A stretch of DNA of 64,000 nt from Styela clava (lineage: Eukaryota > Chordata > Ascidiacea > Stolidobranchia > Styelidae): the NCBI RefSeq assembly GCF_964204865.1, contig NC_135259.1, positions 13,092,974 through 13,156,973 on the forward strand, read 5' to 3'. The notes beneath the pieces were generated by a model, which saw only the letters and a program-made list of their open reading frames with translations, searched no databases and had not been told where the DNA came from. Every line of letters starts with the position of its first letter. Position 1 is the stretch's first letter. Positions 1 to 64,000 of the stretch are shown here, in pieces. Position numbers and translations under genes: made by a program.

Positions 1-10
1 TTGTGAACAG

Positions 11-3000
11 GTAACGTAAGAGTGACTGTTGCGCAATTCAATAGCAAACAATCTAAAATAGAGGTGATATTTGACAAACCAAAAAATAGTCAAACTCAAG
101 GATCGACAATCCGGAAACAAAAAAAGTCTGAAGTTTTGCTCAAAATCGACAAAATGATTCCTCTAGAAACTGGAGAAACTCACCAGGGAGGAAATATTCT
201 TGGTGCCTTTGAACTGGTATCGCATATGATTATTCCGAAGATACTTGGAAACGACAAAATTGGAGATAATCCGAGAAATTTGAAGACCAAGATAATTCTT
301 GTAACCATTGTGTCATCATATTGGGAAAAACCGGTGAGTCCGAGTTTATTATATGTGTAAACTGTTACCAAATATTGAATCTAAAATTTTACAAATATTC
401 TGTTTTATCATGCCAGAAAATAAGGGATTGGGTTCGATCTTTCGAGGTCAAATTTGAGAGTGTACAATTCTTTAGCCCCCGTGGTTTCTTAGATATTGTT
501 TCATACAAAAATTATTAAGGAGTTTGACGCTGTTAATGGTGCAAACATGCGACGTACAATTCTGTTTCTTACTCCCAACCCATGCAGGAATCAACCGAAC
601 AAGTATATATTGCTGCTACTTTTGTTGGGAAAGAATGAAATAATGCTGGCGACACTGACACGCCCAACTCTATTTTACATTTCTGGAAGTCTTAGTAATT
701 AAATACAAAGTGACGATGTTCCTATTCATTGTTTCTTTGGAATTCTTACATCTTTGAACATTGATTCAATATTTTTAGAACATAAATAAACTCGCCACAG
801 TATTTGTACAATTAAGCAAGCAAGGTGTATTGTCGTATATTGCTGCATATGAGATGAAAGATCGTCCAAGTCAATCAGTTCTTCCGCTAATAGTCTCGAA
901 ACAGCAGTTCCTAATGTTACCAAAACTCTACCAAATCGACGCTGTTGCTGGGCATTTAGCAGATGTGAGTACTACAGGTTTACCTTCTGTAGAAGAGGTC
1001 GCAAATAGCACTGATGCATGCTTGCAGAAACATGATTTTTTGTATTTTCTCTGAGGCATACTAAAATATATTATGCAATTCCTATGATTCCCATATTTCA
1101 CATGGTATTTTCTCAAACCATACATATATACACCGATTGTTACTGGAACTCCAATTATCTAAATATATGTCCATTTGTTCCTGCTCACTTTTTTCTTTGG
1201 GTCGATTTTGTAACACTTCATAGAAATAATTTCCTTTTTAAATGAGGCTTTTCAAGTGTGTTGGAAAGATGGGCCTTGTTGGCCTTATAACCCATGTCTG
1301 TTCGGATGTGACTGCGTTGAAAATTCAAAGATGTCTAATGGGTACAAATGCATAAGTCAAAGCCCTTATTGGTTGGATAAAGAATGTACTAAACGTGAGT
1401 AACAGTGTCATTATTGGAATGTTTTTTTATCAGTTGCTGTGGAGTTTAGTTTATTGACTTTGCTGCAAAAATCAAAATAATGTATAGGTGTAGTAATGAA
1501 CACCTTACTTTAACTTGACATTTGTCATATTTACTCTTGCCCCTTCAATAAGCTAATGCCGCCTTTACTAAATATTGTTGAAACTAGATTTTCTGGTTTG
1601 CTACAATATTTGAAACTCTGATCTTTAACATTAGTTGCATTAAAAACATTAGTTGCATTAATTAATAATAATCACTTGAGTGAGAATATCCAACTAAATA
1701 AAACTGTGTTCCTCCTTTTTTTTTTATCTATAAATGTATGCGAGTGCAACCATCTATTATTTAAATTGGATTCCGCGTTTAAATATTTATAAAATTTCCG
1801 ATGAAATTGTTTTTAAATATTTTTCAGCATCAGCGATGTTGACATGCTTGCCAGATCGTATGGAACTTAGATTACCAAAACATTACGTAACAGAATCCAA
1901 AACCCATTCAAAAGAAACACTTGTGTACATTGGTCTCATCGACATGTGGGTGATTTGTTTATTTTTTCGCAAAATTGCAAACAATTGCACGATTTAATTT
2001 TGATTAATTTTAAACTGGGAGCAGGCGCAACTTGTATGTAAATATAGACAAGTCATACGCCTTCAGTTACACTAATTGATCACAATTATGTTCTCCAGGA
2101 TACTGAGAGATGAATGTGTAGCCCGTGTTGTTGACGATCCGTCGAAGGACAAAGGAATTAGCAGTCAATCGGATGCTATTCTTAAAAAAGAGGTAACTTC
2201 CGCAATATAAAATTCTTATTTTAGTGATAATACTCAAAACGTATAATCGTTCAAATTATATCTGAATTGGTATTAGAACTTTTATGAATATCAAACTTGT
2301 TATTTCCTACTTGGATAATATTAAATTTTTACAGGGCTTATACTATTTAATCTCCAGCGACATCATGGATAATAAATGCTCGTCTGTTCTCTTTACTGAC
2401 GAAGAAAAGAAAGAGATCTCATTTACAAACACTGTCTTCAAAACCAGGTGCTCAAAATAAGGCTATATCACAACAATCAATTAAAAAATTTAAAAGGCTG
2501 TGAAACAAGAGTGCAACTAATTTAATATAGATATGTAATAAAGTTTATTTCTCATCTCCACGATATCCTTTTGTGAATCGATCCTACTTTTATGCTAGAC
2601 AACAATTTTAAACACAATCATGAAGATCATACGAGTTAAACGTTCTCCATATGTCTGGCTTTTGCAGTACAGTTATTGCGAATTGCAATTACAAATAATT
2701 GTGAATAATTTTATTTTACGCGAAATTTAGGTGTTCAATTTTGATCAAGTGGGAAGCAATTTACAAGCAAACTTGCAAAAAAAAATTTTTTTATTCAAAA
2801 AAATTTATTTATTTAGTTAATGTAAAGCAATTTTTCACAGGTCTTTTTTACCAAGAGGAGTAAAAATGGATGTCCCCGTCGTAAACGTAAAGTGTATCTA
2901 CTCTGCTAGTGCAAGCCAAATACATAGTTTAATTTTTCAGTCACCTCGAGGACGATCTGCAAGGTAAATTAAATTTTAGGCGTATACCTAATAGACAAAT

Positions 3001-5384
3001 GTGCATGATATCGGTTCTGAAACTAGCCTCTGATCTATATGTATCACAAAACTTATCTACAGTCTCTTTTCCATTACACTGGAGACAACTGTCAGTAAAT
3101 TCTATAACGGAAATATGAATAAATTAATTGTCACCTGTAGTAATATATTTTATATATAGTATCCCGTTATAATGGTGTTCATAAACCTGTCACAATTTTG
3201 ATTTCTTGTTGTGAAGTCAGCTCCCAATATATCTTAACCAGTTCTTTACTTTGATAATTGTTTGTTTAAATTTTATTACTTCATATATTACAATTATATA
3301 TAATAGACACGCCATTAGTTGAAATTTTTTTTTACCTTAACCTGACACAAGAGTTTATAAAAATTGGAGAAGTACAAGTTTGACTAAATGAATGAATAGA
3401 ATAATCTTTTTTACAGAAATGATGCTAATGGTACATTCCTAACTCAAAATGATGATGCTTTCACGTCTCGTGAAATTCTGTCTAAAACTATACTTCTCAA
3501 CGGCCATGAGTTCAACTATGAAAAATGGAGACAAAAAAATCCACTTCAGGATCCCGACGAATTTTTTGATGTCATTCAGGAACATGGTGGAATTGAAAAC
3601 ATTATTGAAAATGTTAAGCTAGGAAAGTATGCATTTGTAGATCAGGACAAAGAAAAACACAAGGACAAAACAAACGGCAGAGTTATTAAAACTGATGTAT
3701 ACGATCGTCCAAAGCTTGTGGGGCCGGATGGTCATGAAGGAGGCATTATTGGTAGAGCATTTGATGTACCAAGATTTCGAGCAAGAAATTTGATTGCTTA
3801 CCAACCACCGCCAGGATGCCATGGCGGTCCGTACGAATCTGGTGATATGTGCAACCCTATTTATCATACGAAAGCTGCTCCAACCATCCAGGCAGAAACA
3901 ACTTTAGCAACAACCATGGAAGAGGCGACCACTGGAGCAATCACATCTATACATACCACAAAAGAGCAAATCACAACATCTCAGATTACAACATTAGACA
4001 AAGAAACCACACTGAAGAGCACAACCCCTGAACCTCCAACTATATACTTTACAATTACAGTCGGGCGCACCACTGATCAACCAACGACCACAGAACTAAC
4101 AACTTCATTTGAGAGCACCACTAATCAACCAATCATAACAGAGTCGGCTTCAATCGACCAGACAACCGCACAACCAATCACAACATTAACGACATCACAG
4201 AAACAGTCGACTACGGCATTTGATCAGACATTGTCTCATGGATTCACTGTTAGACAAACATCACCTCAACCAGTATCAACAACGCTGTTACGCACCACCG
4301 AGTTAGGAGTGACTACGACAGAAGCAACAACAGTTTATAATAGTGTCATTAGAATGCAACTCTTCGAGGTTTGTTTCTATGCAAAAATATCATGATATCC
4401 AATTGTTTGATGCATCATTATCTGGGAGCTGAAATGCAAACAATTAATTGAAAGACAAATTGCGAATGTAACCAAATCTGTAATCACTTTTCAATATTTT
4501 AGGATAAAGCATTGACCCGTGAACTTGGACCTGATGGAGCCAAAGTGGGGTCTAAAGTGTTTGTTCATGTGGGACCAGGTAAAAACGCACAAGCAACACC
4601 TGGAGTTTGTCCTTATGTTCGTACATGCTGGATGAACGTGGGTGATACAGTTTCTAATGGGCAAAATAGAACAGACACGAAATTAATGCTCGTAGAAGAC
4701 GGGTGAGGCAAACAATTTTTCAGTATTTGATATTTATATTAAAAATGACCAATGATACGTGCAGTGCTGGGGTGGATATTTGCTTGAAACGATTGCTTTG
4801 TCTATTATACTTTGATACTATTTAACCTCGACTAATCAACACGTAGCCATATCCAGTTCAAAAAAGGTTGTATATATTATATTTCATTTTGTGTAATGCA
4901 TATGCGTTCTTGTAACTGAAAATCTAACTTAGAATTCGACTGAATAAGAAATTGCATTGTGGCATACTCATTTGACTCCTTTATTTCCAGATGTCCCGTG
5001 AATAAAAATCCTGCTGGTTTGGAAATATCGAGCAATGGGAGATCTCCGAATTCCGTATTTTCATTTCAGTCACTCAAGTACAACTCCGTTCCAGATGGTA
5101 TTGGATATTACATTCAGTGTAATGTAACAATATGTGACTGCTCTTTGACAGGATGTGGCAAGGTTGGAAGCTTTTTATATCAAATCCTAGATATATACCG
5201 TAATTATTTGTTAACATTATTGGGTATGGTCCAGGTGGATGCCTGTCGAAAGCGATCAAACTTTCATATACTTCGCTATAAAATTTTGTTTCAGAAGCCA
5301 TTAAACATACGGGAGAATGTTATAATTATTATATATAGAAATTTTCTCAAAGCTTCAATTGTGTTGTTTCAGGATTGCGGTTAA
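11..5384 (+). CDS. vWA-EGF-ZP domain secreted protein (3' part, 5' end outside window)
   Basis: Eleven exons can be joined: 11-333, 779-977, 1257-1394, 1828-1945, 2099-2192, 2335-2447, 2841-2963, 3417-4368, 4503-4702, 4991-5162 and 5373-5384. Phases close throughout, giving about 813 residues. The first two exons hold the second half of a von Willebrand A domain (strand NVRVTVAQF, later helix and strand VFVQLSKQGVLSYIAAY); its MIDAS N-terminus lies outside the window. Exon 1257-1394 is a Cys-rich EGF-like module. Exons 1828-2963 carry the four ZP-N cysteines (MLTC, RDEC, DNKC, NVKCIY). Exon 3417-4368 is a long linker that becomes Thr-rich and mucin-like at about 3880-4350. Exons 4503-5162 form ZP-C (CPYVRTC, GCPVNK, CNVTICDC, TGCGK). 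The reading frame stops four codons later with no membrane span, so the product is probably secreted and polymerises into an extracellular coat or matrix. The donor at 978 (gtttac) is the weakest splice call; a better-looking gtgagt at 965 gives the wrong phase. Confidence 0.85.
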
Positions 5385-6964
5385 TTCTGGTAACTGTCAT
5401 CATATATATATCAATATCCAGAGAATGCCTTGAAATATACAGCTGTTGGTTACGAATAGTTGAAGTATTCATTTTGATTTACTATTTAATTTTATGTGTT
5501 ATGTGTAATTTTATATTTTAGTGTTTTTTATTGACTTTTTTCTTTAGAATTCTTTTTTACTTTTTATTATTTTTTAAGTTTATTGTTTAAATTATAATAG
5601 TTGAATAGTTTGAATGTATGTTCCAGTTATTGATTTTGTGTGCTACGCCAGGTTTGCCACAATTGGTGCCACATTGGTATTTAGTTGGTATCTACCGTTA
5701 TTTTTAAAAAATAGGTTGTTGAATGTTTCGAATCAAAATGGTTTAAAACATACACTCCAGTTTAAAGGGGCCAACTCGTAAAACCACTATTAAAATGACC
5801 AAAAATTTCCGAGAGGTAAGTTATGGGAAGAATTTTCCGGGGGCAGAAGCTTGGGGAACGTCCATTTTGATCACTTTAAGCAAGTGAGGTCGCAGACCAA
5901 ATTTACATCGAATTTGCTATGATTGGTCAAAATAGTAGGAGAAATAACAACTCTTATATATATGAAAATATAACAATGATTGTACACAATATTTACAATT
6001 TTTAAAAATCAATTGAAGAAATTTCGGGAACAATGTACCGCAGTGTTTTTGGTTGACGTACCAGTCCCTCCCAACGTACAGGTTACTCCGAGATAGAATC
6101 ACTCTAACAAGGCTGTGTTAAAATAGGGTTTATTGCATTTGCCGAACTGGTATCAGCTAAGTTGTTTAAGTTCAGTATTATCATTATTTGTATTCTTATG
6201 CTACACTGTTGCAAACACTTAAAAATGATGTTCAGGTGTGTTCTTGTTTATAATGTGGCTCTTTGCGGTTGGAAAGTACGAAATGCGGCTCTTGGTCTCT
6301 GACTGGCTGGTCTGGACTCGAGAATAACAGACAACTTAAAATGAACTTTCTTGACTTAGAATATTGACATGCTAAATCCAAATCTCGCCCTCGCCCTCTC
6401 GACTATCACTCATTCAACGACACTTAATTTAAACCAGGAAGGTTTAGTTGGAGACGCTGGGGTTTGCCAGCTGCTACACAGCGTATCGAAGATATTAGAT
6501 ACTTTACATATCATGAGGTTGTTGTATCCGATGCATGGGCGAGCATCGGATTGAACTTAAGTCATTTCAAAAACTCTAAAATCGTCAACGTTTTTCTACA
6601 TATGAACAAAAACAAACCTAATGATATCAACAAACCTCGACCGCGATAAAACTGGTTTTGGTTTGGCTGTGAATTTTTGTTGGTATGTAATGTTTTGTTC
6701 GCCTACTTTACATCAAGTTGTATAAAGGGACTAAAACCTATGGACAGGGGGTATATTCACTTGGCTAACACAGACAGTCCACTTATTGGTAATAGAACCA
6801 AAATGAAGAGAATCGGAGTAAAATTATGGCCTAACCCTCCACTGGTACACACACTACGGAAGTATCAAATATATTATAAATAAATCACGCATTATTCCGA
6901 ATTTATTCTATAATTTAAAAACCTTTGCCCCAGGACTCGATGAAACATTCGTTGTTTTTTATAC
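5385..6964. other. Intergenic stretch, no gene seen
   Basis: This is AT-rich sequence between convergent genes. Short open frames at 5917-6102, 6369-6649 and 6677-6883 show no domain, splice context or family motif. A short segment near 5668-5690 (ccacaattggtgccac) recurs near 24430, so it is probably a fragment of a dispersed repeat. Confidence 0.6.
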
Positions 6965-6970
6965 TTTATT
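6965..6970 (-). terminator. Polyadenylation signal of the ALK-like gene
   Basis: AATAAA read on the minus strand, about 67 bases after the stop codon at 7037. It is a canonical hexamer at a suitable distance. Confidence 0.55.
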
Positions 6971-7036
6971 TTATTGAAAATTAGTAACAAAAGTGTGAAT
7001 ATAATATTAAAATTTTTCATTAATTAGAATGCCAAT

Positions 7037-9841
7037 TTAACTACTTTCGGATGGCCTTTCTTCTTGTTTATCTGATTTTAGTCGCTTTAAAAATTTGTTC
7101 AACATTTTTCCTCCATTACCATCATAATCTCGAATTGCTTTCGCCAATCTCATAATTATAAATCCGATTAACAAAGTGAAAAGAACCCCTGCAATAAACG
7201 TCATTGCAATATAAACCACGACTGGTCCGCAACATTGATGACCTGTTAAAAAAAATAAAATTTTGAGTATTTCGTTATATCAACCTCAACATGAATAAAT
7301 TAGCCCAAGCAAATATAACGTCGTACCTATGAAGCTGATAATCACTGCCCCTTTTCCGCGATTTGTCACGGCATTCCTCTGACGGCCACCATTGTTTATT
7401 GATCCGCCTCCTCCACCCCATCCATTTAAAGAACCACCTCCGCCACCAGAATAACCCCCTCCTCCGCCTGATCCTCCATCTCTACTACCAGAACCTCCAC
7501 CTCCAAAGCCACCATTGTTTTCGATGAGATTGCCGAATTTATCCGTATACATGAACTGACCACCAACACCAGGGGCATTATGAGTGACGCCAGTCGTCTT
7601 AAATGCTTTTGCTGCTCGAATTCTTACATCTTGACCTGGTGAGGCGTAACTGAGATCACCATCACCCGTATATCCAGCACCGCCACCTAAGTTGAAACAA
7701 AATATATACACGGTATTCAAATTTTTTTTTCATAAATATTTCCTTTATATATGAAATAGGAAATCTATGCTCAAATATAAGGACACGAAAGCCCACACTT
7801 GTAGCATGAAATCTTTTACAGCACCGGTAGACCGACAACTGTATAGCTGAAATGCAGTCACGGAACCACTCACAATGCGCAATTTTGATTACGTCATTAC
7901 ATACAAAAACGAATCCTACAGAGGTCACCGAAATTCTTGAAATGAATAAAAGTTATAATCTTCTAGCGAAAAATATTATCTTTAACCACGGACATTTTCA
8001 ATTTTTAAGCAATGAGTCCAGTAGTTAATGGGGAAAGAAATTTTTCATAACGATACAAAAATCAAGAACAACAACATAGTAACAAAACGATCCATATGTA
8101 AAAATTCGTGTCCAATAAACTTGCGTTGGTACCTGACGAAGAAACTTCTTGTCCTAAAAGGGCACCTCTTGTACCGCCTACTTTTTCAACACCACCCAGG
8201 CCATATAAACCTTGCGGCCTCGAACTATTTTTGCCTTCAAGTGTAAGTGATGCATCTGCATTTACGCTCCAATCGTTCCATTTTGTACCGGACCCGCTAC
8301 TTCCTCCTCCAGCGACCATTAAAATATATTCATCGCTTTCTCGCTGTATGAACGTACCACCCGATCCCCCAATAGGACCCCGAGGATTCGCGAGATCAGC
8401 AGAGTCACTTTGTTGGCCTAAAATAGAAATAAAAGTTCTCCAGGTAACAAGTTCATTTCCTTTTAATAAAAAATATAGCTTGACTCAAGTTTTAGTATAT
8501 AATTGTATGTTATAGATATAAGTAACTGTTTCTAAATAAGTACATGGTACGTGTTGAAGACGAACTCTTAGTTCATCAATTTTAAACTTTTAAGGACACT
8601 CAAACCAGATTGATATCCAGATAAAAGTGAATTCGAAAGTCAACTTGCCTTGTAGTTACTGTACTGTGATAATAAATTAGCGGAATAATGGCAAAACTAT
8701 TATGATTTAATAGTTGAGTAGTTTCCCTGAAATAATATGGTGCCAATTATATCATTAAGGGCACAATACCACTAGACTAGTAGTTAAGCCATTAAACGAA
8801 GCATGTTTGCATTGCAGGAAAGAAGATAAAAATAGTAGCATCCATGCTCTATACTAGGGTGAAGGTATTGAAAAACCTTTGTAATAAAGAGTACAAATTG
8901 AACGAAAAATACATTACCTACAATTATCTTCATGCGCTGCCCTTCAGTCATGTGGAATTCAGCTGTTATATCAGCTCCTTTTCCAGGATTTCTACTTGTA
9001 GTTGATGCACCTGATGGTCCTCTTGCTAAAAATTTAATTGTTTAATTTTTGAAAGTCAGTTTCATAGCGGAGAAATCGGTAGTAGACAATAGAATTATCC
9101 AGTTTTTCTGGCTCTATGCTAGGGTTGTATTATGGTTATGGGTATGGTATATGAAACGTTGTCAAAGCCCACATTAGGAAAAAAAACATTTTAAATTTTA
9201 GAGTCTACCTGTAACCAGGTACAATCCAGACACTGGAACCGTCCAGATTTGAACGCCATTGTCCACCTGAATATCTCCTTCAAGATTTGTGTCCGTGTAT
9301 ACGACATCGCACATTTCCTGTGAGAAATATTACGTGGTTATTTACAAAATCATTTCTGTCCTTTATGATACCATATCATAGATTAGTTTAGGGACTTGCA
9401 GAACCTACAAACGTTATCATTTATGAATCTCATATTTATTTATTTGCATAAGGTTGAACACACTTAAACTCGTACTTTTGTATGCGACCAAATTTTAAAT
9501 ATTGGAAACTGAATCTAAATTAAAGGCTTGCTTGACTAGAAAATAATTGATATTATAGTATTATAATAATTTTCGAAGTTGCGAAATGATATCCCATTTG
9601 TTTTCCCTATATACACATAATGAATAACAAATTAATTCAAAACCTAAATACAGGAAAATATATTTGCCTGACAACATAAAACAAAGGTTTATTTGCATAC
9701 CTGAGTTGGACCAAAACGACCTGATTGTCCGCAGTCACTGAAATCCCATCTTAATTCGACGACAGGTTCGGTTGGGATCTTACTTTTCACCGCAGAAAAT
9801 AGGCTAAACAATAAAACTAGTACATCAAAATAAAACTCCAT
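7037..9841 (-). CDS. ALK/LTK-type glycine-rich receptor ectodomain with membrane span, no kinase
   Basis: Six exons on the minus strand: 9841-9701, 9317-9209, 9025-8918, 8417-8133, 7686-7327 and 7242-7037. They total 1,209 nt and 402 aa, and every phase closes. The ATG at 9841 opens a signal peptide (about residues 1-24). Next comes WDFSDCGQSGRFGPTQ, matching the start of the ALK/LTK glycine-rich domain. VQIWTVPVSGLY, KIIVGQQ, a GG-GG-rich sheet and loop region and a KGAVIISFIG end follow in the order known for that domain. Residues about 341-366 are one membrane helix, then 36 mostly charged residues ending in ESS and a stop. In ALK and LTK this domain binds ALKAL/FAM150 ligands and is followed by an EGF-like module and a tyrosine kinase. 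Here GHQCCGP leads straight into the membrane helix and there is no kinase. It may be a decoy or co-receptor, or a member of the wider Gly-rich (PF12810) family. The fold is well supported; the role is inference. Confidence 0.85.
7850..8115. repeat. Dispersed repeat copy in intron 4 of the ALK-like gene
   Basis: This segment runs from a 'ggaaccactcacaatgcgca' end to 'aaacgatccatatgta'. It shares long blocks (aataaaagt..cttctagcgaaaaa, ttaatg..gaaa, aaaacgatccatatgt) with 36880-37045, 39515-39930, 48265-48690 and, inverted, 62401-62665. No coding capacity is seen. Confidence 0.7.
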
Positions 9842-10816
9842 ACTAATATACGAGACTCAAACTGTTGTCGCGCTCACAATAAATGAATGAAACCTTATGC
9901 TCAGGTGAGCGTAAAATGCCCTCAGGCTACGTGACGTAATTGGTTGCACCAAAACATTTGAAGGTAGCTATTATAGTACTTTTCTCGATCACTCGTTTGC
10001 AAAAGCGATTAATTCCATGGTAAGATCTCAAACTCAGTGCTCAAGCTCCAAACCAGGTATATATTATATATTGAGCCTTGCCCCTAACATATCTAATATC
10101 CCGTGTCTAGTCGTCAACGAGTGAGTTTGAATCGAAATTAGAGAATATCTTTAAAAAATTTACAAAGAAAAACAGAGAATATATTTTTGGTATAAATTGC
10201 CTAGCTACGTTGCTGATATCCAACAATTATAGCGATGGCAATTTAAAGACGTACGCAAGGTTTTTTTTTTCTTTCAATATGTTTTCCTAATTTGGACAAT
10301 ACGATGAGATAGATATACGATACAACCTTTTATTGCAATAAATATTACCAGTATCTCATTTTGAAAATAATAAAAATATACATTCAAAAACAGTTAAAAT
10401 TAAAATACATCTTGGAAAAATACTTTAAGCATTTAATTTGCAAAACAGATGTACCTATTTACTGATATCGATAATATTGGTATGTAATAAGTGATTTTAA
10501 AACCGATATTCAAGAATTTCACAAATTTAAAAATTATATAAAATACGTATGTTCATCATGATTTAAATAAAAACACCTGGTGAGCAAAAAAAAATCGTAA
10601 ATTGTCACAATATTCTCATCATTATAGTGAATAGTTTGAATTTTATTGGTAGCCATAGTAACCATCAACTGGGCCTCCGCATTATCGAGTTCAAAATAGA
10701 TCAAATTTCACTAGTAATATATGAGGTAGAAAATAGGTTTAAACTCAAACATAAACTATAGTGAACAAAGATGTTAAACTCTTCTTTGAATCTCTCATTT
10801 CAACACTTTCCAGCAT
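9842..10816. other. Intergenic stretch between two minus-strand genes
   Basis: It holds the promoter side of the ALK-like gene (from 9842 upward) and the 3' flank of the transporter gene. No convincing TATA box, RNA gene or conserved open frame was seen. Confidence 0.5.
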
Positions 10817-10822
10817 TTTATT
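10817..10822 (-). terminator. Polyadenylation signal of the MFSD4-like gene
   Basis: AATAAA on the minus strand, about 48 bases beyond the stop codon at 10870-10872. Confidence 0.5.
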
Positions 10823-10869
10823 TTATAGCAATATTAATATAATAAACATTTTTTTTGTTTTCGACATTT

Positions 10870-13800
10870 TTATTCGTGTTTTTCCAACATAGCTTCTGAA
10901 TAAGCTGCCTCTCGTGCACTTCTTCTTTGGAGATGCTGTCGTCCAGTTATCAGCATGCCAATATACGAAATACCAAGGAGACCTATCAATCCGCTTACGA
11001 AGTAAATCTACAATGTGAAAATGATTTATTGCAATATTATTTATATTCTATAATACAAAATTTGAATATTAACGTTTCATTGTTAGTGGCATGGGCTGCG
11101 GAGAGAAAAGTGAGAAAAAGTCTCAGTAAAATTGTTCAAAATCCCACCAAACTCGATTATTTGAGGAAAAAATATTAAAATGTCGGCTGAAGCAAGCTCG
11201 TCCATTATCTGAAATACGCAACAGCATTTCTTTCAAAGAATAAAATACATACCACACTGTAAGGGTTAATATCAAAAAGTATTCCAGCAATTGGAAACGC
11301 TCCTACAGCTCCGATAGCTGCTCCGATTTCAAATATGACAGCATATCTTCCAGATACATTTGTTATTTGTGAAACCCATGACACTCCTAAAATTTGATGA
11401 ATCCAATTTTATTCGTAAACGAAAAATGATAATAAAAGTTAGCATTCCAGTATCATTTTATATCAGTGATAAGCAATGTAATTAATGAAAATTTAGTTTA
11501 AAAATATAATACTCAAATATTTGATGGAAACGTGCTTCCTGAAACTTTTAAATAATTTGTACAAAGTTTTCAAATCCCATTGAAAGTGACTGAAATTGTC
11601 TCACCTGATCCAAACAGTGGAGATATTGCAAGTGCCCACATTCCAGTAGTTGCCCAGGCAACAAACTCATGCTCCTCCCCTAGGGCTGACATGATAGCCT
11701 AAATGGGTTTGGAAAATTTTTGTTTAGTCTATACTTTTTCGTTTACACGATTTTTGTTATTCTAGCTCTATAAACGGACAGAAGTGTGAAACGAGGGGTA
11801 GGGGTATATAGCATATGGAACACTTTGGTGGGAAGATGTGGTGTAGTACATTTGTAGGACGTATTCATTTATTTTATGTATACACATATAAGTTTATGTA
11901 CTGGTTACAAGTATAGAATAGAGCATACCGTATCTAATCTAAGACAAATTGTATTAAAATGAAATATATTTGAAAGTCCAATTTCGTATCTGATGTAGGG
12001 AAACCAATAACGTACAACAGCATAGGCGCGCGTTCAAAATATAAACTGGAAGTCAACAAAAGCAATGGATTACCGTTGATGTCAATAAAGTAAAAATACA
12101 CCCAGTAATTAACGTAGATGGCCGTAGTTTCGACGCTGCAACAAACGCTATTAATCTTCCAACAATAAAAAGGCCCCAGTACAAAGAATTGAGAGATGAC
12201 GCTGTTGATACCTTGAAAAGATAAAAGTATTGTATAATGAATGCTAACCAGGATGTTAATGATTATCACATCTAAACCATCCATTTTCTCGTGGAAAGGC
12301 TTTATAGTCGAACGTGTTTTCATAAAGGAACAAACAGTTTTGAAAGTCTTAGTAATAAGAATATTTTTATAGCACGTTTATCACCGCAAGTAGACAAAAT
12401 AACTATAACTACTATTTGGTCTTAAAATAAAAGAAAGGGAATTTCGAACTTACAGAAAATTGAAGTTTTGAGCAGTATGATACTGAATATATGTAACTTG
12501 CAAATACGTTGACTGATCCGACCTGTAATAAATAATAATATTTGTGTGGAAATTCAATAAATTTTCCCTCGGTTTATATATATATGATAAATTGGAATTA
12601 ATTCTTTCTCAAAAGTATCAACAGTATGAAGTATTGAAATTTAAAAAAAAAAAAAATGCTTCGTTGCATCACAAGGGAAGGTCAAGAAATATTTTTTCTA
12701 ACTTCAAAATATTGAATGAAAATTTAGTTTGTGAAATAATGTAAACGATTACGTATTTTCGTACTGAACATCAACTAATAATAATATTCTGTGCCAATGA
12801 TGCATTACGCATCTTTTATCATGTAGCAAATAATTAACAGCATAAATACATATGTCGTTGAAACCTCGTTCAAGAAGCCAAACAAATGCGCATTTTTTTC
12901 TCAGACCAGATTGAATTATATTCAGCTGGTACACATTTGGTACAAGAACAATTTTATGAGATGGTTCGAACATTTGCTTAGAAAAGAGCTCTATCTTAGC
13001 GAGATATTTACTGGAACCAAAGCTTCGGCAACTAGTTTATGATTCGTTGAAAAACATAGATTTTATTTACCTGGAACGCGTAAAAACAAATAACGCACAA
13101 CAGGACGACTGCAACTCTTGATAAAGGTTCCTCTGGCCTTGATTCAGACGAAACTTTTTCACCAACTCTTGCACCATCTAGAGGATCAAAAATTCACCTA
13201 CATCATTACAAATTCTCGCCAGACAAACGTGTGAGTAATTTATGACATTTGAAAATTTGCATTTTAAATGCTTTCACGCGCATATATAATTGATATATTC
13301 CACATAGGGTGTTATTAGCTTTACTATGAATATATTATTGAAATAGATGGTAAGCAGATGTGCAACGCTTTTCGTACGCTTCAAGAGAGAGAAAGTTGTT
13401 TAATTACCAAAACATAATAAGCAGAATCTTGACTAATGCTACTCTATGTTACCTTCGATGCCACCAAGCGATAAGATAATCATAATAATTGCAATTAATA
13501 ATGATAGAGCCCCAATGATGATGTAGATCCATGTGACTGGATTAATATCAATCTAAAATAAATTTACAACATTAAATTAATTAAACAGTTATAAAACAAT
13601 AAAAAGATGGTTTTGAAAGCACAGCTTAAATCAGCGAAACGCCACCTTTCGTATTTTGCTCAGTAAATATCATGTATATAGGTATAGGAATCTTCGACCA
13701 AATGAGTTTCATACATATTGACGTAGTTAGTCTTGCCACAATCCCTCAGTTTACAGCATTTTGATGAGTGGCATACTTTAAACCGTATAAGATAAGTTTA

Positions 13801-15494
13801 CTTACGACTGTCTGTGATTCGTATACAGTTCCGTTTTTACCATTGATCGTCAAATTTGATAAAGCGTCGGTGACATTGTCCTTGGAACACGATGGAGTGT
13901 TTGGCTTTTTATAGGAACCCTCAGCAGCCATTCCCAAAAAAGGGCTTGCTGAAAAATAGGATTTCCGTGAACCAACATTTGCATTTTATTCGACAAGAGA
14001 CATTGATAAATCAGAAGATCAACATTTTTTTTTTACTGTAAGCCATACTACTCCGTAATCGTGTATATCGATGATTTGAATTCTTATGTTATTACTTCTA
14101 CCAGATATCTCCATTTGAAAACCAATTTTATCTTACCTATCAACGGCGCCATCATTGCTCCCATGCTGAAAATCCCCTGATAAAGTTGCATGAGAGGTCT
14201 GGACTTCTTTTCACCCCAGATGTCCAATTGAATCGCTAAAAATCCTAAAACAAAATATTTAGTACAGTTATAGTACAGCGCACCCATCATAGAGACTACA
14301 TTCTGTCTGTTTGGATGACTAATGTTAGGGATACCGGAAGAAAGAGAGAGAGAGAGATAGAGGAGGTGGTAGAAATAAGTTTAATTGATACCTGTATTGC
14401 TGAATCCAAAAAGAAATCCTCCTATACTCAAAACAGCGATTAATATCCATAATTCGCTCACAAAGGGAATGGACAATGTCAGCGCTCCAGCAACAATGAA
14501 TGATAAACCTGAAAATGAATAATTACAATTTCGACATTAAGCCAGCTCACAATGGAGTTATGTTGACTGTGAGCTTTATTGAATGGAGAGGCAAGTTGGG
14601 GCGATTTTTCGCATTAATTTCGAAATCAATTCTAAATAATATTTCGTTCGTCTTTTTCGATTAACTGCTTTAAAGTACGTAATTGTAGTTTATAAACCAC
14701 CAAAACACTCGAGTCTGATTCGTTATCGAGTTTCAGTATTTGTTGCGACTTTGGTCGTTAGGGCATGAGCCAAATGTATTAACCCTGTTGAGGCAAGTAT
14801 CTAAGACAAACATAGAACATGAAATTCTCCCATAATAACATACTCACCCAGTTTCATTGTAGCATTAAAGTATCTGCCACTGTTTTTCGAAATTAACGAT
14901 GCAGCGAAAGCACCAAGTAAGTTTCCAGCGGATCTCCCGGCCAAAATGGTTGAAACTTGTCCCACGTCGCTTGATACACTTTCAGCCAAAAACAGTAGGG
15001 TTGGCCCCGGTACAGCCATGTAAAGTCCCTGTCCACACAAATGAGAAATTGTTCATAATAAATTGAATATTCAGAAAAATTATAGTGCAAAATGTTTTTT
15101 CTTTTTTTACATTTAATTCAGAATTCGAATTTTGTTGCAAGAAAATTATTGAACTAGTATGAAGTAGTAGTATTCTCTATCAAACGGGCTTATGGAAATG
15201 TATTATTCGATATAGGATATATTTAATTCAAGTCAGTATATAAAGAAAATACCTCATACTTACATTAACAAAATTTGCAGCGTTAATAATGATGATAAGC
15301 AAGAAAGACGCGAAGCTGAAAGACAGTGTCGATTCATTACTAGTAATTGTGTCACCATCCGATGAAATAGAGTTCTTTCTTTCTGACATCTTTTCTTCTT
15401 CATTTGGTATGAATAAATCGGAATCCTTATTATTATTTTGATCTTCCACGTCCTTGGTGCCTTTATTCTCTAACATGGTGCTTTCAGCAGACAT
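10870..15494 (-). CDS. MFS transporter, MFSD4 / sodium-dependent glucose transporter 1 (NaGLT1)-like
   Basis: Twelve exons on the minus strand: 15494-15264, 15028-14848, 14508-14392, 14244-14137, 13948-13806, 13552-13453, 13177-13071, 12522-12454, 12211-12074, 11698-11605, 11386-11253 and 11007-10870. They sum to 1,560 nt (519 aa) with all phases closing. The protein starts with about 55 acidic, Ser-rich cytosolic residues, then a hydrophobic helix (SFASFLLIIIINAANFVNG). Family landmarks follow: PGPTLLFLAE, ILAGRSAGNLLGAF, FGFSNTGFLAIQLDIWGEK, GAMMAPLIG, a mid-protein loop with N-glycosylation sites, LYWGLFIVGRLIAF, then GVSWVSQ in the tenth helix region. The tail is basic (RQHLQRRSAREAAYSEAMLEKHE). 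Twelve membrane spans are expected. MFSD4A/B-type proteins are plasma-membrane solute carriers linked to sugar uptake; the substrate here is not shown by the sequence. The exon 12211-12074 donor (gtaatc) was chosen over a downstream-looking gtgtat because only it keeps phase and completes helix 9. Confidence 0.88.
14340..14359. repeat. GA microsatellite
   Basis: A short (ga)n run in intron 3 of the transporter gene. Confidence 0.7.
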
Positions 15495-18400
15495 TTCTAA
15501 TTAATAGAAGTTCTATAGGCTTGGTAAAATAATTCTAGTTTATATATAGATTGTGGCACGTTCATGGTGTTTTTTTGTATGATTGTACCCAAAAGTTCCT
15601 ATAATTTAGGACTCTTTGCTCTCTCTGGAATATGCTCCAAATAACCAGCGGTTCAGTTTTATGGATCTCAGTATACAACAATCATCCATAGAAACTTTTT
15701 GTACTCTTATGCGTTCGCTCAAAAATTTACTTTGAAAGCTTAAACTAACTAATTTTTTTAAAAGTATCATCTCTGTTATATGTCGTCTAAAGATGGCTCA
15801 GTGGTAGTTTTCACATAATCGGTAGCTTATTTCCTTCGAACGATAGATGGCATGCGTAACTATAACTCGTGTATTTCTTCTCAATCGACCATGTGCATAT
15901 TGTGCGCTTCAAGTGTCATTTAGCGAGTCACAATTTATTCTGAAGTGCTTGTTTTATTCGCTTCAACGTGTACGAGAACAGCAATTCGAAACAGTTTAAA
16001 AGTAAACAACACACGATTGTATTGCTACAATGGACGAAACGGTCCAATGACAATTTTCCATCCATTATACAAATTAGATGATCAATGTAGTTTCATAGTG
16101 TCTACACATATAAGTACCATTAAACTCAGGAATAAGCAGAATATGGTAATAGCCAAAAACGTGTTTGTAATGCGTAACCCGCGAATATATTTGCCTCAAT
16201 AAACTTCGACTAACTAGCTGAATAGTAAACCTGATGTTCGCTTTCCAGCCTGGTATTATTGAAACAGAATGAATGCATCTTGTATACATATGTAAGATTC
16301 CGGTTTTCCAAGAACACTTGCTTCTTGCGTATTATTGACCGATTGTACAAAGCCTCGTTCGGAGCGCTAGTGTGAAGACACCATAAAATCTATTTGAACA
16401 CAATGACATACGAAAATCCATTTTTTCGCTGACGATTATGATTTTGTTTACTCGCGACCGACACCAGTCAATGAATGATTCAATAGTTCATTAAGCTTTG
16501 CCTTTATAGTTTGAAGAAGATTTATAATTATATAGTTCATTTCTAAGGCTATGCTGAACAAGACTTCTCTGCTTCAATGAGATAATAACTGCTCTAGAAT
16601 CAAGACTTGAGCTAGCAAGTCAATGCCAAGGTTTTGAAAATGAAAGATCGCCGTATGTCATATGATAAAGACGTCTATTCTCCTTTCATTCCACTTGAGT
16701 TAATATGAAAAAAACCGTTCTATCCCATTGCCAACATCATACCTATTCCATTCTTCCCGACAAACAATTTTTGACAAATTTAAGATACCACAATGCCAAT
16801 GTGGTATACATATAGACACAATTTAAGCGAACTGAAAACAAATTTTGAAGAGCGGACGATATACTCGGAAGTTCAGCTTTTGAATGTCATGTTGCTGTCA
16901 AAGTCAACACTAATTATATTGCATAATATGCTCTGAACAAACAGTAATAGCGTACACATAATATATCTATCGCGCTGCCTCAGACAACGTTTGCGAATAC
17001 GGTTATTGTTTCCACGCAAACAAGTCTAATGTTAAGTCTATAACTTACAACAGCGCGCTTCACAATACGTACATATTCGGCCTATTCGCGAACGCCGTGA
17101 GATGCCGGCCGGAATTGCCGCAGCCGTATATCTGTGCACGTTCGTTTGTTTATGTCAATCTTAGCACTATCATGAGGCTGGTTCCGGATCAATGACATGC
17201 GTAAAATAACGTTTTCTTTATTCCATATGACCAAGCACAACAGATTGATTTGACTGTAATATTGCCGGTTTTGCATGGGAGCAATTACACGTTCTCATGC
17301 AGTAGAATTCGAAATTTATTTAAGAAAAAGATATTTAGTTTTAATGTAATGCGTTGAAAGTAGCTAATCATGATATCAGGGTTAAGTGCATCTGTATGCT
17401 TTATGGGTTAAAAATACGCGCAAAGTTTTTGCCTCTTTCACATATCATTTGGCAAAATGTTGGCCTTAACAATATATTTTCGCCATTTTCCAGGACTTCA
17501 TAAAGTCTAACTTGGTGCGTAGGAATACAGTGGTTCACCTTGGGGTTTTCGTAACAATCTACCTCAATTCGTAATATTAATTGAAATTTTCATCCATTCA
17601 TACCCCTCCCTTTCACTCAACAAAAATAGCAAAAATATGATGTACTTCAAAATTGATTTGCTCCTGACTTTATTTGGTTCTCATGGCCACATGCCTGCAC
17701 ATAAACCAAACTGCGTTCTAAGCTAGCATTCGCGCATATAATGCTTTAAATCGTTTTAAATCAATGTTTAAACCATGTACTGTATACGTGCTGTCGTAAA
17801 ATTTATCGCTCAAAGTCATTGGCAATTTACACTTGACTCTTAATGCTAATAAGAAATCGTTAAAACTTCACAACCCAACGCAACACAATAGCCAATGAGA
17901 AATCAGTTCAACAACAAAGGAATGACAAAATGCAATAAACAATAAACCAGTCAGTAAATTTAAAATACTTTAATTTATTCATTGTCTTTGAATAGTTTCC
18001 CAGAGTAAAGACTATGCGATTTGACTCAATTATGCACTCCATGCATATTGTGTCACGTTATCTTGTAAACTGTTAAATTTGATTCTTGGCGCTACCCACG
18101 GTTAACAATAAATCGTTGGTCCAAATATGATTTCGGGCCACAAATAATCAGCGAATATTGAGATTTACATGTATACCTTAGAAAGAGCTAGGTGGATTCG
18201 ACACTTGTGCATTTAACGCTGTCTTCAAATGACTTCTTTCTTTATATAAATTTTGTACTAAAATCACGAATAAACCATTGAAAACGGGGCATTTTAGTGG
18301 TCTTTTCAAAGCTTACTGCTTGAAATAATCATGTACAAGCAATAATGAATAATATAACGAAACAATTTCAATTTAATTTATCTCACGCTGAAATGTCGTA

Positions 18401-19609
18401 AATCTCGTTTAAAGCACTACGATGACGCCCTGTCGAAGATCTTCAGTACGAAACTAGTGAGCACTCATCGACAACCGTTTAGTTATATGGCTCATGAAGC
18501 CTCTTCGTTTGAAAGCAACAGTGCTCTTGCCACATGTTCACATATTTTTAAAACAGCAAATCAATTATTGATTACATATTTAAGCTTATTACACTAATTA
18601 CATAACATAACACATGCCATTCGACCTAATCCTTCAAAGCTCAGAATGTACTGTGCCGAAGCCTTTTTATGTTGCTTGATCAATGAAACTTGAGTCAACC
18701 TGTTTTTATTGGTAGTTTATTCTTGACTGGCCAAATAGTGGTTCTATGGCATTGGCGGGAAATATGAAACTATGGTTGACCATTTTGCAGTTGTATCCTA
18801 CCTTTGGTCCGTGCGTTTTTATTTTGACTAAAAGTCATTGATACGAAAGTTAACCAAGTTCGTTCTGATGTGAAAATTCGTTTTTGTATTTCCAATAGAT
18901 ATATAAGCCGATAGTTCGCAACTATACACCATAGTCGCCAGGGTATAGTCGTTCTCTCCTTATCGAAATATCTTATTTTTTGTTTTATAATAAAGCTTGA
19001 ACTTCGTTTGAATCATTAACGTGGTCACATCATTCAATCACAAAATACTAAAATAGGCTTTGATTGTGAGCCTATCACCCAGACCTCTCAGTAAACGAGT
19101 GAGTATTTTACGCGTCTGTTGCATACCGTAATTCACGGCGAAGCATACTGACTGCATTCACCTATTAATCCGTCCAGTTTTAAAAACACTCGCTATTTTT
19201 GGGTGTGGAAAGAATTCAGTTGAAGCGCAGTTTTTCATATTTCAATTGAGCTGTATAAGTTTTGATAAAGATGTCACCGAGAAACAATCAACGCGTATAA
19301 AGATTCTAGTACGTTGGTCGCTTTTTCGTGAATATCAATGACGTCTTGCCATATCCACTGAGAGCTTGAGCTAAATTATAAAGTTATTAGAATTATCATC
19401 TTCCACCAACCAATTCACAAATCACAATAACTTTTTTGCTTTATATGGGTATTTATTTATTTATTTATTCATGTATGTACGTGTAACTTGTGTTCGGCAC
19501 AACATTCACGATTATCGGATAACCCCTTTTTTAAACAATGTCCTGCGCGTTGTATGTCCACTGTTGCAAGAATAAATATTGGCGATAAAGCTTGAAATCA
19601 ATGATATGA
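15495..19609. other. Gene-poor intergenic region
   Basis: About 4.1 kb upstream of the transporter. Short open frames (15945-16202, 16074-16289, 17082-17276) have no recognisable domain, splice partners or biased composition. I see no RNA gene here. Transporter regulatory sequence is presumably at the left edge, but no specific site can be named. Confidence 0.5.
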
Positions 19610-19890
19610 TGGCTCGACAGCGTGGCGCATCGTGCTAAGCGTTAGGAATACGCTCATCACCGCACCTTTAATTACCCCGCGTACGTTCGCAAGTTCGAAT
19701 CCCATGTGAGGATATTTATGCGCAAGAGGATAGCTGGACTCTCAAGCCGCAGTGGAGTGATTCACTTAACCCCTGGTCAGTTACGGTTTCATCCCTCATC
19801 AAGACCATGCATCTGAAAACAAATGGCAGGCTGACTAATCCAATACCCGCCATATAGCCTACTGATAACCGGGCGACCGCCCACGTGTGT
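19610..19890 (+). repeat. tRNA-derived SINE-like repeat
   Basis: The left part resembles a degenerate tRNA with a box-A-like tggcgcatcgtgctaagcg (near 19622-19640) and a box-B-like gttcgaatccc (near 19691-19703), the usual spacing for an RNA polymerase III promoter. A non-tRNA body follows to about 19890. No perfect tRNA cloverleaf forms, so this is a SINE head rather than a tRNA gene. Only one copy is seen in this window. Confidence 0.5.
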
Positions 19891-20816
19891 GTGTTAATCA
19901 AGTGTTTGAATGTGCCAAGCTATTTAAAAAGATGAAATTCATAGAAAGTTCATATATACTGTATATGAAAATTCAAAAAATGATAAATAATTGTTATATC
20001 ACCAACATCCAAAAAGATTTCTACAACTTTGTGAATTTAGCAATACAGTATATTTTTGTATACTCTCCTGAGTCTCCTTCTAACCACTCAAGTTTAGAAA
20101 TTTCAACAGTATGAACAAAGCGTGATTTTTCAGTCCGTTGTAAGACGTATTTTCATGTACGACACCATACTCTAACTCTTAACGTAAATAAAATTGTAAA
20201 ATTGCCTATAATCCGGTGCAGATGATTAACCAAATACACAACACATTTACAAATAGTTTTATCATGAATAATAAAATACGAGGTATCTGGTCGTTTATTG
20301 CCCGTTATACTATTAGTAACGTGCGTTGAAATCACTATGATAATCACATATTGTGCCCGGCTTGTTTGTTTGTTTGTTCGTTGTACTCTACAGTCTACAC
20401 TACTCAATATTTCCTTTTATACAATTTATATATACATAGTATAAATTGTAAGTTTAAACACCCCGACCACACCCAAGAATTTTCACCCGATTTTTCCCAA
20501 ATTCACTAGCCTACAATGTGTTGTTTACTGCTTGGGGTAATTCTTTTTAGATTTTGCGTACTTTCCTGATTTTCCGTATATTTGTTCGTCTTGCCCTGCA
20601 TTGCGTCATTGTTTTGTTGTAACAGAAAATCAAAATAAACATACTTCTTTTCCACTCCCTAAGGTTGTAAACACACCTCCCCTTCTGAAATAAAAAGATG
20701 TCTAGGTATTGGTATTTGCTGAAGTGAAAAGTAGACTGAAAAAAACTTGTTGGCAATGTGACGCGGAATACATAATTGAACAAATGATATTTGAACAAAA
20801 AACCAGAAGAAAAAGC
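19891..20816. other. Intergenic stretch, nothing recognised
   Basis: AT-rich sequence with short open frames only (19887-20114, 20153-20407, 20547-20798). None has supporting features. Confidence 0.5.
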
Positions 20817-20888
20817 GGGCTCGTCCGGGATTTGAACCCGGGACCTCTCGCACCCAAAGCGAGAATCATACCCCTAGACCAACGAGCC
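20817..20888 (-). tRNA. tRNA-Pro (anticodon UGG)
   Basis: Read on the minus strand, the acceptor arms GGCTCGT (20888-20882) and ACGAGCC (20824-20818) pair perfectly, with C as discriminator. The anticodon stem CTCGC/GCGAG closes a TTTGGGT loop, giving anticodon TGG at 20856-20854. The T arm has GGTTCAAATCC. There is no intron and no encoded CCA. Confidence 0.95.
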
Positions 20889-21223
20889 AGTTATGAAGCG
20901 ACATATCATCGAAGATATATCAACCCAAACAAAAAAGAACCGTATTTTAATTTCCCTCTCTTTTTCTAAAGTAGTGTTCCCTTTCATTATTATGTTGAAT
21001 TGTCATCATTTATGGAGTTGTTCGAAAAATACTAATATAAAATACAAAAGATAGCTTAATAAATTGTTTGTTGGAGGATAGAATTTTATCGATTCTTCAA
21101 CAACATATATTCACGTATAATAAAATGAACATGTAACAGGAACATTACGAATTTGATCGAGCGTCAGCAGGACTAAACCACGTCGAGTTTCATATCTGTA
21201 ATTTCAAGCCATACTCGGCGCGT

Positions 21224-21295
21224 GGCTCGTTGGTCTAGGGGTATGATTCTCGCTTCGGGTGCGAGAGGTCCCGGGTTCAACTCCCGGACGAGCCC
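21224..21295 (+). tRNA. tRNA-Pro (anticodon CGG)
   Basis: GGCTCGT (21224-21230) pairs with ACGAGCC (21288-21294). The anticodon stem CTCGC/GCGAG closes TTCGGGT, giving anticodon CGG at 21256-21258. The T arm is intact. It differs from the UGG gene at 20817-20888 at only a few positions and lies in the opposite orientation, so the pair is a divergent duplication. Confidence 0.95.
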
Positions 21296-22482
21296 GGTTT
21301 TGCAAATGATGTAGTTAGTTGTGACTTGATATATATATGCGGTATATTAGTTATTTTTGGCAGGAATTCCTTTTATCATCTGAACCTTGAAAGTTGCCGT
21401 AATTGACCAATTTCGTCGCCATGCTCATAATTTCACAGTTGGGTTGGTTACTGTGGTTGTTACATCAGAAGACCCAAGATTCCGGATTGAATATTTATTG
21501 AAAACAGCAAAAAAGTAGCAGTAGCATACACAGATAAAAACAGCCAACCTTAAGATTAGCAAATGACGACGAGAGCGAATTATATTTCCCTCGTCATTCG
21601 TGGGTGATCGGGTATGCCAAAGGCGGGAACCTGAAATACTTCTATAAAAATGGCTAGATGATGGATCTTTGCAAGCATTTCCTAAAATGTGCTTTCAATA
21701 GCTATGCCAAACCAATGAGCATGTATATATGCTCATTGGCCAAACCTATCAATACGGTTCAAGGAATATATTTATTTTTCTTGTTATGGAAATGTATTGC
21801 GCTCTTATCTTTTTTTTTATTAATATTTCTTGCCTCATTTTATTATTACCTTCAAGTTCATCTCGATAAATATTCAACTAACACAGATAATAAATATTCG
21901 ACTTCGTTATGGACAAATAACTTGGCAACTACATACACGCAACAATCATAATATTATTCATATCTTTTTAGTCGTTGCTTTTACACATAATTTGATGATT
22001 AAGGCGAGCATAGCAACAAACGTACAAATGTTGCTGACTGATAAGGCATCAATAAAATCGGGAATGTGTCCGAACCGTCACCGATTCACTGCGTCCCAAG
22101 CACTCGTCTTTCCATATCACCCAATAAATATATCCTTGTGTGTCTATGGGTAGCTCGGATCAGAATGTCTTTGGAATCCGTTGCTAAAGTCTATGGACCT
22201 TTCCCCGAGCATCAACTTCCTTGTTTACTTCGTGACATTGGCCAATCAGCAAGATGCAAAAAGTGACGTAATAATGCTCCCTTTTCGCATCCGCTCAGAC
22301 ACTTTTCTCACTCAGACTTATTTGCAAGGGTGGTCGTAAACATTACTCGTTTTCGCGTTTTGAACCTCATTCGTTAGTTTTCAGTTGTGTTTCGGAAATT
22401 TAAATATGAATCAGATAATTCAATGATAACTCAGTCTAAAGACTCAAGCTCGTAATTTAAAGGCAATTCAATATACACAGTG
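21296..22482. other. Intergenic stretch with one small hairpin
   Basis: No gene is supported. An inverted repeat with 10-base arms (ccaatgagca at 21712-21721 and tgctcattgg at 21730-21739) is present. Open frames at 21658-21951 and 21830-22266 look like chance. Confidence 0.5.
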
Positions 22483-22490
22483 CCCAAATA

Positions 22491-22600
22491 GGTGCTCCGA
22501 AAGTAAGTGCACCAAGATGACGCACAGCCTGAACCCTGACCCGGTACACATACTTTGTTCAGGTTGTGCGCCATCTTGGTGCACGTATTCCGGGAGCACC
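22491..22600. mobile_element. Fold-back MITE with 8-bp target duplication
   Basis: Two arms of about 45 bases (GGTGCTCC... and ...GGGAGCACC) are imperfect reverse complements around a short loop, making a 110-bp hairpin. The flanks are identical 8-mers CCCAAATA at 22483-22490 and 22601-22608. An 8-bp duplication fits a hAT-type non-autonomous element. Confidence 0.88.
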
Positions 22601-22816
22601 CCCAAATATATACATATACATATATTTCTAAAGTGAGATCTTTGAGATGAGCAAAATATAAAACGAAGATGGGGAAAAATCTAATTTTCACAATGCAAAT
22701 ATCTATGTTTTTGGAAATTTCATTTCCGAGTACTTCAGCTATACTTGAATTTAACATTTCAATTCTATTATTCTACCGTTTTTTTTTATAAATATGAGTT
22801 TTAAAATTCGGCTTTC

Positions 22817-22826
22817 TTTATTTATT
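22817..22826 (-). terminator. Polyadenylation signals of the tyrosine-motif membrane protein gene
   Basis: Two overlapping AATAAA hexamers on the minus strand, about 50 bases after the stop codon at 22874. Confidence 0.55.
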
Positions 22827-22873
22827 GCGTGATAATTGATAATTGCGTGATTATAGTTCAACGTTTTGACAAA

Positions 22874-23731
22874 TTAAAGCGCTGAACGAGCTATATCAAG
22901 TGCCAGTTCGTTTGTTAAATCTAGTATACTTGAGGCACATGATTCTTTTCGGTCCAAATCAAAATTTGTCGAATCAACGTCCAGTGTTGTAATTCCACGA
23001 ATGCGATGATTGCAATTGATGGTCGTATAAATCACTGGCGCAGAAGAAAGTTGATTTACGTCATCGTTAGTAGTTTGAAGTATTGATGAATGGAATCCGC
23101 CGTGATCACAATGGGTTTGTTCTGAACTACACGGCGATGGAGGGGTTTTTACAATGTGTATATCTTTTCTATCATCCCGCGCGATGCCACTATCATTTTG
23201 CGAAGCTGTGTCACAGGTTGGGGTGATTTCTTCATACATATTATCTTTACTATCAGGTCTGGTATGTGTTTCGTTTTCTTCGTCTGTTGTTTTACCTTCT
23301 TGTCTTTGTATATCTGGTTCGTTCTGATTGAGGGCGATTTCGCACGATTCATTTTCAATTTTAGGAACAACTACGTTTGGCGTATTGCCAATCTCAATAT
23401 TATGTTCGTTATTACGTTTGATCATGCTCAAGTGTCGACGAAGCAAGCAAAACACGGCAAAAATTACCGATGATGTGAATATCACTCCAGTGAGAAAACC
23501 AACACCGCCAAACAACCATTCTTGACTGTTTGGAACGAAGCGTTCAGTCGTAACTGGTAAAATTGTTGTTTCATAAGTTGAACCGCTTTCAACTTCTTCT
23601 CCAATACCATCTCCTGATGTTATATTTTCCGCAGTATTATAATCAGCTGTGGTGTAAACATACGTAGTAGAAATTGTTTCGTCCGGATTTTCAGACTGAT
23701 CTTGTCCGTCTTGTACTTTAACCCAATTCAT
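22874..23731 (-). CDS. Single-exon single-pass membrane protein with tyrosine motifs in the tail
   Basis: This is an uninterrupted 285-codon frame. An in-frame TAA lies 12 bases before the ATG with no AG between them, so translation must start at this ATG even if 5' UTR introns exist. The N-terminal 72 residues are Thr/Ser/Glu-rich with an N-glycosylation site (N36) and no signal peptide. One hydrophobic span covers about residues 73-97 (LFGGVGFLTGV...FAVFCLL), followed by RRH, so a type III topology with the N-terminus outside is likely. The cytosolic tail of about 188 residues is acidic and low in structure. It has YEEI at Y166 and VIYTTI at 233-238, which fits the ITIM pattern. I do not recognise the family. 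Polyadenylation signals follow closely. Confidence 0.65.
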   Translation of the reverse strand: MNWVKVQDGQDQSENPDETISTTYVYTTADYNTAENITSGDGIGEEVESGSTYETTILPVTTERFVPNSQEWLFGGVGFLTGVIFTSSVIFAVFCLLRRHLSMIKRNNEHNIEIGNTPNVVVPKIENESCEIALNQNEPDIQRQEGKTTDEENETHTRPDSKDNMYEEITPTCDTASQNDSGIARDDRKDIHIVKTPPSPCSSEQTHCDHGGFHSSILQTTNDDVNQLSSAPVIYTTINCNHRIRGITTLDVDSTNFDLDRKESCASSILDLTNELALDIARSAL

Positions 23732-26364
23732 TATATATAGTTATTTAGCGCCTTCTATAAAAAGTACAAATATGGTATTTATAAGCATTGCATTCGCAAA
23801 TAGCAACTGAAAAGGAACTAAAAATATCAAAATCAAAAGCTCCCTAGCAAACCCACTGACTTACACATTTGCTGTCAAGGTACTATATGTTCGAATTTCA
23901 ATTTCAAATATTAGTAGCGTTTCTAGAGAATACAATAAGACTAAAGTCATAATTTTTACTCGGTTCGTAATACAGAACAAATTTTACAAAAGCTGATCGT
24001 AGCATATTGAAGATACCAAAAGCGATGCACATAATATGTCCTCGTCCCTCCTCGAACCAAATTAATCCTTCCACGAGGTTTTCAAAAAAGATTCGGCTAT
24101 TTCGAGTTGCGTGTCGTATTTATGTTAAATATGGTGCGAATCTACACAAATCTTAAAAGAGAAGCAAATAGATCCCCTTACGTCACAGGACAATTTTCAC
24201 TTTAAAATTAGAAAAATCGATTTTTGTTTATGAACATATTGGCACGCGCTCATCAGTATCTGCATATACTAGGTTCAACGGACGGGGTGGGTATCATATT
24301 TATACAAAATAACAGATCAGGGTGCTAATTTGGTATGCGATCTCAGCCGTTGTGTGATCACTGCTTTTGCCTTTTAGTTAGGGTTTGAAACTGAATCTTA
24401 TGAGAATATCTTTATTAGAGTGAACGCCACCACAATTGGTGCCACTTTGGTATGCGATTGAAATCACGCTAAGCAGTAATATTGCATACCAATGTGACAT
24501 CCACATTACTATGTAAAATAACGCCAAAGCAGTAAATATCAACATTGCTAAATAATTTTAGCAATCATATCAACGATAAATAACATTTTTTAACATACAT
24601 AATATAAATTTGTGAATTGAATATTTCCTTGTTGCAAACATTTTTAATCACGATGCATGACAGGTTGTTCGTAGCGTGTGTTGCCTGTTATGACAACTCA
24701 CGTGTCATTTTTACACGAAAACGAATCCATCGGTTGATATGCAGTCAGAAATAATAACGAATCGTCATTTCAAATATGTGTCTGTTGATATTGAAGCCTT
24801 CACGAAATGGGGAAACCGTACGTGTCTTGTCTATTACGCTTGAAACAGAAAGTATTCGTGGAATATTTATTTAAACACCCAAAGGCAAACGTGGGCGTTC
24901 GAGTTGATAATTTTTTGTTGACACACCTGAAGGGTTTAGCTGTTAACCATGGCTCTTGCCATCTTGCTGTTCCACACAATACTATACTGGTCAGCCAGAT
25001 ACATCGGCGAACTGCAGGAAATGCACTTGTGTAATATTATTGCAAGATATCGTCCTATCTGTATTTTTCGATACAACTTCGCATTGGGTATTTTCAACAT
25101 CACTTCGTCATCATCAATCCGTATCCATCCCACACATATGCTCTTTTTAGTCAGCATATAGCCAGATCTATGGTTCGTTATTTCCCTAGTCAGATTGGTT
25201 TTCAACATACTACAAGCATATTACCAGGCATATGATAAACATATGATCATAAGAATCTTATACTATAAAATCTGGAAAGTTAGTGGTGAAGTATCGAATG
25301 ATACCGTGTTCTACCAATCTTCCAATTTTTGCGTGATTAATCTAAATAATATAACATTGAATTGTCAATAAAAATATCCTTGTTTCTAAATTGAGATTTC
25401 TATTTCGGTGCGTCAATATTCATTCTGGTAGAAAGACCCTAAAACCGATTTGCTTTTGTGACATTGTGCAAATAAAATGTGATAAACAGTGTTGATTTAG
25501 TCCATCTCTTTAAATATCAGGATTCTCCCTAACAGTACACATTTGTATTGTAAGATTAGTAACCCATAAATTACAATAATTTTCCGTTTTCTGCGACAAC
25601 ACAAAATTGGGTATTTGCGAAAGTGGACTAAAATAATATCGATTTTGTTGCTTAAAATTCCCCTGCTGCACGTTAAAAACATGAACTTGCATCCATATGT
25701 CACCGCCACAATACGGGAAATCTTCGACATAGGTTTCGTTTTTGATTTGTGTAAGTTAGATCATGAATGATATGAATCTGATAAAAATAAGCACTACCGT
25801 ATACATAATCCACGGTTCTATATTGTCAAAAAGAAACAGTTTTATGATTCAGGATTTCCTCTTTGTCGTGTGCAGGATATGTGCACAAGAAAACAATGGA
25901 TGTTGCATTTTGCACTACACGCATGTTTAATATTGTCAATACATAGTTCATATAGTTCCATGAACCTTTCGAATTTTTGCATTTTATTTATTTATTACAA
26001 GACGTATTATTAATAGTGTGACATGGGCGTTCAGTACTATTCAAATGATCGTAAATGTTCAAGGAAGCTCTCGGAAACCGCCCAGTCTGTGTATTCTAAT
26101 TATGTTCTTCTGTTATACGTAAATTTACCTTACGCCCACGGTATGTATTTTGTTTTACATTGCCATATAGTAGAAGGAGCGTCCTATATATTGTGCTATT
26201 TGGTGGAGTACATTCATGAAATATGCAGCAACTGATTGTTAGATGTCACTGGCAAAAACCTATTACTGATGTACAAGTTATAATTCTTCAAAATTATATA
26301 TTCGTTTTAATTACTTTCAGGTCTGCTTTAAACTTACAATTTATAGAATAGTAGCATAAAATTA
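23732..26364. other. Intergenic region, small inverted repeat only
   Basis: No exon is supported. Near 24438-24501 an imperfect inverted repeat (ggtgccactttggtatgc / gcataccaatgtgacatc) is present, and its left arm resembles sequence near 5670. Open frames at 24807-25208 on both strands overlap each other and have no domain. Confidence 0.5.
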
Positions 26365-29300
26365 ATGAAAATGAAGCTTTTGTGCATCACGATAACGATG
26401 TTTTTTGCGACAGCATTGTCAATGGAAGAGAAAAGTTCTGCGGCCTTGTTTCGTGATGTCTTCAAATTTTTGGTAAAAAATCCTGTTTCATTTTTTTTTA
26501 TCATAATTTAATTTTTGGCTAACTAAAAGGAGCTGCAAGTATAGGGTTTGCACTAATTGTAGACAGGGATCTGGTTGTGATGTCACTTACAAATTAAATT
26601 TTTGAGGGGGAAGTGCAAGGTTCGATATTTTGCAAATCATAATGGATTGATTGGAATAGTTGTAGAATGCCAAAAATAATATGATTTATTTTTGTGCTGT
26701 GCGTCTTTATTTAAAAAAATTTATTCCGCAATTATCTATCAGGAAGAGAAAAACGAATTGAGTGAGTTATTCGATATGGAGGATGACGAGATAAGAGACG
26801 GAGTCTTGCAACTGTTTCGCGATCACGGATTCGATGAGTCCGATCTCATGGCGGATGGGTTTTTCGGTGGTATCTGGAATATGTTTTTTTCTGGCAGTAA
26901 AAGTACCTTTCAAGCAGTCCAACTAGCGAAAACACTCGGCTGTTATCAGGTATGTGAAATTGGTTTGGTAGTAAACAAAATACGATGTTTACTGCAGATC
27001 CAAAAGATTAAAATTACATTCGAAGAGTGGTATGTAACGAATGAATTTCCACGATTTTATAGTGTGTTTGCTCAGTTCTCAATTAAATATAAGATTAGGG
27101 TACATTTCAATCATATAGCGGTGTTGTATTCGTTTTTATTCAGGGAAAAAGCGGTTTAATAAGAACAGTAAGATTTTCATTGAAAAAATATAACGAGTAC
27201 GGATGTTATTGCGGAGGAGGTCAATCATATGGTAAACCACTGGATGATACCGACAGGTAATTTCATGTTACTAAACGGAAACGTTGGTGGTTGTAATGAA
27301 TATTTTGAAATATTATTTCGATTAGCTGGCACGAATAAAGACAGAATTGTTCCGTTTATGCTTTACTTAATAATACAAGAATAATGCTCAGTACATCCCA
27401 TATATCATAAGATCGAACATTAATGTTAATTCTAGTCAAATTGCTTTGTTCTGATAAATAAATGATTTACTTAGAATAACAGAAATATATTTGCATTCAA
27501 TATTTTGTATGCAGTAAATCGGATGATACTATTTTTTTTTAACAATGTAGGCAATATCAGGACCATTTCCGGCATTTGTATTCACATCGAACGTGGGAAC
27601 GGTTTATGCTTTATATAATAATACAGCGATAATGCTCAGTTTATCTCATATATATAAAATGATCGAACATTTGTTTTAATAAATAAATGATTCACTTAGA
27701 ATAACAAAAAAATTTGCATTCAATATTTTGCATGCAGTAAATCGGATGCTACTATTTATTTTTTTTATTAATGTGGGCAATAGCAGGACTATTTCCGACA
27801 TCTGTATTTACAACGAACGTGGGAGGAGGTGTCGATGTTGGAAAAATATTGCCTACTATAAAGCCTGCTATTGTTATATACTATGAACATGTACAGGCAT
27901 TGGCTAACTGGTGTGATTTTAATTTGACAAATCTTTACAAAAGTCACATTTTCAATTTCGATTTCGAACAATTCGATTGCAGAATTATGAAAGTGACCAA
28001 AAGTCACATTTTCAGTTTTCATATCATCACATTGCCAAATCGAATTCCTAGTGCCCGACATTCACTACACCAAGCTATTGGATACGAAGTGTCCATATGG
28101 GTCGTTTTTCTGAATCGTTGTTGTTGATGTTGCCAGTCTAGTTAAGCGATTTTTAGTGGCAAAATCATCTTTCTTTATAGGTAATGGACGAATCGATTTC
28201 AAATTAGTAGTATCTAAAGATGGATATGATCGCCAAAAAATCGGTATTGTTGCTTCAAAGCTGCATTTCTGTTTTATTCACCTTTCAGGTGTTGTAAACT
28301 CCACGACGAATGCTATGAAAGAACTATGAAAAAATTCAATATCAACGAAGGATGTGACACATACACGACACAGTACAAAACAACATGCTGCAAAAGTCAG
28401 AAAATAACAAAATGTGGAGATGCAGGCCCAAGTAAGAAAAGTCCTAGAATAGGACAAGACATTCTGTCACAAAACGAGATGAAAATATGTAACTAAACAG
28501 TAATATCGCTATTTATTTTCTCAGACATTGTTCAATCCAGTTGATGTTTGCTTAGACAAAATATTTTTCTCATCTTGAACTATGCTTTATGATTATGTAG
28601 TATCTAAGTAGTATTCGTGAAAGAAGTGTGTGAGACTTTTATTTCTGTGACATTCGTCTCATGCAAATTTGATTCGTAATATATTAATATTTAATTTTAC
28701 CAAGGTGCCGGACGCGGTTTCTGCGACTGTGACCAGGCTATGGCAGTGTGTGTTTCTAAATCTAAAGCTTTAATACAGTATAGACGAACTCTGAAAAATG
28801 CCCGAAAACGGAAAGAATGCCGAGTTCCCGGAAAGAAAACGACCCATGCTTCACGATTCTGGGGACTGCTCAAAACCTGCAAAAACATAAGAAGACGCCG
28901 CAAGCTACCGACAGAATATCTGTATGTATAATAACTAAGACATTTTCAAATTTTAGGACAAATAAGTATTGTATTTTATTTGCATTTGATGATTTTTTGT
29001 AAATCTTGAGAAATAATAAGTGCAATGTTTTGGTCGATATTGTTATTATACTCTCATGATTGTACTGTAGATTACATGTCGACTAAAATCTGTTGCCACA
29101 TTCTACGATAAATAGCTAAATACGATATGTTTGGTAGTGAAGTATATAAAACGAGATGTATCAGTCCAAAAAAGACAAAGGTTGGCAAATCGACCTCACC
29201 ACTTGCACCCTACAGCGCAAATGGACTGGGAGCATTTCGCATACAGTCATTGACAAAATTGTAGCTATTGGCTATCGACTGTAAATCTCCTTACTGCGGA

Positions 29301-29678
29301 CGTGCCAAAATGAATATATATAAAAGATATTACTGGTTTTTATAATCGAAATATGTATATTGACTATACCGTTATCTGGGTTTAATACGACTTTGAAAAA
29401 ATGTAATCTCTCGCTTTTCAACATTTGTGCAATATAGCATTTTAATTGTGAGGAAACAGTAAACTGGGGAACTGCAGTCGAATGTACGTTTGCTGCACAG
29501 CTGTATGTTATCATTTTTTCTCGATAGAACATTGTTGAAAGACGGTAGAACATTAGTACTCACTACTAACTTTTATTTTCAATATGAAGATCGTTACATA
29601 TCATAATTTTTCACTTTTAGGGGACAAGGCAAATGCCCTCAATCAGCAAGACGCAGACGGAGGTCTAGATGGTGGTAG
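26365..29678 (+). CDS. Secreted phospholipase A2 (group I/II-like) with basic C-terminal extension
   Basis: Six exons: 26365-26472, 26743-26949, 27144-27256, 28289-28431, 28705-28921 and 29621-29678. They total 846 nt and 281 aa with all phases closing. Residues 1-20 are a signal peptide (MKMKLLCITITMFFATALS). Residues about 21-115 are an acidic leader with no clear family match. The PLA2 core has the calcium loop YGCYCGGG (124-131), then DDTDRCCKLHDECY with the catalytic His148-Asp149 pair, and a later FCDCD helix. The enzyme would hydrolyse the sn-2 ester of phospholipids outside the cell. The usual HDCCY is HDECY here, so one common disulfide cysteine is absent. After about residue 210 the chain is strongly basic, with RRRR near the end of exon 5 and RRRRRSRWW at the C-terminus. 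The ATG at 26365 is followed by a second one at 26371; either gives a signal peptide. Activity is likely but untested by sequence alone. Confidence 0.9.
27355..27830. repeat. Tandem duplication (about 223-bp period) in a PLA2 intron
   Basis: The blocks 'gcagtaaatcggatg' (27511 and 27734), 'gataaataaatga' and 'aataatgctcagt' occur twice in the same order. Two diverged copies of one unit lie inside intron 3. Confidence 0.75.
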
Positions 29679-30117
29679 ATTCGTATTTTACTGCGAAGCA
29701 TTTGTATCTTTATAGACACTTGTTTGGCAAACAGAAACTGCTTATGTTAATATTACTCAAGAGTTTTACTTCACTTATCCTCGAAAACCACAGTATAATA
29801 ATGAGAAAGAGAGAAAGCGAGAGAAAGAAAAGCATAAATACCAAAAACGAAAATTTCGTCGTCGTCAAACATCCATTATAGTTGGTTTTAGAGGGGTATT
29901 CGGTAATTTGGCAATTACAACTAGAACCCCAACGTCAAGTTGTGACTTTCTCAAAAGTTTTAGCGGAGATTTTTTATTTCTACTTTCCTGAATCTATGTA
30001 AATTAAAATGACTTTATTCATTGAACTATAAACGATTAGATCTTCGTTTTAAATATTTTTGTTGCAATATATCAAATTGAAATTGTTATTATGTAAATGG
30101 TTAATTAAAGCCGTATC
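29679..30117. other. 3' flank of the PLA2 gene
   Basis: AT-rich, with a short purine-rich run (agaaagagagaaagcgagaga near 29803). No further gene is seen before the hAT element. Confidence 0.5.
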
Positions 30118-30125
30118 AATTATAG

Positions 30126-32603
30126 CAGGCCTGGGCAAGTTGCGGCCCGCGGGCCACATCCGGCCCGCAGCAACGTTTTATCCGGCCCGTGAGCAAGTTT
30201 CTAGATTTAGACACTTTTTTTCATTTACCTATAAAATATACTTTGATTGCGAACAAAATAATTTTTAGGACAATGAAAAAGTCGATAATAACATTCGACT
30301 AAATTTCCTCTAATTTGCTGTGTCTATTGTCTTTGTCTAACTAAGCATGATAATAAGATTAAATCGCCGATTGTTTTCGTCTCCTCAGGTCACAAATTTT
30401 CCTCAACAAATATAAGTCTTGTATACGGAACTGTGAAACCATTGAAAAAAACGAGTTATTATATAATCATCGGCGACGAGATGCTAAAGATAAATAAAGG
30501 AGTGAATCTGCAAGCAACCTAAATCTAGATTTAGAGCGGCAATATAAAATACTACAAATTGAACGAAAACAAGTTATGATTCAAACGGCTCGCGATAGAT
30601 TAGTAACGCTTTTGTGAAAATGGAAATTTCTGGTTGCCCACTTCACACATTTTAATTGCGTAGCCTTCGTGGGCGCGATGTACCTTTTGATCAATTCTGA
30701 AAATACCGACCGGGCCTGATTTTATAAGATAATTGATAGAAGGTAAACTCAATCGATTTTTATGTAACTAAAAAGAATTTTACTCGGTGTACTTTATCGC
30801 AGGGGGATTTTTCTGATGGTAAAATCTTTAAAACAGAGCTAAGTCAGTGTTGCAGGAACAGATCAGATTTGTCGAATTCACAAAATCGCAAAACACGAAT
30901 AAAATAATCTGGCACGTTACCTCACATTTTAATGTCCGCAGAATGCGGTGGTATTTCAGAATTCTAATGCTTATATTTTATCAAAGCAGCCGCGGGTTAG
31001 GTTGAAAACAACAAGACATTTCAATGTGCCCGTATCATTGCATTTTAAATATATCCGTATCGCAAAAACAGATATAGTATATAAAGTATATCTCACATTT
31101 TTAAATCCGCAGATAGTAGGGATGGGCCGGGATTCGGATCCGGACTCGGATTCGAGTCGAATCCAGTCATTTTTTAGACTCGGATTCGATTTCGAGTCCA
31201 CGTCGTTTTTACCGAGTCTATAATCAATTCTGTTTTTACTAATTTACGCTTATGTTTGTACTGTTACCCCTTTAAATCTCACTATCTACCTTAACTAGTT
31301 GAAATTCAAGGTTAGATATTTAACAATATCACTCGTGTGTATTATAAACACACCTAATAAAAACGACGACAGATATCCAGATAATATAACGCAAGGTAAA
31401 AACTATTGATAGCTTATAACAATGATGCGCCAGTCGCCTTCAAACTATCTATCCTTTTTAGTATACATGTGGTACACAATAAAATATATGTGTTAGCGCA
31501 ATATTTTTAAGTTTTCGATTCGCGTAAATAAATATGAAACATGCGCAGGATCAACCCAAGGGGAATCTCATCAATACCTCTTTTAAATCGAGGTTATTAC
31601 GTGCAATCCTTTCTCTAAAAAGGGAGCAATGGAAAGCATGGAGCGTTTCAGAACGTTTACATGAACTACTGAATTGCAAGCATTGTATTAACGACAAGTG
31701 GCACCTCTCTACCATTTGCAAACGCGGCATAGTAAATTTAGGGTTAGAAATATCTGAATTTATGGGAAAGCATTGTAGTCAAAAGCTTTTTATTTTTCTA
31801 TTTGACATGTAATACTTTTTAAATAGCCGCCCAGAATTGACGCAAGGTGGTGGGCTGAAAATCCAGTTCACAGCCAAGGCGCACATTGACCCAAGTTTAC
31901 GTTTGTATTATGGCAGCCAAAAAAAACGAAAAATATATTTTTAAATTGATTCAACAGCTATCTGCAGAACCATTAGGCAAAAAATATGAGCTACGCCGTA
32001 TGTTTGTGTGCTGTAGTATGGTCAAAAACGTGTTTTTCCACTTTTACATTGTGACGTCACGGACTCGGAGGATTCGATTCGAGTCCTTGACCTATTACTC
32101 GGATTCGTCGAATCTCTGTAATGTCGGACTCGTCCCATCCCTAGCAGATAGTCGTGGTATTTTACAGCAGACTTTTACGCTCGCAATGCATTAAAATTTC
32201 CACGAACCTTGTTCACCTTAAAAATGCTATGATGACAACAAAATTATATGAATCACGATGGCCACCAAAGGCATGGTCCTGATTCCGCATTGTTACTCAC
32301 TTTCCACTATTAATGACAAAATTCGGCATTGTTATGCAAGCGTTCCGTTTCTCTGATCCAATGTATTGTCTTGAAATCGCCAGGTTTACGTTTTAAACTA
32401 GTTTGTTAAATGCGCCTTGAATAAAAATTCTAACAAAGTGCAATAGATATTGTACTCATTTATATACTTACTTATATATAGTACGTATTTAAATATGTGA
32501 TAAAATACAATAAAAACGCGCAATTGACTCTACTTAGTCCGGCCCGCCACTGCATTTTGAATATTCAATGTGGCCCGATACCAAAAATAATTGCCCAGCC
32601 CTG
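30126..32603. mobile_element. hAT-type DNA transposon, non-autonomous, interrupted by a nested element
   Basis: The left end is CAGGCCTGGGCAAG and the right end, reversed, is CAGGGCTGGGCAAT, making terminal inverted repeats. The flanks carry an exact 8-bp duplication AATTATAG (30118-30125 and 32604-32611). The left end continues with the CGGCCCGCGGGCC block typical of animal hAT ends. No transposase frame is visible, so it probably moved with enzyme supplied elsewhere. A second element occupies 31117-32143. Confidence 0.9.
31117..32143. mobile_element. Nested hAT-type element
   Basis: Ends TAGGGATGGG and CCCATCCCTA are perfect 10-base inverted repeats. The flanking 8-mers are identical, GCAGATAG at 31109-31116 and 32144-32151. 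Just inside both ends are runs of 'gactcggattcga'-type words. The one 92-codon frame (31534-31812) has no transposase motif I can recognise. It sits wholly inside the 30126-32603 element, so it is the younger insertion. Confidence 0.9.
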
Positions 32604-32611
32604 AATTATAG

Positions 32612-33140
32612 GATGGAAAAACTCTAAGATGCCTGAAAATCTCTGTTCAGAGTGCTGAATTCTTTATAAATGTGTTTGATTTACCAATTTTCTGTATTCA
32701 ATAGTAAGTTCAACTTAACACCCTCAAAGTTTTATTTTGAGACTTCAAAAACTTGACAACATGAGAAATGATAAAGCCGATTGACCTATACTCTCGTTTC
32801 CAGTATAAGGAAATGGTTATCGATTTTGGAGGAAATTATAATCCTCCAAACATTCAATCTAAAAGCAAGGAACTAACAACTCTTCATATCCCATCGATAT
32901 ATATTTCCTCATCTTTCATGATCATTTCAGTAGAAACAACTTTTTGTACTTATTTATGTTTGACAATAAACTTCCATTGCAATCATCATTATCATTTATT
33001 TTATTGCATTCCCCCAAAATTACAGTTGTCCAATTTTGTACCAGCCATTTAAAAATACAATCAATGTATTTTGACGAAGGAATAAATTGAATTTCTTTAA
33101 ATCAATGTTGTAAACAGATATATAAATGATAAAACTGATC
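32612..33140. other. 3' flank of P450 gene A
   Basis: No gene. An AATAAA on the minus strand (32995-33000) could end gene A transcripts. Confidence 0.45.
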
Positions 33141-36100
33141 TTACACGGCTTCAAAAAATAATTTGTAAGAGAGAGGATGGTAGAACGTTCCTTGGTGACC
33201 ATGTGAAAACGGTGGTAAAGGGAAATCTGGATCCTCGGAGATTTTGAAATTTCGAAGTAGTCCCGACAAAACAAGAAAAAGTTCCATCTCAGCTAAATGC
33301 ATTCCAATGCAATTTCTCGGACCGATTGAGAAAGGAATTACGTGACTATGTTTTGAAAACTTTCCTTCGTCGTCAAGAAATCGTTCAGGTTGAAATTCAT
33401 TTGGATTGCTGAACGTCTTCGGATCTCGATGAACTTCCCATAGATTTATCATCACCTACAATTAGTATGTTTAGTTATAAGTAAACTTCTGCAAAAATCG
33501 GAATTCATAACCATGTTATACTTAATAAAGTGTTTGTTGGAAATGTATACCCGCCTAAAGAAACGATCGCAGTTGTCTTTCGAGGTAACAGAATTGCTAT
33601 TGGTTTGTGCCGTTGGATTTCATGTATAAATGAACATGTTAGATGCATATTTGATCGATTCTCCATCGAAATCGAACCAGCTGTACCTGGAAGTTGAGCA
33701 AATATGGACTTAATCGTTCAATTATCATCGTCTATATATTTATGTATTAAGTTCGACGAGATATATTAGAACTTCTATATTGTAGCCCATAACCTACCGC
33801 AATTTGCCCTTATTTCATCTCGCAGACTTTCCTGATATTCTTGATGTTTGGCGAGGTAGAGGAAGCACCACCGTAAAGTTGTAGTTGTGGTTTCTGATCC
33901 CGTAATTATTAAATCTCTTATGACAGCATCCAATACTTTTCTCTAAATTATAAATCAGAAAATACTAATCATAATATGGTAGGAAAATATTGCTCTTTAC
34001 GAAGTACATAGATGTATGACAACTCTGTAGAACCAATCATTCAACATGATCTCTAAAACCGCAAGAGGGCGTTTAGGAGGTTTATATCAGAAACTTTTTA
34101 TTATTGATTCTGATAGTGCTTATTGATGAATTGTATTGAAGTTGGCCGTCATCCATACTTTATTGCAACCCGTCGATCTTCTGAGAAAAAAATCTTCTTT
34201 GACTCATGACTGTTACAGCACGAAAAGCGCATGGTATGGATTTGAGAAAGGGACTGATCATTAAAATATCGTGGCTTGTTAACTGTGGTGTATTATCAAA
34301 ATGTATTAACACCGTGAAAGGTTCAATTTCTTCTTTATTCATTTTCTTTAGGAAAGCATCGATGAAATCCCGAATATCGTTCGGGTCGAATGTCTTTATG
34401 TGATTTGCAATCGCTGATCTAACGATTTCTACAAAGAAAGAAAGAATGGAATAGCTAGCTTTCAGACAATAGATGGTATCACAGCATCCAATACTTGCAC
34501 TATATGTTTGTATCACACTTTAAAAATTGTTGTTGTCGTTAGATTTCTATTACTTTTATTTGTATTAAAAATGGGCTTTATGAGATTCGTTTTTAACGTT
34601 GAAGCTTTGTTTGATAACGTCATCAGAATTAAAAGTTGCGCAACGTGTAGCAGTTCAGCGATAGTTTTTTTGACGAGCTGAAGGTAGACTACCGGTACTG
34701 TAAAAGATTCAATTTAACAGTTTTGACTTGAAGCATTTGGTATTTTGAATAACGTTAAGTCTGGACACGGGAATCATCATTGTCACGGGATCGGGGAAAA
34801 TTATAACTGTCACTGTATATCGATAACCTTGTAACGGTGCTGGTAAGTTAGCTGTTTCACAGTTACAGCTTCGTTCAGGATATGATTTTTGGAGTAATTG
34901 TGGGTGAATAATTTCGTTTTGGTCTTCGTGTCCATATATTTGAGTATTGCTCTCTTATTATTGCAAAGTGAGGCTATTCTTCGGAATTCATCGTAAATAT
35001 ATCAGAAACCTTGCAGCTGTTTAAATAATAAATCTAAATTAATACCTTTTGTGATTTTTACGTGCTCAAATGTGTCTTGCAAAACTTTTGAAAAACCTGG
35101 TAAATAACGAAGCAGAGGAAAAAATTGTATCTTTTGCAACCGGCCGTTGTTTTCGCCAAATCTGTTTATAACGAAAAGAATTTTACATAACCGAAATCAT
35201 CAAAACAAGAAAGTTGTAAAATAAATGCACAGTGACTCTAGACACAGCTATACTCTACAAAGTCAGATGATAGTATTTCTGGATTGGAGAAATGCTGATC
35301 GAAAGTGATAGATTGTCTAACGATTGGAAGAAATCATCAAATGACTTTTTATTGATGATTTAATATAAAAATATAATGCATACCGTTTTCTACTCATGTG
35401 CAACATTGTTTTGAAAGGCTCGCTTTCATAATCGACCCTATTTCCACTGACTATACTCATTATTATATTGATCGCAGCATTTCCAAGGTGATTCTGAAAA
35501 GTTGAATCCATTGAAAAAAAATATCGGACAATTATTTAAAGGTTGATAAGGATTAAATCACACTAAATCGGCAATGTAAACGGTTGTTTGTGGCATGGTA
35601 ACTTACAGTGACGTCGAAGGATCTTCCATGTTTAGACATTATAATTTCTGATAAAAATCTAACTTCTTCATTCACACGAGCTTCCATACTTCGCTTGCCA
35701 ACACCAAATCTGAAAGTAGGTGGAATGGAATTGAAATAGCACGTTGTTCTGACAGTCATATTTCTAAATAGTAATTCGTGTAGACAAAAATATAGAATAT
35801 TGATGGAATTCTTTACCTTTTCCAAAAAAGCGAATGCTAAAAAACTCGCAGAAGGGCGTCTTGATAAAGTTTTAATACAAATCTTAAGCTCTCAACAATT
35901 CATTTGAGCATCTTTTTTGATCCTAATATATCAGCAATTAGTATCACATATATTCACCCTTTTAGTGTCGTTATCCCAAATTTTCGTAGACGTCTATAAC
36001 TGTCGGAATGAGGTCGATAAACAAAGCCCAGATCTCCCCCAAACGAGCGTATAATAGCCGAAGCACTTTTGCCGGAGAGCGCGTCTCCCTTTTTCAATAA

Positions 36101-36630
36101 AGCCTGGATTGATGAGAATAGAATTCAGAATAGTTTGTTTTTTATTTATATCGAGTCGAAGAAAAGGGATGATACGGTCGATAAACAAAGCCCAGATCTC
36201 CCCCAAACCAACGTATAATAGGCGAAGCATTTTTGCCGAAGAGCGCGTCTCCCTTTTTCAATAAAGCCTAGAATGATGAGAATAGAATTCATAATAGTTT
36301 GTTTTTTATTTATATCGAGTTGATAAAAAAGAATGATACTGTCAAAATTTAATGTTTACCCACCTCATGAATTATATCGAAATCGTTCAAAACTACATAT
36401 GTTTTTCTTCCAAGGGGTAGAGTATAAATTGAACCGTATTCTTTTCTCAGCTTCGCAAGAGTATCTTGTGGTTTCTTGCCCATGAATGGAATATATCCCA
36501 GCAATGGTAATCCTGTTGGACCAGGTGGAATTCCAGACTTCCGACTGGTACGCCACCACACCAATATAGTGATTAGAACAACTACTGCACAGCTTTTAAC
36601 AGTTAATAAAATATCGACCGTGTATTGCAT
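33141..36630 (-). CDS. Cytochrome P450, CYP2 clan, gene A (splice-donor lesion, possibly a pseudogene)
   Basis: Nine exons: 36630-36364, 36103-35958, 35709-35607, 35493-35384, 35161-35046, 34428-34313, 33942-33798, 33686-33526 and 33455-33141. Exon lengths are the same as in genes B and C (492 codons). It has the N-terminal anchor, PPGPTGLPLLGY, the I-helix GSETT, the K-helix EIQR, PERF and the heme loop FSIGPRNCIG. P450s of this clan are ER-bound monooxygenases acting on fatty acids, steroids or xenobiotics; the substrate is unknown. Two signs of decay are present. The exon 8 donor reads TTAAGT where B and C have GTAAGT (base 33525), and intron retention would reach a stop within a few codons. 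The conserved Ala before GSETT is Thr. All frames are otherwise open, so the lesion is recent or a distant donor is used. Intron 1 contains an extra partial copy of exon 2. Confidence 0.85.
36012..36339. repeat. 164-bp tandem duplication including part of exon 2 of P450 gene A
   Basis: Unit 36012-36175 and unit 36176-36339 both run from 'ggtcgataaacaaagcccag' through the splice acceptor and first half of exon 2. The second unit (nearer exon 1) lacks the 3' half of the exon, so it cannot replace it. Its reading frame still encodes the same LLKKGDAL start. Confidence 0.85.
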
Positions 36631-37557
36631 CGTGACTTATTAACTGTAGGTATAAGAATAAATTTGAAATAATCAAGATTGTCATATATATTGTATAGAC
36701 ACATACATTTCAATACGGATCAGGTAATCTTAGAACAAATTTAGTTTTCACATAACTACTATAATATATATTGCTTCAAGGTTCAAGTAACAAGAGTAAC
36801 AAGAGAGCAATGCTTAACTATATGAAAACGAAGGACGACATATCACACAGAAATTTAAAGTAAAAAACAAGCCCACAGAAATTTTCGAAATAAATAAAAG
36901 TATGAGCCTTCTAGCGACTCTCTACTGATAATTTCAGACCAATTGTTTCAATAGTTAATGAGAAAAGCTATTTTTTCACGACAACAGCAAGAAAAATACA
37001 AAATGACAAAACGATTTATAGTTTCATTTCGTGTCCAATCAATTCATACGTACAATGCTGTTTATACAATACGTCATTGATTGTCTACTACTCAGCCAAA
37101 GCAAAATATCCGCATAAGATTGAAAGAATTTTCTAGGTCAGGGGTGTATAACATTGTGTAGCCGGCGCATTACGTTTTGGTATAAGTTTGACAGTGTGAT
37201 TTAGGTATTTTTATTTTCTGCTCAATTACAAAATGTTAGATTTCCTTTAGTTTAATGCATAAAAGATTGAGTCAAGTCTTGCTTTTTGTAGATAAAAAAA
37301 CATATGTTGACGAATACTCACTCCTCTTGGCATTATCTATCTTCAGAGTCTGGCTACATATATGATATATGTGTGTGTGCTGCCTCGATTATGCCAAAAT
37401 CTATTTCCAATTTAGAATTAAAAGAATTCTTTTATCTGCTGACAATATTCTTTTCCTTTTTGAAGTGATATTTGCAACTTTTATACGGTTCATGATACCG
37501 GTAATTTATTTCCCATCCGAAATCAAAAAACATAGCTACTTCTTTGGTTTGTCGTAA
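36631..37557. other. Upstream flank of gene A with a dispersed repeat fragment
   Basis: 36880-37045 is a diverged copy of the dispersed repeat also seen at 7850-8115. The rest has no recognised feature. Confidence 0.55.
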
Positions 37558-38155
37558 CAGTCAAGCGCCAAAATGTAAGCAAGTGTAACAATGATACTAA
37601 GTTTTATCTAAATTCTAGTTAATTAATAACCAATACCCCCGTATGCGGGGGTGACCAACGCTTCGCTCGAACACGTTCCTGGAACGTCGTGATAACCAGC
37701 AAAGTCGATATTAATATTTGTTTTGCACGTTAGAGTTGGACGACCGCAGCAAATAGGCAACATGCATTGCAGCTGGCTTTCGGAAGTTATGTATTAGATT
37801 CTTGTATAGAGGATGTCATGTTAATGTAGCTCACGTAGTGACATGTGGACATACATTTTCTGAAATAAAGGAACCTGCTGTTTAAGAGTTCGATACAAAT
37901 TGAATCCCATGACTGGACGTTATAGGTATCCTTGCCTTGTGCCTATTTTGCAGTTGAAAAACGCGATAGCTCGACGGCAGATTTTGCCTTCGACGGTCGC
38001 AGGTTGTGCACCGCTGTTTTTCAGGTAAAATTTAACTTATTGACTCATTTTAGAGTGAAGTAAGAGATGATATATTCCTCGTACTCATGTTGCAATATAT
38101 AAAATGATAATTACTTAATTTGGCAAGGCTCCACGAGAGCATCATGTATCAATTA

Positions 38156-38360
38156 TGGTGACCGTACATTTGAACCCATGCGTATGTCCACGGGTTCAAT
38201 CTATATGCGGGTGCTAAAACCCATGGGTTAGGGTTAGTATGGGTTTAACTATCCGTGAAACAAAAAAAAAATCCATAGGTGCAATAGCATACAGGTGCAA
38301 ATGTCATGGGTTCAAATGTACGTGGGTTCAAATGTACGTGGGTTCAAATGTAATGGAACC
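38156..38360. mobile_element. 205-bp MITE beside P450 gene B
   Basis: The ends GGTGACCGTACATTTGAACC and, reversed, GGTTCCATTACATTTGAACC are imperfect inverted repeats. ATCAATTAT flanks both sides (38147-38155 and 38361-38369). The matching place in unit 2 (near 47150) lacks the insert. The interior repeats 'gggttcaaatgtacgt'. Confidence 0.82.
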
Positions 38361-39072
38361 ATCAATTATAATTGGATGAATTGCACGAATGCTATTTAAA
38401 CGAAAGATTTTGAATCCAATAGTGAATTCAATTCAACGGCGCGAAGTTTTCTTTTAAACTTGACAGCACATAATAAAGCCGATCGAAAAATTTCCTCCAC
38501 AAATATCTAGATTGTTATACAGAGAGAATAGTTTTACGGTGTGCCAAATCGTGACCAAATTCTGGTGGAGATTGGTATCCTTCAAAATATTCAATTTTAT
38601 AAAAGCCAAAAATCAACAATATATTCGCAAGAAGCTAGCTCTTCTTATCCCATCCTATAATATTTATCGTCACTCACGATCAATCATTTCAACAGAAGCG
38701 ACTTTTTAAAGTTTATAAGGGTTTGACATTAAACCCCTATCGTATTTATTATTGTCATTTATTTTATTGCATTTACATAGAAGCATTCAGTAAAATAAAT
38801 CCAAAACGACAACTAAATATTTGTTGTGTTATCAATTTACGCTACTTTGTTACATGCAACATATAAATAAATGATTAGTACAGACAACTGGGTAAATATT
38901 ACAGTCTATATTATGTTAATAATTTAGAGAAAAAAACTTCAGGTAGTATTTTCGACAGTGCTGATAAATTTTTGTACCAGCCAATTAAAAAACAATGAAT
39001 GTATGACAAATGAATAAATTGCATTTCTTCAAAATCAATGTTGTGGACACACATATGATGAAACCGATCCTA

Positions 39073-42000
39073 CTACTCGACCTCAAAAGATAATTTGTAA
39101 GGGAGAGGGTGATACAACATTCCATAGTGACCTTGTGTAAACGAAGGTAATGGATATTTTGGATCCTCGGAGATTTTGAAATTTCGAAGAAGTCCCGACA
39201 AAATAACAAAAAGTTCCATTTCCGCTAAATGCATCCCAATACAATTTCTCGGACCGATTGAGAAAGGAATCACGTGACTATGTTTTGAAAACTTTCCCTC
39301 GTCGTCGAGAAATCGTTCAGGTTGAAGTTCATTTGGATTGTTGAACGTCTTCGGATCTCGATGAACTTCCCATAGGTTTATCATCATCTAAAACAAGAGA
39401 AATATGTTCAGATATATCGACACAAGGGTCAGATGAGTAACGGCAGTCACTGTATCCTTATGTTCAAATATATGTACACAAAGACCAAAACGAAATATTG
39501 GGGATCTGCAAAAAACGAATAGAGTCCACGGAAATTTTAAATAAATAAAAATAATAGCCTTCCAGCGAAAAATACAGCCTTAAACTATTGGAAATTTCCA
39601 AGCAATTGGTCCGTTCGTTAATAAAACAAGCGATTTTCTCATTGTAGACTACAGGTACCGCAGTAATTACAACTAACGCAAACGCGGAACCGCCACAAAG
39701 TGCGCAATTTTGGATGACTTCGTGTCACACAAAAACGGCTATTTCAGATAAATAAAAGTAATAGCCTTCTAGCGAAAAAGACGATCTATAACTACTGAAA
39801 ATTTCCACGCAACTGGTCCGGTAGTTAATGAAAAAGTGATTTTCTCATAGCAACAAGGAGAAAAATACCAACAAGAACACCACCAACAACATAACGACAA
39901 AACGATCCATATGTACATTTCGTGTTCAGTAAGATGTTAAGTGACTTGTAGATGACTTGCAACTGTGGATTATAAATTATGAGTTAGTTCAACTTGGAAT
40001 TAGTAAAGTTATAAATCAACTTCGCTTTTCGAAAACCGAATTCATAATCATGTTATACTTACTAAAGTATTTGTTGGAAAAGTGTATCCGCCTAAAGAAA
40101 CGATTTCAGTGGTTTTTCGAGGTAACAAAATTGCTAGAGGTTTGTATCGTTGAACTTCATGTATAAATGAACTTGTTAGATGCATATTTGATCGATTTTC
40201 CATTGAAATCGGACCAGCTGTGCCTGAAAAATTGAAATACGATTTCAGTTATTATCGCTTAATTATCACGCTTAGATACCGAACAGAATGACAATAAACA
40301 ATATGGTGAATAACATATGATCACCGACATATTTATTCCAAAATTTTATTTATGCATTATTATAAGTCAGCGACGTATTACTTTGGGGTCTTAAGCATGG
40401 AACGGCAAAAGTAGGAAGACCGTTCAAGACATACTTTGCGCTATTACAGAAGACACTGGTTACTTATCGATCTTAAGATCGGTAAGTATGTTGATAGGTA
40501 TTTGTCTGTTTGTCTGTCTGTATGTAGTATGCCTGTTTGTCTGTTAGATGAACGCGATATCTCACGAAGGCGAAGTTGAATCTGCTTCAAATTTTGCATG
40601 TACATTCATTATATCTCGGACCAGAAACCTATTGATTTTGGATGAATTATGTCGTATAATTAGCGAGGTATTAATCAATTAGTGATGGGACACGCGGTGT
40701 CACTATAGAGTCATGAATCGAAACCGCAGTTTCGATCAATAAGTCTTTGGTCTCCGAGCGATATTCTCGTTTACATCTTGCAGATTGTCCTAATGCTATG
40801 GACAATAGAGAGTGGCGTAGTCAATGATATGAAGATGGCCGTGGGCATTTAATTTCAAACTTTTGGACGATCAAGTTACGTTTTACGTTTACTGCGGAAT
40901 ACAATTTCTGAAAATTTGGCGAATTTCATGAAAGAGCAAAAATTACAAAGTTAAGTTGAATACTTTCCATTATATACGACCTACCGCAATGAGTCTTTAT
41001 TTCATCTCGTAGACGTTTCTGATATTCTTGATGTTTGGCGAGGTAGAGTAAGCACCAACGTAAAGCTGTAGTTGTGGTTTCTGATCCAGCAATGAATAAA
41101 TCTCGTATGACAGCATCTAATATCTCTCTCTGTATGATAGATAAAATATATATATATTAATAGTGACAGACGCGGTATAGACTATAAAGCAAAATATTGT
41201 TTGATGAGAAAGACGCAGTAGTATGACATCTCTGTAGCGCAAGTTACTCTTCACGTAGTACTTATAACGTAATTTTTTAAATAAACTTGATTAACTTCTT
41301 AGTCGGAATTATTATTATTTGCGTTTCCTGATTTCTGTAATAATTTTCCAGTGTGTTCATACTCAGTACAAGTTTTCATTGTGGATATTGACTATGGGCG
41401 TTTCAGTCTAACTTCGAACTTATAAGGGAAACTTCATGCACAATATATACATAGCATATGCATCTGTTACAACGTCGATAAACCAAAATGCCATGCGATG
41501 ATAAGTAAATGACCAGGAACGTAGTCTGTGTCCTGAACCGTGGTTTTATGCATATGGAAACTGTATGCTATTAAAACGTTTTTACATACCGTGAAAGGTT
41601 CAGTTTCTTCTTTGTTCATTTCCTCCAAAAAAGCATCAATGAAATCTCGAATGTCGTTTGGGTCGAATGTCTTTATATGATTTTCAATCGTTGATCTTAC
41701 GATTCCTACAATAAAAGTATGGAATAGCTAAAAAAACATGTCAAGTTTCAAACAATTTTTATAGGACATAACGCTGGTGGAACTATCTTGACAACATATT
41801 TTCGGCATACCAGGTTGATATAAAGACTCTTCAATCTAGTTCGTTTTATTTCAACCAATCTCACCGAGCGTGTTTAAAATTTGTGGTTATATTTCGGCCA
41901 AATCATAAAGCATTACTTCAAATATTTTAAAATTGTTTATAACTTACTATTTACATAAGTACAGGGCTTTTCTAGCGAATCTAATCATTGCACACATACC

Positions 42001-45000
42001 GATCGATAGGTCAGCCTTTTAGCCATCATACCACGAAAGGAAATTTTCGTGAAAAGAAATAAGGCAGCAATTAAAATTAATACCTTTTGTAACTTTTACT
42101 TGCTCAATTGTGTCTTGAAAAACTTTTGAATAACCTGGTAGATAACGGAGTAGAGGAAAAAATTGTATCTTTTGCATCCGACCGCTGTTTTCGCCAAATC
42201 TGTTAAACACAATATAAATTAAAACCATAAAACAACAATTAAGATGCAGCAGAATAACAGCAATCATATTCACTTTGCAAAGTATAGTAATTTTGTTTTT
42301 CCTGGATTGAAAGTGAAGAACTGCACATCGAAAACGGGAGTTTCTGTGAATAATGTAAATTACTATAAAAACTTTTTCATTGTTGATGATTTCAACTGAA
42401 TACTTCTCACCTTTTTGCATTCATATCTAACATTGTTTTGAAAGGCTCACTTTCGTAATCTACCCTATTTCCACTGACTATACTCATTATTATATTGATC
42501 GCAGCGTTTCCAAGATGATTCTGAAAAATAAAGTTGAATCCACTGAAAAGAATTCTGTAACAATCATTTAAATATAGTATATTCAGAACTTGATTCAATT
42601 TGTAAAACTCAGAATATAACTGGGCATACAGCAATAACACGAACGAGAAAATGCATGATGTATTCTTTTTGAGATTAAAATTTCAAAAAATCCGAAACTA
42701 TATAAATGTACTATGCACTTCAAGAGTCCGACTGTACACTAACGCAAATGTATTTTTGTAACGTTTCGTCTGCCAAAATCAGACTTCCTCTGACAAGCAG
42801 TTTACAACAATGACAAGGAAAAAACAATCTTGCGGTTTTTGTTCATGCGCATGATTGTTATTTTATTGTTGTTGGTGTAACCTGCTTGTCCGAAGAATAT
42901 ATCTACTATAGTTTGTACTAAGTATATGGGAGATCAGGACGATTGTTCGAGGAATGGTCACTTACGGTGACATCAAAGGATCGTCCATGTTTAGACATTA
43001 TAATTTCTGATAAATATCTAACTTCTTCATTCACACGATCTTCCATGCTTCGCTTCCCAACACCAAATCTAATGGTAGAAGGAAAGAAAATAACAAAATA
43101 CGTAATGAATACGGTCTTATTTCTAAATAGCTCTCCGATTGTAGATTCTCGATAAAGGTTGCTGGTTTGAACATTCAACTGATTTAACTTGGTACTACTT
43201 ATTTCTGGGTGTTTACTCACATCGCGATTATTGGCTGATTATGCTATTGCTTCATGTTATGGTTAAAACTGTCTAGTGCTTTAGTCATTGGGTTTGAATT
43301 ATATATATATTTCTTTCTTGCTCGTACTTATTTTAATGGGTATCTATTATTGTTTGTCATGTCACTGTGTCCGACTGAAATTTAGATCAAAACAATTTGG
43401 GAGAAATCTGTTCGTTTTATTCCGGCATTTTAGTTAAAGAGACATAGTAGGCAAGAATAATTTGTCAATTGGCAGAAATCCCAATTGTTTCTTAATATTT
43501 TCCAGAAGTGGCCAACCTTCTTCCGACCGAAAAACCTTCAAAATAGATCGCGATCGACTGATCGGTAATAAGGTCCTACACAAAAACGAATGGGCACTGA
43601 ATGTGCAGATAACTGCACACGCATACAAAAACATTCCCCCGCTGCCAATAAGAAGTCTTTGTGGGCACATTATTATTAAAATCGACACAAAATTTGTATT
43701 TTTTATGTTCCATGGAAATTGTTGATTTGATTATTTAATTGTACCCGGAGTAAATGTTTTGTTATTTATTTAAGATTCATTCAAATCATACAATTCAGAT
43801 AAAGGATTTAGGATGCGCCTAATTTTTAGTCGTAAGTGTTGAAAATTCTTCAAGAAACCTTCTATGTATTATCTAAACAGCACAAAATATATATTCTTAG
43901 ACCATGAATGTTACCTGACTTCAGTATCTAATTTATAATTTCCTCCCAACGCAATCCTTCGCTTGCTTAGAATTAGAACAAATTGGGCATTTTGATGCCA
44001 CTGCTACCATTGTGAATAAATTTTTCAAAAACATGCATTTGTTACGTAATAATATTTTTTATATCGGGATTGCCCAGACTTAAATACTGTATGTGTATGT
44101 TGTATTTTGCGCCTGTAAAGTACTGTATTCTTCCTGTTGTAAAACACACAACTGTTTCGAGGCAATTTTTGAGGAATTTCAATAATAGTCACTCAACATC
44201 AGACGCGATCGTCTGCTCGAGACGTGGCGATCGCGATCGACGTGTTGACCACCCCTGGTCTATTCTATGCAATGTACAGAAGAGCAGGAATGGGGCCGGA
44301 TTAGGTTGAAATTCAACGGAGACAAAAACATGTTGAATTAGGCTTATTTGCATTACAAGTGCCAAAAAAAAAAAAGTTTGATAACGCTTCATTACAATCG
44401 TAAGATTTCTACAATCTGGGGGAAATGTCAGAATATTTTCAATTTTAATATGTCAGAAATTTGAATTTACTTACAATAACACCGCTTAGGCAGAAGAGTT
44501 TAGTGGTAATCTTACCCTTTTAGTGTTGTTATACCGAATTTTCGTAAACGTCTATAACTGTTGGAATAACTTCGCCATACGTAGCCCATATCTCCACCAA
44601 ACCAACGTATTATAGGCGAAGGATCTTTATCGGAAATTGCGTTTCCCTTTTTCATCAAAGCCTAAAATGATCATAAAATGAAAATTTATAATAGTTTGTT
44701 GTTTAATTTATTTTGATTTCAAATTTTATTATTAATTACCTCACCTCATGAATTATGTCGAAATCGTTCAAAACCACAAATGTTCTGCTTCCAAGAGGTA
44801 GAGTATAAATTGAACCATATTGTTTTCTAAGCTTCGCCAAAGTATTTTGAGGTTTCTTGCCCATAAATGGAATATATCCCAACAGTGGCAATCCTGTCGG
44901 TCCAGGTGGGAGCCCGGACTTCCGATTACTGCGCCACCACACGAAAACGGTGACTAGAACAAATATTGCACAGCTTTTAACTGCTAATAAAATATCGACC

Positions 45001-45011
45001 GTGTATTGCAT
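39073..45011 (-). CDS. Cytochrome P450, CYP2 clan, gene B
   Basis: Nine exons: 45011-44745, 44661-44516, 43068-42966, 42520-42411, 42199-42084, 41705-41590, 41129-40985, 40223-40063 and 39387-39073. They total 1,479 nt and 492 aa, and every splice site is GT-AG and in phase. Residues about 7-26 are the ER anchor and 35-38 the PPGP hinge. The I-helix oxygen-binding motif is AGSETT (300-305), the K-helix ExxR is 357-360 (EVQR), PERF follows, and the heme loop FSIGPRNCIG is 430-439 with ligand Cys437. The gene appears intact. The product is a microsomal monooxygenase working with cytochrome P450 reductase; its subfamily and substrate cannot be set from sequence alone. Intron 7 (40224-40984) is much longer than that of gene A because of an insert. 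Confidence 0.93.
39515..39930. repeat. Dispersed repeat, two partial copies in intron 8 of gene B
   Basis: 'aataaaa..taatagccttc(c/t)agcgaaaaa' occurs twice here (near 39541 and 39751), with the family end 'acaaaacgatccatatgtac'. The gene C counterpart is 48265-48690. Confidence 0.7.
40270..40970. repeat. Insert in intron 7 of gene B
   Basis: This sequence is absent from gene A, whose intron 7 is 111 bp. It contains a near-perfect palindrome (cttatcgatcttaagatcgg near 40471) and a tgtc/tttg microsatellite. The copy in gene C is at about 49040-49740. No target duplication could be fixed by eye. Confidence 0.6.
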
Positions 45012-46552
45012 ATTTTATTGATATTTTTCTCTGTTTCTCTGTAGGAATAAGAATAAATATAAAGTAAACTGAGTGTTTTTCTAAATTACATATATATATA
45101 TATATCGATAAGTGTCGGTATATTGGTTCTGTCTTTGGTGGTTTTGTCTTCCACATAAGCAATATAAATATTATATTTCTTTAAGCCTCAGTACAAATTA
45201 TATAAAATTATCGTATACATACTATGCTGCAATAGAGCCTTGTGAGGTTCTCACTCAGTTGTAGAAAACAGTGTCATATAGGATAAAAGAAGTTTTTCCA
45301 AGGCAGGGGTTCCCAGGGCTTTTTCAGGACGATCCCAAAGACAACTTACAAGTGTCCAGTATAATATATGTATTTTTCACGAAACTTTAGAGATTCTTAC
45401 AATGTAAATGTTGCCTTACTTTGCACCGCACTTTCACACACTTCCCTGTGTAATGTTACGCTCAATATACCCAATTTAATTTCAGTCTGTACACTGACAT
45501 GGCATAGTTATAGAATTAAAGGGGCGGTATTTGGGAAACGATACTCTAATTAACATTAAAAGGGTAACTGAATGATCCTGTCATTTTAATGTGTTCGTGA
45601 TTACTGAAACTCAATGATATTCGTTCCCAGACGAAATAGATTTGAATGCAAACTCAAGGAAATTATATCCACGATCTGAAGCGAAGGAAAGTTCATTTTT
45701 GACACCGCCCTATTACTGATACCATTGTTATACTGGTACAGTTTTGATAGACTCTAATTGTGATTCTAGGACAGACATGGGCAAAGTAAGGCACGCGGGC
45801 CAAATCCGGCCCGCTAGGTAAGGGAATTTGGACCACAACCAAACTGAAACCAAATTTTGATGCTTTACTTAGACATAGCTAAAGGAATTTGTTGAGATTG
45901 GGGTAAATTTAGTTTTGACATGAGGTTTGAGGTTTATTGTTTTTCCCTGTTGCTTTTGTAACACTGTAAACATTGTTCATAAAATGCAACTCTTTACGTC
46001 ATACTTACATGCCCCGCCAGTCTAGGTGTGTAAAATTCTTGGCCCCTGATCCAAAAACCGTGCCCTGCTTTAGAACGTTAACAAGTATTTATACAAAAAT
46101 ACTCCTTGCACTACTCAGCTCAATTTCACGACAACCTATTTATATCAAATCTTTTTTTTTGTCAAATTTACAATAGATACAAATTCACCATTTTAACAAA
46201 CATTGCGCTCGAATCTGTGCCATACCCTTTCTAAATAAACTACATCGTCGTTGTGAAACTTGAAATGTTTAATATTGATCCCTTATTGCACCTTTCGAAA
46301 GTTGCTTATAGTTTGATACAAACTAATTTGTGTCTGGCATCAATTTCTGTACCATCAATAAAGTAAAAACTTGGACTCTCTCCCAGTGTTTAAAACTTAA
46401 TCTTTCACGCAATCTTGTCAATGACTTGTCGACATCGTAGAGTTTATAACTATAAAAATGAGTAATGTCAAATGACTACACTTTTAGCTCTAAATCCAAG
46501 TTATGTAACGTAACAAGCCCGGGTACAGACGATATCAGAAATTACACCACAG
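45012..46552. other. Upstream flank of gene B
   Basis: No exon is seen. A hAT-like end (gacatgggcaaagtaagg with cggcccgc blocks) lies near 45773-45820, but no partner end was found. The matching C copy is near 56653-56700. A promoter for gene B presumably lies just above 45011; a TA-rich run is at about 45089-45104. Confidence 0.5.
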
Positions 46553-47884
46553 TAGCAGTCAAGCGCCACAATGCAAGCAAGTGTAACAATGATACTAAGT
46601 TTTATCTAAATTCTAGTTAATTAATAACCAATACCTCCGTATGCGGGGGTGACCAACGCTTCGCTCGAACACGTTCCTGCAACATCGTGATAACCAGCAA
46701 AGTCGACATTAATATTGGTTTTGCACGTTAGAGTTGGACGACCGCAGCAAATAGGCAACGTGCATTGCAGCTGGCTTCCGGGAGTTATGTATTAGATTCT
46801 TGTATAGAGGATGTCATGTTAATGTAGCTCACATAGTGACATGTGGACATACATTTTCTGAAATAAAGGAACCTGCTGTTTAAGAGTTCGATACAAATTG
46901 AATCCCATGACTGGACGTTATACGTATTCTTGCCTTCTGCCTATTTTGCAGTTGTAAAACGCGTTAGCTCGACGGCAGATTTTGCCTTCGACGGTCGCAG
47001 GTTGTGCACCGCTGTTTTTCGGAGAAAATTTGACTTATTGACTCATTTTGAGAGTGAAATAAGAGATGATATATTCCTCGTATTCATGTTGCAATATATA
47101 AAATGATAATTACTATTTGGCAAGGTTCCACGAGAGCATTATGTATCAATTATAATTATCATTATAATTGGATAAATTACACGAATGCTATTTCAACGAA
47201 AGATTCTAGTATTTTGAATTCAATAGTGAATTCAATTCAACGCCCCAAAGTTTTCTTTTAAACTTGACAGCACATTTAATAAAGCCGATCAAAAAAAATT
47301 CGCCCCAAATATATCTAGATTGCTATTTATAGAGAATAGTTTTACGGTGTACCAAATCGTGACCAAATTCTGGTGGAGATTGGTATCCCTTAAAATATTC
47401 AATTTTATGAAAGCCAAATATTAACAATATATTCGCCAGAAGCTAGCTCTTCTTATCCATCCCATCCTATAATATTTATCGTCACTCACGATCAATCATT
47501 TCAACAGAAGCGACTTTTTAAAGTTTATAAGGGTTTGACATTAAACCGCTATCGTATTTATTATTGCCATTTATTTTATTGCATTTACATAGAAGCATTC
47601 AGCAAAATAAATCCAAAACGCCAACTAAATATTTGTTGTGTTATCAATTTACGCTACTTTTTTTCATGCAACATATTAATAAATGATTAGTACAGACAAC
47701 TGGGTAAATATTACAGTCTATATTATGTTAATAATTTAGAGAAAAAAACTTCAGGTAGTATTTTCGACAGTGCTGATAAATTTTTGTACCAGCCAATTAA
47801 AAAACAATGAATGTATGACAAATGAATAAATTGCATTTCTTCAAAATCAATGTTGTGGACACACATATGATGAAACCGATCCTA

Positions 47885-50800
47885 CTACTCGACTTCAAAA
47901 GATAATTTGTAAGGGAGAGGGTGATACAACATTCCATAGTGACCTTGTGTAAACGAAGGTAATGGATACTTTGGATCTTCGGAGATTTTGAAATTTCGAA
48001 GAAGTCCCGACAAAATAACAAAAAGTTCCATTTCCGCTAAATGCATCCCAATACAATTTCTCGGACCGATTGAGAAAGGAATCACGCGACTATGTTTTGA
48101 AAACTTTCCCTCGTTGTCGAGAAATCGTTCAGGTTGAAGTTCATTTGGATTGTTGAACGTCTCCGGATCTCGATGAACTTCCCATAGGTTTATCATCATC
48201 TAAAACAAGAGAAATATGTTCAGATATATCGACACAAAGGTCAGATGAGTAACGTCAGTCACGAATAGAGTCGACGGAAATTTTGAATTAATAAAAATAA
48301 TAGCCTACCAGCGAAAAATACAATCCTAAACTATTGAAAATTTCCAAGCAATTGGGGCATTAGTTAATAAAAAATAAGTGAATTTCTCATTGTAGACTAC
48401 CGGTACCGCAGTAACTACGACTAACGCAAACGCGGAACCGCCACAAGGTGCGCAATTTTGGATGACATCGTGGCACACAAAAAACGAATGGAGTCCTCGG
48501 ACATTTCAGATAAATAAAAGTAATAGCCTTCTAGCGAAAAAGACGATCTATAACTACTGAAAATTTCCAAGCAATTAGTCCGGTAGGTAATGAAAAAGTG
48601 ATTTCTCATAACAACAAGGAGAAAAATACCAACAAGAACACCACCAACAACATAACGACAAAACGATCCATATGTACATTTCGTGTTCAGTAAGATGTTA
48701 AGTGACTTGTAGATGACTTGCAACTGTGGATTATGAATTATGAGTTAGTTCAACTTGGAATTAGTAAAGTTATAAATCAACTTCGCTTTGCGAAAACCGA
48801 ATTCATAACCATGTTATACTTACTAAAGTATTTGTTGGAAAAATATATCCGCCTAAAGAAACGATTTCAGTGGTTTTTCGAGGTAACAGAATTGCCAGTG
48901 GTTTGTATCGTTGGATTTCATGTATAAATGAACATGTTAGATGCATATTTGATCGATTTTCCATTGAAATCGGACCAGCTGTGCCTGAAAAATTGAAATT
49001 TGATTTCAGTTATTATCGCTCATATAACACGCTTAGATACCGAACAGAATGACAATAAACAATATGTTTATTAACCTAATATGATCACCGACATATTTGT
49101 TCCAAAATTTCATTTATGCATTATTATAAGTCAGCGACGTATTACTTTGGGCCCATGGAACGGCAAAAGTAGGAAGACCTTTCAAGACATACTTTGCGCT
49201 ATTACAGAAGACACTGGTTACTTATTGATCTTAAGATCGATAAGTATGTTGATAGGTATTTGTCTGTCTGTCTGTATGCCTGTTTGTCTGTTTGTTTGTC
49301 TGTTAGATGAACGCGATATCTCACGAAGGCAAAGTTGAATCTGCTCCAAATTTTGCATGTACATTCATTATATCTCGGACCAGAAACCTATTGATTTTGG
49401 ATGAATTATGTCGTATAATTAGCGAGTTATTGATCAATTAGTGATGGGACACGCGGTGTCACTATAAAGTCATGAATCAAAACCGGAGTTTCGATCGATA
49501 AGTCTTCGGTCTCCGAACGATATTCTCGTTTACATCTTGCAGATTATCCTAATGCTATAGACAATAGAGAGTGGCGTAGTCAATGATATGAAGATGGTCG
49601 TGAGTATTTAATTTCAAACTTTTGGACGATCAAATTTAAAAGTTACGTTTTACGTTTACTGCGGAATACAATTTCTAAAAATTTGGCGAATTTCATGGAA
49701 GAGCGAAAATAACAAAGTTAAGTTGAATACTTTCCATTATATACGACCTACCGCAATGAGTCTTTATTTCATCTCGTAGACGTTTCTGATATTCTTGATG
49801 TTTGGCGAGGTAGAGTAAGCACCAACGTAAAGCTGTAGTTGTGGTTTCTGATCCAGCGAGGAATAAATCTCGTATGACAGCATCTAATATCTCTCTCTGT
49901 ATGATAGATAAAATATATTAATAGTGACAGACGCGGTATAGACTATGAAGCAAAATATTGTTTGATGAGAAAGACGCAGTAGTATGACAGTATGACAAAT
50001 TACTCTTCATGTAGTATACTTATTACGTAATTTTTTAAATAAACTTGATTAACTTCTTAGTCAGAATTATTATGCTGATAATTTAATGAAGCAATTTTTA
50101 CCGAAGTATTACAAATTTAGAATAAAATGATGTAGTAGTTTACTTATTTGCGTTTCCTGATTTCTGTAATAATTTTCCAGTGTGTTTATACTCAGTACAA
50201 GTTTTCATTGTCGATATTGACTATGGGCGTTTCGGTCTAACTTCGAACTTATAAAGGAAACTTCATGCACAATATATATACATAGCATATGCATCTGATA
50301 CAACTTCGAAAAACCAAAATGACATGCGATGATAAGTAAATGACCTGGAACGTAGTCTGTGTCCTGAACCGTGGTTTTATGCATATGGAAATTGTATGCT
50401 ATTAAAACGTTTTTACATACCGTGAAAGGTTGAGTTTCTTCTTTTTTCATTTCCTTCAAAAAAGCATCGATGAAATCTCGAATGTCGTTTGGGTCGAATG
50501 TCTTTATATGATTTTCAATCGTTGATCTTACGATTCCTACAAAGAAAGTATGGAATAGCTAAAAAAAAACATGTCAAGTTTCAAACAATTTTTATAAGAC
50601 ATAACGCTGGTGGAACTATCTTGACAACATATTTTCGGCAGACCAGGCTGATATAAAGACTTTTGAATCTAGTTCGTTTCATTTCAACCAATCTCACCGA
50701 GCGTGTTTCAAATTTGCAAAAGTGCAAAGTAGGCTTGCACGTAATTTACGGATTTACGGAATTACGTAATTATTTGGAGTTACGGAAGGGAAGTTACGAA

Positions 50801-53800
50801 TTACGTAAAGTCGTCATGCAATTATGATGCTCAACAAGTAGAAGAAGTTAGAGTTTCGGTATTCGCAGCCGTTTTTCTCCCTTTTCTCTCTCTTGTTATG
50901 TAGGTGAAGGAAGGCATGACGCGTTGCCATTTACTAACCTATTATCAACTTATCTGGCATGGCCAATGTTTATTATTAACGTAGTTAAGGGGGAAGAACT
51001 GAGTAGGGCCGTTTGACGCCAACACACCTGGTTTCAACTTCTCCCGCAACTTAACCGTAGATAAGGGATAGCATTGCGTTGAGACCGATTGACGCCAACA
51101 CACCTGGTTTCAACTTCTCTCGCATCTTATCTAGCATGGCCATGGCCAATGTACATAATAACCGTAGATAGGGGGAAGAATTGTGTTAAGACCGATGGAC
51201 GCTAACAGCCCGGTTTCAACTTCTTCGGGTGAAATGACTAATGAACGCAGGAGATGAATCTATCAAACATGGTCTATCAAACATTTGTATCCATTTTACT
51301 TTTATTTATTATTTACTTGTTCCAGTTTTCCGTTACTTATGGTATATATGTTCCGTTTCTGTTTTATTCTAATTTATAGTCACGCGTTTAAATAGTGGGA
51401 ATTCCCCACCAAGTGTGGATTAGCAATGCTTAACCATTCTTTATTGTTAATATCAACACTTGATATATGAACATGGAATATCATACTGTTTTTGGCTGTT
51501 TTATTTCAGACTTGGGGAATAACAGGAAAATATCCATAACCTTTCAACACGACGATCTTGTGAAATTTAACGAAGAGCTTTCGCGACGAATTGGAACCAA
51601 ATAAGCGAAAAGAGCGATTGATCACTCGCGCCAATACCTCGCCGTGATAATTAATGTCGCGTTTATCAAATAGAAATATGACGACAAAAGAGAGATTGCG
51701 CAATGAACCAGCGCAACTTCGTCTTCTCGGCATCGGTAAAGCGATTGAGACGGCAGAGAAACAGCAAAACGACGGATTCCTCGCGGATCGCTAAAAATTT
51801 AACTGCTATCATATATAATCAAATATGAGCCAGTGTGTATATTCTGTGCGAGATCCATTTTCTATTACAAAATCTTGATGTTCTGTTAACGGTTTTATCG
51901 TTATATATCAGTCCGGACTTGGCCTTGCTCATGATGTTTTTCACAATTCCTCGCAATATTTCGGCCATATATGATTAACTGTCTTACCAAATGCGGCAAC
52001 TTATTTTGATTTATCGTCGACTTGAATACCACCGACACTCGACCAAACTTGTGTCAATCTTGGCCGATAGGATCGCCGACTTGAGTTAGCAAATAAATGT
52101 CGTGAGTGTAAAATAAATGTCACAAAATGCATTGTTTTGCGATATAACTTTGTATAAGTTCGGTATTTAAATTATACGCAAATAAATAATATTTGATTCA
52201 AATTTATCGTAAATAATGTTATAAACATTCAGTCCGCGAAATGATTAAATGTAAAATGAAGCATGGTAATCGGAATATCGTCAATAAGTCGACATCAATA
52301 ATTATTATTATAAAATGCTAACAAGGCAGTAATGTCGGATAATGCATAAAACGCTGCAAAAACAAGTCTTCGTCGCGAGGAAATCGCAAGGTTAATCAAA
52401 CGAGAGAATAAGCTCGTCGGTGGTTAATAAATTAGAAACCCGTCATTTTTATCTAGTACGAAAGTCGATTTTAAAAAACTATCGTTTCCATAAATATCCG
52501 TATACCAGTGTCGGTAATGATAAAGATGATCGCATAAAAATGGGACAGTTAATTTGCGAAGGTGATGAAGGAAAACCAAAGCTAACACAAAAGATAAAAA
52601 TCAGAATAAAATTAGCTTGAATTCACTCCTTGATATTTGTCTTTAACATCTGCCGCCGGCGTGTAGTACTGCCAAGAATATGAAAACCCAACTTCAATGG
52701 CCCATTCGGAAAAGAAGTGGATTCAATTGGTTGTTATGATAGGTTTAAATGCGTGGAAAAATATCGCAATTACGGGGTCATTACGTAATTGATTTTGCCG
52801 TAATTACGGAATTGATTTTTGTCAATTACGTGCAAGCCTAGTGCAAAGCTTTTCTAGCGATTCTAATCATTGCACACACACCGATCGATAGTTTAGCTCT
52901 TTAGCCATCATACCACGAAAGGAAATTTTCGTGAAAAGAAATAAGGCAGCAATTAAAATTAATACCTTTTGTAACTTTTACTTGCTCAATTGTGTCTTGA
53001 AAAACTTTTGAATAACCTGGTAGATAACGGAGTAGAGGAAAAAATTGTATCTTTTGCATCCGACCGCTGTTTTCGCCAAATCTGTTAAACACAATGTGAA
53101 TTAAAACCATAAAACAACAATTAAGATGCAGCAGAATAACAGCAATCATATTCACTTTGCAAAGTATAGTAATTTTGTTCTTCCTGGATTGAAAGTGAAG
53201 AACTGCACATCGAAAACGAGAGTTTCTGTGAATTATGGAAATAACTATAAAAACTTTTTCATAGTTGATGATTTCAAATGAATACTTCTTACCTTTTTGC
53301 ATTCATATCCAACATTGTTTTGAAAGGCTCGCTTTCGTAATCTACCCTATTTCCACTGACTATACTCATTATTATATTGATCGCAGCGTTTCCAAGATGA
53401 TTCTGAAAAATAAAGTTGAATCCATTGAAAAGAATTCTGTAACAATCATTTAAATATAGTATATTTAGAACTTGATTCAATTTGTAAAACTCAGAATATA
53501 ATTGGGCATACAGCAATAACACGAACGAGAAAATGCATGATGCATTCTTTTTGAGATTAAAATTTCAAAAAATCCGAAACTATATAAATGTACTATGCAC
53601 TTCAAGAGTCCGACTGTACACTAACGCAAATGTATTTTTGTAACGTTTCGTCTGACCAAAATCAGACTTCCTCTGACGATCAGTTTACAACAATGACAAG
53701 GAAAAAACAATCTTGCGGTTTTTGTTCATGCGCATGATTGTTATTTTATTGTTGTTGGTAACCTGCTTGTCCGAAGAATATATCTACTATAGTTTGTACT

Positions 53801-55890
53801 AAGTATATGGGAGATCAGGACGATTGTTCGAGGAATGGTCACTTACGGTGACATCAAAGGATCGTCCATGTTTAGACATTATAATTTCTGACAAATATCT
53901 AACTTCTTCATTCACACGATCTTCCATGCTTCGCTTCCCAACACCAAATCTAATGGTAGAAAGAAAGAAAATAACAAAATACGTAATGAATACGGTCTTA
54001 TTTCTAAATAGCTCTCCGATTGTAGATTCTCGATAAAGGTTGCTGGGTTTGAACATTCAACTGATTTAACTTGGTACTACTTATTTCTGGGTGTTTACTC
54101 ACATCGCGATTATTGGCTGATTATGCTATTGCTTCATGTTATGGTTAAAACTGTCTAGTGCTTTAGTCATTGGGTTTGAATTATATATATATTTCTTTCT
54201 TACTCGTACTTATTTTAATGGTTATCTATTATTGTTTGTCATGTCACTGTGTCCGACTGAAATTTAGATTAAAACAATTTGGGAGAAATCTGTTCGTTTT
54301 ATTCCGGCATTTTAGTTAAAGAGACATAGTAGGCAAGAATAATTTGTCAATTGGCAGAAATCCCAATTATTTCTTAATATTTTCCAGAAGTGGCCAACCT
54401 TCTTCCGACCGAAAAATCTTCAAAATAGATCGCGATCGACCGATCGGTAATAAGGTCCTACACAAAAACGAATGGGCACTGAATGTGCAGATAACTGCAC
54501 ACGCATACAAAAACATTCCCCCGCTGCCAATAAGAAGTCTTTGTGGGCACATTATTATTAAAATCGACACAAAATTTGTATTTTTTATGTTCCATGGAAA
54601 TTGTTGATTTGATTATTTGTTTGTACCCGGAGTAAATGTTTTGTTATTTATTTAAGATTTATTCAAATCATACAATTCAGATAAAGGATTTAGGATGCGT
54701 CTAATTTTTAGTCGTAAGTGTTGAAAATTCTTCAAGAAACCTTCTATGTATTATCTAAACAGCACAAAATATATATTCTTAGACCATGAATGTTACCTGA
54801 CTTCAGTATCTAATTTATAATTTCCTCCCAACGCAATCCTTCGCTTGCTTAGAATTAGAACAAATTGGGCATTTTGATGCCACTGCTACCATTGTGAATA
54901 AATTTTTCAAAAACATGCATTTGTTACGTAATAATATTTTTTATATCGGGATTGCCCAGACTTAAATACTGTATGTGTATGTTGTATTTTGCGCCTGTAA
55001 AGTACTGTATTCTTCCTGTTGTAAAACACACAACTGTTTCGAGGCAATTTTTGAGGAATTTCAATAATAGTCACTCAACATCAGACGCGATCGTCTGCTC
55101 GAGACGTGGCGATCGCGATCGACGTGTTGACCACCCCTGGTCTATTCTATGCAATGTACAGAAGAGGAATGGGGCCGGATTAGGTTGAAATTCAACGGAG
55201 ACAAAAACATGTTGAATTAGGCTTATTTGCATTACAAGTGCCAAAAAAAAAAAAGTTTGATAACGCTTCATTACAATCGTAAGATTTCTACAATCTGGGG
55301 GAAATGTCAGAATATTTTCAATTTTAATATGTCAGAAATTTGAATTTACTTACAATAACACCGCTTAGGCAGAAGAGTTTAGTGGTAATCTTACCCTTTT
55401 AGTGTTGTTATACCGAATTTTCGTAAACGTCTATAACTGTTGGAATAACTTCGCCATACGTAGCCCATATCTCCACCAAACCAACGTATTATAGGCGAAG
55501 GATCTTTATCGGAAATTGCGTTTCCCTTTTTCATCAAAGCCTAAAATGATCATAAAATGAAAATTTATAATAGTTTGTTGTTTAATTTATTTTGATTTCA
55601 AATTTTATTATTAATTACCTCACCTCATGAATTATGTCGAAATCGTTCAAAACCACAAATGTTCTGCTTCCAAGAGGTAGAGTATAAATTGAACCATATT
55701 GTTTTCTAAGCTTCGCCAAAGTATTTTGAGGTTTCTTGCCCATAAATGGAATATATCCCAACAGTGGCAATCCTGTCGGTCCAGGTGGGAGCCCGGACTT
55801 CCGATTACTGCGCCACCACACGAAAACGGTGACTAGAACAAATATTGCACAGCTTTTAACTGCTAATAAAATATCGACCGTGTATTGCAT
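47885..55890 (-). CDS. Cytochrome P450, CYP2 clan, gene C
   Basis: Nine exons: 55890-55624, 55540-55395, 53949-53847, 53402-53293, 53081-52966, 50536-50421, 49896-49752, 48984-48824 and 48199-47885. They total 492 codons, with the same lengths and phases as gene B. The I-helix is LAGSETT, the K-helix is EIQR, and the heme loop FSIGPRNCIG is intact, so the enzyme should be functional. Exon 1 encodes the same protein sequence as gene B. The last exon differs at three residues (DPETF, LDNEG, HSRVI). Intron 5 has been enlarged by a hAT-type insertion at 50730-52840, which sits 193 bases from exon 6 and does not touch a splice site. Confidence 0.93.
48265..48690. repeat. Dispersed repeat copies in intron 8 of gene C
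   Basis: The counterpart of 39515-39930, about 90 percent alike by eye. It includes the 'cggaaccgccacaaggtgcg' end. Confidence 0.7.
50730..52840. mobile_element. hAT-type element inserted in intron 5 of gene C
   Basis: The ends TAGGCTTGCACGTAATT and AATTACGTGCAAGCCTA are perfect 17-base inverted repeats. The flanking 8-mers are identical, GTGCAAAG at 50722-50729 and 52841-52848. The ends are rich in 'ttacg' words. The interior has a three-fold repeat of 'gacgccaacacacctggttt'-like sequence (about 51010-51225). Only short frames are present, so it looks non-autonomous. The corresponding intron of gene B lacks it. Confidence 0.93.
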
Positions 55891-57434
55891 ATTTTATTGA
55901 TATTTTTCTCTGTTTCTCTGTAGGAATAAGAATAAATATAAAGTAAACTGAGTGTTTTTCTAAATTACATATATATATATATATCGATAAGTGTCGGTAT
56001 ATTGGTTCTGTCTTTGGTGGTTTTGTCTTCCACATAAGCAATATAAATATTATATTTCTTTAAGCCTCAGTACAAATTATATAAAATTATCGTATACATA
56101 CTATGCTGCAATAGAGCCTTGTGAGGTTCTCACTCAGTTGTAGAAAACAGTGTCATATAGGATTAAAAAGAAGTTTTTCCAAGGCAGGGGTTCCCAGGGC
56201 TTTTTCAGGACGATCCCAAAGACAACTTACAAGTGTCCAGTATAATATATGTATTTTTCACGAAACTTTAGAGATTCTTACAATGTAAATGTTGCCTTAC
56301 TTTGCACCGCACTTTCACACACTTCCCTGTGTAATGTTACGCTCAATATACCCAATTTAATTTCAGTCTGTACACTAATATGGCATAGGTATAGAATTAA
56401 AGGGGCGGTATTTAGGGACACGATACTCTAATTAACATTAAAAGGGTAACTGAATGATCCTGTCATTTTAATGTGTTCGTGATTACTAAAACTCAATGAT
56501 ATTCGTTCCCAGACGAAATAGATTTGAATGCAAACTCAAGGAAATTATATTCACGATCTGAAGCGAAGGAAAGTTCATTTTTGACACCGCCCTATTACTG
56601 ATACCATTGTTATACTGGTACAGTTTTGATAGACTCTAATTGTGATTCTAGGACAGACATGGGCAAAGTAAGGCCCGCGGGCCAAATCCGGCCCGCTAGG
56701 TAAGGGAATTTGGACCACAACCGAACTGAAACCAAATTTTGATGCTTTACTTAGACATAGCTAAAGGAATTTGTTGAGATTGGGGTAAATTTAGTTTTGA
56801 CATGAGGTTTGAGGTTTATTGTTTTTCCCTGTTGCTTTTGTAACACTGTAAACATTGTTCATAAAATGCAACTCTTTACGTCATACTTACATGCCCCGCC
56901 AGTCTAGGTGTGTAAAATTCTTGGCCCCTGATCCAAAAACCGTGCCCTGCTTTAGAACGTTAACAAGTATTTATACAAAAATACTCCTTGCACTACTCAG
57001 CTCAATTTCACGACAACCTATTTATATCAAATCTTTTTTTTTGTCAAATTTACAATAGATACAAATTCACCATTTTAACAAACATTGCGCTCGAATCTGT
57101 GCCATACCCTTTCTAAATAAACTACATCGTCGTTGTGAAACTTGAAATGTTTAATATTGATCCCTTATTGCACCTTTCGAAAGTTGCTTATAGTTTGATA
57201 CAAACTAATTTGTGTCTGGCATCAATTTCTGTACCATCAATAAAGTAAAAACTTGGACTCTCTCCCAGTGTTTAAAACTTAATCTTTCACGCAATCTTGT
57301 CAATGACTTCTCGACATCGTAGAGTTTATAACTATAAAAATGAGCGATGATTAAATGACTACACTTTTAGCTCTAAATCCAAGTTATGTAACGTAACAAG
57401 CCCGGGTACAGACGATATCAGAAATTACACCACT
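55891..57434. other. Upstream flank of gene C
   Basis: Nearly identical to 45012-46552. No gene is seen. Confidence 0.55.
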
Positions 57435-59982
57435 GTCTGATTTCCGCCAACTGCGATAAACTATGAGCATACACGCTTGGAATAAATTATCAATCGTTTG
57501 CATGTATGACGTCATTTCCGTTTTGAGTAACGTCGTGCTTAGACGAATAGATTTTTGACCTTTGGTCCTATCAAGATTTTGACATGATGCATAAATGATT
57601 TATGTACAAATCCAAATTTGTCACATATACAATTATATTTCTAAAACTCAACAGGTATATATATATATATATATATATACATAATGCAGGCACGTACATC
57701 AACAATTACCAACGAAGCGGATTTGGTAGATTTTGAAACTGACGTCATTCGCCTTGCAGAAAGCAAAATACCACCTATTTTAGCACTTACAATTAAACGA
57801 TTACAACTATAGAAGCATCTTTAAGTGGAAATCCGAATCGGGACGTACTTTACATACAATTTGGATAAATTGTATTGGCCAACACATGGTACATTTTGAA
57901 CTGAAGAAAACTATTTCGGACAAACTAAATCGAGGCCAACACAAAATTTCATTTTCAGAATTTTAATTTGGGTTTCACGCCACTCGTTGTCGCCATTTAA
58001 CCAGTCCAATGGACAACTAACATCCAGTTACAGCTGGTTGTTATTACTTCTGGTCACTCCGTTGCCCAATACATAAGTAATATATCACAGAAAAAATTTC
58101 GTGCTCAGCTCAACCTAGAAAAATTAACTACGCTAGAGTAACTTAGCTTACTTAGCGTGCTCGTGTAACACTCGTGCTGTGAAAAGATATCAAATTGAAC
58201 AGATATAGTGCCGAATACTTAATTTTTGCTATTCTACTTTTCGTTGTTATCCACAGAAAATATGGGACGTGTCTTATCCCACGAGAATGACAACACGGGC
58301 CGCAATGATATTGAAGACTTATATATATATATATAATATATAAGTCATGATTGATAATACGCAACCGCACCAGGTGAGATATAACTTGTCTCGGAGATGG
58401 CATATACAGAACTTGAATGAACTTCTTCTGTCAAATGCGTGCAAAATTGCGATTATATTTCACGGCATGCAAGTCACTTCGTCTTAAGATTTAACACCAT
58501 TGTCTCCTATTATTTTAGAAATTGTTACTTCACACAATCACGCTGAACTGCGGATATTTAAATCAGCATTGTTACTGCCGTGGAAGTATGAGGTCGAAAT
58601 AATGTTTGATACCTCAACATTAAAAACCAAGGAATGCTGAAATTCGTTTGGTTACTGTACAGATTTCGACACAGCAATAATGTATATATTGTATTTCTGC
58701 AATTTCATCTATAGAAGAATGGTATAGAAATTGTCATATATTGTTGAAATTTGAAAGTTATGAAAGTGCTACTCAATTGCTCTATTTCTTAAAAAAGTTG
58801 GTGCAAATCATCTAGGTTATTTAATAACAGAGTAAGATTCACAAAATTCTATACATGTACATACAGTTTCATTCTTCAAAACAAATAATTCGAACGAATA
58901 TTACATTGTATATTTTTAATTAGGTGGTACGTGTATCGTAATTCTCGAACAAGTTTTCAGAATAATCTTGTCGCCTGACGAGTCACGTTTGAAATTTTTG
59001 AATAATTGTTGGTATTGTAAACATAATAACGAATATTTATTTACTGAAACAATTTAATCGTGAAAAACTACTGCTTTGATGACGTTTGTTAAGGACCAAA
59101 TTTGGAATATAGTGGTTCACCGTTTGAAGGAGAAATAGAGATGCAAACTATGATGAATCTAAATGCTACGCATGTGAATGACTCACTGGTTTAAATTATT
59201 ACAACACGAAAGCGCTTCATTGAGATTTATGTTATGTAATTAAAATAATCATTGTTTACTCATACCCAACCGCTCATTACTATCGGTAAGCTTACATACT
59301 TTCAGCTACAATCTTCCAATAACAAGGCCACGATATAGCAATGTGTGAATAAACACGGTGAAATATGTTTATTTTGATATGAACGTGAGTTACTAGGATT
59401 TATTATGAATATATAAATTACTTTTCACCAAACTTTTCTCATGACACGTTCAAACTTATGGTGTACCGCACTGTTTACACATGCCCGCCGTCGTGCACCT
59501 CTGATTTAGTGAATAACTTTCCAATATTAGGCTTGAAACAGACTGTAATAAACGATGCGAACCCTAATGGTATAATTTTATTTTGATTTGGTTATGCGTA
59601 CATTATCTTCGCTATTCAATGAACGGTAGACTGAGTTTTCGTTACTATTATGTTTTGTCGTTCAAGGTTTTTGTCTTTCCAAAAATAGCATAACCCCGTT
59701 CGACACTCCTATAAACACTCACACCAGGGTTTTGTGTTCTATTTGTAAAAGTCGTGCAGAAGAGCAGGCAGGCGTAAAGATATCCGAGTTGCCCGTATGA
59801 AGGAAATTCAAATCACGTTGCACCTTACCTATGAGTCATATCTTAGTAGTGCGTTTTCTTAATCCCTGGTACATTGGCAATTGAAACCAATTTAGAGTAT
59901 TTTGATGTACTTTAACTATCACATTTCAGAATATTTGTTGCGTTATTTCAGAACTATATAGAAATCATCAAAACTCATTGAA
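57435..59982. other. Intergenic region beyond the P450 array
   Basis: Unique sequence with a (ta)n microsatellite (57656-57680) and an AT palindrome (gacttatatat...atataagtc at about 58316-58347). No gene is supported. The 83-codon frame at 58152-58403 runs through the AT repeat and is not credible. Confidence 0.5.
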
Positions 59983-62900
59983 ATGGTTAAAACGGAGTAT
60001 AATTCTGAATTTCTTCAACGGCTATATATGAAGAACTTCAATAAAGTCGACACCTCGAGATCCACGATTTTTACTCGTTCTTCTGCTAGATCGACTGTAA
60101 AACATTCTAAACGAAAGACGTTTTTGCATTCATACGCGGTAAGCGGTTATATTTGTAGCAGTATGAGCCAACCTGTAATTGAAAAAAAAACGTGGCGCTT
60201 GTATATATAAACTAAATTTGAGAAGAGAACAGTCCAATTTGAGCATAAAAATTGCAATTAACAGGGTATAAACACCAAATAAGGCATAAGACCAAACTCA
60301 TATAAATATCAAGCGGACCACCTGACGTATGCGCAATAAGCAATAAATTACAAAGTAATTTGATGTTACGGTTAAAACGGAACAGTGTTTTGTTCAAATT
60401 ACCATTTTACCATTAAATGTTTTACCCGCTTCGAGTTGTTTAGCAAAGCATAAAGAAATTAATGCACAAAGCATAAACTCAGGAATGATTTCATTATTAT
60501 CTAGGCCTAGAGAGTAAATCAAAAGATTGTTTTCACTATTTTGTATTTACTGCAAGAATAGATTAAAGCCACATGCTTTCCTAACGCGGTTTCGTGTTAT
60601 ACCAATGCCGTGCGGGTAAAAATTTTCCTTCAGTATTCTGTTATACTTTAACGTTTGAAAGGACATAATTTTCAATCTCATTCTATTCGTCATTTTTTAT
60701 TTACTACAGAAATATCACCTGATAATAGGCGGGTTATGCATTATTTTTGGAGGATTTGCGATGAGTCCTTTACTTAACAGAGGTTCTTTTATGTACTTCG
60801 ATCCAGGAATATACGTCGGCATTACAGTGAGTAATTTTATTATTCAAAATAGAATTAAACAAGCAAGTCTCTGTACCATGCACCCAAACGTACAAACTGA
60901 TAGTATTGGAAATTTCAGACGAAATAAATTCGACAATTTGGCTGAAAATTGTTTTGCTTGTGTATGCATATTCAAGTATAAGCTAGCTTTAAAATTGGTC
61001 AAAAATTGTTTACAAGTTCAACTTAATTTTGCTCTTAGGGCTGACAACCGCACAAAGTGTAGTTTTGCGCTTGTATTTGCTCATATCTGACCCGATTTTA
61101 GACTGTAAACAAATATCATTTCACGATACCATTCATCTCTCATTCACAACTATGAATGTGCGGGAATAATATTTGATGTATTGAGTTTACTTATCTTCCA
61201 CGCATTCACAGACTTCAGATGTGGTTTTGATTCGAGTTACCTGCTTTATATGATTAATCCGTTGTAGATTATCAGCTTGAGTTCACCAATTTTTGCAGAA
61301 ACCTGATATATTTTTCATCCGCGACACCCGCATTGTTTGCAAACGCATTGAACGCAAAGCCAATGAATTCCAAAAATGTAATACCAGCATAATATAGGAA
61401 ACAAACTCTAACAAATTATTCAGTACCCTTCTTAGTGAGAATAATTGCATAACAATAATATTTTGAATTCTCACATTACAGTACATATCGATGGGGTGTG
61501 TGGCTCTCACCTGTAACAAAACACTACATACAAAGAAGGTGAGATATCTTCTTGAAATTCTGCTCAAAGACAGGCGTCGGCAAACTTTTGTCGTTCGCGA
61601 GCCAAAATTAAAGGTTGCAAGTCATTGGCGGGCCGCACATATTTTTAGGAAGTTAAAAACCGAACGGATGGGCAATAAATCACATTTATTCACACATATT
61701 TCAGTTACATTTTAAGCAGTGCTCGAAGACTGATCATTTGCATATTTTCTGCGTCATTACACCATTTGCACTCAACATCAACTTTTTTACGTTCTGTTGC
61801 CATTTGTTAAATTATAATCAATTATAGTCTCATTAAACGAGTGACTGTGAATTATATACGTGTTAGGTTATAATATAACTTAGTGTCTCGAAACAAATTC
61901 TGTCACGTAAAGAATATATTCGTCAATACAGCTGTTTTGTTAATATAATTCAGTGAAGCGTCGCGGGCCTGGTTATATTGCTCCGCCCGCCCGATCCGGA
62001 CCGCGGATCGTAGTTTGCCAACCCCTGCTTCAAGATAACTACATAAGATAACTAAAACCTTAATGGGGCGTTCTACTGGCTTGTTGATACTAGAAAAAAG
62101 GGGTGTAGCCAGGGCTAAGGCAATTTTTCATAGTTTGAAACGCTTTTTAACTCTCAGGACTCGTGAAACCCCACGTTTCCCGGCTCCTGGTCGAACGCGC
62201 TAACTGTTACGGTCCAACTATAGCCGATTAGAATTTTCGAGAAACCCTTTTGAAATTGTTGGCTCCTCCCTTGCCAGAGGATATTTAAAATAGATCTAAT
62301 AAACATCATTTTAATCTCTATTTGATCGCTCATAGGTTTTATGCCAAAGCTCAAGCCGGACATCGGTAAATCGAACAAGTTTGTGTACCGAGTTGCCATT
62401 GTTGGACACGAAATAGAAATGAACTCGTTTCGTTATTATGTTGTTGTTGCTCTTGTTGGCATTTTTCTTCTTTTCGGTATATGAAAAAAATCGCTTTTCT
62501 ACTGGTCCAATTGCTTTGAAATTTTCAGTGGTTTAGGATTTTGTTTGAAGGCCACTTTTGTTTTTTCAAAAGTTTTCATGGCTGCTATGGCAATCGTTTT
62601 TGTGTTCGATGACGTCATCAAAAATAAAAATTGCACACCTTGTGGCGGTTCCACTTTCGCGTAAATTATTATCTGATGGTCAGATAATAAGTCGCACGCT
62701 TCGGTTACAGTAGTCTGCCGTTACAAATTGTATGTTCTACTTCGTTTTGTTCTTCGTGTCCATATATATATATATTTGAGCATAGCACTCTTGTTTACGG
62801 ACGGAATGACCACTGGTCAAGTCTGCACAGACTCATTAGCAATCGAGGATATACGAATCAGAAAACAGTTAACCTATTACAAGCGTTTCTTTCCTATTTT

Positions 62901-63628
62901 AAGTGAATGGTCTGTAATTTATTTCTTTTGCCTACATAAAATGTTCCCGTTATACAATTCCAGTTGATGAGTGTTTCACTTGCGTCACTCATCATTATTG
63001 GAATCGCAATATATGCAATTTATTGCGAAATTTGGATAACTTTCAATGCAAAGAACATATACGAAGAAATGAATAGCGTGAGTATAGTTATTTTTCACAC
63101 TGCTCTTCAAAAGTTGAAATTTTTATATATGTCAAGAAATTAAAAAACAGCAGTATAACATTTGTAGGTTCAGTTTCACAAATACGCACAGCAGAATTTG
63201 TCACCCACAATTGCTTTTTGTAACATTTTTAGTACATTTCAGTTGAAGCAAAATGGCTAATTGCTAAAGACATCCTAGGTCTTGTGCGCCAAATGTAAGT
63301 AAGTCAGAAGCTAATTTTGCTGGAAGTAGTAACAATGACAGCATTTTAAAATTCCGTGTTTGTCTATATTCAAATTACCCTTCTATATCAATTACTGAAA
63401 TTTCTTCACTACTGTGCATGTAGCCATCAAATAAAAATCCATATACGACAAATATTTGTAATTTGTTTCCAGTTGATGAAGAATCGTCTTGTAATCTTGG
63501 AGCTTCAGTCAATATTTGTTCTTCATCTTATGCTTATTATATTAAACTGTGCTGAATTGTACTTAGGAATAACCTATTTAATTTATTCTTTATTTAATAT
63601 ATGTTGCAAGACATTAAAGTATTTATAA
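59983..63628 (+). CDS. Small multi-span membrane protein, possibly MS4A-like (model incomplete)
   Basis: Exons supported by splice sites and phase are 59983-60138 (starts MVKTEYNSEF), 60710-60826, 62964-63077 and 63233-63294; a further exon starts at 63473. The first encodes 52 basic, Ser/Thr-rich cytosolic residues. The next gives a helix (YHLIIGGLCIIFGGFAM) and a loop. The start of helix 2 (GIYVGIT) continues into LMSVSLASLIIIGIAIYA, and exon 63473 encodes another long hydrophobic helix (SIFVLHLMLIILNCAELY). A short cytosolic N-terminus followed by closely spaced helices resembles MS4A/CD20-type four-span proteins, but no diagnostic motif proves it. The junction from 63294 (gtaagt donor, phase 2) to 63473 meets an immediate stop. 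A weaker donor at 63284 (gtgcgc) would keep the hydrophobic frame. The 3' end is therefore uncertain and may lie beyond the window. Confidence 0.5.
61571..62027. mobile_element. hAT-type MITE in an intron of the multi-span protein gene
   Basis: The left end CAGGCGTCGGCAAAC and the right end, reversed, CAGGGGTTGGCAAAC are inverted repeats of a well-known hAT end type. The flanks CTCAAAGA (61563-61570) and CTTCAAGA (62028-62035) agree at six of eight positions, which suggests an old insertion. Confidence 0.8.
62401..62665. repeat. Dispersed repeat copy, inverted orientation
   Basis: This is the reverse complement of the family at 7850-8115, with the blocks 'ttcgttattatgttgttgtt', 'ttggtatttttctt'-like and 'gcacaccttgtggcggttcc'. 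It lies in the intron before exon 62964. Confidence 0.65.
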
Positions 63629-64000
63629 TTTGAAGATTCGTCTCATTCTTGTGTAGCAATAAGTGAAATGAAAAACTTAAAAAATGTGGAATGCAAAACA
63701 AATACAGCATAGGAATGCAAATAGAATGACAGACTGATTGGTTGCATTATTGAAAATGATAGTAAACTGGACAAATCGAGGTTGAAAAATATATATACTT
63801 GATCTCTGTGCTTGACCAATAGCTGTTGTAACATATTTACAAGTGAGATAACGCATACTAGGCTATTTTTTGTTTAGAATCATCTATTCTAGAATCTAGA
63901 TTTTATACTTTTCGTGAGTTTTGTCTGTTTTTCTGATTCTGTAACCAGTCGATATATGATTATATTAAAATCAGCATATATGTGCTTCGGTATTTCAATG
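63629..64000. other. Right end of window, nothing recognised
   Basis: AT-rich sequence. It could hold further intron or 3' UTR of the multi-span protein gene. Confidence 0.4.

Follow-up and report, generated by a model that had tools for sequence, protein, structure and literature searches.

The locus considered here raises the question of what the extracellular fold of the ALK and LTK receptors does in a protein that carries no tyrosine kinase. The gene lies on the minus strand at positions 7037..9841 of the window, by which we mean the whole 64-kb stretch of DNA that was analysed, and the initial annotation had suggested that its product would be a natural decoy or co-receptor for ALKAL-type ligands. 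Our analysis favours another answer: with a probability of roughly 55%, the predicted product (hereafter the window protein) would be a cell-surface adhesion or recognition protein, or a co-receptor, with a single ectodomain of TNF-like (TNFL) and glycine-rich (GR) parts, and not an ALK decoy. The question reaches beyond this gene. A genome that holds four ectodomain loci, with no ALK kinase detected beside them, is a natural test of the fold acting alone, and the sequence homologs seen in bacteria and in phages are relevant to the origin of the ectodomain of ALK, which belongs to a human oncogene family.

Gene model and predicted topology

The spliced translation closes from methionine to stop, as had been claimed, and gives a predicted type I membrane protein of 402 amino acids encoded by six exons; the five introns (383, 183, 500, 446 and 84 nt) are all of the GT-AG type. 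This model was derived from the genomic sequence. Exon 1 (9701..9841, on the minus strand, as are the other exons) encodes an N-terminus that was judged signal-like by eye, together with the first part of TNFL (WDFSDCGQSGRFGPTQ). TNFL continues in exon 2 (9209..9317; EMCDVVY...GVQIWTVPVSGLYLVT), which contains the second conserved cysteine, and in exon 3 (8918..9025; ARGPSG...FHMTEGQRMKIIVG). The GR part begins in exon 4 (8133..8417), and its bulk (GGFGGGGS...GGGGGYSGGGGG) is encoded by exon 5 (7327..7686), along with the final TNFL strand, GKGAVIISFIG. Exon 6 (7037..7242, read from 7242 to 7037 and including the stop codon TAA) supplies a juxtamembrane CC, the transmembrane helix and a basic tail of 36 amino acids. 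A polyadenylation signal, AATAAA, is located at 6970..6975 on the same strand, approximately 60 nt past the stop. Further downstream, the plus-strand ORF 4944-5384 gave a ZP-C match of 20.6 bits, against a Pfam cut-off of 24.6 bits, from which the downstream gene is probably convergent. When exon 4 is left unspliced, the frame runs on as GTNASLLDTNFYIWIVLLLCCCS and then stops (8062-8132, minus strand), and this hydrophobic end could define a truncated anchored isoform. Upstream of the gene, at about 10870-15100 on the minus strand, exons resembling a major-facilitator transporter were recognized by eye.

The order of elements in the window protein is a signal-like N-terminus, TNFL, the GR part (residues 122-335, 28.5% Gly), one membrane helix and the basic tail, which starts at residue 367. 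The helix is the only one predicted (hydropathy 2.62, windows 342-360 and 346-364), whereas the signal peptide remains a by-eye call, with no N-terminal 19-residue hydropathy window above the 1.6 threshold. The GR end (...SFIGHQCCGPVVV) abuts the membrane, and no EGF-like module lies between them, since the four cysteines of the whole protein (C37, C50, C338 and C339) are too few for one. There is likewise no kinase in the protein, as only the short tail follows the helix. The single membrane helix, the 36-residue tail and the missing kinase, all described previously, were thus borne out by translation and hydropathy.

Fold assignment, paralogs and the search for ALK

The initial annotation had assigned the ectodomain to the ALK/LTK glycine-rich fold from its motifs, and comparison with solved structures upheld this assignment. 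A phmmer search of the PDB with the window protein gave 15 sequences at E≤1, the top nine of which all belong to the ALK family (from LTK at 5.4e-14 to ALK at 7.4e-4), while the remaining six had E values of 0.049 or worse. The best matches to LTK (5.4e-14), ALK (4e-10) and worm SCD-2 (1.2e-6) cover residues 30-129. With 12 Gly per 100 residues, this segment does not owe its match to low complexity, and it scored 52.9 bits against the ALK segment, compared with a top score of 7.8 bits among 2000 shuffles. The protein also carries the TNFL signature GxxGPT...GxQ...VP..G.Y...G, followed by the GR part and the last GxVxI strand. The Pfam family PF12810 (ALK_LTK_GRD) was less decisive, at 16.4 bits (E=0.009), under its gathering cut-off of 24.5 bits; the proposed search therefore succeeded against the solved ALK and LTK receptors and fell short against PF12810. 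For the fold, more weight is carried by the match to solved receptors, and on sequence grounds the ectodomain is placed in the ALK/LTK TNFL/GR group. The sub-cut-off Pfam score and the by-eye signal peptide were nevertheless counted as points against our preferred explanation.

With ALK, LTK and SCD-2 the window protein shares the TNFL/GR module with its GPTQ motif and a single membrane helix, and with ALK and LTK also a cysteine pair. The parts that define the ALK family have been set out in a source whose account of the receptor side describes the fold only together with a kinase (PMC10605310). The window protein falls outside the ALK receptor family, because it has neither the EGF-like module nor the kinase. 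Functionally it could well resemble an ALK-type ligand-binding ectodomain.

The 376.6-Mb assembly (379 contigs) was searched for further TNFL/GR loci with the window protein, the domains of two paralogs (C18 and C1) and the human ALK TNFL as queries, at E values of up to 10, 0.1, 1 and 1, respectively. Four loci were found, on contigs C13 (the window gene), C18, C4 and C1, and all four are without a kinase; no locus beyond these was detected with the three family queries and the human ALK TNFL at the thresholds used. The window gene, with a TNFL spread across three exons, was missed by the C18 and human ALK TNFL queries. The three paralogous domains are 38-42% identical to that of the window protein, and a profile of all four matched ALK at 1.1e-19. 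PF12810 passed its cut-off for C1 (42.4 bits) and C4 (24.6 bits), and C18 was not listed at E≤0.01; a search of the genome itself with the PF12810 family gave no match, and neither did its controls.

The paralogs differ in what accompanies the module. In C18, TNFL/GR (6647138-6648145) lies within a single-exon ORF of 1233 aa, 1226 from the Met (L011 6045-9746, minus strand), that also encodes FN3 domains (two stretches pass alone), one membrane helix and its own stop. Its tail of about 204 aa contains six tyrosines and a polyproline run, and Pfam finds no kinase there; with this signalling-like tail, C18 may be the more informative family member. In C4 (19002737-19005242), a stop follows four residues past the last strand, and coiled-coil and fibrinogen-like exons were recognized upstream by eye (Fibrinogen_C scored 18.2 bits, under its cut-off of 22). 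C1 (matches at 11094297-11097403) encodes a signal peptide, again called by eye, and a TNFL/GR module, with 12 residues following the last strand. Two of the four loci, C4 and C1, thus look secreted.

The human ALK kinase domain, when searched exon by exon against the genome (128 of 273 candidates scored), gave at least 125 listed matches. An ALK kinase was not detected: none of the matches listed exceeded 54% identity, and all of these 125 lay farther than about 0.8 Mb from each TNFL/GR locus. On the window contig, where the window occupies 13.09-13.16 Mb, none was listed between 12.213 and 17.226 Mb. Nineteen of the 125 were translated and, by eye, include TEC-, TAM-, insulin-receptor-, MET-, DDR- and ROS1-like kinases. 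A full-length ALK had been expected to be worth looking for in the same genome; an ALK-like multi-exon gene was indeed seen, at C13:12.21 Mb, but it was rejected as ALK, being ROS1 by PDB search (5.2e-83, versus 1.3e-60 for ALK). The recovery of this gene indicates that the search can detect split RTK exons. Given the proportions of candidates scored and matches translated, the genome may still hold an ALK that is fragmented, divergent or unassembled. The ALKAL family (PF15129) gave no genome match, with controls also at zero. In passing, a long array of kinase-like ORFs, mostly of about 295-330 aa and 28-33% identical to the ALK kinase, was noted on C10 at 4.06-6.33 Mb. The one COX1 match in the genome is a nuclear fragment of 33 codons (C6:3634337-3634435), in which two of three AGG codons stand at query glycines, those of FGHPE and GFGM; reading AGG as glycine is a property of mitochondrial translation in tunicates (NCBI table 13), so the fragment points to a tunicate.

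These results allow two readings of the window gene to be weighed. It is very improbable that the gene is a partial model of ALK with its kinase exons missed, a caveat that the initial annotation itself had raised and to which searches that go exon by exon lend some weight. The reading frame ends in a stop codon with a polyadenylation signal close behind, the neighbouring gene is probably convergent, the flanking contig region is without a listed kinase match, and the single-exon C18 paralog has a stop of its own behind a 204-aa tail that yields no kinase match in Pfam. A role as decoy or co-receptor for ligands of the ALKAL or Jeb type is also unlikely, although the fold belongs to the same ligand-binding group as that of ALK and LTK and a kinase-less membrane anchor is how a decoy would be expected to look. 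The genome seems to be without ALK, the candidate gene being ROS1, and the window protein is therefore probably not an ALK decoy; it also has no EGF-like module. The residues E974 and E978 of ALK, which we take to be acidic contacts for ALKAL, correspond to R/A in the window protein, D/M in C18, I/I in C4 and L/K in C1, with the GxV in the last strand as the alignment anchor, so that the pair is kept in none of the four. Kinase-less use of the module is, moreover, common, extending from all four genome loci to bacterial and phage homologs. The decoy role that had been proposed was accordingly not sustained.

Homologs in bacteria and phages

A scan of genome contigs with the four-paralog alignment (at least 596 pattern matches) revealed at least five loci, four in Bacteroidota and one in a Neomarinimicrobiota MAG, on contigs of 16 to 715 kb, and the scan of viral contigs gave nine loci out of 459 matches. 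All 14 bacterial and viral matches cover at least query residues 8-60, within TNFL. One bacterial protein, L055, matched ALK by itself at 1.3e-15, and a profile of ten bacterial and viral domains (four of the 14 loci were left out) gave nine PDB matches at E≤0.01, every one of them ALK, LTK or SCD-2 (best 3.7e-24). The tunicate and prokaryotic/viral profiles matched each other with a probability of 100 (E=2.2e-46, 277 columns), a value that glycine composition may inflate, though the TNFL part was also aligned. Pfam labels two of the ten domains at E≤0.001. A structure model of the L055 domain had a mean pLDDT of 55.7; the ten-residue blocks of residues 1-90 reached 71-92, with one at 58, and the glycine-rich residues 127-263 fell below 50, with strands on either side of the stretch.

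The window domain, used as a query with four extraneous leading residues, matched two phage families of unknown function, phrog_22713 (1.7e-19) and phrog_7388 (6.6e-12). Among annotated phages, four records matched, two of which represent a single Synechococcus phage genome. The name 'ALK tyrosine kinase receptor' is attached to one product and 'hypothetical protein' to the others, an example of how annotation can mislead. The protein with the receptor name, from phage DSL-LC01, lies near collagen-like genes (L069 5554-12483).

The full TNFL/GR module is shared between the window protein and the Bacteroidota proteins L054, L055, L057 and L058 (37-44% identity over TNFL); these differ in having no cysteine pair and, in place of a membrane helix, a C-terminal segment that by eye resembles a type IX secretion sorting signal. 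With no ALK kinase detected and the same fold present in bacterial and phage proteins, the window protein resembles an ancient binding module in its own right more than a decoy for an ALK ligand.

A plausible but tentative account of origin, compatible with the preferred adhesion or co-receptor reading, is that the ALK kinase was lost in a tunicate ancestor while the ectodomain survived, was duplicated and became combined with new elements (FN3 repeats, a fibrinogen-like region, a bare membrane anchor). The cysteine pair, C...GPTx..C, was found in six of six animal rows (four tunicate, ALK and LTK) and, as a pair, in none of the 11 prokaryotic/viral rows. In a tree of these rows, one branch (65/91; 70% of bootstrap trees) has all the animal sequences to the same side, and ALK has apparently been lost in Ciona according to a published survey (PMC7851593). 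On the other hand, the tree support is weak over its 104 columns, and for C13, C4 and C1, three of the four tunicate rows, identity in the tree alignment peaks with a bacterial row (42% with L054, 43% with L056 and 50% with L056, respectively). The window gene has no EGF-like module, and an earlier family without a kinase that acquired one afterwards would fit equally well. A further scenario, which we regard as rather doubtful, would hold that the ALK ectodomain is an old bacterial or phage adhesin module that entered animals, was mainly used without a kinase and was joined to one once; tunicates would then have lost ALK itself, and a small kinase-less family would have been retained for surface recognition, its members being bare and membrane-anchored, of the FN3-membrane-tail type, fibrinogen-like or secreted.

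Possible function and other features of the window

Structural similarity between a phage fibre and worm ALK has already been published: Pam3 gp24 (PDB 7yfw) is close to C. elegans ALK, at 2.6 Å over 125 CA, and its TNF-like and glycine-rich pair has been proposed as the host-recognition end (PMC9608196). For a similar phage fibre, LPS recognition has been proposed (PMC12671077), and the glycine-rich bundles of ALK/LTK and S16 gp38 have been grouped together (PMC13243192). The window protein has the same domain pair as Pam3 gp24 and resembles S16 gp38 in the glycine-rich part only; the fibres form a virion trimer docked via a helical shaft, whereas the window protein has a membrane helix instead. 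In 2010, a glycine-rich domain was described in Trichomonas, Flavobacteria and C. difficile, as well as in phages, with its function given as unknown (PMC2843621). By description only, those of TvBspA, Flavobacteria and C. difficile and its phages resemble the window protein as kinase-less secreted, surface or phage proteins, and the Trichomonas domain differs in being joined to leucine-rich repeats; searching that paper's text turned up neither 'anaplastic' nor 'tyrosine kinase'. No title among the literature matches listed refers to a kinase-less ALK homolog or an ALK decoy, which is not proof of absence from print.

In the adhesion or co-receptor reading, the window protein, having no catalytic tail, would work as a recognition protein or alongside a partner. 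The TNFL sandwich would display a glycine-rich lattice, the tip loops of which might bind a partner belonging to another cell, to the matrix or to a microbe. Another possibility is that it acts as a co-receptor alongside the FN3-rich C18 paralog, an idea drawn from the composition of the C18 tail.

Several further features were recorded in the window. ORF 22874-23740 (minus strand) encodes 288 aa with one membrane helix and, by eye, tyrosine motifs in its tail; Pfam gave no match for it at E≤0.01. Two tRNA-Pro genes lie in opposite orientation at 20817-20888 (minus strand) and 21224-21295 (plus strand), with anticodons TGG and CGG. Three P450 terminal exons on the minus strand (33141-33455, 39073-39387 and 47885-48199), 81-97% identical in protein sequence and confirmed by Pfam p450 for the first, constitute a predicted tandem cytochrome P450 cluster.
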